From Opitutus sp. GAS368 (GTDB taxonomy: Bacteria; Verrucomicrobiota; Verrucomicrobiia; Opitutales; Opitutaceae): 44,140 bases of DNA. This document shows positions 1 through 44,140 of this stretch, one piece after another. The DNA lies in NCBI GenBank assembly GCA_945874455.1, contig CAMCHO010000017.1, forward strand, positions 1 through 44,140, given 5' to 3'. The first letter of the stretch is position 1. Each line of letters starts with the position of its first letter. The notes under the pieces were generated by a model. That model made no database searches. It worked only from the letters and a program-made list of their open reading frames with translations, and was not told where the DNA came from. The position numbers were made by a program, and so were the translations under genes.

Positions 1-1604
1 GTGCCCGGTACGCCGAACGCCGCGAGGGCCGGACCGATGCCGCGCACGACGAAGAGTTTGGCCCGCGCACCGGCGACCACGAACCCGGCGAAATGGGCGT
101 CGCCGTCGGCGCCGGTGAGCGCGCGGCTGGAAATATTGATGAGCCGCGCGCCGAGCGTGAGACGATAGACGAGGATCATCGAATCGGTGCTGAGCGCGGC
201 CTTGAACGCAGCGCCGTCATGAAAGCCGTCTGTAGTGGAAAAATCATTATCATTGCCGACGAAGAGGAAGAAATCATCCGGCGCGGTGGGGTCGAGCGCG
301 GGGGCGAGGGCGAGGCTTTCCCATTTTTCGGCGAGCGTGTTGCTGTTGCTGGAGGAGCTGTTGTTGAGCCCGAATTTCACGAGCTCGGCGTTGTCGTTGA
401 GGTTGATCAGGACAGCGGATGTGGCGGGTGTGACGGACGCGGCGAGCACGCCGTTGGGGGCGACGGCGGTGCTGGTCGTGTCGAAGGCGGTGCCGGCGAT
501 ATTCGTGGCTCCGGTGAGATCGTAGACGAGGATGGCGCGGTACAGGGAGGCGGTCGAACTGGAGCCGCGGCCGTTGCCGTCGCGCGCGAGTACGAGAAAC
601 TGGCGGCTGCTGAGCACCACGAGTTCACCGACGGAGGCGACCTGTTGCACGCCGGCTTGGGTGTAGAGGGGCAGCGGCAAGATCCACTCGCCCTTGAGTG
701 TGGCGGCGGCGGGATTGGAAATGTCGTAGGCGAGGAGGCGCGCGTGGCGGCGCAGGCTGCTGCCACCGGAGCCGCCGTCCTGGCGCGTGGCGGACTGCAT
801 GAGGGCGTAAAGCGTGCGGCCGTCGCCGGACGCGGCGAGGCCCTCGAAGCCCTGATTGTTTTCTCGCCCCGTGGTGGGCTCGCTGGGTGAAGGGGCGGGT
901 TGGCCTGCCGCAGGGTTGTCGGCGGAAAACGAGTCGCGGCCGCTGCGTTTCGGGATCAGGGCTTCGGGCGGACGGATCGCGCCGAGCAAGACCCCGGCGG
1001 CAGAGAAGCGGTAGAGGTAGGGGCCGTATTCATCGCTGATGAAGAACGAGCCGTCGGGCAGGAGGACGAGGCCCTCGGGGTCCACGGAGAGGCGACCGGT
1101 CGAGGCTTGCGGCAGCACGGGAAACCCAAGGCGGGTGCCGAGGCCCGCGGTGGTGGTCGCGGGATCGAGGGAGGTGAGGGCCGTGCCGTTCGACTCGGTG
1201 AGTTTTTTCGTGTCCGCGAGGGAAAGGCCGAGTTGGATTTGATTGGCGGCTCCGTTGGGTGCGGGGGTGAAGGAGAGGTCGAGGCGGTGGGTGCGCGGGG
1301 TGTAGTTGGTTGCCGAGCCCGCCGGGGTGATACCCCGGTCGGGCTGCGCGTAGAGGGTCCCGGTGTAGGTGCCATCGGCCGCGCGGCGCCACGTGCGCAG
1401 GTCGAGCGCGAGGCCCGAGAGCGAACCGAAGGTTTCACCGAACTTGTCCCGCTCCGCTGCGGGGATCCGGCCGACCCCGACGAGACCCTTGTGAGAAATC
1501 GTGGTGCCGCCAAGGGTGACCGTTTGGGCGGCCGCCCTGGGGGTGGCAAGGGACAGGGTGGCGAGGCCGAGCATGGCGGCGAAGGAGGGGACGGTGCGGC
1601 GCAT
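1..1604 (-). CDS. Secreted phytase-like esterase domain protein (C-terminus cut by window edge)
   Basis: The frame runs from an ATG at 1602-1604 down to the left edge without a stop, giving at least 534 residues. It opens with a signal peptide (MRRTVPSFAAMLGLATLSLA, then an AAA-QT cleavage-like site near residue 26). Residues 30-380 contain ETFGSLSGLALD, LYAQPDRGITP, LSVDPEGLVLLPDGSFFISDEYGPYLYRFS and NNQGFEGLAASGD style segments, separated by variable stretches, which is the pattern of the 'esterase-like activity of phytase' family (a beta-propeller). The last visible part (INISSR, then VVRGIGPALAAFG) begins the same C-terminal domain found in the CotH and PhoD proteins of this window. The enzyme is expected outside the cytoplasm; its substrate cannot be read from sequence. 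It is transcribed divergently from the VTC gene with about 100 bp between them. The start is chosen because it places the signal peptide at the N-terminus. Confidence 0.8.
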   Translation of the reverse strand, partial: MRRTVPSFAAMLGLATLSLATPRAAAQTVTLGGTTISHKGLVGVGRIPAAERDKFGETFGSLSGLALDLRTWRRAADGTYTGTLYAQPDRGITPAGSATNYTPRTHRLDLSFTPAPNGAANQIQLGLSLADTKKLTESNGTALTSLDPATTTAGLGTRLGFPVLPQASTGRLSVDPEGLVLLPDGSFFISDEYGPYLYRFSAAGVLLGAIRPPEALIPKRSGRDSFSADNPAAGQPAPSPSEPTTGRENNQGFEGLAASGDGRTLYALMQSATRQDGGSGGSSLRRHARLLAYDISNPAAATLKGEWILPLPLYTQAGVQQVASVGELVVLSSRQFLVLARDGNGRGSSSTASLYRAILVYDLTGATNIAGTAFDTTSTAVAPNGVLAASVTPATSAVLINLNDNAELVKFGLNNSSSSNSNTLAEKWESLALAPALDPTAPDDFFLFVGNDNDFSTTDGFHDGAAFKAALSTDSMILVYRLTLGARLINISSRALTGADGDAHFAGFVVAGARAKLFVVRGIGPALAAFGVPG

Positions 1605-1702
1605 GGCGCGGTGTTAACGCCCTCGGGGCGAACAAGTCGAATGCATTTCACTCGTATTTTTGAGTTGCGTGCGCCCACCGCTGCCGCGGAATAAATCTTC
1701 CC

Positions 1703-2554
1703 ATGTTGCTCGATAAAGCCCAGCGGCAGCGCCGCGAGATTAAATATATCATCACCGAAGATCTGGCTTTGGCGATTCGTAGCTACCTCAGCAATTATTT
1801 GGAAGCCGACGAGTTTGCGGCCGGCAAGCCGGACAATTCCTACCAGGTCCATACGCTCTATCTCGATTCCGACCAACTGGCGACGTATCGAGCGGCCAAC
1901 GAGGGCGAGCGCAACCGCTTCAAGCTGCGGATTCGTTACTACGACAATAGTGATTCTTCGCCCGTTTGTTTTGAAATCAAACGGCGGATTAACGAGGGGA
2001 TTGTGAAGCACCGCGCCCGGGTGCACCGCCATGCCGTGAGTCCGTTGCTGGCCGGTGAAAGCCCGGTGCCCGCACACCTCTTCAAGTGGAATCCGCAGCA
2101 ATGGGAAGACCTGTTGACGTTCTGGCAGTTGGTCGAGCGACTCCAGGCCGCGCCGCGCGCACACAACGCCTACATGCGCGAGGCCTATGTCAATTCCGAG
2201 GCGACCGTGCGCGTGACGCTGGATCGCTCCGTCCGCATGGGGCCCGAGTTCGGGCTCGATCTGGGCACCGACCTGGCCGACGGCATCGAGGTATTTGCCG
2301 GCACCGTGATCCTCGAGCTGAAATTTACCGACCGCATGCCGATGTGGATGATTGAGATGGTGCGAGGCTTCGAGCTGAAGAGTTCGGGTGCCGCCAAATA
2401 TGTCCAAGGCGTCGAACTTTTGGGCGAGCACAAGGTGGCCCGCCGTCTCTCTGGTTTCGAGTGGGGCAATGCCGTTGTTTCCACTGCCACGAGTGCCCCG
2501 TGGCTTGATGCTTCCGCGTCCGTCCGTGGCGCACTAGGTCCCAATCGCACATGA
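1703..2554 (+). CDS. VTC domain-containing protein (polyphosphate polymerase-like)
   Basis: The 283-residue product resembles the VTC domain, the catalytic fold of the yeast vacuolar polyphosphate polymerase and of the triphosphate tunnel metalloenzymes. Visible features fit: an early REIKYII strand, YQVHTLYLDS, the basic strands RFKLRIRYY and VCFEIKRR (tunnel-facing Arg and Lys), a central EAYVNSEATVRVTLDRSVR, and the acidic VILELKF strand near residues 210-220, followed by SSGAAKYVQGVELL. No signal peptide or membrane segment is present, so it should be cytoplasmic. The stop overlaps the start of the DUF4956 gene (ATGA at 2551-2554), indicating translational coupling. The family often sits beside DUF4956 and CotH genes, as here. 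Activity on polyphosphate is inferred from the family and is not proven for bacterial homologues of this kind. Confidence 0.85.
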   Translation: MLLDKAQRQRREIKYIITEDLALAIRSYLSNYLEADEFAAGKPDNSYQVHTLYLDSDQLATYRAANEGERNRFKLRIRYYDNSDSSPVCFEIKRRINEGIVKHRARVHRHAVSPLLAGESPVPAHLFKWNPQQWEDLLTFWQLVERLQAAPRAHNAYMREAYVNSEATVRVTLDRSVRMGPEFGLDLGTDLADGIEVFAGTVILELKFTDRMPMWMIEMVRGFELKSSGAAKYVQGVELLGEHKVARRLSGFEWGNAVVSTATSAPWLDASASVRGALGPNRT

Positions 2555-3234
2555 ATGCCCTCCTCCAAGGCGACCACGCCTCCGCCCCCACCCCTTTTCA
2601 CGCGCTGATCGTCGCCCTGACGCTGGCCTATCTCTTCGGCCAGATGATCGCCTGGGTTTATGTCTTTACGCACTCGGGCGTCTCTTATTCGCGCTCGTTT
2701 GTCGTCTCCTTAATTGTGCTGCCGGTGCTCGTGTCCCTCGTGTTGATCGTGATGTCCAATAATATCATCACGGCCTTCGGATTGATTGCGGTGTTTGCAG
2801 TGGTCCGATTTCGCAATGCACTGCGTGACACCTTGGACACCTGCTATGTGCTGGCCGTGATCATCCTCGGCACGGCGTGCGGGACCCAGAAATTTTCCTC
2901 GGCGATTGTCGGCGCCATCGCTCTCAGTGGCTTGTTCGTGTTTCTCTGGATGACGGCTTCCGGCACGCGCCACCGTTTCGATCTCATTTTGAATCTGCGT
3001 TGGACGCGGCCCGCCGCGGAATTGACGGAGGTGAGCCAGCTCCTCAACCGCCACAGTCTGCGCGTGCACATCGCCAATCAACATTTCGGAAAAGGCGCCG
3101 AAGCCGCCAATCTTTCCTATCGGCTGCTACTGCGTGATCCGGCGCGAGCCGCCGAACTTTTGAGCGAACTGTCTGAGGTGGCGGGCGTCGACCGTGTGTC
3201 GAGCGTGCAGGCGGCGGACGAATCCGAAATTTAA
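2551..3234 (+). CDS. DUF4956 domain-containing membrane protein
   Basis: The 227-residue product has an N-terminal membrane half and a soluble C-terminal half. Hydrophobic segments are visible at about residues 18-40, 49-72, 74-84 and 95-130. The stretch AFGLIAVFAVVRFRNALRDT, which joins the second and third hydrophobic blocks, is characteristic of the DUF4956 family. The tail (residues 150-227) holds a small alpha/beta domain with LLNRHSLRVHIANQH and ELLSELSEVAGVDRVSSVQ, which looks like a ferredoxin-like or ACT-like sensor fold. It overlaps the VTC gene by four bases and is followed within five bases by the membrane-fusion gene, so the three probably form one operon. Its function is unknown; it may be the membrane partner of the VTC enzyme (inference). 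Confidence 0.85.
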   Translation: MNALLQGDHASAPTPFHALIVALTLAYLFGQMIAWVYVFTHSGVSYSRSFVVSLIVLPVLVSLVLIVMSNNIITAFGLIAVFAVVRFRNALRDTLDTCYVLAVIILGTACGTQKFSSAIVGAIALSGLFVFLWMTASGTRHRFDLILNLRWTRPAAELTEVSQLLNRHSLRVHIANQHFGKGAEAANLSYRLLLRDPARAAELLSELSEVAGVDRVSSVQAADESEI

Positions 3235-3238
3235 CTCC

Positions 3239-4339
3239 ATGGACTCACGTAATCTTTCGCCGATCCCCACGCCGCCGGCCCAACGCTGGCGCGAAGTCCG
3301 TTTGCTTTACCTGCCGCGGGCGATGTTCATCGCCGCGACGCTGCTCGTCGCGTGGATGTGGAGCGGTGTGGTGGCCCCGTCGGCCATCGTGGCGGAAGCG
3401 TCCATCGTCGGCGCGGACTTGCGCGCGAATCAGGCCGGGGTGATCGCGAGTTTGAAGGTTTCACTCGGCCAAACGGTGCGAGCCGGTGAGGTGGTCGGAC
3501 ACGTGGCCGCCGCCAATCCACGGTTGCTCGACTCGACGCTCGCCGTGATCCGGGCCGAAGTCGGCATGTTGGCGGTCAGCATGGTTGGCGCGACGGATCG
3601 GCAACGGGTCGCGCTGGAATTTGAGCGGATGCAACTCGACTGGATGAACCATCGGGTGGAGCGCGCCGCCCTGCAAGGGCACTTACAGCAAGCTGAGTCG
3701 GATTTGGCGCGGGCCGAACCGCTGCATCGTGCGCGTTTGATCACCGAGGAAGTCTATGCGCAATTGAAGATTACGCGGGGCAGCTTGGTCGCCCAGTTGG
3801 AAGAGAAAAACCAATTGATCGTGCGGCTTGAGCCCGTGTTGAAAGGCATGGTTGCGGCGGATCCGCAGGCGGCTGGCTTGTCGGGCGAGTCCGCCCTGGC
3901 GGCGGCGATCAAAGTGCAGGAGGCCAAACTGCGGCTCGCGGAGGAAGAGCTTTCGCCGGTGCCACTGGTCGCGCCCATCGACGGAGTGGTCGGACTCATG
4001 CTGCGGCGTGCGGGTGAAACTGTCGTGGCGGGGGAAGTCATCTTGCGGGTCACGGCCATCAAGCCGGAGCGCGTCACGGGGTATTTGCGGCAGCCTTTGA
4101 CCATCGACCCGAAGCCGGGGATGGCTGCGGAAATTCGCACGCGCACCAATCCCGTGCAGGTGGCGGCGACGACCATTACGCACGTCAGCGCCACGTTGGA
4201 GGCCATTTCACCGACCGTGCTCGCCGCCATGCGGCTCCCGCTGGTGCCGACACCGGAGACGGCACTGCGCGTGGATTTTGCACTGCCCGCCGGTCTCGCC
4301 CTGCGCCCCGGCGAACATGTCGACGTGGTAATTCACTGA
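3239..4339 (+). CDS. HlyD-like periplasmic adaptor / membrane-fusion protein
   Basis: With the ATG at 3239 the product has 366 residues; an upstream in-frame start at 3194 would overlap the DUF4956 gene by 40 bases and add 15 unlikely residues. A short cytoplasmic tail is followed by one membrane segment (about residues 19-42, PRAMFIAATLLVAWMW). Then come a lipoyl-like half (QAGVIASLKVSLGQTVRAGEVV), a long charged helical hairpin (about residues 95-215, coiled-coil-like) and the second lipoyl half (APIDGVVGLMLRRAGETVVAGE), followed by a beta-barrel region. This is the layout of HlyD/EmrA adaptor proteins that link an inner-membrane pump to an outer-membrane channel. No transporter or outer-membrane factor is encoded next to it, so its role with the VTC and DUF4956 products, perhaps in envelope assembly, is open. 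Confidence 0.8.
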   Translation: MDSRNLSPIPTPPAQRWREVRLLYLPRAMFIAATLLVAWMWSGVVAPSAIVAEASIVGADLRANQAGVIASLKVSLGQTVRAGEVVGHVAAANPRLLDSTLAVIRAEVGMLAVSMVGATDRQRVALEFERMQLDWMNHRVERAALQGHLQQAESDLARAEPLHRARLITEEVYAQLKITRGSLVAQLEEKNQLIVRLEPVLKGMVAADPQAAGLSGESALAAAIKVQEAKLRLAEEELSPVPLVAPIDGVVGLMLRRAGETVVAGEVILRVTAIKPERVTGYLRQPLTIDPKPGMAAEIRTRTNPVQVAATTITHVSATLEAISPTVLAAMRLPLVPTPETALRVDFALPAGLALRPGEHVDVVIH

Positions 4340-4383
4340 GGGACCGCTGGGTGCGGCGACCAGAATGTCGCGGTTCCGTCGGC

Positions 4384-4412
4384 GGGGCGACATTCCTGTC
4401 GCCCCCTCTTTC
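4384..4412. terminator. Perfect 9-bp hairpin between convergent genes
   Basis: GGGGCGACA at 4384-4392 and its exact reverse complement TGTCGCCCC at 4397-4405 enclose a four-base loop (TTCC). A pyrimidine-rich CTCTTT follows on the plus strand. It lies between the ends of the convergent adaptor gene (stop at 4339) and CotH gene (stop at 4420), where a bidirectional terminator is expected. A second, weaker GCGAC/GTCGC pair sits just upstream at about 4356-4371, which suggests a repeat-type hairpin element and not a plain terminator. The T-run is short, so termination strength is uncertain. Confidence 0.6.
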
Positions 4413-4419
4413 GTGGCAC

Positions 4420-7400
4420 TTACGGCACCTCGTAAATTTCGAACAGGATGACGCCGCTCGCGCCGGCCTTGCCGGTGATTTGCGCGGTGTAAGGCCCCTC
4501 GGCGAGCGTGAGCAACAGGACGGCGTCCTTGCTATCAGAGGGCAGGGCGAATCCACCCACGGCCGCGGTGGCGGCGGCGACTTCGATCGTCGTGGCACCC
4601 GCGCTACCGCGGGTACTCCAGTCATCATTGGTCGCCACCTGCACGCTCGCCTTGTCGAATAGCGTGAGCACGGGGTCGGCCAAAGTGCCCGCCACGCCGA
4701 ACCCGCCGAGCGTGGGGCCGATGGCACGGATGAGGAGACGTTTGGGTCCGGGGCCGCGCACCACGACACCGCCGATCAATACCTCGTCGCCGCCACGCAC
4801 AAGGCCACGGGTTGAGAGGTTGAGCGTGCGGCCGATCCCGGGGTCGATCTCATAGAGCTCCGCCAAACCGACGCCGGTGCCGCTCGTGGCGCTTGAAATT
4901 TGCAGCGTGAATTGGCCCGCGGGGAGGCGGGCGAGGAGGGCGGCGTCTTTGCTCCCTTTCGCGAACGGGAATGCACCGACGAATTTGGTCAGATCGGCAA
5001 TGTCGTCGGCGTCCGGGCCGGTCTCCCACGCGCTGTTGCGGGCGAGTTCGCGACCACGGGAGTCGAGGATGCGCAGGACCGGTTGCGCGAGCGCTCCGGC
5101 GACGCCGAAACCGGTCAGGGCGGGGCCGACGGCGCGCGCGAGGTATTGCTTGCCGGCGGTGTCGTTTACGACGACGCCGGCGATCAGGATATTTTCATCC
5201 GAGCCGATGAAACCGCGGCTGGACAAGTTTGCGAGGCGCGGACGAGGGGCGAGGGGAGGGGATCGCGCGCCGCCCACCGCGGAACTCCACGTCGTGGTAG
5301 GCCCGTCCGTAGTGGTAAAATTGGGACGATAGCTGCGGGCCTGGAGATCGGCGGTGGCTGGGACGGTCACGGCGGTGGAGGACAGGCGCACTGCGTGGGC
5401 CAAGAGGCCGCCAAAGGCGCGCGGGTCGGTGCCGTCGGTGGTGTAGGCGAGCTGGGTGCCCGGGGCCGGCGTCACCACGAGGGTGCCGGCACCGGCGACG
5501 ACGGTCGGGGGTGCCGCGAAATGGTCATCAATCCAGATGGCGCGACGGGCCAGCCAAGATTTCAGCGCATCAATCTCACCCTGCCAAGCGCCGCCGAAGC
5601 GGGGTGCGTTATCCGGCCAGCGGGCGGCGTCGCGCGCGGCCGCCGCGGGACCGATTTGGGCGGCTAGAGAATCGACGAGCGTGGCGAGGCTTGGCGCGGA
5701 GAGTTCTGTGCGGCGCAGCAGTTGCCAGCGGTCTACCCACGCCTGCAGGAACTCTGGGTCTTGGGCGAGGAGGCCCCACCAACCGTAGTTCCAGAAATCG
5801 GTGGCTCCGTTGTCGCCCTGCCAGACTTCGTGGTTTTGCGACCGCGGATCACCGCCGCCCAAGGCTCGGTCAAAATCCCAGACTGGACCGGCCTGGAGGC
5901 GACCTTCGCGATCCTTGGTCATGTAGGTGCTGCGGACCAGACCATCGACGTTCATTCCAAGGACGTTCAGGATGTGGTGGTCGACCCAAGATGCGCGGTC
6001 GATGTAGTCGAGGTGCGTGCGATCTTTCCACCCGGAGGCGAGATTGGCCGTCAGGGCATCGTCGAACTGTTGAAAATAATTACTGATGTAGTCCCGTTGC
6101 GAGGGGTGCAAATCGGCGAGTTTGGGTTGGCTGACCCCGAGGGCGAAGGGCAGGCCGGGGAAGCCACGCCGCAGCTGGAAATTAAATTCGTTGCTGTCCG
6201 GCAGATCGAGTTTGAGGAGGTAGCCGCCGGTGATTTTTTTCGTGCCGAGGTCGTTGGGTGCGAGCTTCGCGAGGTCCACGCGCTTGCTGTCGATGCGCAA
6301 CGAATCGGTCAGAATGTAGATGCCCACATAGTCGCTCTGATCGAGGTCGCCGCCATTGGCGTTGAAGAACAATTCCACCATCTGGGTGCGCGGTGCCCAG
6401 CGGCCGAGCCGGTTACTCAGGGCGTAAATGAAGGCGTTGTTGAGAAACGTGCGGTCGTAATTCCAAGGACCGATCAGCGTCCAGTTCTCGAACGTGGGTA
6501 GTCCGTAGAGGGGCAGCGGGTTGTCGCGGCCCAAGGTGTCGTCGAGTCGCAGGGTGAAACTTTTCTTGGGGAAATCGGCGGAAGAGGCGCCGCGCACGTT
6601 GGTGGTAATGGAACTCAGCGCGGTCGGCGGTACCGTCATCGCGGTGTTGCCGGTGGCCGGACGAGACCACGTGTAAATCCAGCCGGGGCGCACGTTGTCA
6701 CTTTTCACGAGCGAACTGGTGCCGTGGGTGTCGATCACCATCAATGGCAGTTGGCTGGAAAACGTATCGATCCGCGCACTACCGGTCGTGGCCAACCGCA
6801 CATAGTGCGCGGTGGCGGGAAAGCCGGTGGCGAGATTGTCCGCACCGTAGATCATGGCCCGCACAATCGACGAAGTCGAAACCGTGAGGGGTCCCGTGTA
6901 GATCATCGCCGTCGGGCCGGGCTCCGGGACGGTGGCACCGGTCGTCGTGGGAGGCGCGATCACGTAGCGAATCCGCTGGCCCGCCGTCGCGCCGGACAGG
7001 GTGACCGTGATGGTGTCGGTGAACGGGCCGGACGCGCGGGAGAAGACCACGCGTTCGGTCAGCAGGAAGGTATTCGGTCCTCCATTACGCGCAGTGGGCG
7101 TCGGAGTGCGGAAAAAGCTCCGCGTCGATTCCTCGCCGGAGCCGGTGGGCTGGGTCACGCCGTAGGACACGTCGACCAATTGCGGGGGATACGCGGGGGC
7201 AAACTCGGTGGTGGCGGTGGTGCCGTCCGGTTTGATGAGGGCGAGGTAGCCGCCCTCGGCGCTCAGGACGAAATTGGTGTGCAGGGGCTTCGCAGGATCG
7301 CGGCGATTTTCGTTCGAGGCCCAGACGATCAGGTAACCGCCTGCAGGCAGCGTCACGGCGGGAAATTGCCATTTCGTTTTGAGCGCTGCGTTGTCGGTGA

Positions 7401-7605
7401 GATACCAACCGGCGAGGTTGGCCGGCGTGGCGTCCGGATTGAACACCTCGATCCAGTCCGAGAACGCGCCGTCGTTGTCGGCGTTGGTCTTCGTGTTGGC
7501 CGCGAGAAATTCGGTGATGATGGGATCGGCGCGTATGGCGCTGGGAAAACCGAGGGCGAGGGCGAGCGGGAGCAGGGCCCATGGGGGTAGCTTGGTGCGA
7601 CACAT
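4420..7605 (-). CDS. Secreted CotH-kinase protein with lamin-tail domain and two C-terminal repeats
   Basis: The start is placed at the ATG at 7603-7605, which gives a 1061-residue protein with a signal peptide (LLPLALALGF, cleavage near residue 26); the open frame continues further upstream but without any signal. Residues 28-135 form a lamin-tail domain (IITEFLAANT, DWIEVFNPDA, LAGWYLTDN). Residues 350-640 match the CotH spore-coat kinase family, with KKSFTLRL, NWTLIGPWNYDRT, YVGIYILTDSLRID and the hallmark AGPVWDFDRALGG near residue 570. A chitobiase-like C-terminal fold follows near residue 705 (LAYTTDGTDP). From about residue 788 two tandem copies of the verrucomicrobial C-terminal domain end the protein. 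CotH in Bacillus phosphorylates coat proteins; this homologue should act in the envelope or outside. It converges on the VTC-DUF4956-adaptor operon. Confidence 0.9.
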   Translation of the reverse strand: MCRTKLPPWALLPLALALGFPSAIRADPIITEFLAANTKTNADNDGAFSDWIEVFNPDATPANLAGWYLTDNAALKTKWQFPAVTLPAGGYLIVWASNENRRDPAKPLHTNFVLSAEGGYLALIKPDGTTATTEFAPAYPPQLVDVSYGVTQPTGSGEESTRSFFRTPTPTARNGGPNTFLLTERVVFSRASGPFTDTITVTLSGATAGQRIRYVIAPPTTTGATVPEPGPTAMIYTGPLTVSTSSIVRAMIYGADNLATGFPATAHYVRLATTGSARIDTFSSQLPLMVIDTHGTSSLVKSDNVRPGWIYTWSRPATGNTAMTVPPTALSSITTNVRGASSADFPKKSFTLRLDDTLGRDNPLPLYGLPTFENWTLIGPWNYDRTFLNNAFIYALSNRLGRWAPRTQMVELFFNANGGDLDQSDYVGIYILTDSLRIDSKRVDLAKLAPNDLGTKKITGGYLLKLDLPDSNEFNFQLRRGFPGLPFALGVSQPKLADLHPSQRDYISNYFQQFDDALTANLASGWKDRTHLDYIDRASWVDHHILNVLGMNVDGLVRSTYMTKDREGRLQAGPVWDFDRALGGGDPRSQNHEVWQGDNGATDFWNYGWWGLLAQDPEFLQAWVDRWQLLRRTELSAPSLATLVDSLAAQIGPAAAARDAARWPDNAPRFGGAWQGEIDALKSWLARRAIWIDDHFAAPPTVVAGAGTLVVTPAPGTQLAYTTDGTDPRAFGGLLAHAVRLSSTAVTVPATADLQARSYRPNFTTTDGPTTTWSSAVGGARSPPLAPRPRLANLSSRGFIGSDENILIAGVVVNDTAGKQYLARAVGPALTGFGVAGALAQPVLRILDSRGRELARNSAWETGPDADDIADLTKFVGAFPFAKGSKDAALLARLPAGQFTLQISSATSGTGVGLAELYEIDPGIGRTLNLSTRGLVRGGDEVLIGGVVVRGPGPKRLLIRAIGPTLGGFGVAGTLADPVLTLFDKASVQVATNDDWSTRGSAGATTIEVAAATAAVGGFALPSDSKDAVLLLTLAEGPYTAQITGKAGASGVILFEIYEVP

Positions 7606-8082
7606 ATTCGCGCGATCCGAACAGTGCCCCGTGGCGCAAGCAATTCCGCAATCGAGGTGATCGCGGGCCCGGTTCATTCGCGTTGAGTCCGATTCCGGGA
7701 ACCATGCTTCGCTTGGTTTGAACGGTGGGAGCGAGCGTGTTTGCGACCGCTGAAGGAGCCTCGAATGCGTGGCTACAGACAACCGGGTTGGCGGGTAGCT
7801 GTTTGATCGCACGCGAGGACAGGAAGCCGAAGAGCTTGCCGCAGGAAGCGACCAAGCAGCGGAGGACACGCGGTTGACCGGTAGGGGAAGCGAGAAAGAC
7901 CAACCATGACACCGCCGACATGAAAAGAGACCGGGGCAACGCCTCGGCGCGAGGTGGACGAAACCTACAGACGCCACGCGGCGGAGGGAACCTTTCATGG
8001 CGAACGCACGGTGATCGCCGTCGCGAAGGAATGGGAGCTGCCGCCTTGCCACGTCTATGACTAGCGCACGTTTGGCCCCCAT
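7606..8082. other. Gap with no supported gene
   Basis: This 477-bp stretch separates the CotH start from the IS3 remnant. The CotH frame remains open through it, but the translation is arginine- and serine-rich without recognisable domains, so I treat it as upstream non-coding sequence. The plus-strand part near 7955-8060 (reading TYRRHAAEGTFHGERT) is open for a short way but ends in a stop and matches no family I know; it may be decayed mobile DNA associated with the transposase remnant. No clear promoter or hairpin was picked out. Confidence 0.5.
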
Positions 8083-8503
8083 CGGTGCTCGCTGACCGAC
8101 TGCACCGACCTGAAAACGGCGGAAGCTTGGGTCTATTTGGCGGCCCTCACCGACGCCCTGCAGCGTTGGCAACCCGCCGCTGGACGCCTCCATCACTCGG
8201 ATCGCGGCCGCCAGTATGTCGACGGCGACTACATCGCGGCGCTCCGCTCTGCCGGCATCGACCGCAGCATGAGCTGCGCTGGTAATTGCTACGACAATGC
8301 CGCCAGGGAATCGTTTTCGAGTGCCCTGAAGTCCGATCCCGGACTGGCTGAGGCGATTGCCAGTCAGCCGCAACCACACCGAGCTTGCCGTCTGCGATTA
8401 CATCGAGACCTTCTACAGAGCGAAGAGGCGCCACAACTCGCATGGTTATGTCTCCCCTGTGGTGTCCGAAAAGCAACCAACCCTAAACATCAAAGCCGCT
8501 TGA
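8083..8503 (+). pseudogene. IS3-family transposase (OrfB) remnant
   Basis: Frame starting at 8083 reads CSLTDCTDLKTAEAWVYLAA, which matches the region of the first catalytic Asp of IS3-type OrfB (usual TD-x-TY-x-T-x-x-GW-x-YLA). About 30 residues normally separating this from the second Asp are missing, and the frame runs straight into LHHSDRGRQYVDGDYIAALR and then NCYDNAARESFSSALKSD. A +1 shift near 8366 is needed to continue with ELAVCDYIETFYRAKRRHNS and the stop at 8501-8503. The internal deletion, the frameshift and the absence of the N-terminal part and of OrfA show it is dead. A related remnant lies in the opposite orientation at about 11635-11885. Confidence 0.85.
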
Positions 8504-8622
8504 ATGAGTGTCTATTTTTCGAAGCAAGTCCAGTGACCCTCTTTCAATTGCACACGCTCGGCTCAGAGGGCCGCATCTCCCCGGGGCTGGTTTGAAACGC
8601 GCGGCCGAAAAGACTGCGGACT

Positions 8623-9273
8623 ATGATTACCACAAAAGAAATCCTCCAAAACTTCGTTCATCTTGGTGCCCTTCTGTACTTTGTCTGTTTTTTATTCCGA
8701 AACCAGATTCTGCTGCGCAGTTTCGCGATGGCGGCCGACCTAGCGTATCTCATCTATTATCTAAACGCCGCCGACAAACCGTTGTGGAGTGCTGTCTTTT
8801 GGAATTTAATTATACTTCTTCTCAACGCAGTGATGCTCGTGATCATTTTCCGGGATAACCGGTCCACCGGCTTCACCGAAAACGAACTTAAGCTCTATAG
8901 TCGGTTGACTTCCATTTCGCCGCCAGAATTTAGGAAAATTGTCCGGCTCGGGAAGTGGCATCGGGCCAAAGCCGACACGGTATTGACGGTCGAAGGGGAG
9001 CCCTTGAATTCGCTCCACTATGTCCTTGAGGGCGAGTTATTGATAGAAAAGAGCGGACGCAACATTAAGGCGATGCCTTGTATGTTCGTTGGTGAAATCG
9101 CCTTTGTGACGAAGGGCCCGGCCAGCGCTACGGTTACGGTGAGGCCTGGCGCTCTTTACATTAAGTGGTCATCTGCCGATCTCGTCCGCGCCCAGTCGAA
9201 AAATGACCGACTGCGGAATGCCCTAGCGTTGATCATAAACGCGGACATGGCCAAGAAATTAGCTGAAAGTTAA
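8623..9273 (+). CDS. Bacterial Popeye-domain protein (membrane helices plus cyclic-nucleotide-binding fold)
   Basis: The 216-residue product begins with about three membrane helices (residues 9-25, 30-48 and 56-77). After a charged linker (residues 78-105) comes a cyclic-nucleotide-binding fold: LGKWHRAKADTVLTVEGEPL, LHYVLEGELLIEKSG, then FVGEIAFVTKGPASATVTV at about 155-173. This topology is that of Popeye (POPDC) proteins, which in animals bind cAMP at the membrane. The phosphate-binding cassette is close to the CAP/PKA form (G-E-x-x ... A-T) but the usual Arg before the Ala-Thr or Ala-Ala is Ser here (PASAT, residues 166-170), so nucleotide binding is uncertain. It stands alone between mobile-element remnants, and no cyclase is seen nearby. 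Family assignment is fairly sure; the ligand and output are unknown. Confidence 0.75.
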   Translation: MITTKEILQNFVHLGALLYFVCFLFRNQILLRSFAMAADLAYLIYYLNAADKPLWSAVFWNLIILLLNAVMLVIIFRDNRSTGFTENELKLYSRLTSISPPEFRKIVRLGKWHRAKADTVLTVEGEPLNSLHYVLEGELLIEKSGRNIKAMPCMFVGEIAFVTKGPASATVTVRPGALYIKWSSADLVRAQSKNDRLRNALALIINADMAKKLAES

Positions 9274-9364
9274 GCAACGTGCTCCCATCGGCACCGCCTC
9301 GAATTCACCCGGCAATTCCTCGATGGTTTTTGTGGGAGAAAACCAATGTCTCCCTCTGGAGTAA

Positions 9365-9586
9365 TTGATTGCTGGAAAACTGGTTTTTCGGGGGTGGGTT
9401 CCTGACCGGGCTGCTCAAGATGTTGGGAAGTCCGCGGCGAATCGGGTGGCAGGAAAATCAGCGGATCGGAAGCTGGCGATCGCTGCCGAACTCAAACGCC
9501 GCAGCTTGGTGACCAACCGCTGGCTGACCGAAGCAATGCAGATGGATAATCCCCACGAAGTCAGCAGCAAGGTCGCCGACGAGTAG
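9365..9586 (+). pseudogene. Possible C-terminal remnant of a REP-associated (Y1-type) transposase
   Basis: This frame of 73 codons starts weakly and has no visible catalytic motif. Its end, KLAIAAELKRRSLVTNRWLT followed by EAMQMDNPHEVSSKV, resembles the helix-turn-helix-like C-terminal segment seen in verrucomicrobial REP-associated tyrosine transposases (K-x-x-[IL]-A-x-x-L-[RK] ... W-[IL]-[AT]-x-x-[LM]-x-M). The HUH and catalytic Tyr portion is absent upstream, so if the assignment is right this is a tail fragment. It lies in a zone with several other transposase remnants. It could also be a small unrelated hypothetical gene. Confidence 0.4.
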
Positions 9587-9787
9587 CGATAACCCCACAA
9601 ACTGAGGCAACCGCCGCCGTACAAATCGCGTCACCGTCGTTTTTGCGGCTCGGAGCGAAGCTCCTGCTTGTCGTTCGATCGTTGATACAAGACACCGATG
9701 CGTTTCCCTTTCCGGCATCCCTAAAACTTACGCGCTGAGCTCGTCGCGTCGCTCATAAAAGTTTAAACCTTCCAGTCACTGCTCCCC
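9587..9787. other. Non-coding gap
   Basis: No supported gene lies here. The short open frames on the minus strand are arginine-rich readings of the transposase-tail sequence and its flank. The segment ends just before the stop of the cytochrome c gene, and no strong terminator hairpin is evident. Confidence 0.4.
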
Positions 9788-10216
9788 TCATCGGGGAGCT
9801 GGCGGACGTGGGGGTAGTCCCTCTTGCTTCTTCGCTGCGGCCTCCAATCTCGCGTCGGTGGCGTAGGGATTGCGCGGCATCAGTGTAGCGGGGATGGGGG
9901 GACGGCGGTCGGTGCCGGAATCGCTAGGCCCGTAATGCGCGGCGAGGTACTTGATGATCGTTTTCTGCACCGCGGGATCGAGCTTCCCGAGGCCGCCGTT
10001 GGTTTGCATCCATTCGAGCGTCGAGGTCCAGTTCGCCTCGGTGGCGCGCTGGCGCAGAAAGGTCTGCGGCGAGTGGCAGGCGATGCAGTGATTGCGGACG
10101 ATTTCCCAATCGGCTCCCATTTTCATGCCGGTCGTCGGATCGAGCGGCACTTTTTCGTTCGCTGCAAAAGCGAGACGGGTCAGAAAGGTAACGGTAATGA
10201 GGCAAAGGAAACGCAT
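9788..10216 (-). CDS. sorB: Monohaem cytochrome c, SorB-like subunit of sulfite dehydrogenase
   Basis: From the ATG at 10214-10216 the product has 142 residues; a longer frame upstream (to 10279) would overlap the molybdoenzyme gene and hide the signal peptide. Residues 1-19 are a Sec signal (FLCLITVTFLTRLAFA). One haem-binding motif, CIACH, is at residues 44-48, and a likely axial Met is in TLEWMQTNGG about 30 residues later. A class I-type helix follows (LDPAVQKTIIKYLAAHYG), then a proline-rich tail. The start lies two bases after the stop of the upstream molybdopterin gene, so the two are co-transcribed. In SorAB systems this subunit takes electrons from the sulfite-oxidising subunit and passes them to the respiratory chain. 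The cytochrome call is firm; the SorB name rests mainly on the partner gene. Confidence 0.8.
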   Translation of the reverse strand: MRFLCLITVTFLTRLAFAANEKVPLDPTTGMKMGADWEIVRNHCIACHSPQTFLRQRATEANWTSTLEWMQTNGGLGKLDPAVQKTIIKYLAAHYGPSDSGTDRRPPIPATLMPRNPYATDARLEAAAKKQEGLPPRPPAPR

Positions 10217-10218
10217 GG

Positions 10219-11553
10219 TCAGACGGCCTGGATGGCGATGCGATGGCAGGAGTTGTTCAAGTAACCTTCCGGATTCCAACCGGGCAGGATCATGGGTTGG
10301 GCGCGGCCTTGGTCATCGACCGCCCGCGCCCAGATTTCGTAGTAACCCTTCTTGGGAAGAGCCACCGTGGTGCGCCACTGCTGCCAAGCGTAGCGATTCG
10401 CGGGCTGGTCGAGTTCCGCCTTGCGCCAGGTGATTCCGAAGTCGAGCGACACCTCCGCAGAAGCCACGGCACCTTCGCCCACCCATGCATGTCCGCGCAC
10501 GGTGAGTTGCTCTGCCAGAGGGTGACTGGAGCCTGATTTCGGAAAGGTCACGAGCGACTTCACCGGCATGGCTTCGATGATCACCATGTCTTCACCCGGC
10601 ACCTTGGTACCGGGAGCCACGGGATGACGCGGCATCCGATAGGAGTGCCCGGTCATCTTTTCACCATCGTGCTCGCGGTCGCGGATCACGATTTTCTTCA
10701 CCCACTTGCCGCAAGTGGACGCAGCCCAACCGCCGAACATGAGGCGGAGTGGATGGCCGTGTTGCCACGGCAGTGGTTCGCCGTTCATGGCAAAGACGAG
10801 CAGCGACTCATCTTCCAGCGCCTTTTTGATCGGCACGCCCCGCGAGATAGCCGATTTTTTTGGATCGCCGGACAGATGCGTGTCCGCGCCGTAGTAGCCT
10901 ACGTAGACGGCATTCTTCTTCACGCCGCAGTGCCGTAAAACATCGGCGAGCCTTACGCCCGTCCACTGCGGACAACCCACGCCACCGGTCGTCCACTGGT
11001 TCCCGGTGGCGGGCGGATTGAACTCGCTGCGTCCGTTGCCGGCGCACTCGAGCACCATTTGCAGGGTGTGCGCTTGGAATTTTTCCTTCAGCTCCTTGAG
11101 TGAAAATGTCGTCGGCTGCTCGCAGCTCTCCCCGGCAATTTCTAGCGTCCATTTTTCGGGATCGAGGATCTCCGGCGTGGGTGCGAGACCATTGTTGCGG
11201 ATGAAGAGATGCTTCGCCGGCGTGATGGCATCGTCGAGCAAGTGTGCGGGCGTTTCCGCCACCAACGGTCGGTCGTTCATGACCATGAGACCTTGTTTGC
11301 CTCCGATTTGAAGTGGCTCGGTGGGTTGCGCGAGCGCGACTGGGATCAAACCCAAGGTGAGCTTGTCGCCGAAGACGATTTGCGCGCCCACGGCGGTGGA
11401 CATGGAGACCAGCCCGAGCCGGCCGAGAAAGCCCCGCCGGCTGACGGAATCTGCGCGGCGGTCCCCGAGGAGTTCCTCCGCTCGCCGGGCACCTGCGTAG
11501 TCGCGTTGGGGAAGGCCGGCCGGCCGAGTGGATTTTTTGGGCTTGGAGTTCAT
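10219..11553 (-). CDS. sorA: Tat-exported molybdopterin sulfite dehydrogenase, SorA-like
   Basis: The 444-residue product starts at the ATG at 11551-11553, preceded by AAAGG six bases upstream; the alternative start nine codons earlier lacks such a site. A Tat signal with SRRGFLGRLG is at about residues 34-43. The body fits the sulfite-oxidase fold. It has a Moco domain with the ligand Cys in VLECAGNGR (near residue 170), GGVGCPQWTGVRLADVL and LPWQHGHPLRLMFGGW, then a dimerisation domain from about residue 330 (LTVRGHAWVGEGAVASAEVS, ARAVDDQGRAQP). There is no haem domain, as expected for the SorA type, whose haem is on the separate SorB protein encoded immediately downstream. The pair would oxidise sulfite to sulfate in the periplasm. 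Related enzymes of the same fold can act on other substrates, so sulfite is the family-based choice. Confidence 0.8.
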   Translation of the reverse strand: MNSKPKKSTRPAGLPQRDYAGARRAEELLGDRRADSVSRRGFLGRLGLVSMSTAVGAQIVFGDKLTLGLIPVALAQPTEPLQIGGKQGLMVMNDRPLVAETPAHLLDDAITPAKHLFIRNNGLAPTPEILDPEKWTLEIAGESCEQPTTFSLKELKEKFQAHTLQMVLECAGNGRSEFNPPATGNQWTTGGVGCPQWTGVRLADVLRHCGVKKNAVYVGYYGADTHLSGDPKKSAISRGVPIKKALEDESLLVFAMNGEPLPWQHGHPLRLMFGGWAASTCGKWVKKIVIRDREHDGEKMTGHSYRMPRHPVAPGTKVPGEDMVIIEAMPVKSLVTFPKSGSSHPLAEQLTVRGHAWVGEGAVASAEVSLDFGITWRKAELDQPANRYAWQQWRTTVALPKKGYYEIWARAVDDQGRAQPMILPGWNPEGYLNNSCHRIAIQAV

Positions 11554-11634
11554 AAATTGCCTTTCGTGAGGGCCGCCCACGGGCGATGGACCGTCGAGGG
11601 ATCGCGGCTTATCCGGGTGGTCTCTTGGGTTTTA

Positions 11635-11885
11635 GAAGGTCTCGATGTAGTCGAATACGGCAAGCTCGGCGTGGTGGCGGCTGACTGGAATGGCCTGAGC
11701 TACTTCGGTATCGGACTTTAGGGTACTCCCCACTGATTCCAACGCTGCGTAGTCGGAGCAATGGCGAGCGCGGTTCAGGCTGCGTTCGCTGCCAGCAGAG
11801 CTTGGGGCCGCGATGTTATCCTCGGCCACGTACTCCAGGCCGCGATCCGAGTGATCGCCAGAGCCCCGGTGGCCGCCGCCAATAT
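11635..11885 (-). pseudogene. Second IS3-family transposase remnant, inverted relative to the first
   Basis: On the minus strand the frame reads DHSDRGLEYVAEDNIAAPSS, then SDYAALESVGSTLKSDTEVA and ELAVFDYIETF before a stop. This aligns along its length with the remnant at 8083-8503 (HSDRGRQYVDGDYIAALRSA; ARESFSSALKSD; ELAVCDYIETF). The nucleotide stretch encoding the LAV-x-DYIETF end is also visibly similar between the two copies. No start, no first catalytic Asp and no terminus are left, and the sequence after IETF is unrelated, so it is a fragment. Its 3' end points toward the sulfite dehydrogenase genes. Confidence 0.75.
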
Positions 11886-12312
11886 TTTAAAGCGTCGAGC
11901 CACGCCGCCAGCACGAGCGTGCCGCCAACAGAATTAGCCCGGAACCTCTTTTGGGCGTTCGTTAGCCGCTTCGCTCCTGGTTTCGCTTTGGCGACAAAAC
12001 CTTTTGCCGGCCCATTCGCATAGTGTCCGGCCTCGCAGTCCGCGCGCAGAGAGGCGGAGGAGTCGAGGCAAGGAAATGAGCAGCCGTGTAGCTTCGGCCA
12101 GCGTGGGTGAGGCGAAAAAATCTTCGCGGTCCGCGGTCGAGGCGACAAAAGCGGATGCGAGGCAGCCGCGGCGCGCCGCGTCGGTGGGCACCGAGGCTAT
12201 GCGGGAAGACTGAGCGGATCGGGCGGATCGTCGTCGAGGGCGGCGGGATATTTCGACGGCGGGCCGTTCCAGGGCAGCCGAGCGGCAGGGGGCGTGGCTT
12301 CGCGGCGGTGGC
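11886..12312. other. Gap with no supported gene
   Basis: Short frames are open on both strands but are dominated by Arg, Ala, Ser and Pro and show no domain. The sequence appears to be a patchwork of decayed intergenic DNA beside the transposase remnant. I see no convincing promoter, terminator or RNA gene. Confidence 0.4.
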
Positions 12313-12633
12313 GTGAGTGGTGATCGCGCGCAGATGGGCGAAGAGGTTCACGCGCTGGAGCACGTGCCGGCATTCGGCGGGGAAGCTCACGACTACTTCC
12401 GGGAGCTGAGCCAAAGCGCCGGTGTTCTGCGCTGGACCGGCATGGAGATCGAGGTGCATCTGGTGCCCACGGTGAACTATCCACCGAAGCTGCGTAAGAT
12501 CATCGACCGCGTGCTGCACGATCTGAACCAAAGCGATCTGACGCTCCCGGATGGCAGCGGCCGCAAATTGCATCGGCGACTCACCCGCAAGGAACAGATC
12601 GAAGTGCGCGTGCGCGACTCCGACGAGAGTTAA
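12313..12633 (+). CDS. Small hypothetical protein, possibly a gene fragment
   Basis: A frame of 106 codons from a GTG at 12313; an ATG at 12334 is an alternative and neither has a clear ribosome site. The product is charged and soluble, with EVHALEHVPAFGGEAHDYF, then TGMEIEVHLVPTVNYPPKLR and KIIDRVLHDLNQSDLTLPDG, and a basic tail. The composition (balanced charged and hydrophobic residues, few Arg/Pro runs) is more protein-like than the opposite-strand frame, and that is the main evidence. I do not recognise the family. Given the surrounding remnants it may be the tail of a decayed gene. Confidence 0.35.
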   Translation: MSGDRAQMGEEVHALEHVPAFGGEAHDYFRELSQSAGVLRWTGMEIEVHLVPTVNYPPKLRKIIDRVLHDLNQSDLTLPDGSGRKLHRRLTRKEQIEVRVRDSDES

Positions 12634-12732
12634 AGAACCGGCGGCACCCCATCCCCACCTCTCGGCCCCTCAACGAAACTCACAGGGAAGTGAACCTGAT
12701 CGTGTGTTTACCAGGATCGAGGTCGTTTACTG

Positions 12733-13139
12733 AGGTCTGACGTCATCCGCCCGTTCGCTAAGCGAAAGAGCGTCGTCAGCACCCACTACAACACGACGAG
12801 CATCATCCGCACCTTGGAGCAAATCCTCGGCCTCCCAGCGATGAACCAGTTCGACGCCAGCGCGACGCCGATGGCGACTGCTTCACGGAAACACCCGACT
12901 TCACGCCGTTCACTGCCCTAGCCGCAAATATCCCGCTCGATCGGATGAACCCCGACCCCGTGACGATCGCCGATCCAATCTTGCGCAAGGACGCGGTCGC
13001 CTCCGCCCGGATGAATTTTCGCGAAGTGGACAAGGCACCCGAGAATCCGCTCAACCGCATCCTCTGGCGCGCCATGAAAGGCAGCCGCACCCCGTATCCA
13101 GAATGGGCGGTCGCACCCGACGGCGACGACGACAGATAA
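12733..13139 (+). pseudogene. C-terminal fragment of a phosphoesterase-family protein, frameshifted
   Basis: Two adjacent frames together read like the end of the bacterial phosphoesterase (phospholipase C-like) family: VVSTHYNTTSIIRTLEQILG and LPAMNQFDASATPM, then after a one-base shift near 12870 DCFTETPDFTPFTALAANIP, followed by MNFREVDKAPENPLNRILWR and a stop at 13137-13139. The matching family normally has several hundred residues before this point, containing the metal-binding site; none is present upstream. It is therefore a 5'-truncated, frameshifted relic. It precedes a TonB-dependent receptor on the same strand, and such phosphoesterases can be receptor-linked, so a former transport-hydrolysis locus is possible (inference). 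Confidence 0.75.
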
Positions 13140-13445
13140 GCAGCCGTGCCGGGATCACTCAGACCGGCCACCGCCGCGTCTGATTTAAAACCGCTTATTT
13201 CTTGACCCCGAGGCAGTCAGAAGTTTGCGATTAAACATCGTGAGCCCCGCGACCATTGCCCCAAAAGCTGCAGTTTGGCCAGAATTCCGCACCCGACCGC
13301 CCCATTTCCATCGCATGAGTTCCGCGCCCCCCGTCGTCGGCCTCAGCCGAACCCGCTGTCATCTCGAAATCGCTTCATTTGCCACCACCTAACGCCCATG
13401 CCGCCATGCCCCTCCCCTTAAACTCCTCCCCCTCGCCAATCCAGT
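13140..13445. other. Non-coding upstream region of the TonB receptor
   Basis: This gap between the phosphoesterase relic and the receptor operator has no supported gene. The receptor frame is open here from 13379, but the translation (PPPNAHAAMPLPLNSSPSP) is proline-rich and lies before the signal peptide, so it is unlikely to be translated. Confidence 0.5.
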
Positions 13446-13470
13446 TTCCTAGCAATAATGATAATAGGAA
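13446..13470 (+). promoter_or_regulatory. Fur-box-like site within an inverted repeat
   Basis: An AT-rich island in GC-rich DNA contains ATAATGATAAT (13455-13465), which is identical to eleven consecutive positions of the classical 19-bp Fur box GATAATGATAATCATTATC. It is enclosed by perfect six-base arms TTCCTA (13446-13451) and TAGGAA (13465-13470). It sits 68 bases before the chosen ATG of a TonB-dependent receptor, where an iron-responsive operator overlapping the promoter would be expected. The third hexamer of the Fur box is not conserved, and verrucomicrobial Fur specificity is not known to me, so this is a candidate. Confidence 0.5.
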
Positions 13471-13537
13471 CACTCCGGGCTTGCACCCCCGCGGCGCGAG
13501 CCGCCTGACACCGTCACCCAACTCCCCCAACCTACCC

Positions 13538-16500
13538 ATGCGCCTGATCCCGCTCCTACTCTGCGCCTTCCTTGCCGGCCCGCTGGCCGCCCAGACCTCC
13601 GCCCGCACCGGCGTTGTCACCGGGCAGGTCATCAACCAGAACACCGGTTACGTCCTGACCAGTGCTTTCGTGGGCACCGCGGGCTCGTTGATGATGGAGG
13701 CCACGGACAACAACGGAATGTACCGCCTCGTGCTGCCCGAAGGGCCGCAGACCATCGTCGTCAGCTACTCCGGCTTGGATGAACAGCGCTTCGGCGTCGA
13801 GCTGAAGGCGGGCCAAGAGGTACGCCGCGACGTCGCGCTGACCTCCGCGCTCTACAAGATGGACAAGTTCGTCGTGAAATCGATCCGCGAGGGCCAAGCC
13901 GCGGCGATCAACGAAGAGCGGTCCGCGGCGAACGTGAAGACAGTCGCGGCGATCGATGCCTTCGGCAACCCGGGCGCGGCGGTCGGCGAGCTGATTATGC
14001 GCCTCGCCGGCATCTCGGTCGATGGCTCGGGCGGCAAAGTCGATGCCATCTACGTGCGCGGAATGGCCCAGGACTTCTCCTCCCTGCTGATGGACGGCAA
14101 CCAAATTGCGGTGTCTGGCGGCTCCTCGGTGAGCTTGAGCAACGTCTACTTCGGCCAGGTGAGCTCCGGTAGCGTCGCCTCGTTGGAGGTGATCAAGGCC
14201 CCGACGCCGGATATGGACGGTAACGCGATCTCCGGCTACCTGAACCTCCGCACCAAGCGTGCGTTCGACCGAGCGCCGGGCCGGGTCATTACCCTCACGG
14301 CCGGCTACTCCTACATCAAGGATTACCAGCACAGTAGCGTGCCCTTCAGTACGCCGTTCGAACCCTCGCTGATCGACGTCAATTACTCGGATGTGCTGAG
14401 CGCCTTCGGCGGGAAGAACAACCTGGGCATCAGCGCGACCTTCAACCGCACCATTACTAACAACGTGATCAACGAGATCGGCCACCGCACGGCAGCCGGC
14501 AACAGCGACGCCTACTGGGTGCCGCCGGAGCTCTCGCGAGCTCCCGTCAGTGAGCCGCTGCTGCGGGCCGCGGGCGCCGGCCAATGGGGCAACCTCGGCA
14601 CCCAGACCCCCTCCAACAACACCGCGATCTCCATCGATTACAAGATTAGCGACCGTTCCTCGGTGTACTTTAAGAACACCCTCAACCTGATCCAGCGGCG
14701 GAGCGGCTCCAACAACGCCTACTTCCGCTGGCTGGCCACCGCGCCGCGCGCCGCTTCCAGCTTCAAGCCCGGTTCGAACTTCAACGTGGTGAGCATCGCC
14801 GACGGGGCCGGCACGATCGACACCCAGTCGGTGCTCTACCTCCGCGAGACCCGCGCCTCCACCTGGGCAGCCGGCTGGGAGACCAAGCTCTGGGACGGCA
14901 GCGGCCTGCTGAAGGTCGACGCTAATTTCTCGAAGAACATGACCCACTACCCGAAACTGCACCAGCTGGGCGCCCGCCTGCGGGGCGTTTCTTGGGTGCT
15001 GGACCGGGAGGACGGCGGCCTGATGCCGCGGATCACCCAGAGCGGCGGCGCCGACTGGAGCAACCCGATCAATTACATCATCCGGCCCGATGCCCAGCTG
15101 ATCAATTACCAGGCTCCGGCGGAACGTAGCGGCGCCAACGCTGACCTGCAGCGGACCTTCGCCACGCGCTTCCCGCTGATGCTCAAGACGGGCATCAAGC
15201 AGGCCAACTTCAAGCAGCAGCAGCTGCGCGATCTCGTCTACTATACCTACGCTGGCCGCCCCACCACGCCCGAGAACGGCGGCCTCACGCCCTTCCTCGG
15301 CTACAATATGCAGGTTTCCGAGGGCAAGTACGGCCCCTTCCCCTTCGTACAGCTCGCGGAGACCGGCAACCCCGGCGACCCGTTCGCCAACCGCGCGAAC
15401 TGGACCCAGTCGCCGGTGGACGTCTGGAACACCGTGTACCAGTCGCTGGCCAACGATGCGGCCTTCGATAGCAGCGTGAACGCCGCCTACGTGATGGGCG
15501 ACGCGAGGTTCGGCCTGCTCCGGGTACTGACCGGCCTGCGTTGGGAGGAGACCCGTTCAAGCGGCTCAAACTACCTCCGCATCTCCAACGCGAACAACAA
15601 CGCCAACGCGACCCTCACCGCCGAGCAGAACGCGGCGCGCGCCCGGGACAATTTCAGCAAGTGGACCACGCAGGGCACGAAGTACGATCATATATTCCCG
15701 GGCCTGCACCTCGTCTATTCGATGACCCGCAACACCCAGGTGCGCGCGAGCTACAACGCCACGATCACCCGGCCGAGCCCGACGAATCTACTCCCCGCGA
15801 TCGTGCCGAACGAGCTCAGCCAAACCCTGTCCTCGGGCAACCCGGCGCTAAAGCCCTACACTTCCGACAACTACGAGCTCTCCTTCTCGCACTTCCTGGG
15901 GGGGATCGGCCAGATCTCGGCCGGTGGTTTCTACAAGGACATCAGCAATTACTTCCGCTCGATCCGCTCGGTCGTGCCCGAGGGCCCGAACAACGGCTAC
16001 GCCGGCGACTACGCGGGCTGGCAGCTCTCGCGGAACGAGAACGTGGGCAGCGCCTGGATCAAGGGCCTCGAGTTCAACTACAGCCAGCAGTACACGATGC
16101 TGCCCGGCATCTGGCGCGGCCTCGGCTTCTTCGCCAACTACACCTACCTGAAGACGTACGGTGACTACGGCGCGGCCACCGGCAGCACCAGCCGCCTCCC
16201 CCTGCTCACGCCGCACACGTTTAACACCGGCTTCTCCTTCATCTACAACGGCCTCGTGGTGCGCCTGATGGGCAACTACCGCGGCGAATTCTTCCGTTCG
16301 ACCGTGGCCGGTCTGCCGACCCGCGCGGCGGCCTATGACACCTACCAGCACAGCCGCACACTGATCGACCTGAAGTTCCAGTACGCCTTCAACCAGAAGT
16401 ATGTGCTCAACGTCGACCTCTACAACCTGACGAACGACTACACGAACAACGACTACGTGCACGTCTACAACCGGGAGATGTTCACCTACGCCGCCGGCTC

Positions 16501-16540
16501 CGGTTCCGCGGTCCGACTCGGGCTCACCACGCGGTTCTGA
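13538..16540 (+). CDS. TonB-dependent receptor with carboxypeptidase-regulatory-like N-domain
   Basis: The start at 13538 gives 1000 residues and puts a signal peptide (MRLIPLLLCAFLAGPLAAQ) at the N-terminus; the frame is open to 13379 but that extension is not signal-like and would cover the operator. Residues 27-100 form a carboxypeptidase-regulatory-like beta-sandwich (VTGQVINQNTGYVLTSAFVG, DNNGMYRLVLPEGPQTIVV). The plug follows (about 120-260: LIMRLAGISVDGSG, AIYVRGMAQDFSSLLMDG, ASLEVIKAPTPDMDGNAISG), then a 22-strand-type barrel ending in VRLGLTTRF with the terminal Phe of outer-membrane proteins. It imports an unknown ligand with TonB energy; the upstream Fur-like site hints at iron. 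Codon choice is unusually biased to C/G-ending codons (AAC, TAC, AAG, CAG), more so than the other two receptors. Confidence 0.92.
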   Translation: MRLIPLLLCAFLAGPLAAQTSARTGVVTGQVINQNTGYVLTSAFVGTAGSLMMEATDNNGMYRLVLPEGPQTIVVSYSGLDEQRFGVELKAGQEVRRDVALTSALYKMDKFVVKSIREGQAAAINEERSAANVKTVAAIDAFGNPGAAVGELIMRLAGISVDGSGGKVDAIYVRGMAQDFSSLLMDGNQIAVSGGSSVSLSNVYFGQVSSGSVASLEVIKAPTPDMDGNAISGYLNLRTKRAFDRAPGRVITLTAGYSYIKDYQHSSVPFSTPFEPSLIDVNYSDVLSAFGGKNNLGISATFNRTITNNVINEIGHRTAAGNSDAYWVPPELSRAPVSEPLLRAAGAGQWGNLGTQTPSNNTAISIDYKISDRSSVYFKNTLNLIQRRSGSNNAYFRWLATAPRAASSFKPGSNFNVVSIADGAGTIDTQSVLYLRETRASTWAAGWETKLWDGSGLLKVDANFSKNMTHYPKLHQLGARLRGVSWVLDREDGGLMPRITQSGGADWSNPINYIIRPDAQLINYQAPAERSGANADLQRTFATRFPLMLKTGIKQANFKQQQLRDLVYYTYAGRPTTPENGGLTPFLGYNMQVSEGKYGPFPFVQLAETGNPGDPFANRANWTQSPVDVWNTVYQSLANDAAFDSSVNAAYVMGDARFGLLRVLTGLRWEETRSSGSNYLRISNANNNANATLTAEQNAARARDNFSKWTTQGTKYDHIFPGLHLVYSMTRNTQVRASYNATITRPSPTNLLPAIVPNELSQTLSSGNPALKPYTSDNYELSFSHFLGGIGQISAGGFYKDISNYFRSIRSVVPEGPNNGYAGDYAGWQLSRNENVGSAWIKGLEFNYSQQYTMLPGIWRGLGFFANYTYLKTYGDYGAATGSTSRLPLLTPHTFNTGFSFIYNGLVVRLMGNYRGEFFRSTVAGLPTRAAAYDTYQHSRTLIDLKFQYAFNQKYVLNVDLYNLTNDYTNNDYVHVYNREMFTYAAGSGSAVRLGLTTRF

Positions 16541-16579
16541 GTCCCAGTTACCCGCCGGTCGGCGCGACCTCAACCAAGC

Positions 16580-16729
16580 TCAGCGCGCCACCCGCCGGCT
16601 GGCCATTCCCGCCTCGTAGCGGTCGACCCACCCGCGGTGCCAGGCGCGGTAGTCGCTCGCCTCGAGGTAGTCGCGCGCCTGGACCATCAGGCCCAAGTAG
16701 GCGTGAAGGGTGTGCCTCTTTTCCTTCAT
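16580..16729 (-). CDS. Short hypothetical open frame, perhaps a gene tail
   Basis: Starting from the ATG at 16727-16729 this encodes 49 residues: MKEKRHTLHAYLGLMVQARD, then YLEASDYRAWHRGWVDRYEA and a basic end. The composition and helical periodicity look protein-like, and the frame is open about ten codons further upstream to a TAA. I do not recognise a family, and it abuts a transposase remnant on the opposite strand, so it may be the surviving C-terminus of a disrupted gene. Confidence 0.35.
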   Translation of the reverse strand: MKEKRHTLHAYLGLMVQARDYLEASDYRAWHRGWVDRYEAGMASRRVAR

Positions 16730-16742
16730 TTGCACCAACTGG

Positions 16743-16935
16743 CGCGGTGAGCCCTTGCGCGATTACCACACCATCTTCCAGCTGATCGCCAAGCCAACGA
16801 CGGCCAAGGGACTGACCGTCCGCTGCCGCTGAGATCGCCGCACGTGTACGATCGCGCGGAAAGTCACCGAGGTTAGGAGATAGCTGCTCGAAACATCACG
16901 CCGATGCGATTCCATGGTGGTGAAACGACATCATT
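16743..16935 (+). pseudogene. ISAzo13-family transposase C-terminal remnant
   Basis: The plus strand reads GEPLRDYHTIFQLIAKPTTA followed by KGLTVRCR and a stop, matching the late segment of ISAzo13-type transposases (G-x-PL-x-x-x-x-x-I-x-x-LI-x-x-TTT-x-x-GL-x-V). After a frame change, NITPMRFHGGETTSFIL (about 16883-16933) corresponds to the terminal F-HG-x-W-NYTI motif. The in-frame stop, the shift and the missing catalytic region show that only a decayed tail remains. Confidence 0.6.
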
Positions 16936-16982
16936 CATCCTGATGGCGCTGCTGAGTTGTGCGGGTTAATTACTGACGCTTC

Positions 16983-18518
16983 CTAGGGGCCGATGGCGCG
17001 ATTCAAGAGGTTGCGGGTGATTTGTTGGACGCGCGCATCCGGCCCGTTGGGCCGCGACCAATGGGACCACGGAACCATATGGCCGGGCGGCGATGCGAGG
17101 CCCTGCGTCCAAAAGATCGTCGCCGCATTAAAAACGAAATTATTTTTTGGCCCGGGGAAAATCGTCGCAGCGTAGCGACTGGGAGTGACGCCGCTTGCCC
17201 AGACTAAACCCTCGGCGACCACTTCGAGCCCAGGTAGTTTTGCGGGGGCGCCGTGGTGTTCCCAGCCGACCAAGCCGGGAATGTGATCCCCTTTTTTCAT
17301 TCCGGTCCCGGCAAAGATCCAGTGGTCGGGTTGGGTGCAGGTCCAGTCTCCGCCCCCGTTGAAGGGAACCACGGTGCGGGCGCCGATGATCGCGCTTTCG
17401 TCAGGACCGGCCCGCTGGTAGTCATTCGAAAAGACGGCGCGCACCTTCTCAATTTCAGAGTCGGTGACTCCCGCGAAGTGGCCGACGCGCTCGATGGTGC
17501 GGCGGGGGCGACCGTCGGCCGAAGCGGCGAAAGGGCTGACCACGAAGACGGAATTGCCGCACAACCATAAGACATTCACGCCAGCGGCGATGGCTTGTTC
17601 GACGGCGGTGTATTGCGCGGGGTCCCAGTACTCGTCGTGCCCCACACTGAGGAACGCCTTGGCCCGGGTGAGTTGCGTCGCGTCGAGGCAGTCGCTGTTG
17701 GAGCAGTAGGTGACGTCGTAACCGTATTGCTCTAGCCAATACGCGAGGGGAAACTCGAAGCAGAGCCACTCACCGGAGCCGAGTGACTGGGGGTTTTCGT
17801 AAATCTGCGCATATTTTCCGTAGGGGCGATCGAAGCTGACGGCGACGCCGCGGACTTGGGAGCCGCGCGGGTCAGTGTAGAGCGAGGTATTTTCGGGCCA
17901 TTTGTTGTAGGCTTGCCACGTGTTATCGCTGCACTGGAGGAGGAGATCGGCGCGGCGGAGGTCGCGCACGATGAAGACGATGTAGTTTTGCCAGTAGGGT
18001 TGGCCTGCGGTGGCGGGTAGCGTGGTGAGCCGGCCGAGGTAGACGCCACTGGGCCAGTCGGTGGGGATTTTCAGGGTTGTCGTTCGGTTCCAAGTGCAGG
18101 CCACAAGCCGCTTGGCGCCGGGGGTGGGGATCAGCTGGGGCTGGCCGTCGAAAGGCCCGAGGGTGGTCAGCAGACGAGCGCCACAACCCCCGTAGTAGCC
18201 GGTGCGAAAAATTTCTAATTTGAAACGGGCCGCGGGTGCGGTGCTGACGAAGATGTCGAGTGATTCTCCGGCGAGGACGGATTGTTTCGAGCAGTAGCCC
18301 TCAACCTCGGGAGCGCGCACACTCTGGGCCTTGCTGAGGCGGACGCGGTTGAGTTGCCAGTCGGTGGTGCCGGGGCGGCGATTTTCATCGGCGATGAGCG
18401 AAGAGCGTTGGGGAGAGCTGGCGGCGTGGCTGGCGGTAAACCCACTGGCGAGGGCGGTGGCCGCGGCGGTTTTGATAAATTGGCGGCGGTCGAGATCGCG
18501 AGGGTCGGGCGAATGCAT
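16983..18518 (-). CDS. Tat-exported N,N-dimethylformamidase beta-subunit-like protein
   Basis: From the ATG at 18516-18518 the product has 511 residues; the open frame upstream belongs to a broken IS110 transposase and is not part of this gene. A Tat-type signal, DRRQFIKTAAATALASG, starts at residue 10. The mature part matches the C-terminal domain family of the N,N-dimethylformamidase large subunit. It has EGYCSKQSVLAGESLDIFVS, IFRTGYYGG, DNTWQAYNKWPENTSLY, FPLAYWLEQYGYDVTYCSNS and, near residue 290, the characteristic SVGHDEYW followed by GVNVLWLCGNS. In the true enzyme this subunit binds iron and hydrolyses dimethylformamide, but most relatives are uncharacterised and here no small subunit is encoded nearby. 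An extracytoplasmic hydrolase is the safe reading. The stop at 16983 lies just beyond the ISAzo13 relic. Confidence 0.75.
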   Translation of the reverse strand: MHSPDPRDLDRRQFIKTAAATALASGFTASHAASSPQRSSLIADENRRPGTTDWQLNRVRLSKAQSVRAPEVEGYCSKQSVLAGESLDIFVSTAPAARFKLEIFRTGYYGGCGARLLTTLGPFDGQPQLIPTPGAKRLVACTWNRTTTLKIPTDWPSGVYLGRLTTLPATAGQPYWQNYIVFIVRDLRRADLLLQCSDNTWQAYNKWPENTSLYTDPRGSQVRGVAVSFDRPYGKYAQIYENPQSLGSGEWLCFEFPLAYWLEQYGYDVTYCSNSDCLDATQLTRAKAFLSVGHDEYWDPAQYTAVEQAIAAGVNVLWLCGNSVFVVSPFAASADGRPRRTIERVGHFAGVTDSEIEKVRAVFSNDYQRAGPDESAIIGARTVVPFNGGGDWTCTQPDHWIFAGTGMKKGDHIPGLVGWEHHGAPAKLPGLEVVAEGLVWASGVTPSRYAATIFPGPKNNFVFNAATIFWTQGLASPPGHMVPWSHWSRPNGPDARVQQITRNLLNRAIGP

Positions 18519-18764
18519 AGCGCGGGAAGGGAAAGGGGACGAGGAAGGAGCGGCGGACGGGTAGCGGGGGAAAAGGGAACAGTGGCGGCGGACCTCGCGG
18601 AAAGCTGCAGAAGGAGAAGTCGCGCGGCGAGCTGAGAATAGCTGGGAGGTATGCTGGTGCTGGATTGCTGAAGATTTTGACCGCGGATGACGCGGATGGC
18701 CCGGATGAGGGATTTTTGATCCGTGTCTTCCTGAAATCCGTGGGAACCAGCCGAACGGGTCACA

Positions 18765-19638
18765 GCCCACCGCAACCCACGCGTCCTCGATGAACGCCCA
18801 CTTCAGCCAGCGGTTGCAAAACGGCAGCATGCGGCCGTGCGCGATCTTGCCGCCGGAGGCGTGCGTCGTCGGGACGAGCCCCGCATAGGCACAAAGTTTA
18901 TCGGTGCGCGTGAAGCGCTCGATCTGCTCGATCTCCATCGGCGACGACGGGGGCCAGATTCTTGCCCACGCCCGGCAGGGTCTGCAGCCGCACGGCGAGC
19001 GGGTTCTCGGTGTTGTCCGCGGCGATGATTTTTTCCAACGCGCCCACCTGTGTTTGGAGCAGGGCGTGGATCGCAAAATCGTCGTCGCGCAACGTGCGGT
19101 CGGCCGGTGGCAGCGGCGCGCGCTTCATCCACGCTTTCCCTTCGTTACTGAAAATATCCTTCACGGCGGGACGCTCGAGGAGCGGGTGGCGGTCGATCAC
19201 GCAGTGGATGCGGTTGCGGATCATCGTGCGCACGCGCGCGAGCCAGAGGCGTTGGCGCACGACGTTTTTGCGTTGGCGCACGTCGCGTGACGGCACGTGG
19301 ACGCGCGCCACGAAGTCGCCGCGCAGGAGCGTGGCGAGGGCTTTCGCGTCGATGCGGTCGTTCTTGATCTGGGCGTCCGCGATGATGCGGTTCTTCGCCG
19401 GGTGCGAGCGCACGACCTTGGCAACGCCGGCCGTGTCCTCGAGCAGGTCGTAGAGCACGCCCCAGTTCCAGCAGGCCTCGACGACGACTTCGCTGGGCGC
19501 GCCGAGTTTCTTAAAGTAGGCGGCAAAAGCCGCGGGGACGTTGCCGTCGATCCGCGCTTCGTGGAGCTTCTGGCCCTGCGCGTCGAGCGTGCAGGCCACC
19601 GAGTAACGTTTGTGATAATCGATTCCAGTTTAGATCAT
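18765..19638 (-). pseudogene. IS110-family transposase, broken
   Basis: The coding strand starts at 19638 with M-I-stop-TGIDYHKRYSVACTLD, so the third codon (normally Tyr) is TAA. It continues with the DEDD-type N-terminal domain (VVVEACWNWGVLYDLLED, NDRIDAKALATLLRG) and the helical middle (RNRIHCVIDRH). The C-terminal transposase_20 region begins with LQTLPGVGKNLAPVV. Near 18940 the frame shifts by one base and resumes as MEIEQIERFTRTDKLCAYAG, then LVPTTHASGGKIAHG, ending around AFIEDAWVAVGCD where homology stops abruptly. The nonsense codon, frameshift and lost C-terminus each would inactivate it. A transposon right end cannot be defined. Confidence 0.85.
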
Positions 19639-19748
19639 GGCGGTAAAGTCGGACACCGCGCGGCGCGCGTGGCCCTTCTTTAGCTGCTCACGTTACTGAC
19701 CCCGTCCGACTTCGCCGTGCGACCTCTCCGCCCCGTGACCACACCGTC

Positions 19749-22700
19749 TCAGAACTTAAAATCGTTGCGCCAAGCCCACGAACGCGGCTCCGCAGTATAG
19801 TACTGGCCGCGCGTCTCGCCGTACAGGGTACCACTGAAGGGCTGCGGGAGCACTTGATAGGTATTCAGCACATTCGCGACGTTGATCTGGGTGGTCCACG
19901 TCACGCGACGAAACTTATAGGAATAAGCGAGCCACGCAGTCGTCGTCGTCAGATCCGGTCGCCCATAGATGAGGCCGCGATCCGTGTAGAGCCAGCGTCC
20001 GGGCACGTTGACCACCGGCATCTCTGCCGCCGACGCATTATCTGTGCTTTTCTTCACTCCGAGAGCCCCCGCCTTATTAATCACGTAGGTCTCGATCGGC
20101 CAGCGGACCACTTGGTTAGCTTGTTGCAAGCGCAGTGAAACGAGCCCGCCGACGCGCACCCCTTTGAGCCAACCGTCGGAGAAATTATAACTGTTGGTAA
20201 AACTGACGGTGTAGCGGGGCACCCCGAGATTACGCATGCCGGCGCGACTCGCGATGTACATCCCGCGGTAGCCGAGCGGATCATCCCACGCGAGTTTATT
20301 GGCGGTCACAGGCAGACCCGTGCGCCCGGTGCCCACGTTCCCGTGCACTTTATCAGTCGTGACCGCGAAAATATCGCCGCGATTGGTGATGGCGCCGTTC
20401 ACCGGATTGAGAATCGCGCGGTAATTCCCGCTGGCATCTCCGTTATTCAAAATCCCCACCGTGAGTTGCTGCAGCGGCGTCGTGGCGGCGTTATCCCCGG
20501 GGTTAATTTTCACAAGGTACGGCGCGCCATCCGCCCACGTCACGCCCCCGCGGGCATCGGTATAAAACTCGTCGTTGTAATAAATCGGATACGTCAGGTC
20601 GGTCCCGGTGCGGCCCTGCTGGAATCCAGCGGTCAGGCGCATCATCCAATGGCGGGTCGGCGAGCCATCGAGACTGATTTCGTGGCCATCCGATCGCCGG
20701 TCGATGTTCGACCAACTACCGCGACCCGCGACATTACCGTTGAGCCCGGACGGATTGATACTTCCACCGATTCCGAGATTGAGAAATTCATTCTTCGCGG
20801 TGGTCGCGTAATGCGAAACTGAAATATGGATACGATCATTGAGCAACGAGCCTTTAAAGCCGAACTCGACGCCAGTATTTTCCGCATCCTTGAGCGGCTC
20901 ACCGAGCGGATCGGGGAACATGTTAACCGCGGGATTCTGCGCGACCGAGAAATTTACAAATGCCCGCCACGATCCATAAGCCCGGGCCGTTAGGCCCGTA
21001 TTGTAGGAAATTTTATCCGAGGCCACTTCGAGCGGATTGAGGCGGGCAGCCGTAAACTGACGCTTGGCGCTGTGATCGGCGCGCAGGCTAAACATCGAGG
21101 TGAGGCGACCATCGAACCAGTCGTTATACATCGTTCCGAACGCACCGCGGTTCCACTTGAAATACCGGCCCCAGTTGCCGCGGTTGGTGGTGATCGCGTT
21201 GGTGGGCAGCCCCCACGGGTTGGCCGCGCTGGCCGGTACGTAAAATTCGGGAGCCGTATCTTGGGAGACCCAATTGCGGCCGGCGTAACTAAAACGGGTG
21301 ACGTCGGATTCCGGGCGGAAATACCGCGTGGGGCTGGCGGCATTGAAGAGAATCGTATTCGGCATGGGGAACCGGTAAAGGTTCGCCGCGGAGGTCGTCG
21401 TGAGCAGCGCGCCGTTGGCGTCCGCCTCGTAGAAATCGGCGTACCATTCGTGTTGCACGGAGGCCGCATAGTCGACGCCCGGAACGAAGGTCGAGCGGAT
21501 GCGCCCGCCCCACAGGCTCCATTCCAGAGCACCGGCCGCCCGGAACGAGTGGTAGCGTTGAGAAACATTATAGAGCCGGGGCGCCTGCATCACCACCGTC
21601 CAATCGTCGGTGGTGACCGCGTTGTTGTTGATATCGGTCAGTCGGTAACCCGCGGGGTAGAGCGTGGCGCCGCGGTTGTAATCCATATCGCGCTGTTCAT
21701 CGCGGTACATGTATTTGACGAGAGTCGAAAACGCGCGCGTCCAGCGGGATTCGAAGCTTGATCCGAAGGTTTTGGTCAGCGGGGTCCACTCTTTTTGCAC
21801 GAGCCATGAGCTGACATTGCGCAGGTTGAGTTGGCCGTTGAGGATTGAGGCGGCGGCGTTGGTACCGTTCGCGGTGGTCTCGCCGAGGAAGTCCCGCAGG
21901 CCCAGCGTGGGCACAGCCTTGTTGTAACCGATGTGGCGGTTGATGACCTCTGGCGGCGGTACCCAGCCACTGCCGACACGGGCCGCGTTGTAGGCAAAAC
22001 TCGGCGTGATGCCAGCGTAGTTATTCTCGTGGGTCTGTTCGTACCAGAAACGCAGGGTCGAACGCGGGAGTTGCAGGGCCACCTGCAGGTAGCCTCCGCC
22101 AGCCTTCCGGAAAACATTGTCCCGCCAATAATGGGTCTCCGCGAGGAAGCTGGCGCCGCGAACCGCGATGCGCGGCAACCACGCGCGCCCTGTGGAAAAA
22201 CTCTGATTAAAATCCGCCTCACCGCGCTGCGACCCGAATGAATCTGTGCGCAGCGAAAAGCTCAGGCTCGCCTTGGTATCGAAGCGCGCTTGCTTGGAAA
22301 CGGCGGTAATGATGCCGCCGCCCCCCGCGTCTTGATAAAGCAGCGCGTTCGGTCCGCGCAAAATTTCAATACGCTCTGTGGAAAAAGCATCCGAGCTGCT
22401 GGTTCCAGTAAGACCGATCATCCCATCGCGCCGGATCCCACCGGTGCCGAGGCCACGCAACTTGATTTCGGCATTCGCTTGGCGTGACCCTGGCTCGCTC
22501 CCAAAGGCAGCGTCGGGGTTTTGATTCGATGCGAAGCCCGCGCTCATTCCGAAGTTTTCCACGAGCGCTGACATATCCCCGTTCAGATTAAGATCGCGCA
22601 TGAAAGCTTCCGTAATCACCTCCGAAGTCACCGGTAACATCGCGATGTCCTGATTCAGCAGCGTGACCGAAGATGAACGGTTGGCTCCATACCCGTCGTT

Positions 22701-22904
22701 ACGCGCGTCAACGACTTCAAATGGACTCAGGGCAATCGCCTCGCTCCCCTCTTTGGCGCCCTTCGCGGCCGGAGCCGGAGCCGTGGCCGCGGCTGCGGGC
22801 CAGAGCAGGCCGTGCAGCGCGAGGAAGATTGCGGAGGCATAGTTAGCACGAAGACGTCGGCTGATGCCACGAAGGGAACGAATGCGGAATAATGCTGATT
22901 TCAT
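19749..22904 (-). CDS. TonB-dependent receptor (SPFEVV type)
   Basis: The 1051-residue product begins with a basic region and signal peptide (about residues 22-42, ASAIFLALHGLLWPAAAA). SPFEVV at residues 60-65 is the TonB-box-like segment typical of verrucomicrobial receptors. The plug spans roughly 75-225 (VTLLNQDIAMLPVTSEVITE, IKLRGLGTGGIRRDG, STERIEILRGPNALLY, GGGGIITAVSKQ), and the barrel fills the rest, ending in WAWRNDFKF with a terminal Phe. The plug's first half resembles siderophore-receptor-like members of the family, but the ligand is unknown. It is transcribed away from the PhoD gene, across a gap with a 27-bp palindrome. It uses more A/T-ending codons (AAT, ATT, TTT) than the receptor at 13538-16540. 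Confidence 0.92.
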   Translation of the reverse strand: MKSALFRIRSLRGISRRLRANYASAIFLALHGLLWPAAAATAPAPAAKGAKEGSEAIALSPFEVVDARNDGYGANRSSSVTLLNQDIAMLPVTSEVITEAFMRDLNLNGDMSALVENFGMSAGFASNQNPDAAFGSEPGSRQANAEIKLRGLGTGGIRRDGMIGLTGTSSSDAFSTERIEILRGPNALLYQDAGGGGIITAVSKQARFDTKASLSFSLRTDSFGSQRGEADFNQSFSTGRAWLPRIAVRGASFLAETHYWRDNVFRKAGGGYLQVALQLPRSTLRFWYEQTHENNYAGITPSFAYNAARVGSGWVPPPEVINRHIGYNKAVPTLGLRDFLGETTANGTNAAASILNGQLNLRNVSSWLVQKEWTPLTKTFGSSFESRWTRAFSTLVKYMYRDEQRDMDYNRGATLYPAGYRLTDINNNAVTTDDWTVVMQAPRLYNVSQRYHSFRAAGALEWSLWGGRIRSTFVPGVDYAASVQHEWYADFYEADANGALLTTTSAANLYRFPMPNTILFNAASPTRYFRPESDVTRFSYAGRNWVSQDTAPEFYVPASAANPWGLPTNAITTNRGNWGRYFKWNRGAFGTMYNDWFDGRLTSMFSLRADHSAKRQFTAARLNPLEVASDKISYNTGLTARAYGSWRAFVNFSVAQNPAVNMFPDPLGEPLKDAENTGVEFGFKGSLLNDRIHISVSHYATTAKNEFLNLGIGGSINPSGLNGNVAGRGSWSNIDRRSDGHEISLDGSPTRHWMMRLTAGFQQGRTGTDLTYPIYYNDEFYTDARGGVTWADGAPYLVKINPGDNAATTPLQQLTVGILNNGDASGNYRAILNPVNGAITNRGDIFAVTTDKVHGNVGTGRTGLPVTANKLAWDDPLGYRGMYIASRAGMRNLGVPRYTVSFTNSYNFSDGWLKGVRVGGLVSLRLQQANQVVRWPIETYVINKAGALGVKKSTDNASAAEMPVVNVPGRWLYTDRGLIYGRPDLTTTTAWLAYSYKFRRVTWTTQINVANVLNTYQVLPQPFSGTLYGETRGQYYTAEPRSWAWRNDFKF

Positions 22905-23464
22905 GAATGGGGAGGGGGTTGAGGGTGAAGCGCTTAACGAGGGGACGGCTTCTGGCGACAGGGTCGCGGGGTGGTCGGACGCTTCCAGCCGCTGCCCTGA
23001 AAGTAAACTGGATTTTCAGGGGGATCGGATTCGGGCGGGGTTTTCCGCAGAATGAGCAGGATCTTAGCTCACAACGTGAATGCGCTGATTCGAATCGAGC
23101 GGTAGATCTCTTCGATGTTGGCCGACACCCGACACCTGACACCCGAAAATCAAAAGCTGAACGACTTCAGTGGTCGATGGGACGCCGGAAGGTTTCGCGT
23201 TTTTACCGTCCGCGGTCGGCAGGGACAAGCTGGCGGAAAACACCGCTCCCGCGGCAAACTCCAGCCGTCCATCTTTCGAGCGGGACACGGTGCGGGCCGG
23301 ACATCGATCGTCGCGGTCCATCTTTTCTTGGGGTGAGCGAGGCAAGCGATGGTAGCTAATGACTCCCGAAAAAGTGAGTTCCTCCCTCGTTTAGCTCACG
23401 TATTTTCCCAGGAAACATCCTCTTTGAAATTCTCCTATGCGACCCCGGATTACCGCACGCGGCG
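22905..23464. other. Divergent intergenic region
   Basis: This 560-bp gap separates the divergently transcribed TonB receptor and PhoD genes. Besides the palindrome at 22995-23021 I see no supported gene. Small frames exist on both strands but have skewed composition and no domain. Promoters for both genes should lie here; none could be assigned with confidence. Confidence 0.5.
22995..23021. promoter_or_regulatory. 27-bp interrupted palindrome, candidate operator
   Basis: CCCTGAAA (22995-23002) and TTTCAGGG (23014-23021) are perfect reverse complements separated by eleven bases (GTAAACTGGAT). The centre-to-centre spacing would place the two half-sites on about the same helical face. It lies about 90 bases upstream of the TonB receptor start and is AT-richer than its surroundings. 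It may be a repressor or activator site, or alternatively an RNA hairpin in a leader. Confidence 0.45.
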
Positions 23465-24874
23465 ATGCGCGGCTGCGAGATTGCCTTGGCGCTTGCCTCG
23501 CGGGGGCCTCGCAACACGGTTTCAGTCGTGGTTCGCAATCACGTTTTCCGCGCAGGTCGGCTTTGGTTCGTGGCGCTGCTGGTCAGTCCGTTGATTCTAT
23601 CCGCCCAAACGGCGTCTCCCTTTATCAGCGGTGCCTGGTGCGGGAACGTGACTCCGACCAGTGCCTCGGTCGCCATCCGGCTGAATGCCCCCGGCCTCCG
23701 CGTGCGCTTGCGGGTGAGCCCTCAGAGCGGGTTATCGCCCGCAGTGTTTTCGCCGGTGCTAACCACGGTCGCCGAGTCAGGAAACACGGTGAAACTCGAC
23801 GCCGCGGGCCTCCAGCCATCGTCGGACTACGGCTACGAAATTGAGGTGGACGGAGTGGTGCGCACGGACACGCTGGCGCGCGGAAAATTCCGCACGTTTC
23901 CGCAGGGCGCCGGTTCGTTTCGCTTGGCCTTCTCTTCCTGTGGCGATTCCCTTGACCCCGATCAAGGGGCCTATGAGGCCATCCTCGCCGAGCAGCCGCT
24001 GCTCTTCGTGCACCTGGGGGACTTTCATTACAAAGATAAGAACACGACTGTCGCTGAGGATTACCGTTGCAATTACGACGAGGCTCTCAACAGCCGCAAT
24101 TCAGGTGCGCTCTACCGCGGTGTTCCGCTGGCCTACATGTGGGACGATCACGATTTCACGGGAGACGATAGCAACGGTACCGCCATCGGTGCCGCCACGG
24201 TGCGCAGCGTGTATCGCGACACGGTACCGCACTACCCAATCACCGTCGCGGGCGGCACGATCGCGCAAGCTTTCACTGTCGGCCGGGCGCGGGTGATCAT
24301 GACGGATTTGCACAGCGCGGCCTCCCTGGCAGCTTCGGCCGAGTCGGCGACCAAATCGCGCCTCGGAGCCACCCAGAAAGCGTGGTTCAAGCAAGCGTTG
24401 CTCGCGGCGCGCGACGCCGCGTTTCCGTTGATTATTTGGGTCAGCACGTCGCCTTGGATCGGAGCGGCCCAATTGGGCGTTGATTCGTGGGCGGGGTTTT
24501 CGACCGAACGCGCCGAGCTCGCAAATTTCCTCCGAGATAACCGGATCAAGAATCTGTTGATACTCTCCGGCGACATGCATGCCCTCGCGTATGACGACGG
24601 CAGAAACTCCGACTACGCCGTCGGGGGCGGCGCGCCTCTCGTGGTCCTCCACGCCGCCCCGCTCACGCGCCTAGGCGGGCCCAAAGGCGGACCCTATGCG
24701 GCGGGTCCGCTCATCGGGATTCAGCAATACGGGTTGCTCGATGTGACCGACACCGGTGGTCCGTCGGTGCACGTGCGCTACAGCGGCAAGCGGGTCGGCG
24801 AAGGGACCAAGCTGTCGTTTCAATTTATCGCTTCCACGGCCGGCATCGTCGCGGACAGCATCGGCACCGGGTGA
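23465..24874 (+). CDS. PhoD-like metallophosphatase, ended by an in-frame TGA
   Basis: From the ATG at 23465 the product has 469 residues; a GTG at 23528 would begin closer to the signal peptide (FRAGRLWFVALLVSPLILSA) and may be the true start. A fibronectin-like N-terminal domain (WCGNVTPTSASVAIRLNA, GLQPSSDYGYEIEVDG) precedes the PhoD-type catalytic domain. That domain contains FSSCGDSLD, FVHLGDFHYKD (near 182), AYMWDDHDFTGDDS (near 226) and LILSGDMHALAYDD (near 367), carrying the metal-binding Asp and His residues. The enzyme should hydrolyse phosphomonoesters or diesters outside the cytoplasm. The stop TGA at 24872-24874 is in frame with a C-terminal domain immediately downstream, so the full protein was probably about 611 residues. 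The catalytic part itself looks complete. Confidence 0.85.
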   Translation: MRGCEIALALASRGPRNTVSVVVRNHVFRAGRLWFVALLVSPLILSAQTASPFISGAWCGNVTPTSASVAIRLNAPGLRVRLRVSPQSGLSPAVFSPVLTTVAESGNTVKLDAAGLQPSSDYGYEIEVDGVVRTDTLARGKFRTFPQGAGSFRLAFSSCGDSLDPDQGAYEAILAEQPLLFVHLGDFHYKDKNTTVAEDYRCNYDEALNSRNSGALYRGVPLAYMWDDHDFTGDDSNGTAIGAATVRSVYRDTVPHYPITVAGGTIAQAFTVGRARVIMTDLHSAASLAASAESATKSRLGATQKAWFKQALLAARDAAFPLIIWVSTSPWIGAAQLGVDSWAGFSTERAELANFLRDNRIKNLLILSGDMHALAYDDGRNSDYAVGGGAPLVVLHAAPLTRLGGPKGGPYAAGPLIGIQQYGLLDVTDTGGPSVHVRYSGKRVGEGTKLSFQFIASTAGIVADSIGTG

Positions 24875-25300
24875 CTTTCCGCTGCCGCGAGCGGAGCCGA
24901 TCGCGCTTTCGTGAATGTCTCGACTCGCGGTCGAGTCGCGACCGCAGGTGACGCCCTCATCGTGGGATTTGTCGTCGGTGGCACCGCGCCCCGTACGATC
25001 TTGGCGCGCGCTGTCGGGCCTTCGCTGGCCGTTTTTGGCATCATGGATGCGTTGTCCAGACCCATGCTCACGCTCCATCGCGGCAACATCGTCATCGCGA
25101 GTAACGATGACTGGACGCTCACCGACGCGGCGCGGTTGTTTACGGCCTTCGAACGGGTCGGGGCTTTTCGCCTGCTCGGTGGTGCCAATCCGGATGCAGC
25201 CCTCCTGACGACGCTGGCTCCCGGTGCCTATACGCTGCAGGTCACCGGGGGCGGTGGCGCGGTGGGCACCGTCCTCCTTGAAGCCTACGACGTACCGTAG
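24875..25300 (+). pseudogene. Detached C-terminal domain of the PhoD-like protein
   Basis: Directly after the TGA at 24872-24874, the same frame continues with LSAAASGADRAFVNVSTRGR and then VATAGDALIVGFVVGG, ARAVGPSLAVFGIMDALSRP and LAPGAYTLQVTGGGG, ending with YDVP and a TAG at 25298-25300. This is the same domain as the tandem repeats of the CotH protein. A GTG at 24911 could start it separately, but there is no signal peptide and no well-placed ribosome site, so separate translation is unlikely. The junction GTG-stop-LSA suggests a CGA (Arg) to TGA change. Confidence 0.7.
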
Positions 25301-25463
25301 GCTCGGGCTACGCTTCTCGCAAAAAACGTCCGAAATCAACGGTCTCTTAGCAGGTGACTTTCGCTCTGAAAATGGCCGGATTTTTCTGCCTTAATGCGAC
25401 TGGGTAATTCTCGCCGCCCCGTCCTCCGGCCCGCCAACGCGGCGGCCCGGCCGGGGCCTTCTT

Positions 25464-25512
25464 CCGAGCCGAGCACGCCGAATCTGCCTTTTTTGGCTCG
25501 GCGGGCGTGCTC
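25464..25512 (+). promoter_or_regulatory. Two interleaved inverted repeats before the SLC13 gene
   Basis: CCGAGCC (25464-25470) can pair with GGCTCGG (25495-25501), and GAGCACGCC (25471-25479) can pair with GGCGTGCTC (25504-25512). The arms occur in the order A, B, A', B', so the helices form either a pseudoknot or mutually exclusive hairpins. A run of six T (25489-25494) lies in the loops. The second helix covers the GTG at 25507. It could be a terminator for the PhoD transcript, a leader switch for the transporter, or both. Confidence 0.4.
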
Positions 25513-25533
25513 CTCTCTCACAGCTTCCGCCCC

Positions 25534-27327
25534 GTGACGTGGCAAATAGCAGCCGTTTTTATTCTCATCCTCGCGGCCTTGATCATGTTTGTGCGGGAAA
25601 AGACATCCCCCGACCTCATCGCACTCGGGGTGCTCGTTATCATCGCCGCCTTGGGCCTAGTGCCCACCGGCGATGTGCTCGCGGTTTTTGGCAATCCCGC
25701 CCCCATCACCGTCGCCGCAATGTTCGTGCTCAGCGCCGCCCTCGTGCGCTGCGGCGCCCTCGACGGCCTCTCCGCTGGACTCGACCACGCCGCGCATTTT
25801 TCCTACCGGTCCGTGATTTTTCTGCTGGTTGTGCTGGTGGCCTTCGTCTCGGCCTGGATTAACAACACCCCGGTCGTCGTCGTCTTTGTCCCCGTCGTGA
25901 TCACGCTCGCCCGTCGCATGTCGCTGCCGGCGTCCAAGTTTCTGATCCCGCTCTCCTATGCCGCCGTGCTCGGCGGCACCTGCACCCTCATCGGCACCAG
26001 CACTAACCTCGTCGTCAACGGCATCCTCGCCCAGCGCGGCATCCCGGAAATGGGTATGTTCGAACTCACGTGGATCGGCGTGCCCGCCACGCTCGTCGGC
26101 GCGGTTTACCTCGCTCTAGCTGGTGGCCGCCTGTTGCCCGCGCGGGAGAACCTCACCTCGATCCTCTCGGACGAAGAGCGCCGCGAGTACTTCACCGAGG
26201 CCTTCGTGCCGCCAGACTCCCGGCTCATCGGCAAAAGCCTGCGTGCGGCCGGCCTCGTTCGCAGTCGCGGTTTCCGGGTCATCGAAGTCGTCCGCGACGG
26301 GGTCAGCCTGCACATCGAACCCACGCTAACTCCCCTTGCGGCCGGCGATCGTCTGATCCTCGCCTGCCGACCCTCTGACATCGCGCGCGTTCGGGCCATG
26401 CCCGGATTCGACTTCACTGCGGAAGCCGGACTAGAGCAAATCTCGGCCCACGAGGGCGTCATCTTCGAGGGCGCCATCGCTCCGCACGCCGACATTATCG
26501 GCCAAAGCATCGGTGAACTGCGCTTCCGCCAGCGCTTCCGCGTGATCGTCCTCGCCCTCCACCGTAGCGGCGAAAGCGTGCGCGACAAACTCGAGACCCT
26601 GCCGCTGCGCGCCGGCGACATTCTCCTCATGATGGGCACCGAGCCGGCAGCCGACGCCTTGCGCCGGGGCCGGGACCTGATGCTCTTTAACAGTCCGCCG
26701 CTCCCCTCGCGGTCGTTGCATCGCCGGTTGCCGATCGTGCTCGCCACGATTGTCGCCGTGGTGCTCGGCGAGACGTTCGACTGGCTCCCGATTGAGATCG
26801 GGGCGATCGGCGGCGCGGTGCTGGTTTGTCTCACCGGCTGCCTCAAGCCCAAAGAGGCCTACGAATCGATCGAGTGGCCACTGCTGTTCGTGATCTTCGG
26901 TATGCTCGCTCTCGGCGCCGCGATGCAAGCCACCGGTGCCGCTGCGTGGTTGGCCCATCATCTCGTCGCTGGCATCGATCATTTCGTCACCGGCCCGCAC
27001 AAGGCCCTCGTACTCCTCGCGGGCCTTTACCTCGGCACCGTGGTGCTCACCGAGCTCCTCTCGAACAACGCCGTCGCCGCGCTCATGGTGCCCATCGCCC
27101 TCTCAATCGCCACCGCCGCCGAACTGGACGCGCGGCCGCTTATCATCGCAGTGACGTTTGCTGCCAGCGCGGCGTTCGCCACGCCCATCGGCTACCAGAC
27201 CAACACCTACGTCTACGGCATCGGCGGCTACCGCTTCGCGGACTTCGTTAAAATCGGCGTGCCGTTGAACGCCCTCTGCTTCGTTGTAGCGATGGTGGTG
27301 ATACCGCTAGTCTGGCCGTTCCGCTGA
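25534..27327 (+). CDS. SLC13-type (DASS) anion transporter with two TrkA-C domains
   Basis: The GTG at 25534 gives 597 residues; a GTG at 25507 adds nine residues but lies inside a hairpin arm, so I prefer the later start. Membrane segments fill both ends (about residues 1-200 and 400-597 of the product). Between them are two TrkA-C domains: one with PDSRLIGKSLRAAGLVRSRG and GDRLILACRP, the second with IAPHADIIGQSIGELRFRQR and GDILLMMGTEPA. Family motifs include WINNTPVVVVFVPVV, GGTCTLIGTSTNLVVNG and, in the second half, ELLSNNAVAALMVPIA. Relatives move sulfate, citrate or other dicarboxylates with sodium. The substrate cannot be told from sequence. It runs in the same direction as guaA, which follows after about 100 bp. 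Confidence 0.88.
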   Translation: MTWQIAAVFILILAALIMFVREKTSPDLIALGVLVIIAALGLVPTGDVLAVFGNPAPITVAAMFVLSAALVRCGALDGLSAGLDHAAHFSYRSVIFLLVVLVAFVSAWINNTPVVVVFVPVVITLARRMSLPASKFLIPLSYAAVLGGTCTLIGTSTNLVVNGILAQRGIPEMGMFELTWIGVPATLVGAVYLALAGGRLLPARENLTSILSDEERREYFTEAFVPPDSRLIGKSLRAAGLVRSRGFRVIEVVRDGVSLHIEPTLTPLAAGDRLILACRPSDIARVRAMPGFDFTAEAGLEQISAHEGVIFEGAIAPHADIIGQSIGELRFRQRFRVIVLALHRSGESVRDKLETLPLRAGDILLMMGTEPAADALRRGRDLMLFNSPPLPSRSLHRRLPIVLATIVAVVLGETFDWLPIEIGAIGGAVLVCLTGCLKPKEAYESIEWPLLFVIFGMLALGAAMQATGAAAWLAHHLVAGIDHFVTGPHKALVLLAGLYLGTVVLTELLSNNAVAALMVPIALSIATAAELDARPLIIAVTFAASAAFATPIGYQTNTYVYGIGGYRFADFVKIGVPLNALCFVVAMVVIPLVWPFR

Positions 27328-27429
27328 GCCGCGCTCCGCGGGCGCGCCGCGGGCATTGACACGCGGCGAGCGGTCGCGGCACGCTCGTGGCTCATTTTTC
27401 GCAGCCGTCACGTCACGCCCGCCGCACAC

Positions 27430-28971
27430 ATGCCACAAATCATCGCTGTCCTCGACTTTGGCTCTCAACTCACGCAGGTCATCGCGCGCCGCATCCGCGA
27501 GTGCCAAGTCTACTCGAAGATCTATCACTACTCGACCCCGGCGGCGAAGCTCCGCGAGGACGGCGTGGTCGGCATCATCCTCTCGGGCGGTCCCCAGAGC
27601 GTTTACGCGAAAACGGCGCCCCACCCGGATAAGGAGATTTTCACCCTCGGCGTCCCCATGCTCGGTATCTGCTACGGGGTGCAACTCATGGGGCACCACC
27701 TCGGCGGCCACGTGGCGCACAGCAAGGCGCGCGAATACGGCCACGGTCAGCTCACCATCAAGAGGGCCGGTAAACTCTTCGCCGGGCTCCCGAAGAAGCT
27801 GCGCATCTGGAATTCCCACGGCGACAAACTGGAAAAACTTCCGCCTGGCTTCGTCGCAACTGCAGTTTCCGAAAATTCGCCGTATGCGGGTATCGAGGAC
27901 AAGCGGCGCGGGTTCTACGGCATCCAGTTTCACCCGGAAGTGTTTCACACCGAGCGCGGCGGCGAAATGATCCGCAACTTCCTCGTCGGCATCTGCGGCG
28001 CGAAACAGGATTGGACCACCCAAGATTTTATCGCGCAGTCTGTCGCCACGATCCGTGATCAGGTCGGCAAGGGTCGCGTGCTCCTCGGTCTCTCCGGCGG
28101 CGTCGATTCTTCGGTGGCCGCTGCGCTGTTGCACAAGGCCATCGGCAAGCAGCTCACGTGTGTCTTCGTGGACAATGGTCTCCTCCGCAAGGGCGAGCGT
28201 GCGGCGGTCGAAAAACTCTACGGTGATCATTTTAATATCGACCTCCGCGTGGCTGACGCATCGAAGCTTTTCCTCAAGCGCCTCAAGGGTGTCGCGGAGC
28301 CCGAGCAGAAGCGGAAGATCATTGGCCGCACCTTCGTCGAAGTGTTCGAGAAGTCGCTGAAGTCGATCAAAGGCAGCGCGGAGTTTCTCGCGCAGGGCAC
28401 GCTCTATCCGGACGTGATCGAGAGTGTTTCGATCCAGGGCAACCCCGCTGCGCTCATCAAGACTCACCACAATGTCGGCGGCTTGCCCGAGCGCATGAAG
28501 CTCAAACTCGTCGAACCCCTGCGCCAGCTCTTCAAGGATGAGGTCCGCCGCGTCGGCGAAGCGCTCGGCCTACCGAAGGAGGTCGTGTGGCGCCAACCGT
28601 TCCCCGGTCCCGGTCTCGGCGTACGCGTGATGGGTGACATCACGGCCGACAAACTCGAAATCCTCCGCAACGCCGACTTCGTGCTCCAAGAGGAGATGAT
28701 GGCGTCGGGTTATTATTGGAAAGTGTGGCAGTCGTTCTGCGTGTTTCTTCCGGTCAAGACGGTTGGCGTGTTCGGCGACGAGCGCACCTATGACTATGTG
28801 ATCGCGCTGCGGATTGTGGAGAGCACGGATGCCATGACGGCCGATTGGGCCAAGCTCCCCCACGACGTGCTCCAGAAAATCTCGAGTCGCATCACCAATG
28901 AGGTCCGCGGCGTCGGCCGCGTCGTCTACGATGTGAGTTCCAAACCGCCCGCGACCATCGAGTGGGAGTAA
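27430..28971 (+). CDS. guaA: GMP synthase (glutamine-hydrolysing)
   Basis: The 513-residue length is normal for GuaA, which aminates XMP to GMP using glutamine and ATP in the cytoplasm. The N-terminal class I amidotransferase has the nucleophile in [16 protein letters not shown] (Cys near residue 81) and [11 protein letters not shown] with its His and Glu. The ATP pyrophosphatase domain has the PP-loop [17 protein letters not shown] near residue 220. The C-terminal dimerisation domain carries [33 protein letters not shown] and ends in PPATIEWE, as the family does. All expected catalytic residues are visible. It is preceded by a TTGACA (27356-27361) that may be a -35 box, but no matching -10 was found. 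Confidence 0.98.
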
Positions 28972-29026
28972 TCTCCGCCGATCGCCGGACTTCCCTCGCG
29001 GCCATCCTTTCACCAAGGTCCGCTGC

Positions 29027-29800
29027 ATGATTCCCTGGTGGTTGAGTCCGCTGCGCTTCCTTGCTATGGCTGTGGCCGCGGTCGTTCTGGCCAACGTCGC
29101 CCGTGCGGCCGAGCTGCCGATCATCACCAAGGCGAGGGCGCGACTGGGCTCCGAAGCGGCAATCGGCGACGTGAAATCGATTCACTTCGTGGGCACCTTG
29201 GTCACCACCGATCCCGCCGATCCGAGCAAGCAGCAGCGGGCGGCGATCGACATTGTTTTTCAGAAGAATGACCAGCAACGGATCACGACGACCTATGATC
29301 AAGTGATCGAGACGACGTCGCTGGATGGGTATGACGCCTGGCAGCGAAAGCAGCACCCGACGGACCCGACCACGTGGCAGCAGACGCTCCAAGGAGCGGA
29401 ACAGATCAAGCGTCTGCGTGCTAACACGTGGGAGAGCCTCGCATTTTTTCGAGGCCTGGAGACCCGGGGCGGGCGCATCGAAGACCAGGGGCCCGTCACG
29501 ATCGACGGCGTGGCTTGCCAAAAAGTCGCCTTCATCCATGGGGAGACGATCATCTTCTACCGCTATTTCGATCTGGCGACCGGCCGACTGACGTTAACTG
29601 AGACCGAGGCGGGTGGCACCTTGCGCGAGCAGGGCGAGGTGATCGCCGCCGGCCTCCGGTTTCCCAAGAGCTTGGTGACCACTACGAGAAATCCAGCCGG
29701 TAAGGTTCAGACCGTAACGATCACCGTCGAAAAAATCACCGTCAACGAGGTCTTCCCCGCGTCATTTTTCGCGGTGCCGATCCGCTCTCTCCGGGAGTGA
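29027..29800 (+). CDS. Secreted LolA-like hypothetical protein
   Basis: The 257-residue product has a signal peptide (LAMAVAAVVLANVARAAE, cleavage near residue 28). The mature part is beta-rich, with SIHFVGTLVTTDPADPSKQQ, RAAIDIVFQKNDQQRITTTY and DGYDAWQRKQHPTDPTTWQQ, then IFYRYFDLATGRLTLTETEA and ITVEKITVNEVFPASFFAVP. This order resembles LolA/LolB-type lipoprotein-binding folds and related periplasmic proteins that read 'outer membrane lipoprotein-sorting'. The tail motif (V-x-V-x-x-I-x-V-N-x-x-x-P-x-x-F) fits that group. It starts 55 bases after guaA and overlaps only the unlikely upstream extension of hisD. The partner is unknown. Confidence 0.6.
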   Translation: MIPWWLSPLRFLAMAVAAVVLANVARAAELPIITKARARLGSEAAIGDVKSIHFVGTLVTTDPADPSKQQRAAIDIVFQKNDQQRITTTYDQVIETTSLDGYDAWQRKQHPTDPTTWQQTLQGAEQIKRLRANTWESLAFFRGLETRGGRIEDQGPVTIDGVACQKVAFIHGETIIFYRYFDLATGRLTLTETEAGGTLREQGEVIAAGLRFPKSLVTTTRNPAGKVQTVTITVEKITVNEVFPASFFAVPIRSLRE

Positions 29801-29895
29801 TCGCCGTCGTGGCCGCCCTTGGGTTCGGTGAACAAGCGGCAACAAGCCGTAACGGACTCGACGCCGGGGCAATCATGCGGCTAGCGTTTTCGTTC

Positions 29896-31191
29896 ATGCG
29901 CACGCTCCATCATGCTTCGAAGACTTTTGCCGACGAACTCGCCGCCTTCTGCCGCGGCTCGATCGTGCCGAAGGACATTTCGGATTCCGTCGCCGCGATC
30001 CTTGCCGACGTGCGCGCGCGCGGAGACGAAGCGGTGGGCTATTATGCGGCCAAGTTTGATAGCGCCAAGATTCGGGCCCGCGATTTCCCTGTTAAGTCGT
30101 CCGACTTGGCCGCCGCCGCGGACCGCCTCCCTCCGGCCGACCGCCGTGCTATTTTGGCCGCGCGTGACAGCCTCCTTGATTTTAACCGCCGGAGCCTTCC
30201 GAAAAATTGGACGGCGAAAAACAAACACGGTGCGCTCGTGGGCGAGAAGTTCGACCCCATCCGGCGCGTGGGGCTTTACGTCCCCGGCGGTCAGGTGCCG
30301 TTGGTGTCGACCGTGTTGATGACGGTGACTCTTGCGAAAATCGCCGGCTGCCCGGAGATCGCGGTCTTCACGCCGAGCAATGCCGATGGCAAGCTTGCCG
30401 CTGGCCTGCTCGCTGCGCTGCACCTCTCGGGCATCACGGAAGTGTATTGTTTTGGTGGCGTGCAGGCGATCGGCGCAATGGCCTACGGCACGACGACGAT
30501 CAACGCTGTCGACAAGATCTATGGTCCCGGCAACGCCTATGTATGCGAGGCCAAGCGCCAAGTTTTCGGTACGGTCGGGGTGGATTCCCTACCGGGTCCG
30601 AGCGAGGTGATGATCATTGCCGATGACACCGCCAACGCGTCCTTTGCGGCGGCTGATTTGCTCGCGCAGGCGGAGCACGGTTCCGGTCGGGAGAAAATCT
30701 ACCTGCTCGCGACTTCGGCTGAAATCATCGAGGCGATCGCCGTGGAGCTCCGCGACCAGTTGCCGCTCATCACGCGGCGGGAAAAAGCGCAGCGCGTACT
30801 GGATGCCGGTTTCCTCGCCATCGAGGTCAAGCATCTCGCCCACGCCGCGCAGATTGCGAACACTGTCGCGCCTGAGCACCTCGAACTCCTCGTCACCGAT
30901 ACCGCGGCGAAGAAACTGACCGCCGACATCACGACCGCCGGCGCGATCATGATCGGTAATTTTACCCCGACGGCCCTCGGTGACTTCGTGGCCGGCCCGA
31001 GCCACGTGCTGCCCACGGGCCGCGCCGGGCGGTTCTTCAGCGGGCTGCGGGTCGATGATTTTATGCGGCGCACCAGCATCGTTCATTACGATCAGGCGAG
31101 TGTGAAAAAAGCGGCGCCGATCGTGGCCGCGTTTGCGGCGATGGAAAAACTCGATGCCCACGGCCGCTCGGTGCGGATTCGGGGGGTGTAG
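29896..31191 (+). CDS. hisD: Histidinol dehydrogenase
   Basis: From the ATG at 29896 the product has 431 residues, like the 434 of E. coli HisD; the frame is open to 29797 but that would overlap the upstream gene and add 33 unrelated residues. HisD performs the last two steps of histidine biosynthesis, oxidising histidinol to histidine with two NAD. Visible signatures are GLYVPGGQVPLVSTVLM, YGPGNAYVCEAKRQVFG, DSLPGPSEVMIIADD (near residue 230), LLAQAEHGSGRE with the zinc-binding Gln and His, EHLELLVTD, and GDFVAGPSHVLPTGRAGRF near residue 362. The C-terminal helix is complete. It heads a his cluster followed by hisC, hisB, a Uma2 gene and hisH. Confidence 0.97.
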   Translation: MRTLHHASKTFADELAAFCRGSIVPKDISDSVAAILADVRARGDEAVGYYAAKFDSAKIRARDFPVKSSDLAAAADRLPPADRRAILAARDSLLDFNRRSLPKNWTAKNKHGALVGEKFDPIRRVGLYVPGGQVPLVSTVLMTVTLAKIAGCPEIAVFTPSNADGKLAAGLLAALHLSGITEVYCFGGVQAIGAMAYGTTTINAVDKIYGPGNAYVCEAKRQVFGTVGVDSLPGPSEVMIIADDTANASFAAADLLAQAEHGSGREKIYLLATSAEIIEAIAVELRDQLPLITRREKAQRVLDAGFLAIEVKHLAHAAQIANTVAPEHLELLVTDTAAKKLTADITTAGAIMIGNFTPTALGDFVAGPSHVLPTGRAGRFFSGLRVDDFMRRTSIVHYDQASVKKAAPIVAAFAAMEKLDAHGRSVRIRGV

Positions 31192-31230
31192 GAGCGGCTT
31201 TGCCCTGCGCCCACACCTACGCTGAATCCT
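31187..31230. repeat. Short hairpin repeat in the hisD-hisC gap
   Basis: After the hisD stop the sequence GTGTAGGAGCGGCTTTGCCC is followed by a partly complementary CACACCTACGC, with GTAGG/CCTAC as the clearest pair. The GTAGGAGCGGCTTTGC motif resembles short interspersed repeats common between genes in GC-rich bacteria. It lies within the operon, so it may affect mRNA stability without stopping transcription. Confidence 0.35.
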
Positions 31231-31259
31231 CAACCGGGGGCTCACCTGCTCCTCCACTG

Positions 31260-32372
31260 ATGTCTGAACTCACTGCTCTCGCCCTCCCGCACATCGCGAA
31301 GCTCCACGCGTATACGCCCGGCCTTCAGCCGACGGATCGAGGCTGGACGAAACTCAACACCAACGAGTGCCCGTATGCGCCGAGCCCGCGGGTAGCCGAA
31401 GCGCTGCGCCGCGAGATCGGTGAAGACGGGGCCTCGCTCCGGCTCTATCCCAGCCCGCAGAGTTCGCCGTTGCGCGCGGCCATTGCTTCGCACCATGGCG
31501 AAGGCCTCACGGCGGAAAACGTCTGCGTCGGCAATGGCTCCGATGATATTCTCAATTTACTCATCCGAGCTTTTTGCACGCGAGAAGTCGCCGCCGGCTA
31601 CACGTTGCCCAGCTATTCGCTGTATCCCGTGCTCATCGAGATCCAGGACGGCGCGACTCAGGTGATCGCGTTCGACCGCGCGATGCGCCTCCCTCTCGAT
31701 CGCATCGCCGCCTCGACCGCGCGGGCGTTTTTTCTGACATCGCCGAACGCCCCGACGGGGGTCGCCTTTGCAAATGCCGACCTCGAGCGGGTGCTGGCGT
31801 CGTTTCGTGGCCTGCTGGTCGTCGACGAAGCTTACGCGCCCTTTGCGACGGAAAACGCCGTCCCGCTGCTCGCCCGTTATCCAAACTTGGTGGTCGTCCG
31901 CACGCTCTCGAAAGCCTATGCGCTCGCGGGCATCCGGGTGGGCTATGCGCTCGCGCATCCGGAAATCATCGGCCTGCTCGACCGCGTGCGCGACAGCTAC
32001 AATGTGAACCGCCTCTCCCAGGTGGCTGCGCTCGCGGCGCTCGGCGACACGGCCTACTATTCCGGTGTCGTGGAAAAAATCAAAGCCACCCGGGACCGCT
32101 GTATCCGCGATTTCAGCACGCACCGGGGCTGGTTTACCTACGAGTCGCAGGCCAACTTCATTTTCACGGAGCCGAAAAACGCTCGGGGCGAGGCGGGCCC
32201 GGCGATTTCGAAGTCGGCTTACGATTTCCTTTTCGCCCATAAAGTCCTCGTGCGCCACTTTCCGAAGCACGCCTTGACCGCCCCATTTCTGCGGATCAGC
32301 GTGGGAACCGATGACGAAATGCTCGTCCTCAACGAAACTCTCGACGCATGGCTAAAAACAACAAACGCGTAG
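31260..32372 (+). CDS. hisC: Histidinol-phosphate aminotransferase
   Basis: The ATG at 31260 gives 370 residues, normal for HisC; the frame from 31200 would add 20 residues translated from the intergenic repeat. This PLP enzyme transaminates imidazole-acetol phosphate with glutamate. Motifs seen are [58 protein letters not shown] and [12 protein letters not shown]. The Schiff-base lysine is in [17 protein letters not shown] (near residue 215), and [12 protein letters not shown] contains the substrate-binding Arg. The 3' end overlaps hisB by 25 bases. Confidence 0.96.
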
Positions 32373-32950
32373 CGACTGTCCTCCGTAAAACGGCGGAGAC
32401 GGACATCGCGCTGACCTTGGCAATCGACGGTCGCGGCCAGTCGGCAATTGCCACCGGCGTGCCCTTCTTCGACCACATGCTCACGCTCTTTGCGAAGCAC
32501 GGGCTCTTTGACCTGACGGTGAAGGCCAAGGGCGACGTCGAGGTCGACTACCACCACACGGTCGAGGATGTGGGGCTCGTGCTCGGGCAGGCCTTCAAGG
32601 AGGCGCTCGGTGACAAGGTCGGGATCAAGCGATACGGTTTTTTTATTCTCCCGATGGACGAATCGCTGGCCCGGATCGTCGTCGATGTCGGTGGTCGCCC
32701 GCATTTGGTTTACGAGGCAAACGCCCCGACGATGTTTGTACGCGATTTCAACATTATCCTCGTGAAGGAATTTTGTCGGGCGTTTAGCAATGCCCTCGGG
32801 GCGAATCTTCACGTCCAGCTGGTTTACGGCGAAGAGCCGCACCACGTGGCTGAGGCGATCTTCAAGTGCCTCGCCCGTGCCTTGGACATGGCGACGCAGA
32901 TCGAGCCGCGCGCAGCGGATCAGCTGCCGAGCACGAAGGGGAAAATCTGA
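32348..32950 (+). CDS. hisB: Imidazoleglycerol-phosphate dehydratase
   Basis: The 200-residue, single-domain product corresponds to the dehydratase half of enterobacterial HisB; no phosphatase domain is attached, as in most bacteria. It dehydrates imidazole-glycerol phosphate to the acetol phosphate used by HisC. Metal-ligand motifs are [29 protein letters not shown] and, in the second half, [19 protein letters not shown]. The N-terminus (basic, [18 protein letters not shown]) lies inside the hisC end with a 25-base overlap, indicating tight coupling. The family's usual ending (LPSTKG) is present. Confidence 0.97.
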
Positions 32951-33001
32951 TGGCCGCATAGGGCGTCTGGCTTGCCGCAGCCCCCGCGCCATCTTGCTAC
33001 C

Positions 33002-33547
33002 ATGGAGACCCTCACGATCGAACGACCGGCGCAGGACGCGCAGACCGCGTTCAACCTGCGTCGCTGGGCGGAGCTCCTCGCCGATCCCAAGTGGATCAAG
33101 GTCGAGGGCCGGGTTGAGACCGACCGGCATGGTCACGTCCTGATGAGCCCACCGCCTGCTGCCAGCCACGGAGGTTATCAGTTTCGCATCGGAGCGATCA
33201 TCGACCGCCTCCTGCCTGATGGCGAGGTGTTCACGGAATGCCCAATCTCCACTGCCGGTGGCGTGCGCGCTGCCGACGTCGCGTGGGCTTCGCGTGACTG
33301 CGTGGATGAGCTTGGTGATGGCACCTGTTTCTCCCGCGCACCCGAGATTTGTGTCGAGGTGCTTTCGCCTGACAACACGGTCGCCGAGATGAGGGACAAG
33401 ACGGCGCTGTATTTCGATGCCGGTGCCCGCGAGGTGTGGCACTGTTCACTCACGGGCGGGATGACGTTTTTCGCTGCCGGTCAGGCCGAGCCCCTGCGCG
33501 GCTCGAAACTCTGTCCGGATTTCCCGGCACTGGTGTTGCGGCGCTGA
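33002..33547 (+). CDS. Uma2-family (DUF820) putative endonuclease-fold protein
   Basis: The ATG at 33002 gives 181 residues; the frame from 32972 adds ten residues of doubtful value. Family motifs fit DUF820/Uma2: LMSPPPAASHGGYQFRIGAI early, a central VRAADVAWASRD with the catalytic-type Asp, PEICVEVLSPDNTVAEMRDK with Glu, and ALYFDAGAREVWHCS ending the PD-(D/E)XK-like core. The function of this widely expanded family is unknown; a restriction-endonuclease-like fold is established, activity is not. It is inserted between hisB and hisH, 51 bases after hisB and seven before hisH, so it is probably transcribed with them, although it has no known role in histidine synthesis. Confidence 0.85.
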   Translation: METLTIERPAQDAQTAFNLRRWAELLADPKWIKVEGRVETDRHGHVLMSPPPAASHGGYQFRIGAIIDRLLPDGEVFTECPISTAGGVRAADVAWASRDCVDELGDGTCFSRAPEICVEVLSPDNTVAEMRDKTALYFDAGAREVWHCSLTGGMTFFAAGQAEPLRGSKLCPDFPALVLRR

Positions 33548-33554
33548 CGGCCAG

Positions 33555-34181
33555 ATGATTGCCGTCATCGATACCGGGATTTGCAACCTGCGCAGCGTCA
33601 CCAAGGCGCTCGAGGCGGTCGGTGCGACCATTCAGGTGGTCCGCACGCCCGAGGAGATTGTCGCGGCGGACGCGCGGGGCATCGTCTTGCCGGGCGTGGG
33701 CGCATTGCGGGATTGTGTGGCTTCGTTGCGGGCCTCGAAACTCGACGCAGCGGTGCGCGACTGGATCGCGGCGGACCGGCCCTTTCTGGGAGTGTGCCTG
33801 GGGATGCAGGCGCTGTTCGAGCACTCGGAGGAAGGTAACATCACCGGCCTCGGGATTTTCCCGGGTAAGGTCGTGCGTTTCCAGCGCCCGCCGGAGCTTA
33901 AGATCCCGCACATGGGTTGGAACACGATTCGCTTCGTGCAGACGAACTCGCCCCTCGCTGCGAATCTCGCGCCCGACGGCGAGAATTTTTACTTCGTCCA
34001 CAGCTTTCACTGTGTGCCGGTCGAGCGCTCGCTCGTCTTGGCGGAGTGCGATTATGGCGGGGAGTTTTGTTGCGCGATTGCCCGCGGTCGGGTGTTTGCG
34101 ACGCAGTTTCACCCCGAAAAGAGCCAGGCGAAGGGCCTGCAGGTTTACCGCAATTTCGCGTCGGTGGTAGCGGCGGGTTAG
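33555..34181 (+). CDS. hisH: Imidazole glycerol phosphate synthase, glutamine amidotransferase subunit
   Basis: The 208-residue product provides ammonia from glutamine to HisF for imidazole ring formation. It has the family opening IAVIDTGICNLRSVTKALEA, the oxyanion-strand region LPGVGALRDC, the nucleophile in FLGVCLGMQALFEHSEEG (Cys near residue 80), IPHMGWNTI, and the His and Glu in ATQFHPEKSQAKGLQVYRNF near residue 184. Two GVG-type residues and the HGW-like loop are intact. The HisF partner is not encoded in this window, nor is hisA, so the pathway is split across loci. A weakly structured 480-bp gap follows. Confidence 0.96.
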   Translation: MIAVIDTGICNLRSVTKALEAVGATIQVVRTPEEIVAADARGIVLPGVGALRDCVASLRASKLDAAVRDWIAADRPFLGVCLGMQALFEHSEEGNITGLGIFPGKVVRFQRPPELKIPHMGWNTIRFVQTNSPLAANLAPDGENFYFVHSFHCVPVERSLVLAECDYGGEFCCAIARGRVFATQFHPEKSQAKGLQVYRNFASVVAAG

Positions 34182-34661
34182 GCGAGGATTTTCGCACGGG
34201 CGGGGTAGCGCGATGGGGAGAAGGAGCAGAGAGCGGGCAGGTAAACGTTGAGGTCGGTGAGCGTGACGTCGAAGCGGGTCCGCATCGTGTTTTCCAACGG
34301 AGTTCACCTTCAGGAAAGATTCCAGAAGGGTGAACGGATGGGGGCGGAGGGTCTGATGACACTGATTCGGGGCCGGTGACATGAGGAAATCCCCTGTGAT
34401 CAGCGCGATTTTTCTGCCTGAGTCTTCCGGCAGTTGCCTGTCGTCATGAGCGGTGAGCGGGCGATGTTGGACCCTAACCATGGCGCGAAGTGTGAGCTGC
34501 TTGCGCGGGGTGTGAAGGCGGTCCCTCGGTGGAAGGTCGCGGGGAGGGAGCGTGACGTTTTCTTACCGGCGCGGCGTTTGGGACTGCTTCCTCGGCTGAA
34601 ATTCTCTCTTCCGGGCAAGTTTTCTTTGCCAGCGGCTCGGAATTAGTTTCGCTCGAAAGAT
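34182..34661. other. Gap with no supported gene
   Basis: This 480-bp region between hisH and gltA contains short open frames on both strands but none with domain-like composition. A minus-strand frame of about 35 codons (MRTRFDVTLTDLNVYLPALC) looks slightly protein-like but is too short to support. The gltA promoter should lie in the last 200 bases; no confident boxes were found. A small GGCAA/TTGCC hairpin is present near 34614-34630. Confidence 0.5.
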
Positions 34662-35960
34662 ATGGCCACGACTGCATCGCTGAAGATTGACGATAAAGAA
34701 TACCCCCTGCCGGTGATCATCGGCACCGAGGGTGAAAAAGCGGTGGACACCCGCGCGTTGCGCACGGCTTCGGGCTATGTTTCCTTTGATCAAGGCTACG
34801 GTAACACCGGCTCGTGTGAGAGCCGGATCACTTACCTCGACGGCGACAACGGCATCCTCCGTCATCGCGGCTATCCGATCGAGCAACTCGCGCACTTCAG
34901 CGATTTTGTCGAGACCGCCTACTTGGTCATTTACGGTGAGCTGCCAAACCCAGCCCAGCGCAAGGAATTCGGTCTCAATCTCCGGAAGAACGCGGTCATC
35001 GAGACCCAGATGCAAAAAATTCTGGAAGGGTTTCCGACGAGTGCTTCGCCGATGGCCATGTTGTCCGCGATGGTGAGTGCGCTACCGGCCTATTACCCTC
35101 ACTTGGCGACGAATAATTTTGAGCAAGATCTCAAACACTTCGATTCGGCTGCGGCCATCGCGATGTCGAAGATCCGCACGATCGTCGCGATGATCTACCG
35201 GTACCAGAAAGGTCTGCCGTTCGTGTTTCCCAAGCAGGAACTGCCGTTCTGCGAAAACTTCCTGCACATGCTGTTTTCGGAGCCCTATCAGGATTACGTG
35301 CCGGTGCCTGAGGTCGCCAAGGCTCTCAATCTCGTGCTCCTCCTCCATGCCGACCACGAGCAGAACTGCTCCACGTCCACCGTTCGGATGGTCGGCTCCA
35401 GCGCTTCAAATCTCTTCACGTCGATTTCTGCGGGCATCTGCGCCTTGGCGGGCCCGTTGCATGGCGGCGCCAACGTGGCGGTGATGCAGATGCTCCAGTC
35501 GATCCACGACGAGGGCGACGATGGTTCTCGCTTCATCGCGGCCGCGAAATCCGGCAGCAAGAGCAATCGTCTAATGGGCTTTGGCCACGCTGTTTATCGC
35601 AATTTCGATCCGCGCGCGAAGATCATCGGTGAGGCCTGCGACACCGTGCTGACGCGACTCGGCATCGACGATCCTTTGCTGAAGATTGCCAAGAATCTCG
35701 AGCAAGCCGCGCTGAAGGATGACTATTTTGTTTCGCGCCGCCTGTATCCAAATGTCGATTTCTACTCCGGCATCATCATGCGCGCGATTGGGATTCCGAT
35801 GAATATGTTCACCACGATGTTCGCCATTGGTCGGGCTCCGGGCTACATCGCGAATTGGCGTGAAGTCGCGGCGAATCCTAAGGGCCGTATTTATCGTCCC
35901 CGTCAAATTTACATGGGCGCGGTCAAACGCGACTACGTGCCGATGGCGCAGCGGGCGTAA
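34662..35960 (+). CDS. gltA: Citrate synthase
   Basis: The 432-residue length is that of the type II (hexameric, NADH-sensitive in E. coli) citrate synthases, which condense acetyl-CoA and oxaloacetate in the citric acid cycle. The N-terminal domain has [20 protein letters not shown] and [10 protein letters not shown]. Catalytic segments include [35 protein letters not shown] with an active-site His (near residue 263), [18 protein letters not shown] (near 305) with the second His, and [16 protein letters not shown] with the catalytic Asp. The ending [11 protein letters not shown] is characteristic. It appears to be a single-gene unit, closed by a hairpin before a convergent gene. Confidence 0.98.
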
Positions 35961-35993
35961 GCGCCGACGCGCGACCTCGCTGTGTTTGATGAA

Positions 35994-36017
35994 GGAGCGG
36001 ACCGCAAGTCCGCCCTA
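35994..36017. terminator. Hairpin between convergent gltA and VC0807-family gene
   Basis: GCGGAC (35997-36002) and GTCCGC (36008-36013) enclose a five-base loop CGCAA, in the 54-bp gap between convergent stops. On the minus strand it reads GGGCGGACTTGCGGTCCGC, a sequence type often seen as a dispersed repeat in related genomes. No long T-run follows, so termination is probable from position only. Confidence 0.45.
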
Positions 36018-36722
36018 TTTCTTGGCCGGAGCGGTTTGCATCAACTGCTCCAATTCGAGGCCGGTGACGCGCTGGAGACCGCCGAGCAGGCGCCAGAGCG
36101 CGAACATCGTCATAGCCACGCTGGGTAAAACGATTACGGGCCAGCTCCACAGGTTCATCTTCGCGAGCTCGGCATTAAATGCTTCTGAGCCGGATGGACT
36201 GTTGAGGAGGTAGCGCGCCAAGGCGTAGTTCAGCACGGCGCTCACGGCAAATGACAGCGTGAGCAGGTAGCTCGCGTCGCGCAGCAGCTTTTCGAACTCC
36301 GGGCGCGCCTGCCGTTCTTCGAGGATGGCGTCGATCCGGTCGACGTCGATCACCTGCGGATTGTAGAGCATCTCTTTCACCAGCGGCCAACGCGTGCCCA
36401 TTGAGGCGAGCACGACGAGGCCGATGGCGGCGGGCACCGCCGCTTCCTTGACCGCGAACCAGAACGGATCGAGCTTCATCAGGGCAAACGTTCCGGTGAC
36501 TAGCACGCTTACAAAGCCGAGGGCGGAAATGAAATTGAATTTCTTCCGCACGACAAAATCGTAGATGGAGTAGGCGACCGGAAAGACGAGGGCGACGAGC
36601 AGCGCCCATTTCGGCCCGAGCCAGGCGGCTTTGCTGCCCCAGGTCAAAATGATCGACGGCAACGCGACGTTGCATCCGAGATTGATAAAGAGATTTTCAC
36701 GTTTTTGCGGTTGGGCCGGCAT
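36015..36722 (-). CDS. VC0807-family membrane protein
   Basis: The 235-residue product has six or so membrane segments, among them CNVALPSIILTWG, WALLVALVFPVAYSIYDFVV, FISALGFVSVLVTGTFALM, AAVPAAIGLVVLASMG and WPVIVLPSVAMTMFALWRLL. The run PVAYSIYDFVVRKKFNFISA, joining helices two and three, is the recognisable feature of the VC0807 family, whose function is unknown. A soluble helical insert (about residues 118-150) contains DVDRIDAILEERQARPEFEK. It is divergent from pdxJ with about 100 bp between, and convergent with gltA. Transport or lipid-related roles have been proposed for relatives but nothing here shows which. Confidence 0.75.
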   Translation of the reverse strand: MPAQPQKRENLFINLGCNVALPSIILTWGSKAAWLGPKWALLVALVFPVAYSIYDFVVRKKFNFISALGFVSVLVTGTFALMKLDPFWFAVKEAAVPAAIGLVVLASMGTRWPLVKEMLYNPQVIDVDRIDAILEERQARPEFEKLLRDASYLLTLSFAVSAVLNYALARYLLNSPSGSEAFNAELAKMNLWSWPVIVLPSVAMTMFALWRLLGGLQRVTGLELEQLMQTAPAKK

Positions 36723-36825
36723 AGTTTCATGTAACGGGGAAGCGGCCCGATCAGAAAGAGGAAAATCACATGGGGTGCGTTTACTGGTTTCCTGTGGTGG
36801 GGAAATTTGTTCAGTTACCCGTCCT

Positions 36826-37569
36826 ATGATTTATCTCGGCGTCAATATCGATCACTGTGCTACGGTCCGTCAGGCTCGACACCGCGAGGCCGCCGCGACC
36901 GTGGGTGGTGCCGTCGAGCCCGATCCGGTCACCTTTGCGCTGCACGCCGAGCGCGCCGGCGCCGATGGGATCACGGTGCATCTGCGCGAGGATCGTCGGC
37001 ATATCCAAGAGCGTGACGTGTGGCGCTTGCGGGAAAGTATCGCCACGCGGCTCAATTTGGAGATGGCGTGCACGCCCGAAATGACGGCGTTTGCGCTCAA
37101 ACTGAAGCCGGAATTCGTCTGTGTCGTTCCGGAGGGCCGGCAGGAAGTCACGACCGAGGGAGGGCTCGATGTGGTGGGTAACCTCGCGGCGGTGGGGACG
37201 TGCGTGGCCGCGCTCCTCGCGGCCGGGATCAAGGTCAGTTTGTTCATCGATCCCGACGAACGCCAGATCGAGTTGAGTGCGTCGGTCGGCGCGACCTTCG
37301 TCGAGTTGCACACGGGTGCCTACGCGCATGCCTATTATACGACGGCACGGGCCAAGGAATTTCAGCGCCTCCGCCTCGGTTGCGTGCGGGCAAAAGACCT
37401 CGGGCTGACGGTGAACGCCGGGCATGGCATCAACTACGTGAACATCGCCGAGGTGCGCACGCTGCCCCATCTTTATGAACTGAACATCGGCCACAGCATT
37501 GTGAGCCGCGCGCTGTTCACCGGCGTCGAGGAAGCGGTCCGCGAAATGAAGGCGCGGATGAACGGGTGA
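36826..37569 (+). CDS. pdxJ: Pyridoxine 5'-phosphate synthase
   Basis: The ATG at 36826 gives 247 residues, normal for PdxJ; the frame is open to 36631 but that extension overlaps the divergent membrane-protein gene and is not family-like. PdxJ condenses deoxyxylulose phosphate with 3-amino-1-hydroxyacetone phosphate, the ring-forming step of vitamin B6 synthesis. The TIM-barrel signatures are complete: YLGVNIDHCATVRQARH, GGAVEPDPVTFALHAERAGA, DGITVHLREDRRHIQERDV, NLEMACTPEM, VPEGRQEVTTEGGLDV, SLFIDPDERQIE, ELHTGAYAHA and LTVNAGHGINYVN. It is followed by acpS, the same pair order as in E. coli. Confidence 0.98.
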   Translation: MIYLGVNIDHCATVRQARHREAAATVGGAVEPDPVTFALHAERAGADGITVHLREDRRHIQERDVWRLRESIATRLNLEMACTPEMTAFALKLKPEFVCVVPEGRQEVTTEGGLDVVGNLAAVGTCVAALLAAGIKVSLFIDPDERQIELSASVGATFVELHTGAYAHAYYTTARAKEFQRLRLGCVRAKDLGLTVNAGHGINYVNIAEVRTLPHLYELNIGHSIVSRALFTGVEEAVREMKARMNG

Positions 37570-37588
37570 AAAGAGCCGCGCGTCGTCG

Positions 37589-37669
37589 GTAGCGCGTAGC
37601 GAGCAGTGCGCTGCGGTTCACTGACCTTGGATTTCTCCTCGCTACCCGCTACGCACTCCTCGCTACTCC
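37589..37669. repeat. Inverted and heptamer-like repeat between pdxJ and acpS
   Basis: GTAGCGCGTAGCGAG (37589-37603) is nearly the reverse complement of CTCGCTACCCGCTAC (37638-37652), with one mismatch in 15 and a 34-base loop. The right arm continues as repeated CGCTAC units (CGCTACC, CGCTACG, then CGCTACT after a six-base spacer), a pattern like the short tandem repeats dispersed in some bacterial genomes. It may form a large mRNA hairpin or be a mobile repeat. Confidence 0.5.
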
Positions 37670-37676
37670 CTGCGCC

Positions 37677-38084
37677 ATGAACATCCAACTTCCCCCCGGT
37701 GGCGTGCTGCTCGGTATTGGGGCCGACATCATTGAGATCGCGCGCATTCGCGGCGTGATGGAGCGGCATGGGGATCGTTTCATGGACCGGATCCTCACGG
37801 AGGAGGAGAAGGCTTATTGTTCGTCGATGGCGCATCCGCACAAACACATCGCGGCGCGTTTCGCGGCGAAGGAGGCGGTGTCGAAGTGTTTTACGACGGG
37901 CATCGGCACGGAGTTCGGGTGGAAATCCGCCTCGGTGTATCACGGTTCTCGGCACGAGCCACTGGTGCGACTCGACGCCCAAGGGGAGGCCTTGCTCGCC
38001 CATGTCGGCGCGACGCATGTGATGCTCACGCTTTCGCACACGGAGAATTATGCGATGGCCGTCGCCGCACTTGTGCGGGCCTGA
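37677..38084 (+). CDS. acpS: Holo-[acyl-carrier-protein] synthase
   Basis: The 135-residue product transfers the phosphopantetheine arm from CoA to acyl carrier protein in fatty acid synthesis. The family motifs are GIGADIIEIARIRGVMER at the N-terminus (metal-binding Asp), ILTEEEKAYC, and ARFAAKEAVSKCF near residue 60 with the second metal ligand (Glu), followed by MLTLSHTENYAMAVAAL. The length is within the family's usual 120-135 residues. It lies about 107 bases after pdxJ with a repeat between and is followed after 22 bases by a membrane-protein gene. Confidence 0.97.
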   Translation: MNIQLPPGGVLLGIGADIIEIARIRGVMERHGDRFMDRILTEEEKAYCSSMAHPHKHIAARFAAKEAVSKCFTTGIGTEFGWKSASVYHGSRHEPLVRLDAQGEALLAHVGATHVMLTLSHTENYAMAVAALVRA

Positions 38085-38106
38085 AGATTTCCCGACCCTG
38101 TTGCCG

Positions 38107-38760
38107 ATGGACGACGACGAGCATGACGAGCCCAAGCAGAGCTATCCGTTGTCGCCGTCCACGATGTCGAAGGCGTCGTCGTGGGTGATGTTGGGATTTT
38201 TGCTGGGAGCGGCCTCGGTCTGGGGCTGGAAGCGCGACGCGGAGCAGGCGGTGAAGGTGGCTTCGGCGGTGACGTTGAAGGAATGGCCCACCGTGGTGCG
38301 AACGACGCTTCCCGCGTTGACCACGATCGAGGCCGTATTTGCCGAGTGGGGACAGCACGCCGTGTGGGATGACCAGGTGACGGAGGTGGCGCTGTGGCGG
38401 ACGGAGACCGGAAGTTTTTCTGAATTCTACGAGGTGCGGCGGGTCGGCGAAGGGTACTACTTTCGCAGTATTCCCCAGCTCACGCGGCGAGTGATCCGCC
38501 ACGGGGTGCCGCGCCCGAAGGAGTCACCGCTGGAGTTTACGGAGACCGAGGAGCATTATCGCGAATGGTTCGAACATGGGCGGTTCGAGCGGCAACCGCA
38601 ACCGGCCGTGCAACCGTCGCTGTTTGGGCCGGCGTTGATGCCGCCCGGGGAAACCCTGCCGAGGATCCCGGTGCCCAAGACGCCGGCGCAGAAAAGCTCG
38701 TTGCCGTCGTCGGAGTCGCCGCTGGACCGGCCGAAAATCGAGACTCCACCGAAGCCCTGA
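38107..38760 (+). CDS. Hypothetical single-pass membrane protein
   Basis: The ATG at 38107 gives 217 residues; the frame is open from 38050 but that would overlap acpS. An acidic N-terminus (MDDDEHDEPKQSY) is followed by one membrane segment (about residues 25-42, SWVMLGFLLGAASVWGW), placing the rest outside the cytoplasm. The middle part has TLPALTTIEAVFAEWGQHAV, EVALWRTETGSFSEFYEVRR and YYFRSIPQLTRRVIRHGVP. The C-terminal third is rich in Pro, Lys and Ser and probably disordered. I recognise no family. It sits between acpS and nnr on the same strand with short gaps, so it is likely expressed with them. Confidence 0.65.
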   Translation: MDDDEHDEPKQSYPLSPSTMSKASSWVMLGFLLGAASVWGWKRDAEQAVKVASAVTLKEWPTVVRTTLPALTTIEAVFAEWGQHAVWDDQVTEVALWRTETGSFSEFYEVRRVGEGYYFRSIPQLTRRVIRHGVPRPKESPLEFTETEEHYREWFEHGRFERQPQPAVQPSLFGPALMPPGETLPRIPVPKTPAQKSSLPSSESPLDRPKIETPPKP

Positions 38761-38775
38761 GCGACGTGCCCGATC

Positions 38776-40290
38776 ATGATGCTCGCCAGCCATCCCATCT
38801 TGTCCTGCGAGGAGAGCGGCGCGTTCGAAGCGCGGCTTTTCGGAGGCGACGAGGCGGCAGAGTGGCCTGCGATGCAACGGGCCGGGCGTGCCGTGGCGGC
38901 AGCGTTGTTGCGGGATTTCGAGGAGATCGGCGGATTTCCGCCGGCCGGGCGCGTGTTGGTGCTCGTGGGCAAAGGGCACAATGGCGGCGACGCGTTGATC
39001 GCGGCGCAGGCGGTGTTGGCGAAATTTCCAGCGGCGCGGGCGGAGGTGGTGTTTGTGTTTGGAGAACGCGCCCTGCGGCCACTCGCGGCGAGGGCGTGGC
39101 GGGAGCTGACCCACGCCGTACGCGAGCGCGTGGTTGTAGGGCGGGAGGCGGACCTGGCGCGCCCGGCCACCAGCCGAGCCCACCCTTTCGCGCTGTGCCT
39201 TGATGGTATCTTCGGGGTTCAGTTTCGCAGTCCGGCCAGCGCGCGGGTCGCGGAGCTGAGCGGGAACGTCAACGCGCTGCCGATCAGGCTGCGTGCGGCG
39301 GTCGATCTTCCCAGTGCGGGTCTGTTTCGCGCCGATTTCACTTATGCAACCGGGATCGTGAAGACGCCGGTGCTGGCCGATTTTGGCGCGGTCGCCGGGC
39401 GGGTGCGTTACCTCGATCTCGGATTCTTCGCGCCGGGCGGTGCGGTCCCGGTGCCCGCAGGTGAAAATCGCGTGCTCACGCCGGCGGTGCTGGCGCCGTT
39501 GGCGGCGTGGCGCGACGCGCGCTCGGACAAGCGCACGTATGGGCACGTGTTTGTCGTCGGTGGTTCGCGGAGCTATCCGGGCGCCGTGTTGATGACAGTG
39601 CTCGCGGCCTTGCGCAGTGGGGCGGGGCTCGTGACGGCGTTTGTGCCCGAGTCGATGGTGGCGGCGTTCGCAGCGCGGGCGCCGGAGGCGATGTGGGTCG
39701 CTTGGCCGGAAACGCCCGCGGGTGGGCTGGCGCTGGAGGGACAGTATTTGTTGGCGACGCGGATCGGGCGGGCGTCTGCCCTCGTGGTCGGACCGGGGAT
39801 CGGGCGCGAAGCGGAAACCCTCGCGCTCGTGCGTGACATCGTCGCAACGACCCCGGTGCCGGTGGTGATCGACGCCGATGCTTTGCAGTCGGAGATTGTG
39901 AGCGCGGGGAAGGCGGCGCGAATCTTGACGCCGCATGCAGGCGAGTGGGCACGGATCGCGGAGTCGCGGCAGGAGAATGCGGTGCTTGTGCGCAAAGGAG
40001 CGGTGACACGGATCTGTGGTCGGGCGACTCCGGACGGCGTGACGTATCATTCTTTTTTTGGTGGCCCGGTGTTGGCGCGCGGCGGCAGCGGCGATGGGTT
40101 GGCGGGATTGATCGGCGGACTGCTCGCGCAGACCCCGCACGAGCCGCTGCTCGCGGCGGCGCGCGGGGTGGTGTGGCATGGCATGGCGGCGGATGCTCTG
40201 GCCCGGGCTCATGGGCAAACGTCCGTGGTGACGACGCAGGTGCTCGACTTCTTGGGGGTGGCTTTGCGAGAGTCCGCCCATGAGCAGTGA
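38776..40290 (+). CDS. nnr: Bifunctional NAD(P)H-hydrate repair enzyme
   Basis: The 504-residue product combines the two YjeF domains. The N-terminal epimerase domain carries VLVLVGKGHNGGDALIAAQA (near residue 60) and LCLDGIFGVQF. The C-terminal ADP/ATP-dependent dehydratase domain carries YGHVFVVGGSRSYPGAVLMT, LVVGPGIGREAETLALV (near 340), VIDADALQSE, ILTPHAGEWARI and GSGDGLAGLIGGLLAQTP (near 437). Together they repair damaged NAD(P)H hydrates in the cytoplasm. The start follows the previous gene by 15 bases, and the 3' end overlaps dprA by 11 bases, so the genes are coupled. The family match is strong throughout. Confidence 0.93.
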   Translation: MMLASHPILSCEESGAFEARLFGGDEAAEWPAMQRAGRAVAAALLRDFEEIGGFPPAGRVLVLVGKGHNGGDALIAAQAVLAKFPAARAEVVFVFGERALRPLAARAWRELTHAVRERVVVGREADLARPATSRAHPFALCLDGIFGVQFRSPASARVAELSGNVNALPIRLRAAVDLPSAGLFRADFTYATGIVKTPVLADFGAVAGRVRYLDLGFFAPGGAVPVPAGENRVLTPAVLAPLAAWRDARSDKRTYGHVFVVGGSRSYPGAVLMTVLAALRSGAGLVTAFVPESMVAAFAARAPEAMWVAWPETPAGGLALEGQYLLATRIGRASALVVGPGIGREAETLALVRDIVATTPVPVVIDADALQSEIVSAGKAARILTPHAGEWARIAESRQENAVLVRKGAVTRICGRATPDGVTYHSFFGGPVLARGGSGDGLAGLIGGLLAQTPHEPLLAAARGVVWHGMAADALARAHGQTSVVTTQVLDFLGVALRESAHEQ

Positions 40291-41410
40291 TCTAACCGAA
40301 CGGCAGGCGTTTTTGGTGTTGAACGCGCTGCCCAATATCGGGCCGATCACGCTCAATCGCTTGCTCGAGGAACTCGGCGCTGATCCGCGCAACGTCTTGT
40401 CGGAAGACCCGCGCCGGCTGGAGACCGTGCGGGGCGTCGGGCCCGTCATCAGTGCGAGCATCGGTGCCTGGCGCGAGCATTTCGACTTCGCGAAGGAAGA
40501 GGAGCGCATGGCGCAGGGGTCGATCGATTTCATCACGACCCGCGATGCGGACTACCCGCGGCTGTTGAAGGAAATCAACGATCCGCCGATCGGACTTTAC
40601 CGGAAAGGACGCTATGATTTCGCGCAGCCGAATATCGCGATCATCGGCTCGCGGCGCACGACGCTCTATGGTCAGGCGATGGCGAAGAAGTTTGCCGTGG
40701 AGCTCGCGCGCTTGGGTTTCTGTATCGCGAGCGGGCTGGCGCGCGGGATTGATACGGCGGCGCACGAGGGCGCGCTGTCGGTGGGCGGCAAGACGGTGGC
40801 GGTGCTGGGCACGGGCATCGACATTATTTACCCGCCGGAGAACTTGGATTTGTATCGGAGGATCGCCGTCGGCGGCGGGGCGATTCTCTCGGAGTTTCCG
40901 ATTGGCCGGAGGGCGGATCGGCAGTCGTTCGCGATGCGCAACCGCATCGTCGCCGGCATGAGCGAGGCGGTGGTGGTGATCGAGAGCGATGTGGACGGCG
41001 GGGCGATGATCACGGCGCGGTTTGCGGGTGAGCAGGGGCGGTTGATTTTTGCGATGCCGGGGCGGATCGACCAGAACACGAGCGCGGGGTGTCACCAGCT
41101 CATCCGCGATGGTGCGACGTTATTGACGAGTGTGGATGATATTTTGAACGAGCTGAACTACCTCGACGGGATGCGGCCGGCGGCGATTGCGGAAAAGCCC
41201 GCGCACGTAGCGGCCGGGCGGCCGGCGAATCTCACGGAGGACGAGGCCAAGGTGTTCGAGTGTTTTCGGGGCGGGGCGATCCTCGCGCCGGATGCGCTCG
41301 CGGGTTTGACGGAGCTGAGCGCAGCGCAGCTCTCGGCGACGCTGATGATGCTGGAGTTGAAGCGTCTCGTGGCGAAGCGGGCGGACGGCGCGTTTGAGGC
41401 GCGGGGATAG
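40280..41410 (+). CDS. dprA: DNA-processing protein DprA
   Basis: The 376-residue product loads RecA onto incoming single-stranded DNA during natural transformation. An N-terminal helix-hairpin-helix/SAM-like part (residues 5-70: VLNALPNIGPITLNRLLEEL, VRGVGPVISASIG) precedes the Rossmann-fold DprA core. The core has AIIGSRRTTLYGQAMAKKFA (near 120), FCIASGLARGIDTAAHEGAL (near 150), TVAVLGTGIDIIYPPENLDL, EFPIGRRADRQSFAMRNRIV and GGAMITARFAGEQGR. A winged-helix-like C-terminus (about 310-376) contains LTEDEAKVFECFRGGAI. All conserved parts are present. It overlaps nnr by 11 bases and is followed by a strong intrinsic terminator. Confidence 0.96.
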   Translation: MSSDLTERQAFLVLNALPNIGPITLNRLLEELGADPRNVLSEDPRRLETVRGVGPVISASIGAWREHFDFAKEEERMAQGSIDFITTRDADYPRLLKEINDPPIGLYRKGRYDFAQPNIAIIGSRRTTLYGQAMAKKFAVELARLGFCIASGLARGIDTAAHEGALSVGGKTVAVLGTGIDIIYPPENLDLYRRIAVGGGAILSEFPIGRRADRQSFAMRNRIVAGMSEAVVVIESDVDGGAMITARFAGEQGRLIFAMPGRIDQNTSAGCHQLIRDGATLLTSVDDILNELNYLDGMRPAAIAEKPAHVAAGRPANLTEDEAKVFECFRGGAILAPDALAGLTELSAAQLSATLMMLELKRLVAKRADGAFEARG

Positions 41411-41416
41411 TGGGAG

Positions 41417-41438
41417 GCCGACGCGGGGTCGGTTTTTT
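41417..41438 (+). terminator. Intrinsic terminator after dprA
   Basis: CCGAC (41418-41422) and GTCGG (41428-41432) form a five-base-pair stem, extended by a G-T pair, with a GC-rich five-base loop (GCGGG). Six T residues (41433-41438) follow at once. It starts seven bases after the dprA stop and closes the co-directional run from acpS onward. The 248 bases after it, up to 41686, contain no supported gene. Confidence 0.8.
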
Positions 41439-41686
41439 GTTTTCCAGCGCTTTGAGGAGGAAAAGCATTTCGTCGCTGAAAATATCGTCTGAAAATAGGC
41501 GGTCGCGGCGCGGGCTGCGTCGTCCTGCGCGGCCCAGTGGTGATAGGTTTCGCCGGAGGTGAGATCGGGGAAGCGCAGGGAGCAGATATCGCGGGGATTT
41601 TCGTGGCGGTGCCGTCCTCGGCGGACGAAACGCTCACGCATCCGGCTCCACCGAAAATCCGGCGACCCTACGTTCTTGATACCCGC

Positions 41687-44000
41687 TTAGAAACTCACCG
41701 AGTTCGTCCACACGAATTGCCGCGGCTCGCCGACGAAGGTCGCGCCGATCGCGTTTTCGACGGTGAAGCCGCTCGTGCGGCTCGGGCGGAGGTCGATCGC
41801 GTAGCGGTTGAAGAGGTTGTTGACGTTGAGCTGGGTGCGGAAGCCGTAGCGGCCGAGCTTGCGGCGATAGGAGACGAAGGGGCTGAACTGCGGGTTGATG
41901 TCGGACTCCTTGTAGAGCTTGCGGAGGTTGCCGCCCTTGCCGTCGGGTTCGAGATACCAGTAGGTGCGCTTGTCGATATCCCAGCGAACCGTGCCGCCCG
42001 CCGTGAGGCCGCGGAGGCGGCCCTCGGTGAAATCGTAGGTGTTGGTCCACACGAAACGGTAGAGGGTATGGCCGATGGTGGGTTCGCCGGCGGCAGATTC
42101 CTCGAGTGCGCCTTTCAATCCGGCGGGATCGTTGAAGAAATATGGAATCTCGGAAATGGGGCGGCCGGGGCGCAGCGTGCGGGCTTGCAGACCGGCGGGC
42201 GTCTGGAACCAGCGCAGCGCGCGGAAGAGCACGCTGTTGTTGACGACGCGTCCGTTGGGCTGCGTGGTGCCGCCGCGGCCGTAGGCGTAGTAATCACTGT
42301 TGCTGTCGCTCATCATCGCGACGGTGAGCTGCGTGTTGGCCGCGCCGACGACGGGTGCGCGCAGGGCACCGGTGCCGTTGACGGTCGCGATGCCGACGGC
42401 ATCCGTCGGCACCATGAACGGCGTGCCGTCGGAGAACGTGACGCCGCCCGTGGTCTTGTTGTAGTGAAATTCGTCGTTCCACAGCAGCGGGAAAACCGAT
42501 GCGGTCTCGATGGTGCCGGACTGCTGCGTGAAGCCGAGGCGCGAGCGCCAGTGCTTCGTGGGCGCGGCCGTAAGGATGATCTCGATACCACTCGACTGCT
42601 TGTCGAGGCTGACCCACTGGTTGCGCTGCGAGGCATTGAAGGCGTCATTGATGCCGACGGGGTTGATCAGATCGCGGTCGCCGCCGCCGTAGTTGAAGTT
42701 TTCGTTTTTCGAAATGGCGCGGTAGTAGGCGATGGAGCCGGAGACGCGGCCGTTGGCGGGCTCGTATTTGAAGCCAATTTCCTGGCTAAAGCCCTCGGTG
42801 TCTTTGGGAGGATTGCCGTAGGCGTCGTTGGCGCCTTTGGCGGGATCGAAGGTCTGGCCGATATTGTAGTAGGAGTAGAGCCAAGGCTTGAGGCGGTAGT
42901 TGAGGCCGAGGTTGTAGCTCTGATTTTCCTTGGTGACATCGGTCCAGCCCTGGGTGCCGGTGGCGACGGTGTTGGCACGGCGGGAAAACGTGTTGGACAC
43001 GCGGTAGCCGAAAAGCGTGGTCAGGCGGTCGTCGAGCCAACGCGTGTAGTTGGCTCCGTAGAGACCGTAGTTCTTGTTGTCCTCGGCGTAATTGCTGGCG
43101 TTGGCGCCGCCGACGCCGGTGAAGCCGGGCACGAGCGCGACCTGGCCGAGGGGATTGAGGGCGGTCTCGAAGGCGGCGTTGCGCGGGTTCTGCTGGAGGA
43201 GGATGTAGTTTTTTCCCGCTACGGTAATTTGGCGCGTACCCGTGCGGAAATACGGCTTTTTTTGCGGGCCGTCGTTGACCGACCAGTAAAGGGTGCCGAG
43301 TTCGTAGCGGCCGAGCGGGTTTGCCGCGGTGGTGCCGCCGGCGGTCGCGCCGATGCCGGTCGGCCGCGGGTTGGCGAGATCGTAGGCTCGGAAACCGGGG
43401 TCGGCCTCGTAGTAGCGGTAGTTGGTGTTGCCACCGGAGCTGAAGTTGAGGTCGTAGCCGACGACGGTCTGGCTCTTGGCGCGGGCGCCGAAGAGTTCGT
43501 TGGTGATGACGGCGTTGGCGCGGTAGGCGTGTTTTTTTTCCGGCGCTGCGATCCATGCGGAAGGTAGAACCATTGGCCCAGTCGCCGTTGAGGAGTGGGT
43601 TCGCGGTGTTGAACGCACGTGGCGCGAGCAGCGCGCCGCCATCGGGGCCGCGCTGGCTTTTCGTGTGCTCATACATTGCGCCGAGCGAGGTCGCGAGCCA
43701 CGGGGTCCATACGGTGTCGGCGGTCATCGTGTAGGTCTCGGTGTTGATGTCCTCGGACTGCGTCCAGCCGGACCAGGAAGAGGCGTTGTCCCAGTCGAGT
43801 TTGCCGCCGGCGATTGCGCCGGATTGAAAGGGCCGGCCGGTGGCGGGATCGGTAGCGGTGCCGATGTAGGGCTGGCCGGTTTTCGGGTTGATCGCGCCGG
43901 TCTGGCCGGTCGCGAGGAGGTAGAGGAGGGAGAAACTGTGGCGCGGGTCGCGTGTGGCGTTGGTGAAACTCAAATCGTCGCCGCGCGTGGGGATCAGGGC
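41687..44000 (-). pseudogene. TonB-dependent receptor, 5'-truncated and frameshifted
   Basis: The minus strand encodes the barrel of a TonB-dependent receptor ending in PRQFVWTNSVSF at 41687 with a terminal Phe. Two frames are needed. The upstream one reads DDLSFTNATRDPRHSFSLLY, SEDINTETYTMTADTVWTPW and GDWANGSTFRMDRSAGKK; the downstream one resumes as EKKHAYRANAVITNELFGAR and continues for about 610 residues. The shift occurs at a run of eight A on the coding strand (43532-43539); seven A would join the frames. Upstream of about 44000 the frame meets a stop after only eleven codons and the signal peptide, TonB box and plug are absent, so at least 200 residues are missing. A different open frame begins there. 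Whether the A-run is a real mutation or a sequencing slip, the N-terminal loss makes it non-functional. Confidence 0.8.
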
Positions 44001-44009
44001 TCCTCATTC

Positions 44010-44140
44010 CTACCGCGTAAGTGGTTGAGAAAGTTCACGCAGGGCGGTGGGGAGATGGCGTTGATTGCGCAAGACGAAGGCCGGGGCGCATTTTTGCGGG
44101 TGGCGCCGGCGCCACCAGATGAGGACGAGGCCGCGCAGCA
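44010..44140 (-). CDS. C-terminal end of an open frame at the right edge, possibly a transposase
   Basis: The minus strand from the right edge reads LRGLVLIWWRRRHPQKCAPA, then FVLRNQRHLPTALRELSQPL and TR before a TAG at 44010-44012. The strongly basic ending with a Trp pair resembles the tails of some DDE transposases, but the fragment is too short to name a family. Its stop falls exactly where homology to the TonB receptor begins, so an insertion that removed the receptor's 5' end is a reasonable explanation. Confidence 0.4.
   Translation of the reverse strand, partial: LRGLVLIWWRRRHPQKCAPAFVLRNQRHLPTALRELSQPLTR

Follow-up and report, generated by a model that had tools for sequence, protein, structure and literature searches.

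The genome of Opitutus sp. GAS368 (GenBank assembly GCA_945874455.1, contig CAMCHO010000017.1) carries a VTC-type enzyme gene together with genes for a DUF4956 membrane protein, a periplasmic adaptor, a CotH-kinase-domain protein and a phytase-like protein, which raises the question of whether these genes encode one machine across the cell envelope and how such a machine would relate to the kinase. We analyzed a window of 44,140 nucleotides, the whole stretch of DNA under study, in which the following features were found:

1..1604, minus strand: phytase-like protein (Pfam PF13449, E 1.3e-38; given as 3-1604, running past the window edge)
1703..2554, plus strand: VTC-domain polyphosphate-polymerase-like enzyme, 283 aa (PF09359, E 2.2e-36; VTC is the sole domain called)
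2551..3234, plus strand: DUF4956 membrane protein (PF16316, E 5e-11)
3239..4339, plus strand: EmrA/HlyD-type periplasmic adaptor, 366 aa (HlyD_3, E 1.9e-7; Biotin_lipoyl, E 1.1e-5)
4420..7605, minus strand: CotH-kinase-domain protein with an N-terminal Lamin Tail Domain, LTD (PF08757, E 1.4e-41; LTD, E 4.1e-14)

The VTC, DUF4956 and adaptor genes form one tight plus-strand unit, on which the CotH gene converges and from which the phytase-like gene diverges. The VTC stop and the DUF4956 start share an ATGA at 2551-2554; four bases separate the DUF4956 stop (3232-3234) from the adaptor ATG at 3239. The adaptor ends at 4339 and the convergent CotH frame at 4420; by eye, the CotH frame has a signal-peptide-like start at 7605, and it stays open to 8379. 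A sequence-only reading of this DNA had described the unit, the ATGA overlap, the convergent CotH gene and the coordinates 1-7605, all of which fit the sequence and the Pfam calls; its nearly touching genes are borne out by the small DUF4956-adaptor gap, but not at the five bases that it had counted. An in-frame GTG at 3194 is an alternative adaptor start, which would overlap DUF4956.

The enzyme scores 126 bits against the VTC profile (PF09359), for which the curated cut-off is 23. In the alignment, its residues K14, R76, R78, K93, R159, R170, E205 and K232 correspond, in the same order, to K200, R264, R266, K281, R361, R373, E426 and K458 of yeast Vtc4, and these positions are invariant across 39 aligned proteins except for K14, which is present in at least 90%. 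The Vtc4 numbering is our assumption, and the aligned positions other than R264, R266 and E426 are ones that we take to be catalytic. Vtc4 R264, R266 and E426 are named as a mutant in excerpts of the yeast literature (PMC9911596). From its sequence, the enzyme would make polyphosphate or a related polymer. PPK1 is also present in 16 of 24 chosen VTC genomes; it was not found in the draft assembly of the window genome, where VTC might therefore serve storage. A DUF202-type membrane domain is a feature of the eukaryotic VTC complex (Vtc1/Vtc3/Vtc4); Pfam called none in the VTC or DUF4956 protein, and no SPX domain in the 283-aa VTC protein (E up to 0.1). The bacterial set thus resembles the eukaryotic complex in its catalytic family, its retained Vtc4 active-site residues and a polymerase next to a membrane protein, whereas it differs in that this partner belongs to another Pfam family, no SPX domain was called, and the set also includes a periplasmic adaptor, joined in relatives by an outer-membrane channel. 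In yeast, synthesis by VTC is thought to be coupled to translocation, according to excerpts of the same source (PMC9911596).

The structure model of the DUF4956 protein (pLDDT 78.6) has five longer predicted helices followed by an ACT-like ferredoxin-fold domain, and its fold matches (Foldseek, VIA) are ACT-like and cover mainly residues 142-227. Its invariant residues are R86-F-R88...R92-D93..D96. We suggest that DUF4956 may act as a channel; we know of no role for MgtC-type proteins as polymer channels. The likeness of DUF4956 to these proteins concerns the ACT-like domain (excerpts of PMC12345266).

Repeated co-occurrence of an HlyD gene with VTC and DUF4956 had been named beforehand as a sign in favour of the idea, and the same co-directional order is found in 120 distinct loci after removal of 31 duplicate genes, which is more than chance; an OEP (TolC-type) gene comes next after the adaptor in 65 of them. 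Cultured environmental bacteria with the operon include Pelagicoccus mobilis (L210) and Pontiella sulfatireligans (L239). Among VTC-selected, unbiased pairs, the adaptor lies right after VTC and DUF4956 in 53 of 94 (20/28 in the order sample and 33/66 in the rest of the phylum sample), so it is not absent from most such loci, the outcome that the sequence-only reading had named as counting against it. The core VTC-DUF4956 pair can do without the adaptor, as 40 of the 93 pairs of set A do not have it as the next gene; in seven adaptor-less loci, all from a single family, DUF4956 is followed by a Porin_O_P outer-membrane protein. We also took the best 80 of 436 genome-contig loci, ranked by how closely their DUF4956 resembles that of 32 adaptor-linked rows, a selection that biases this sample to the adaptor type: in the 77 with a full-length DUF4956 frame (the other three were dropped), VTC lies upstream in all 77 and HlyD next in 75, with OEP following HlyD on the same strand in 54 of the 75 and on the other strand in two. 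In a second group of 38 loci, left after two of 40 were dropped as having no VTC frame call, 24 carry an HlyD gene no more than three genes away from VTC. In the order sample, just four of the 20 adaptor loci continue with OEP, which is absent from the window operon; six open frames in the window genome have OEP matches. Large neighbours as a common partner were rejected, as the seven that were scanned had no family in common.

The adaptor model (pLDDT 87.9) consists of an N-terminal helix, lipoyl/barrel-sandwich halves, a long alpha-hairpin and a beta-barrel, and its best PDB match is EmrA (4tko, E 9.4e-16), with MacA also among the best. The hairpin carries the motif RxxxLxxxxxxT; this tip motif occurs in 40 of 115 adaptors against 16.9 expected from shuffles and was set aside as too weak a general mark of VTC-linked adaptors. 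Pfam confirmed the HlyD_3 assignment for 48 of 52 adaptors and, among 26 channels, the OEP assignment for 21. A single branch separates all the tested VTC-linked adaptors from RND, ABC and MFS adaptors, both in a first tree (SH-aLRT 99; 44 VTC-linked rows of 79) and in a second (100/100; 20 VTC-linked rows of 51); clustering with ABC or MFS adaptors, the other outcome named beforehand as counting against the idea, is seen in neither. For the first tree, the 115 adaptors were reduced to 76 non-redundant ones, of which 44 were used: at most fifteen were named by hand and the remainder taken as every second row, with L268 excluded. The second was built with 20 hand-picked adaptors, with four long-branch other rows excluded. 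A pump homologue lies within 1.5 kb of two of 161 VTC-linked adaptors (not de-duplicated and with split genes included; the AcrB query was a 633-aa part) as against 27 of 29 other adaptors, and no ABC, MFS or RND pump was called by Pfam beside the window adaptor.

CotH is found in 74 of 77 VTC genomes and in 26 of 310 genomes without VTC. A phytase-like control family is also enriched (15/40 VTC genomes versus 2/40 without), more weakly than CotH in the control genomes (40/40 versus 3/39 without VTC of known status, from a list read by eye), which points to a general bias of VTC genomes, in genome size or life style, and hence to a partly inflated genome-level CotH association. Within 6.5 kb of VTC, CotH is present at 12 of 54 adaptor loci versus 40 of 57 others, and in the second group at 8 of 24 versus 11 of 14. 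A physical link between adaptor and kinase is not supported, since CotH is rarer near VTC in adaptor loci than in other VTC loci. Of the trans-envelope machine leading to a kinase, as originally imagined, the trans-envelope part gains support from the OEP genes beside many adaptors, and the CotH link is real at the level of genomes. Co-directional VTC, DUF4956 and CotH genes, with CotH directly after DUF4956, occur in 17 places, and LTD proteins lie near 17 of the 54 adaptor loci of set A; what looked like a CotH-VTC fusion (1684 aa, L119) is in fact overlapping open frames. Among the stretches searched, the window and the same-genus locus L100 are the only ones where a near-full-length relative of the phytase-like protein adjoins VTC, and this gene was rejected as a general part of the system. 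In the window it is a neighbour and probably no member of the system, to which its phosphate-ester activity had been proposed to add.

Related gene sets are known from Gram-positive bacteria, where pel loci include VTC, DUF4956 and CotH as accessory genes (excerpts of PMC7112168). In Streptococcus intermedius, the excerpts describe SIR_1592-1594 as the same families (cotH, polyP polymerase and DUF4956, the last presumably SIR_1592), with a secreted CotH and a membrane protein that has an MgtC-like part and an ACT domain; mutants of SIR_1592 and SIR_1594 had altered Pel levels and less aggregation (PMC12345266). The unit could accordingly serve a surface polysaccharide pathway as an accessory or regulatory module, with VTC-DUF4956 in phosphate metabolism or signalling and the adaptor and OEP exporting polysaccharide or another non-polyphosphate product, an explanation that we regard as unlikely but worth keeping in view. 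The S. intermedius genes are described as contiguous with pel genes, and the excerpted Pel descriptions mention no adaptor or OEP, whereas Pfam called neither a Pel nor a glycosyltransferase family in 25 window frames. The 20 neighbours of 15 co-directional VTC, DUF4956 and CotH loci likewise gave no Pel or glycosyltransferase call and one sugar-type epimerase (L146); the locus architecture tables label five families only. The three families stand together in the window with CotH convergent, not co-directional; the 2025 S. intermedius paper, in its excerpts, saw no such synteny away from Pel loci, and the VTC-DUF4956-CotH set now extends beyond them. The sequence-only reading knew of no described system of this exact composition: VTC-DUF4956-CotH is published (excerpts of PMC7112168), while no adaptor/OEP version was found in the open-licence literature among the matches listed, which include one for DUF4956 with HlyD (PMC10434189).

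Alternatively, polyphosphate or a related phosphoryl carrier might be delivered mainly to the periplasm, with the adaptor tethering an envelope enzyme or shaping the membrane and no continuous tube leading outside. The set A pairs that lack the adaptor, the 17 places where CotH directly follows, the window operon without OEP and a tip motif that is not general would all suit this account, but the OEP genes after 65 of 120 adaptors and the predicted EmrA-like fold with its long hairpin make it, to us, rather improbable. Adaptors are common (11 PF16576 matches in the window genome), and this one could belong to an ordinary efflux pump that lies beside VTC-DUF4956 by chance or shared regulation; the adjacency counts (53/94 unbiased pairs; 75/77 DUF4956-selected loci from the best 80 of 436), the single adaptor clade and the rarity of adjacent pumps led us to reject this as a general account, and we give it hardly any weight. 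EmrAB-TolC and MacAB-TolC share with the present set the adaptor fold, the adaptor-OEP pairing in relatives and an RLT-type motif in the window adaptor, and differ in having pumps, whose homologues stand beside just the two VTC-linked adaptors, and in their adaptors falling outside the VTC-linked clade.

We put at about even chances the reading that VTC-DUF4956 synthesises and translocates a polymer, polyphosphate or a related one, which the adaptor and an outer-membrane channel carry out of the cell. Its observed basis is the gene order, its recurrence, the adaptor clade, the lack of adjacent pumps, the catalytic positions and the genome-level VTC-CotH co-occurrence; the product of the enzyme, the channel role of DUF4956, docking, export and the CotH step are what we infer. 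VTC and DUF4956 would work as a coupled pair at the inner membrane: in the cytosol VTC, like yeast Vtc4, would polymerise phosphate taken from a nucleotide donor, and DUF4956 would pass the growing chain across the membrane. The HlyD/EmrA-type adaptor would sit on DUF4956 in the periplasm and dock a TolC-like outer-membrane factor, through which the polymer, most likely polyphosphate, would leave the cell; in many relatives the gene for this factor adjoins that of the adaptor, and in the window genome it would be encoded in trans. VTC-DUF4956 would thus stand in for the inner-membrane pump (ABC, MFS or RND) that ordinary tripartite exporters use; those known to us have a pump at the place that the polymerase would take here. 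In synthase-dependent exopolysaccharide systems such as Alg, Bcs and Pel, a polymerase is coupled to inner-membrane translocation and outer-membrane exit, as proposed here, whereas here a VTC tunnel enzyme takes the place of the glycosyltransferase, and the proposed conduit is HlyD plus OEP. The exported polymer may act in the same surface pathway as secreted CotH kinases. The fuller version, a polyphosphate secretion system whose surface polyphosphate is the phosphoryl donor or acceptor of CotH, we consider doubtful.

If the export reading is right, synthesis of a phosphate polymer would be coupled to its export across both membranes, and the uncharacterised DUF4956 family would gain a role. 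It would also account for the genomic association of VTC with CotH even where their genes lie apart, and would open to testing where the phosphate for extracellular phosphorylation comes from. Secreted polyphosphate used by CotH, if true, would answer where extracellular bacterial kinases obtain their high-energy phosphate.

Five genes lie at the start of the window, in its first 8 kb.

1-1604, minus strand: phytase-like gene, cut by the window edge
Plus strand: VTC (polyphosphate-polymerase-like enzyme, PF09359), then DUF4956, then a HlyD-type adaptor
4420-7605, after the adaptor and convergent with it: CotH protein

The VTC and DUF4956 genes overlap at an ATGA (2551-2554); the next gap, which the sequence-only reading had put at five bases, is shorter, as the adaptor ATG lies four bases past the DUF4956 stop. 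In the draft genome (5.07 Mb, the window being one contig), VTC is matched once and CotH twice. A C-terminal module, perhaps a surface-sorting domain, occurs in both the CotH and the phytase-like protein and again in a short frame (24911-25300) just past a PhoD-like phosphatase gene (23465-24874). The CotH gene is adjoined by a fragment resembling an integrase-core (rve) transposase (8137-8595, under the curated cut-off). Farther along are a Popeye-domain (POPDC1-3) protein with a cyclic-nucleotide-binding match (8623-9273) and a sulfite-dehydrogenase-like pair (9788-11580), whose SorA/SorB model matches are under their own cut-offs.

VTC matches were found in 33 of 177 genomes of the order and 77 of 387 of the phylum; their surroundings were fetched, and five gene families were labelled by profiles built here. 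The adaptor directly follows co-directional VTC and DUF4956 genes in 20/28 pairs of the order sample (33 VTC places) and 33/66 pairs of the rest of the phylum sample (79 places), with a TolC-type outer-membrane channel (OEP) past the adaptor in 4/20 and in 20/33, plus one on the other strand, respectively. With 32 adaptor-linked DUF4956 proteins as queries, a scan of named genome contigs gave 436 relatives; the best 80 were analysed, and 77 of these had a full-length DUF4956 frame. Among these best 80, VTC lies upstream in 77/77, the adaptor downstream in 75/77 and an OEP past the adaptor in 54/75 on the same strand (2 on the other, 3 at contig ends); because the queries were adaptor-linked, these counts measure the tightness of the linkage inside this DUF4956 type and not its frequency. 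The relatives are mostly labelled Verrucomicrobia, Kiritimatiellae, Opitutia, Lentisphaerae or subgroups, some merely bacterium or PVC group bacterium, with Sumerlaeota (locus L178) and Pseudomonadota (L249) as outlying labels. In a second group, the phylum sample around the L249 genome, 174/377 genomes have VTC, and an adaptor lies within three genes of it in 24/38 loci (40 places fetched, 38 with a VTC frame). Once 31 duplicates were removed, 120 distinct VTC-DUF4956-HlyD loci remained, with OEP next in 25/53, 32/45 and 8/22 across the three sets. A Pfam check of the labels found HlyD_3 in 48/52 adaptors and OEP in 21/26 channels.

Other arrangements were also seen. The permuted order HlyD-OEP-VTC-DUF4956 at L214 suggests that the four genes travel together. 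At L292 and L295, VTC sits beside an opposite-strand DUF4956 gene with an OEP, and in L295 also HlyD. Adaptor-type and non-adaptor-type VTC loci co-occur in eight genomes (G259, G309, G339, G352, G370, G391, G482 and G504).

The VTC-linked adaptors are unlikely, in general, to belong to ordinary efflux pumps. A first tree combined 44 of them with six named E. coli adaptors and 29 other HlyD proteins, the latter drawn from eight of the same genomes; all 44 fall to one side of a single branch (SH-aLRT 99). A second, more careful tree (20 VTC-linked of 51 rows) supports the VTC-linked side at 100/100. Only 2/161 VTC-linked adaptors (not de-duplicated), versus 27/29 others, have a homologue of EmrB, MacB, part of AcrB, MdtO, AaeB, YbhF or YbhS within 1.5 kb; the match at L056 is part of a second, downstream HlyD-MacB pair, and that at L050 is on the opposite strand. 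Both the operon's recurrence and the distinctness of its adaptors are well supported.

CotH, which the sequence-only reading had joined to the same machine, behaves differently. In counts all lowered by short contigs, a CotH gene is found no more than 6.5 kb from VTC in 12/54 adaptor loci versus 40/57 others among VTC-selected loci, 8/24 versus 11/14 in the second group, and 27/77 versus 1/3 in the contig set (best 80 of 436 relatives). On these counts, the adaptor seems to be an alternative to CotH downstream of VTC-DUF4956 rather than its companion. Genome-wide, CotH occurs in 74/77 genomes with VTC versus 26/310 without, in 51/54 versus 11/142 per genus, this collapse being the sole phylogenetic correction, and in 148/174 versus 40/203 in the second group; 39/40 adaptor-type genomes hold CotH somewhere. 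This signal is partly general, because a Phytase-like control family is also enriched (15/40 versus 2/40), although less strongly.

Pel loci of streptococci, clostridia and bifidobacteria are described as having accessory genes for a VTC-type polymerase, DUF4956 and CotH (PMC7112168), and a Clostridium perfringens locus combines VTC-domain and CotH genes (PMC2879425). Reduced aggregation and changed Pel levels are reported for S. intermedius mutants of SIR_1592 (an MgtC-like membrane part plus an ACT domain, presumably the DUF4956 gene) and SIR_1594 (CotH); beyond the Pel locus, the authors saw no synteny of the three (PMC12345266). We found co-directional VTC-DUF4956-CotH genes in 17 places; around 15 such loci, 20 neighbours were scanned without a Pel family being called, and several of these neighbours are housekeeping genes, among them glutamine synthetase, MnmE, adenylosuccinate lyase and RNase PH. 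Among the open-licence papers listed by the searches, none described VTC or DUF4956 plus an adaptor as a single system.

At the positions that align with the Vtc4 active site, 39 VTC proteins conserve the residues. Of the Vtc4 residues, R264, R266 and E426 are named in PMC9911596, which also describes the yeast VTC channel as lined by basic residues; our data show no kinship between that channel and DUF4956. The DUF4956 model (pLDDT 78.6) predicts five longer helices and an ACT-like domain, with the invariant R86, R88, R92, D93 and D96 at or past the end of the third helix. The adaptor model (pLDDT 87.9) best matches EmrA and MacA, and its hairpin carries R-x3-L-x6-T, the RLT form of the TolC-docking motif (PMC3391258); an RLT-type motif occurs in only 40/115 adaptors versus 16.9 expected from shuffles.

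The gene past DUF4956 was inspected in 13 adaptor-less loci, nine of them covered by a family scan. Seven, all from one family of the class (f29; eight VTC genomes), have a secreted barrel matching Porin_O_P, the phosphate-selective porin family, in the adaptor's place (L098, L099, L102, L107, L108, L110 and L115); two others have a TPR protein and a laminin-G-type protein. Separately, a DUF2490-type barrel comes after DUF4956 at L040. Such a variety of outer-membrane proteins in one position is consistent with a route to the cell exterior, although members of Porin_O_P may act as general porins.

The window genome has six open frames with OEP matches outside the operon, and no PPK1 was seen in this draft. 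Pontiella has ppk and ppx genes, and its exponential-phase cells are described as polyphosphate-stain negative (PMC7356697), which neither supports nor excludes export. PPK1 is also present in 16/24 chosen VTC genomes, which therefore have no obvious need of another polymerase for storage. VTC would make a chain, DUF4956 would move it across the inner membrane, and the adaptor and OEP would take it out of the cell; we infer the product, the channel role of DUF4956 and the docking, and give this whole route, from synthesis to exit, an even chance.
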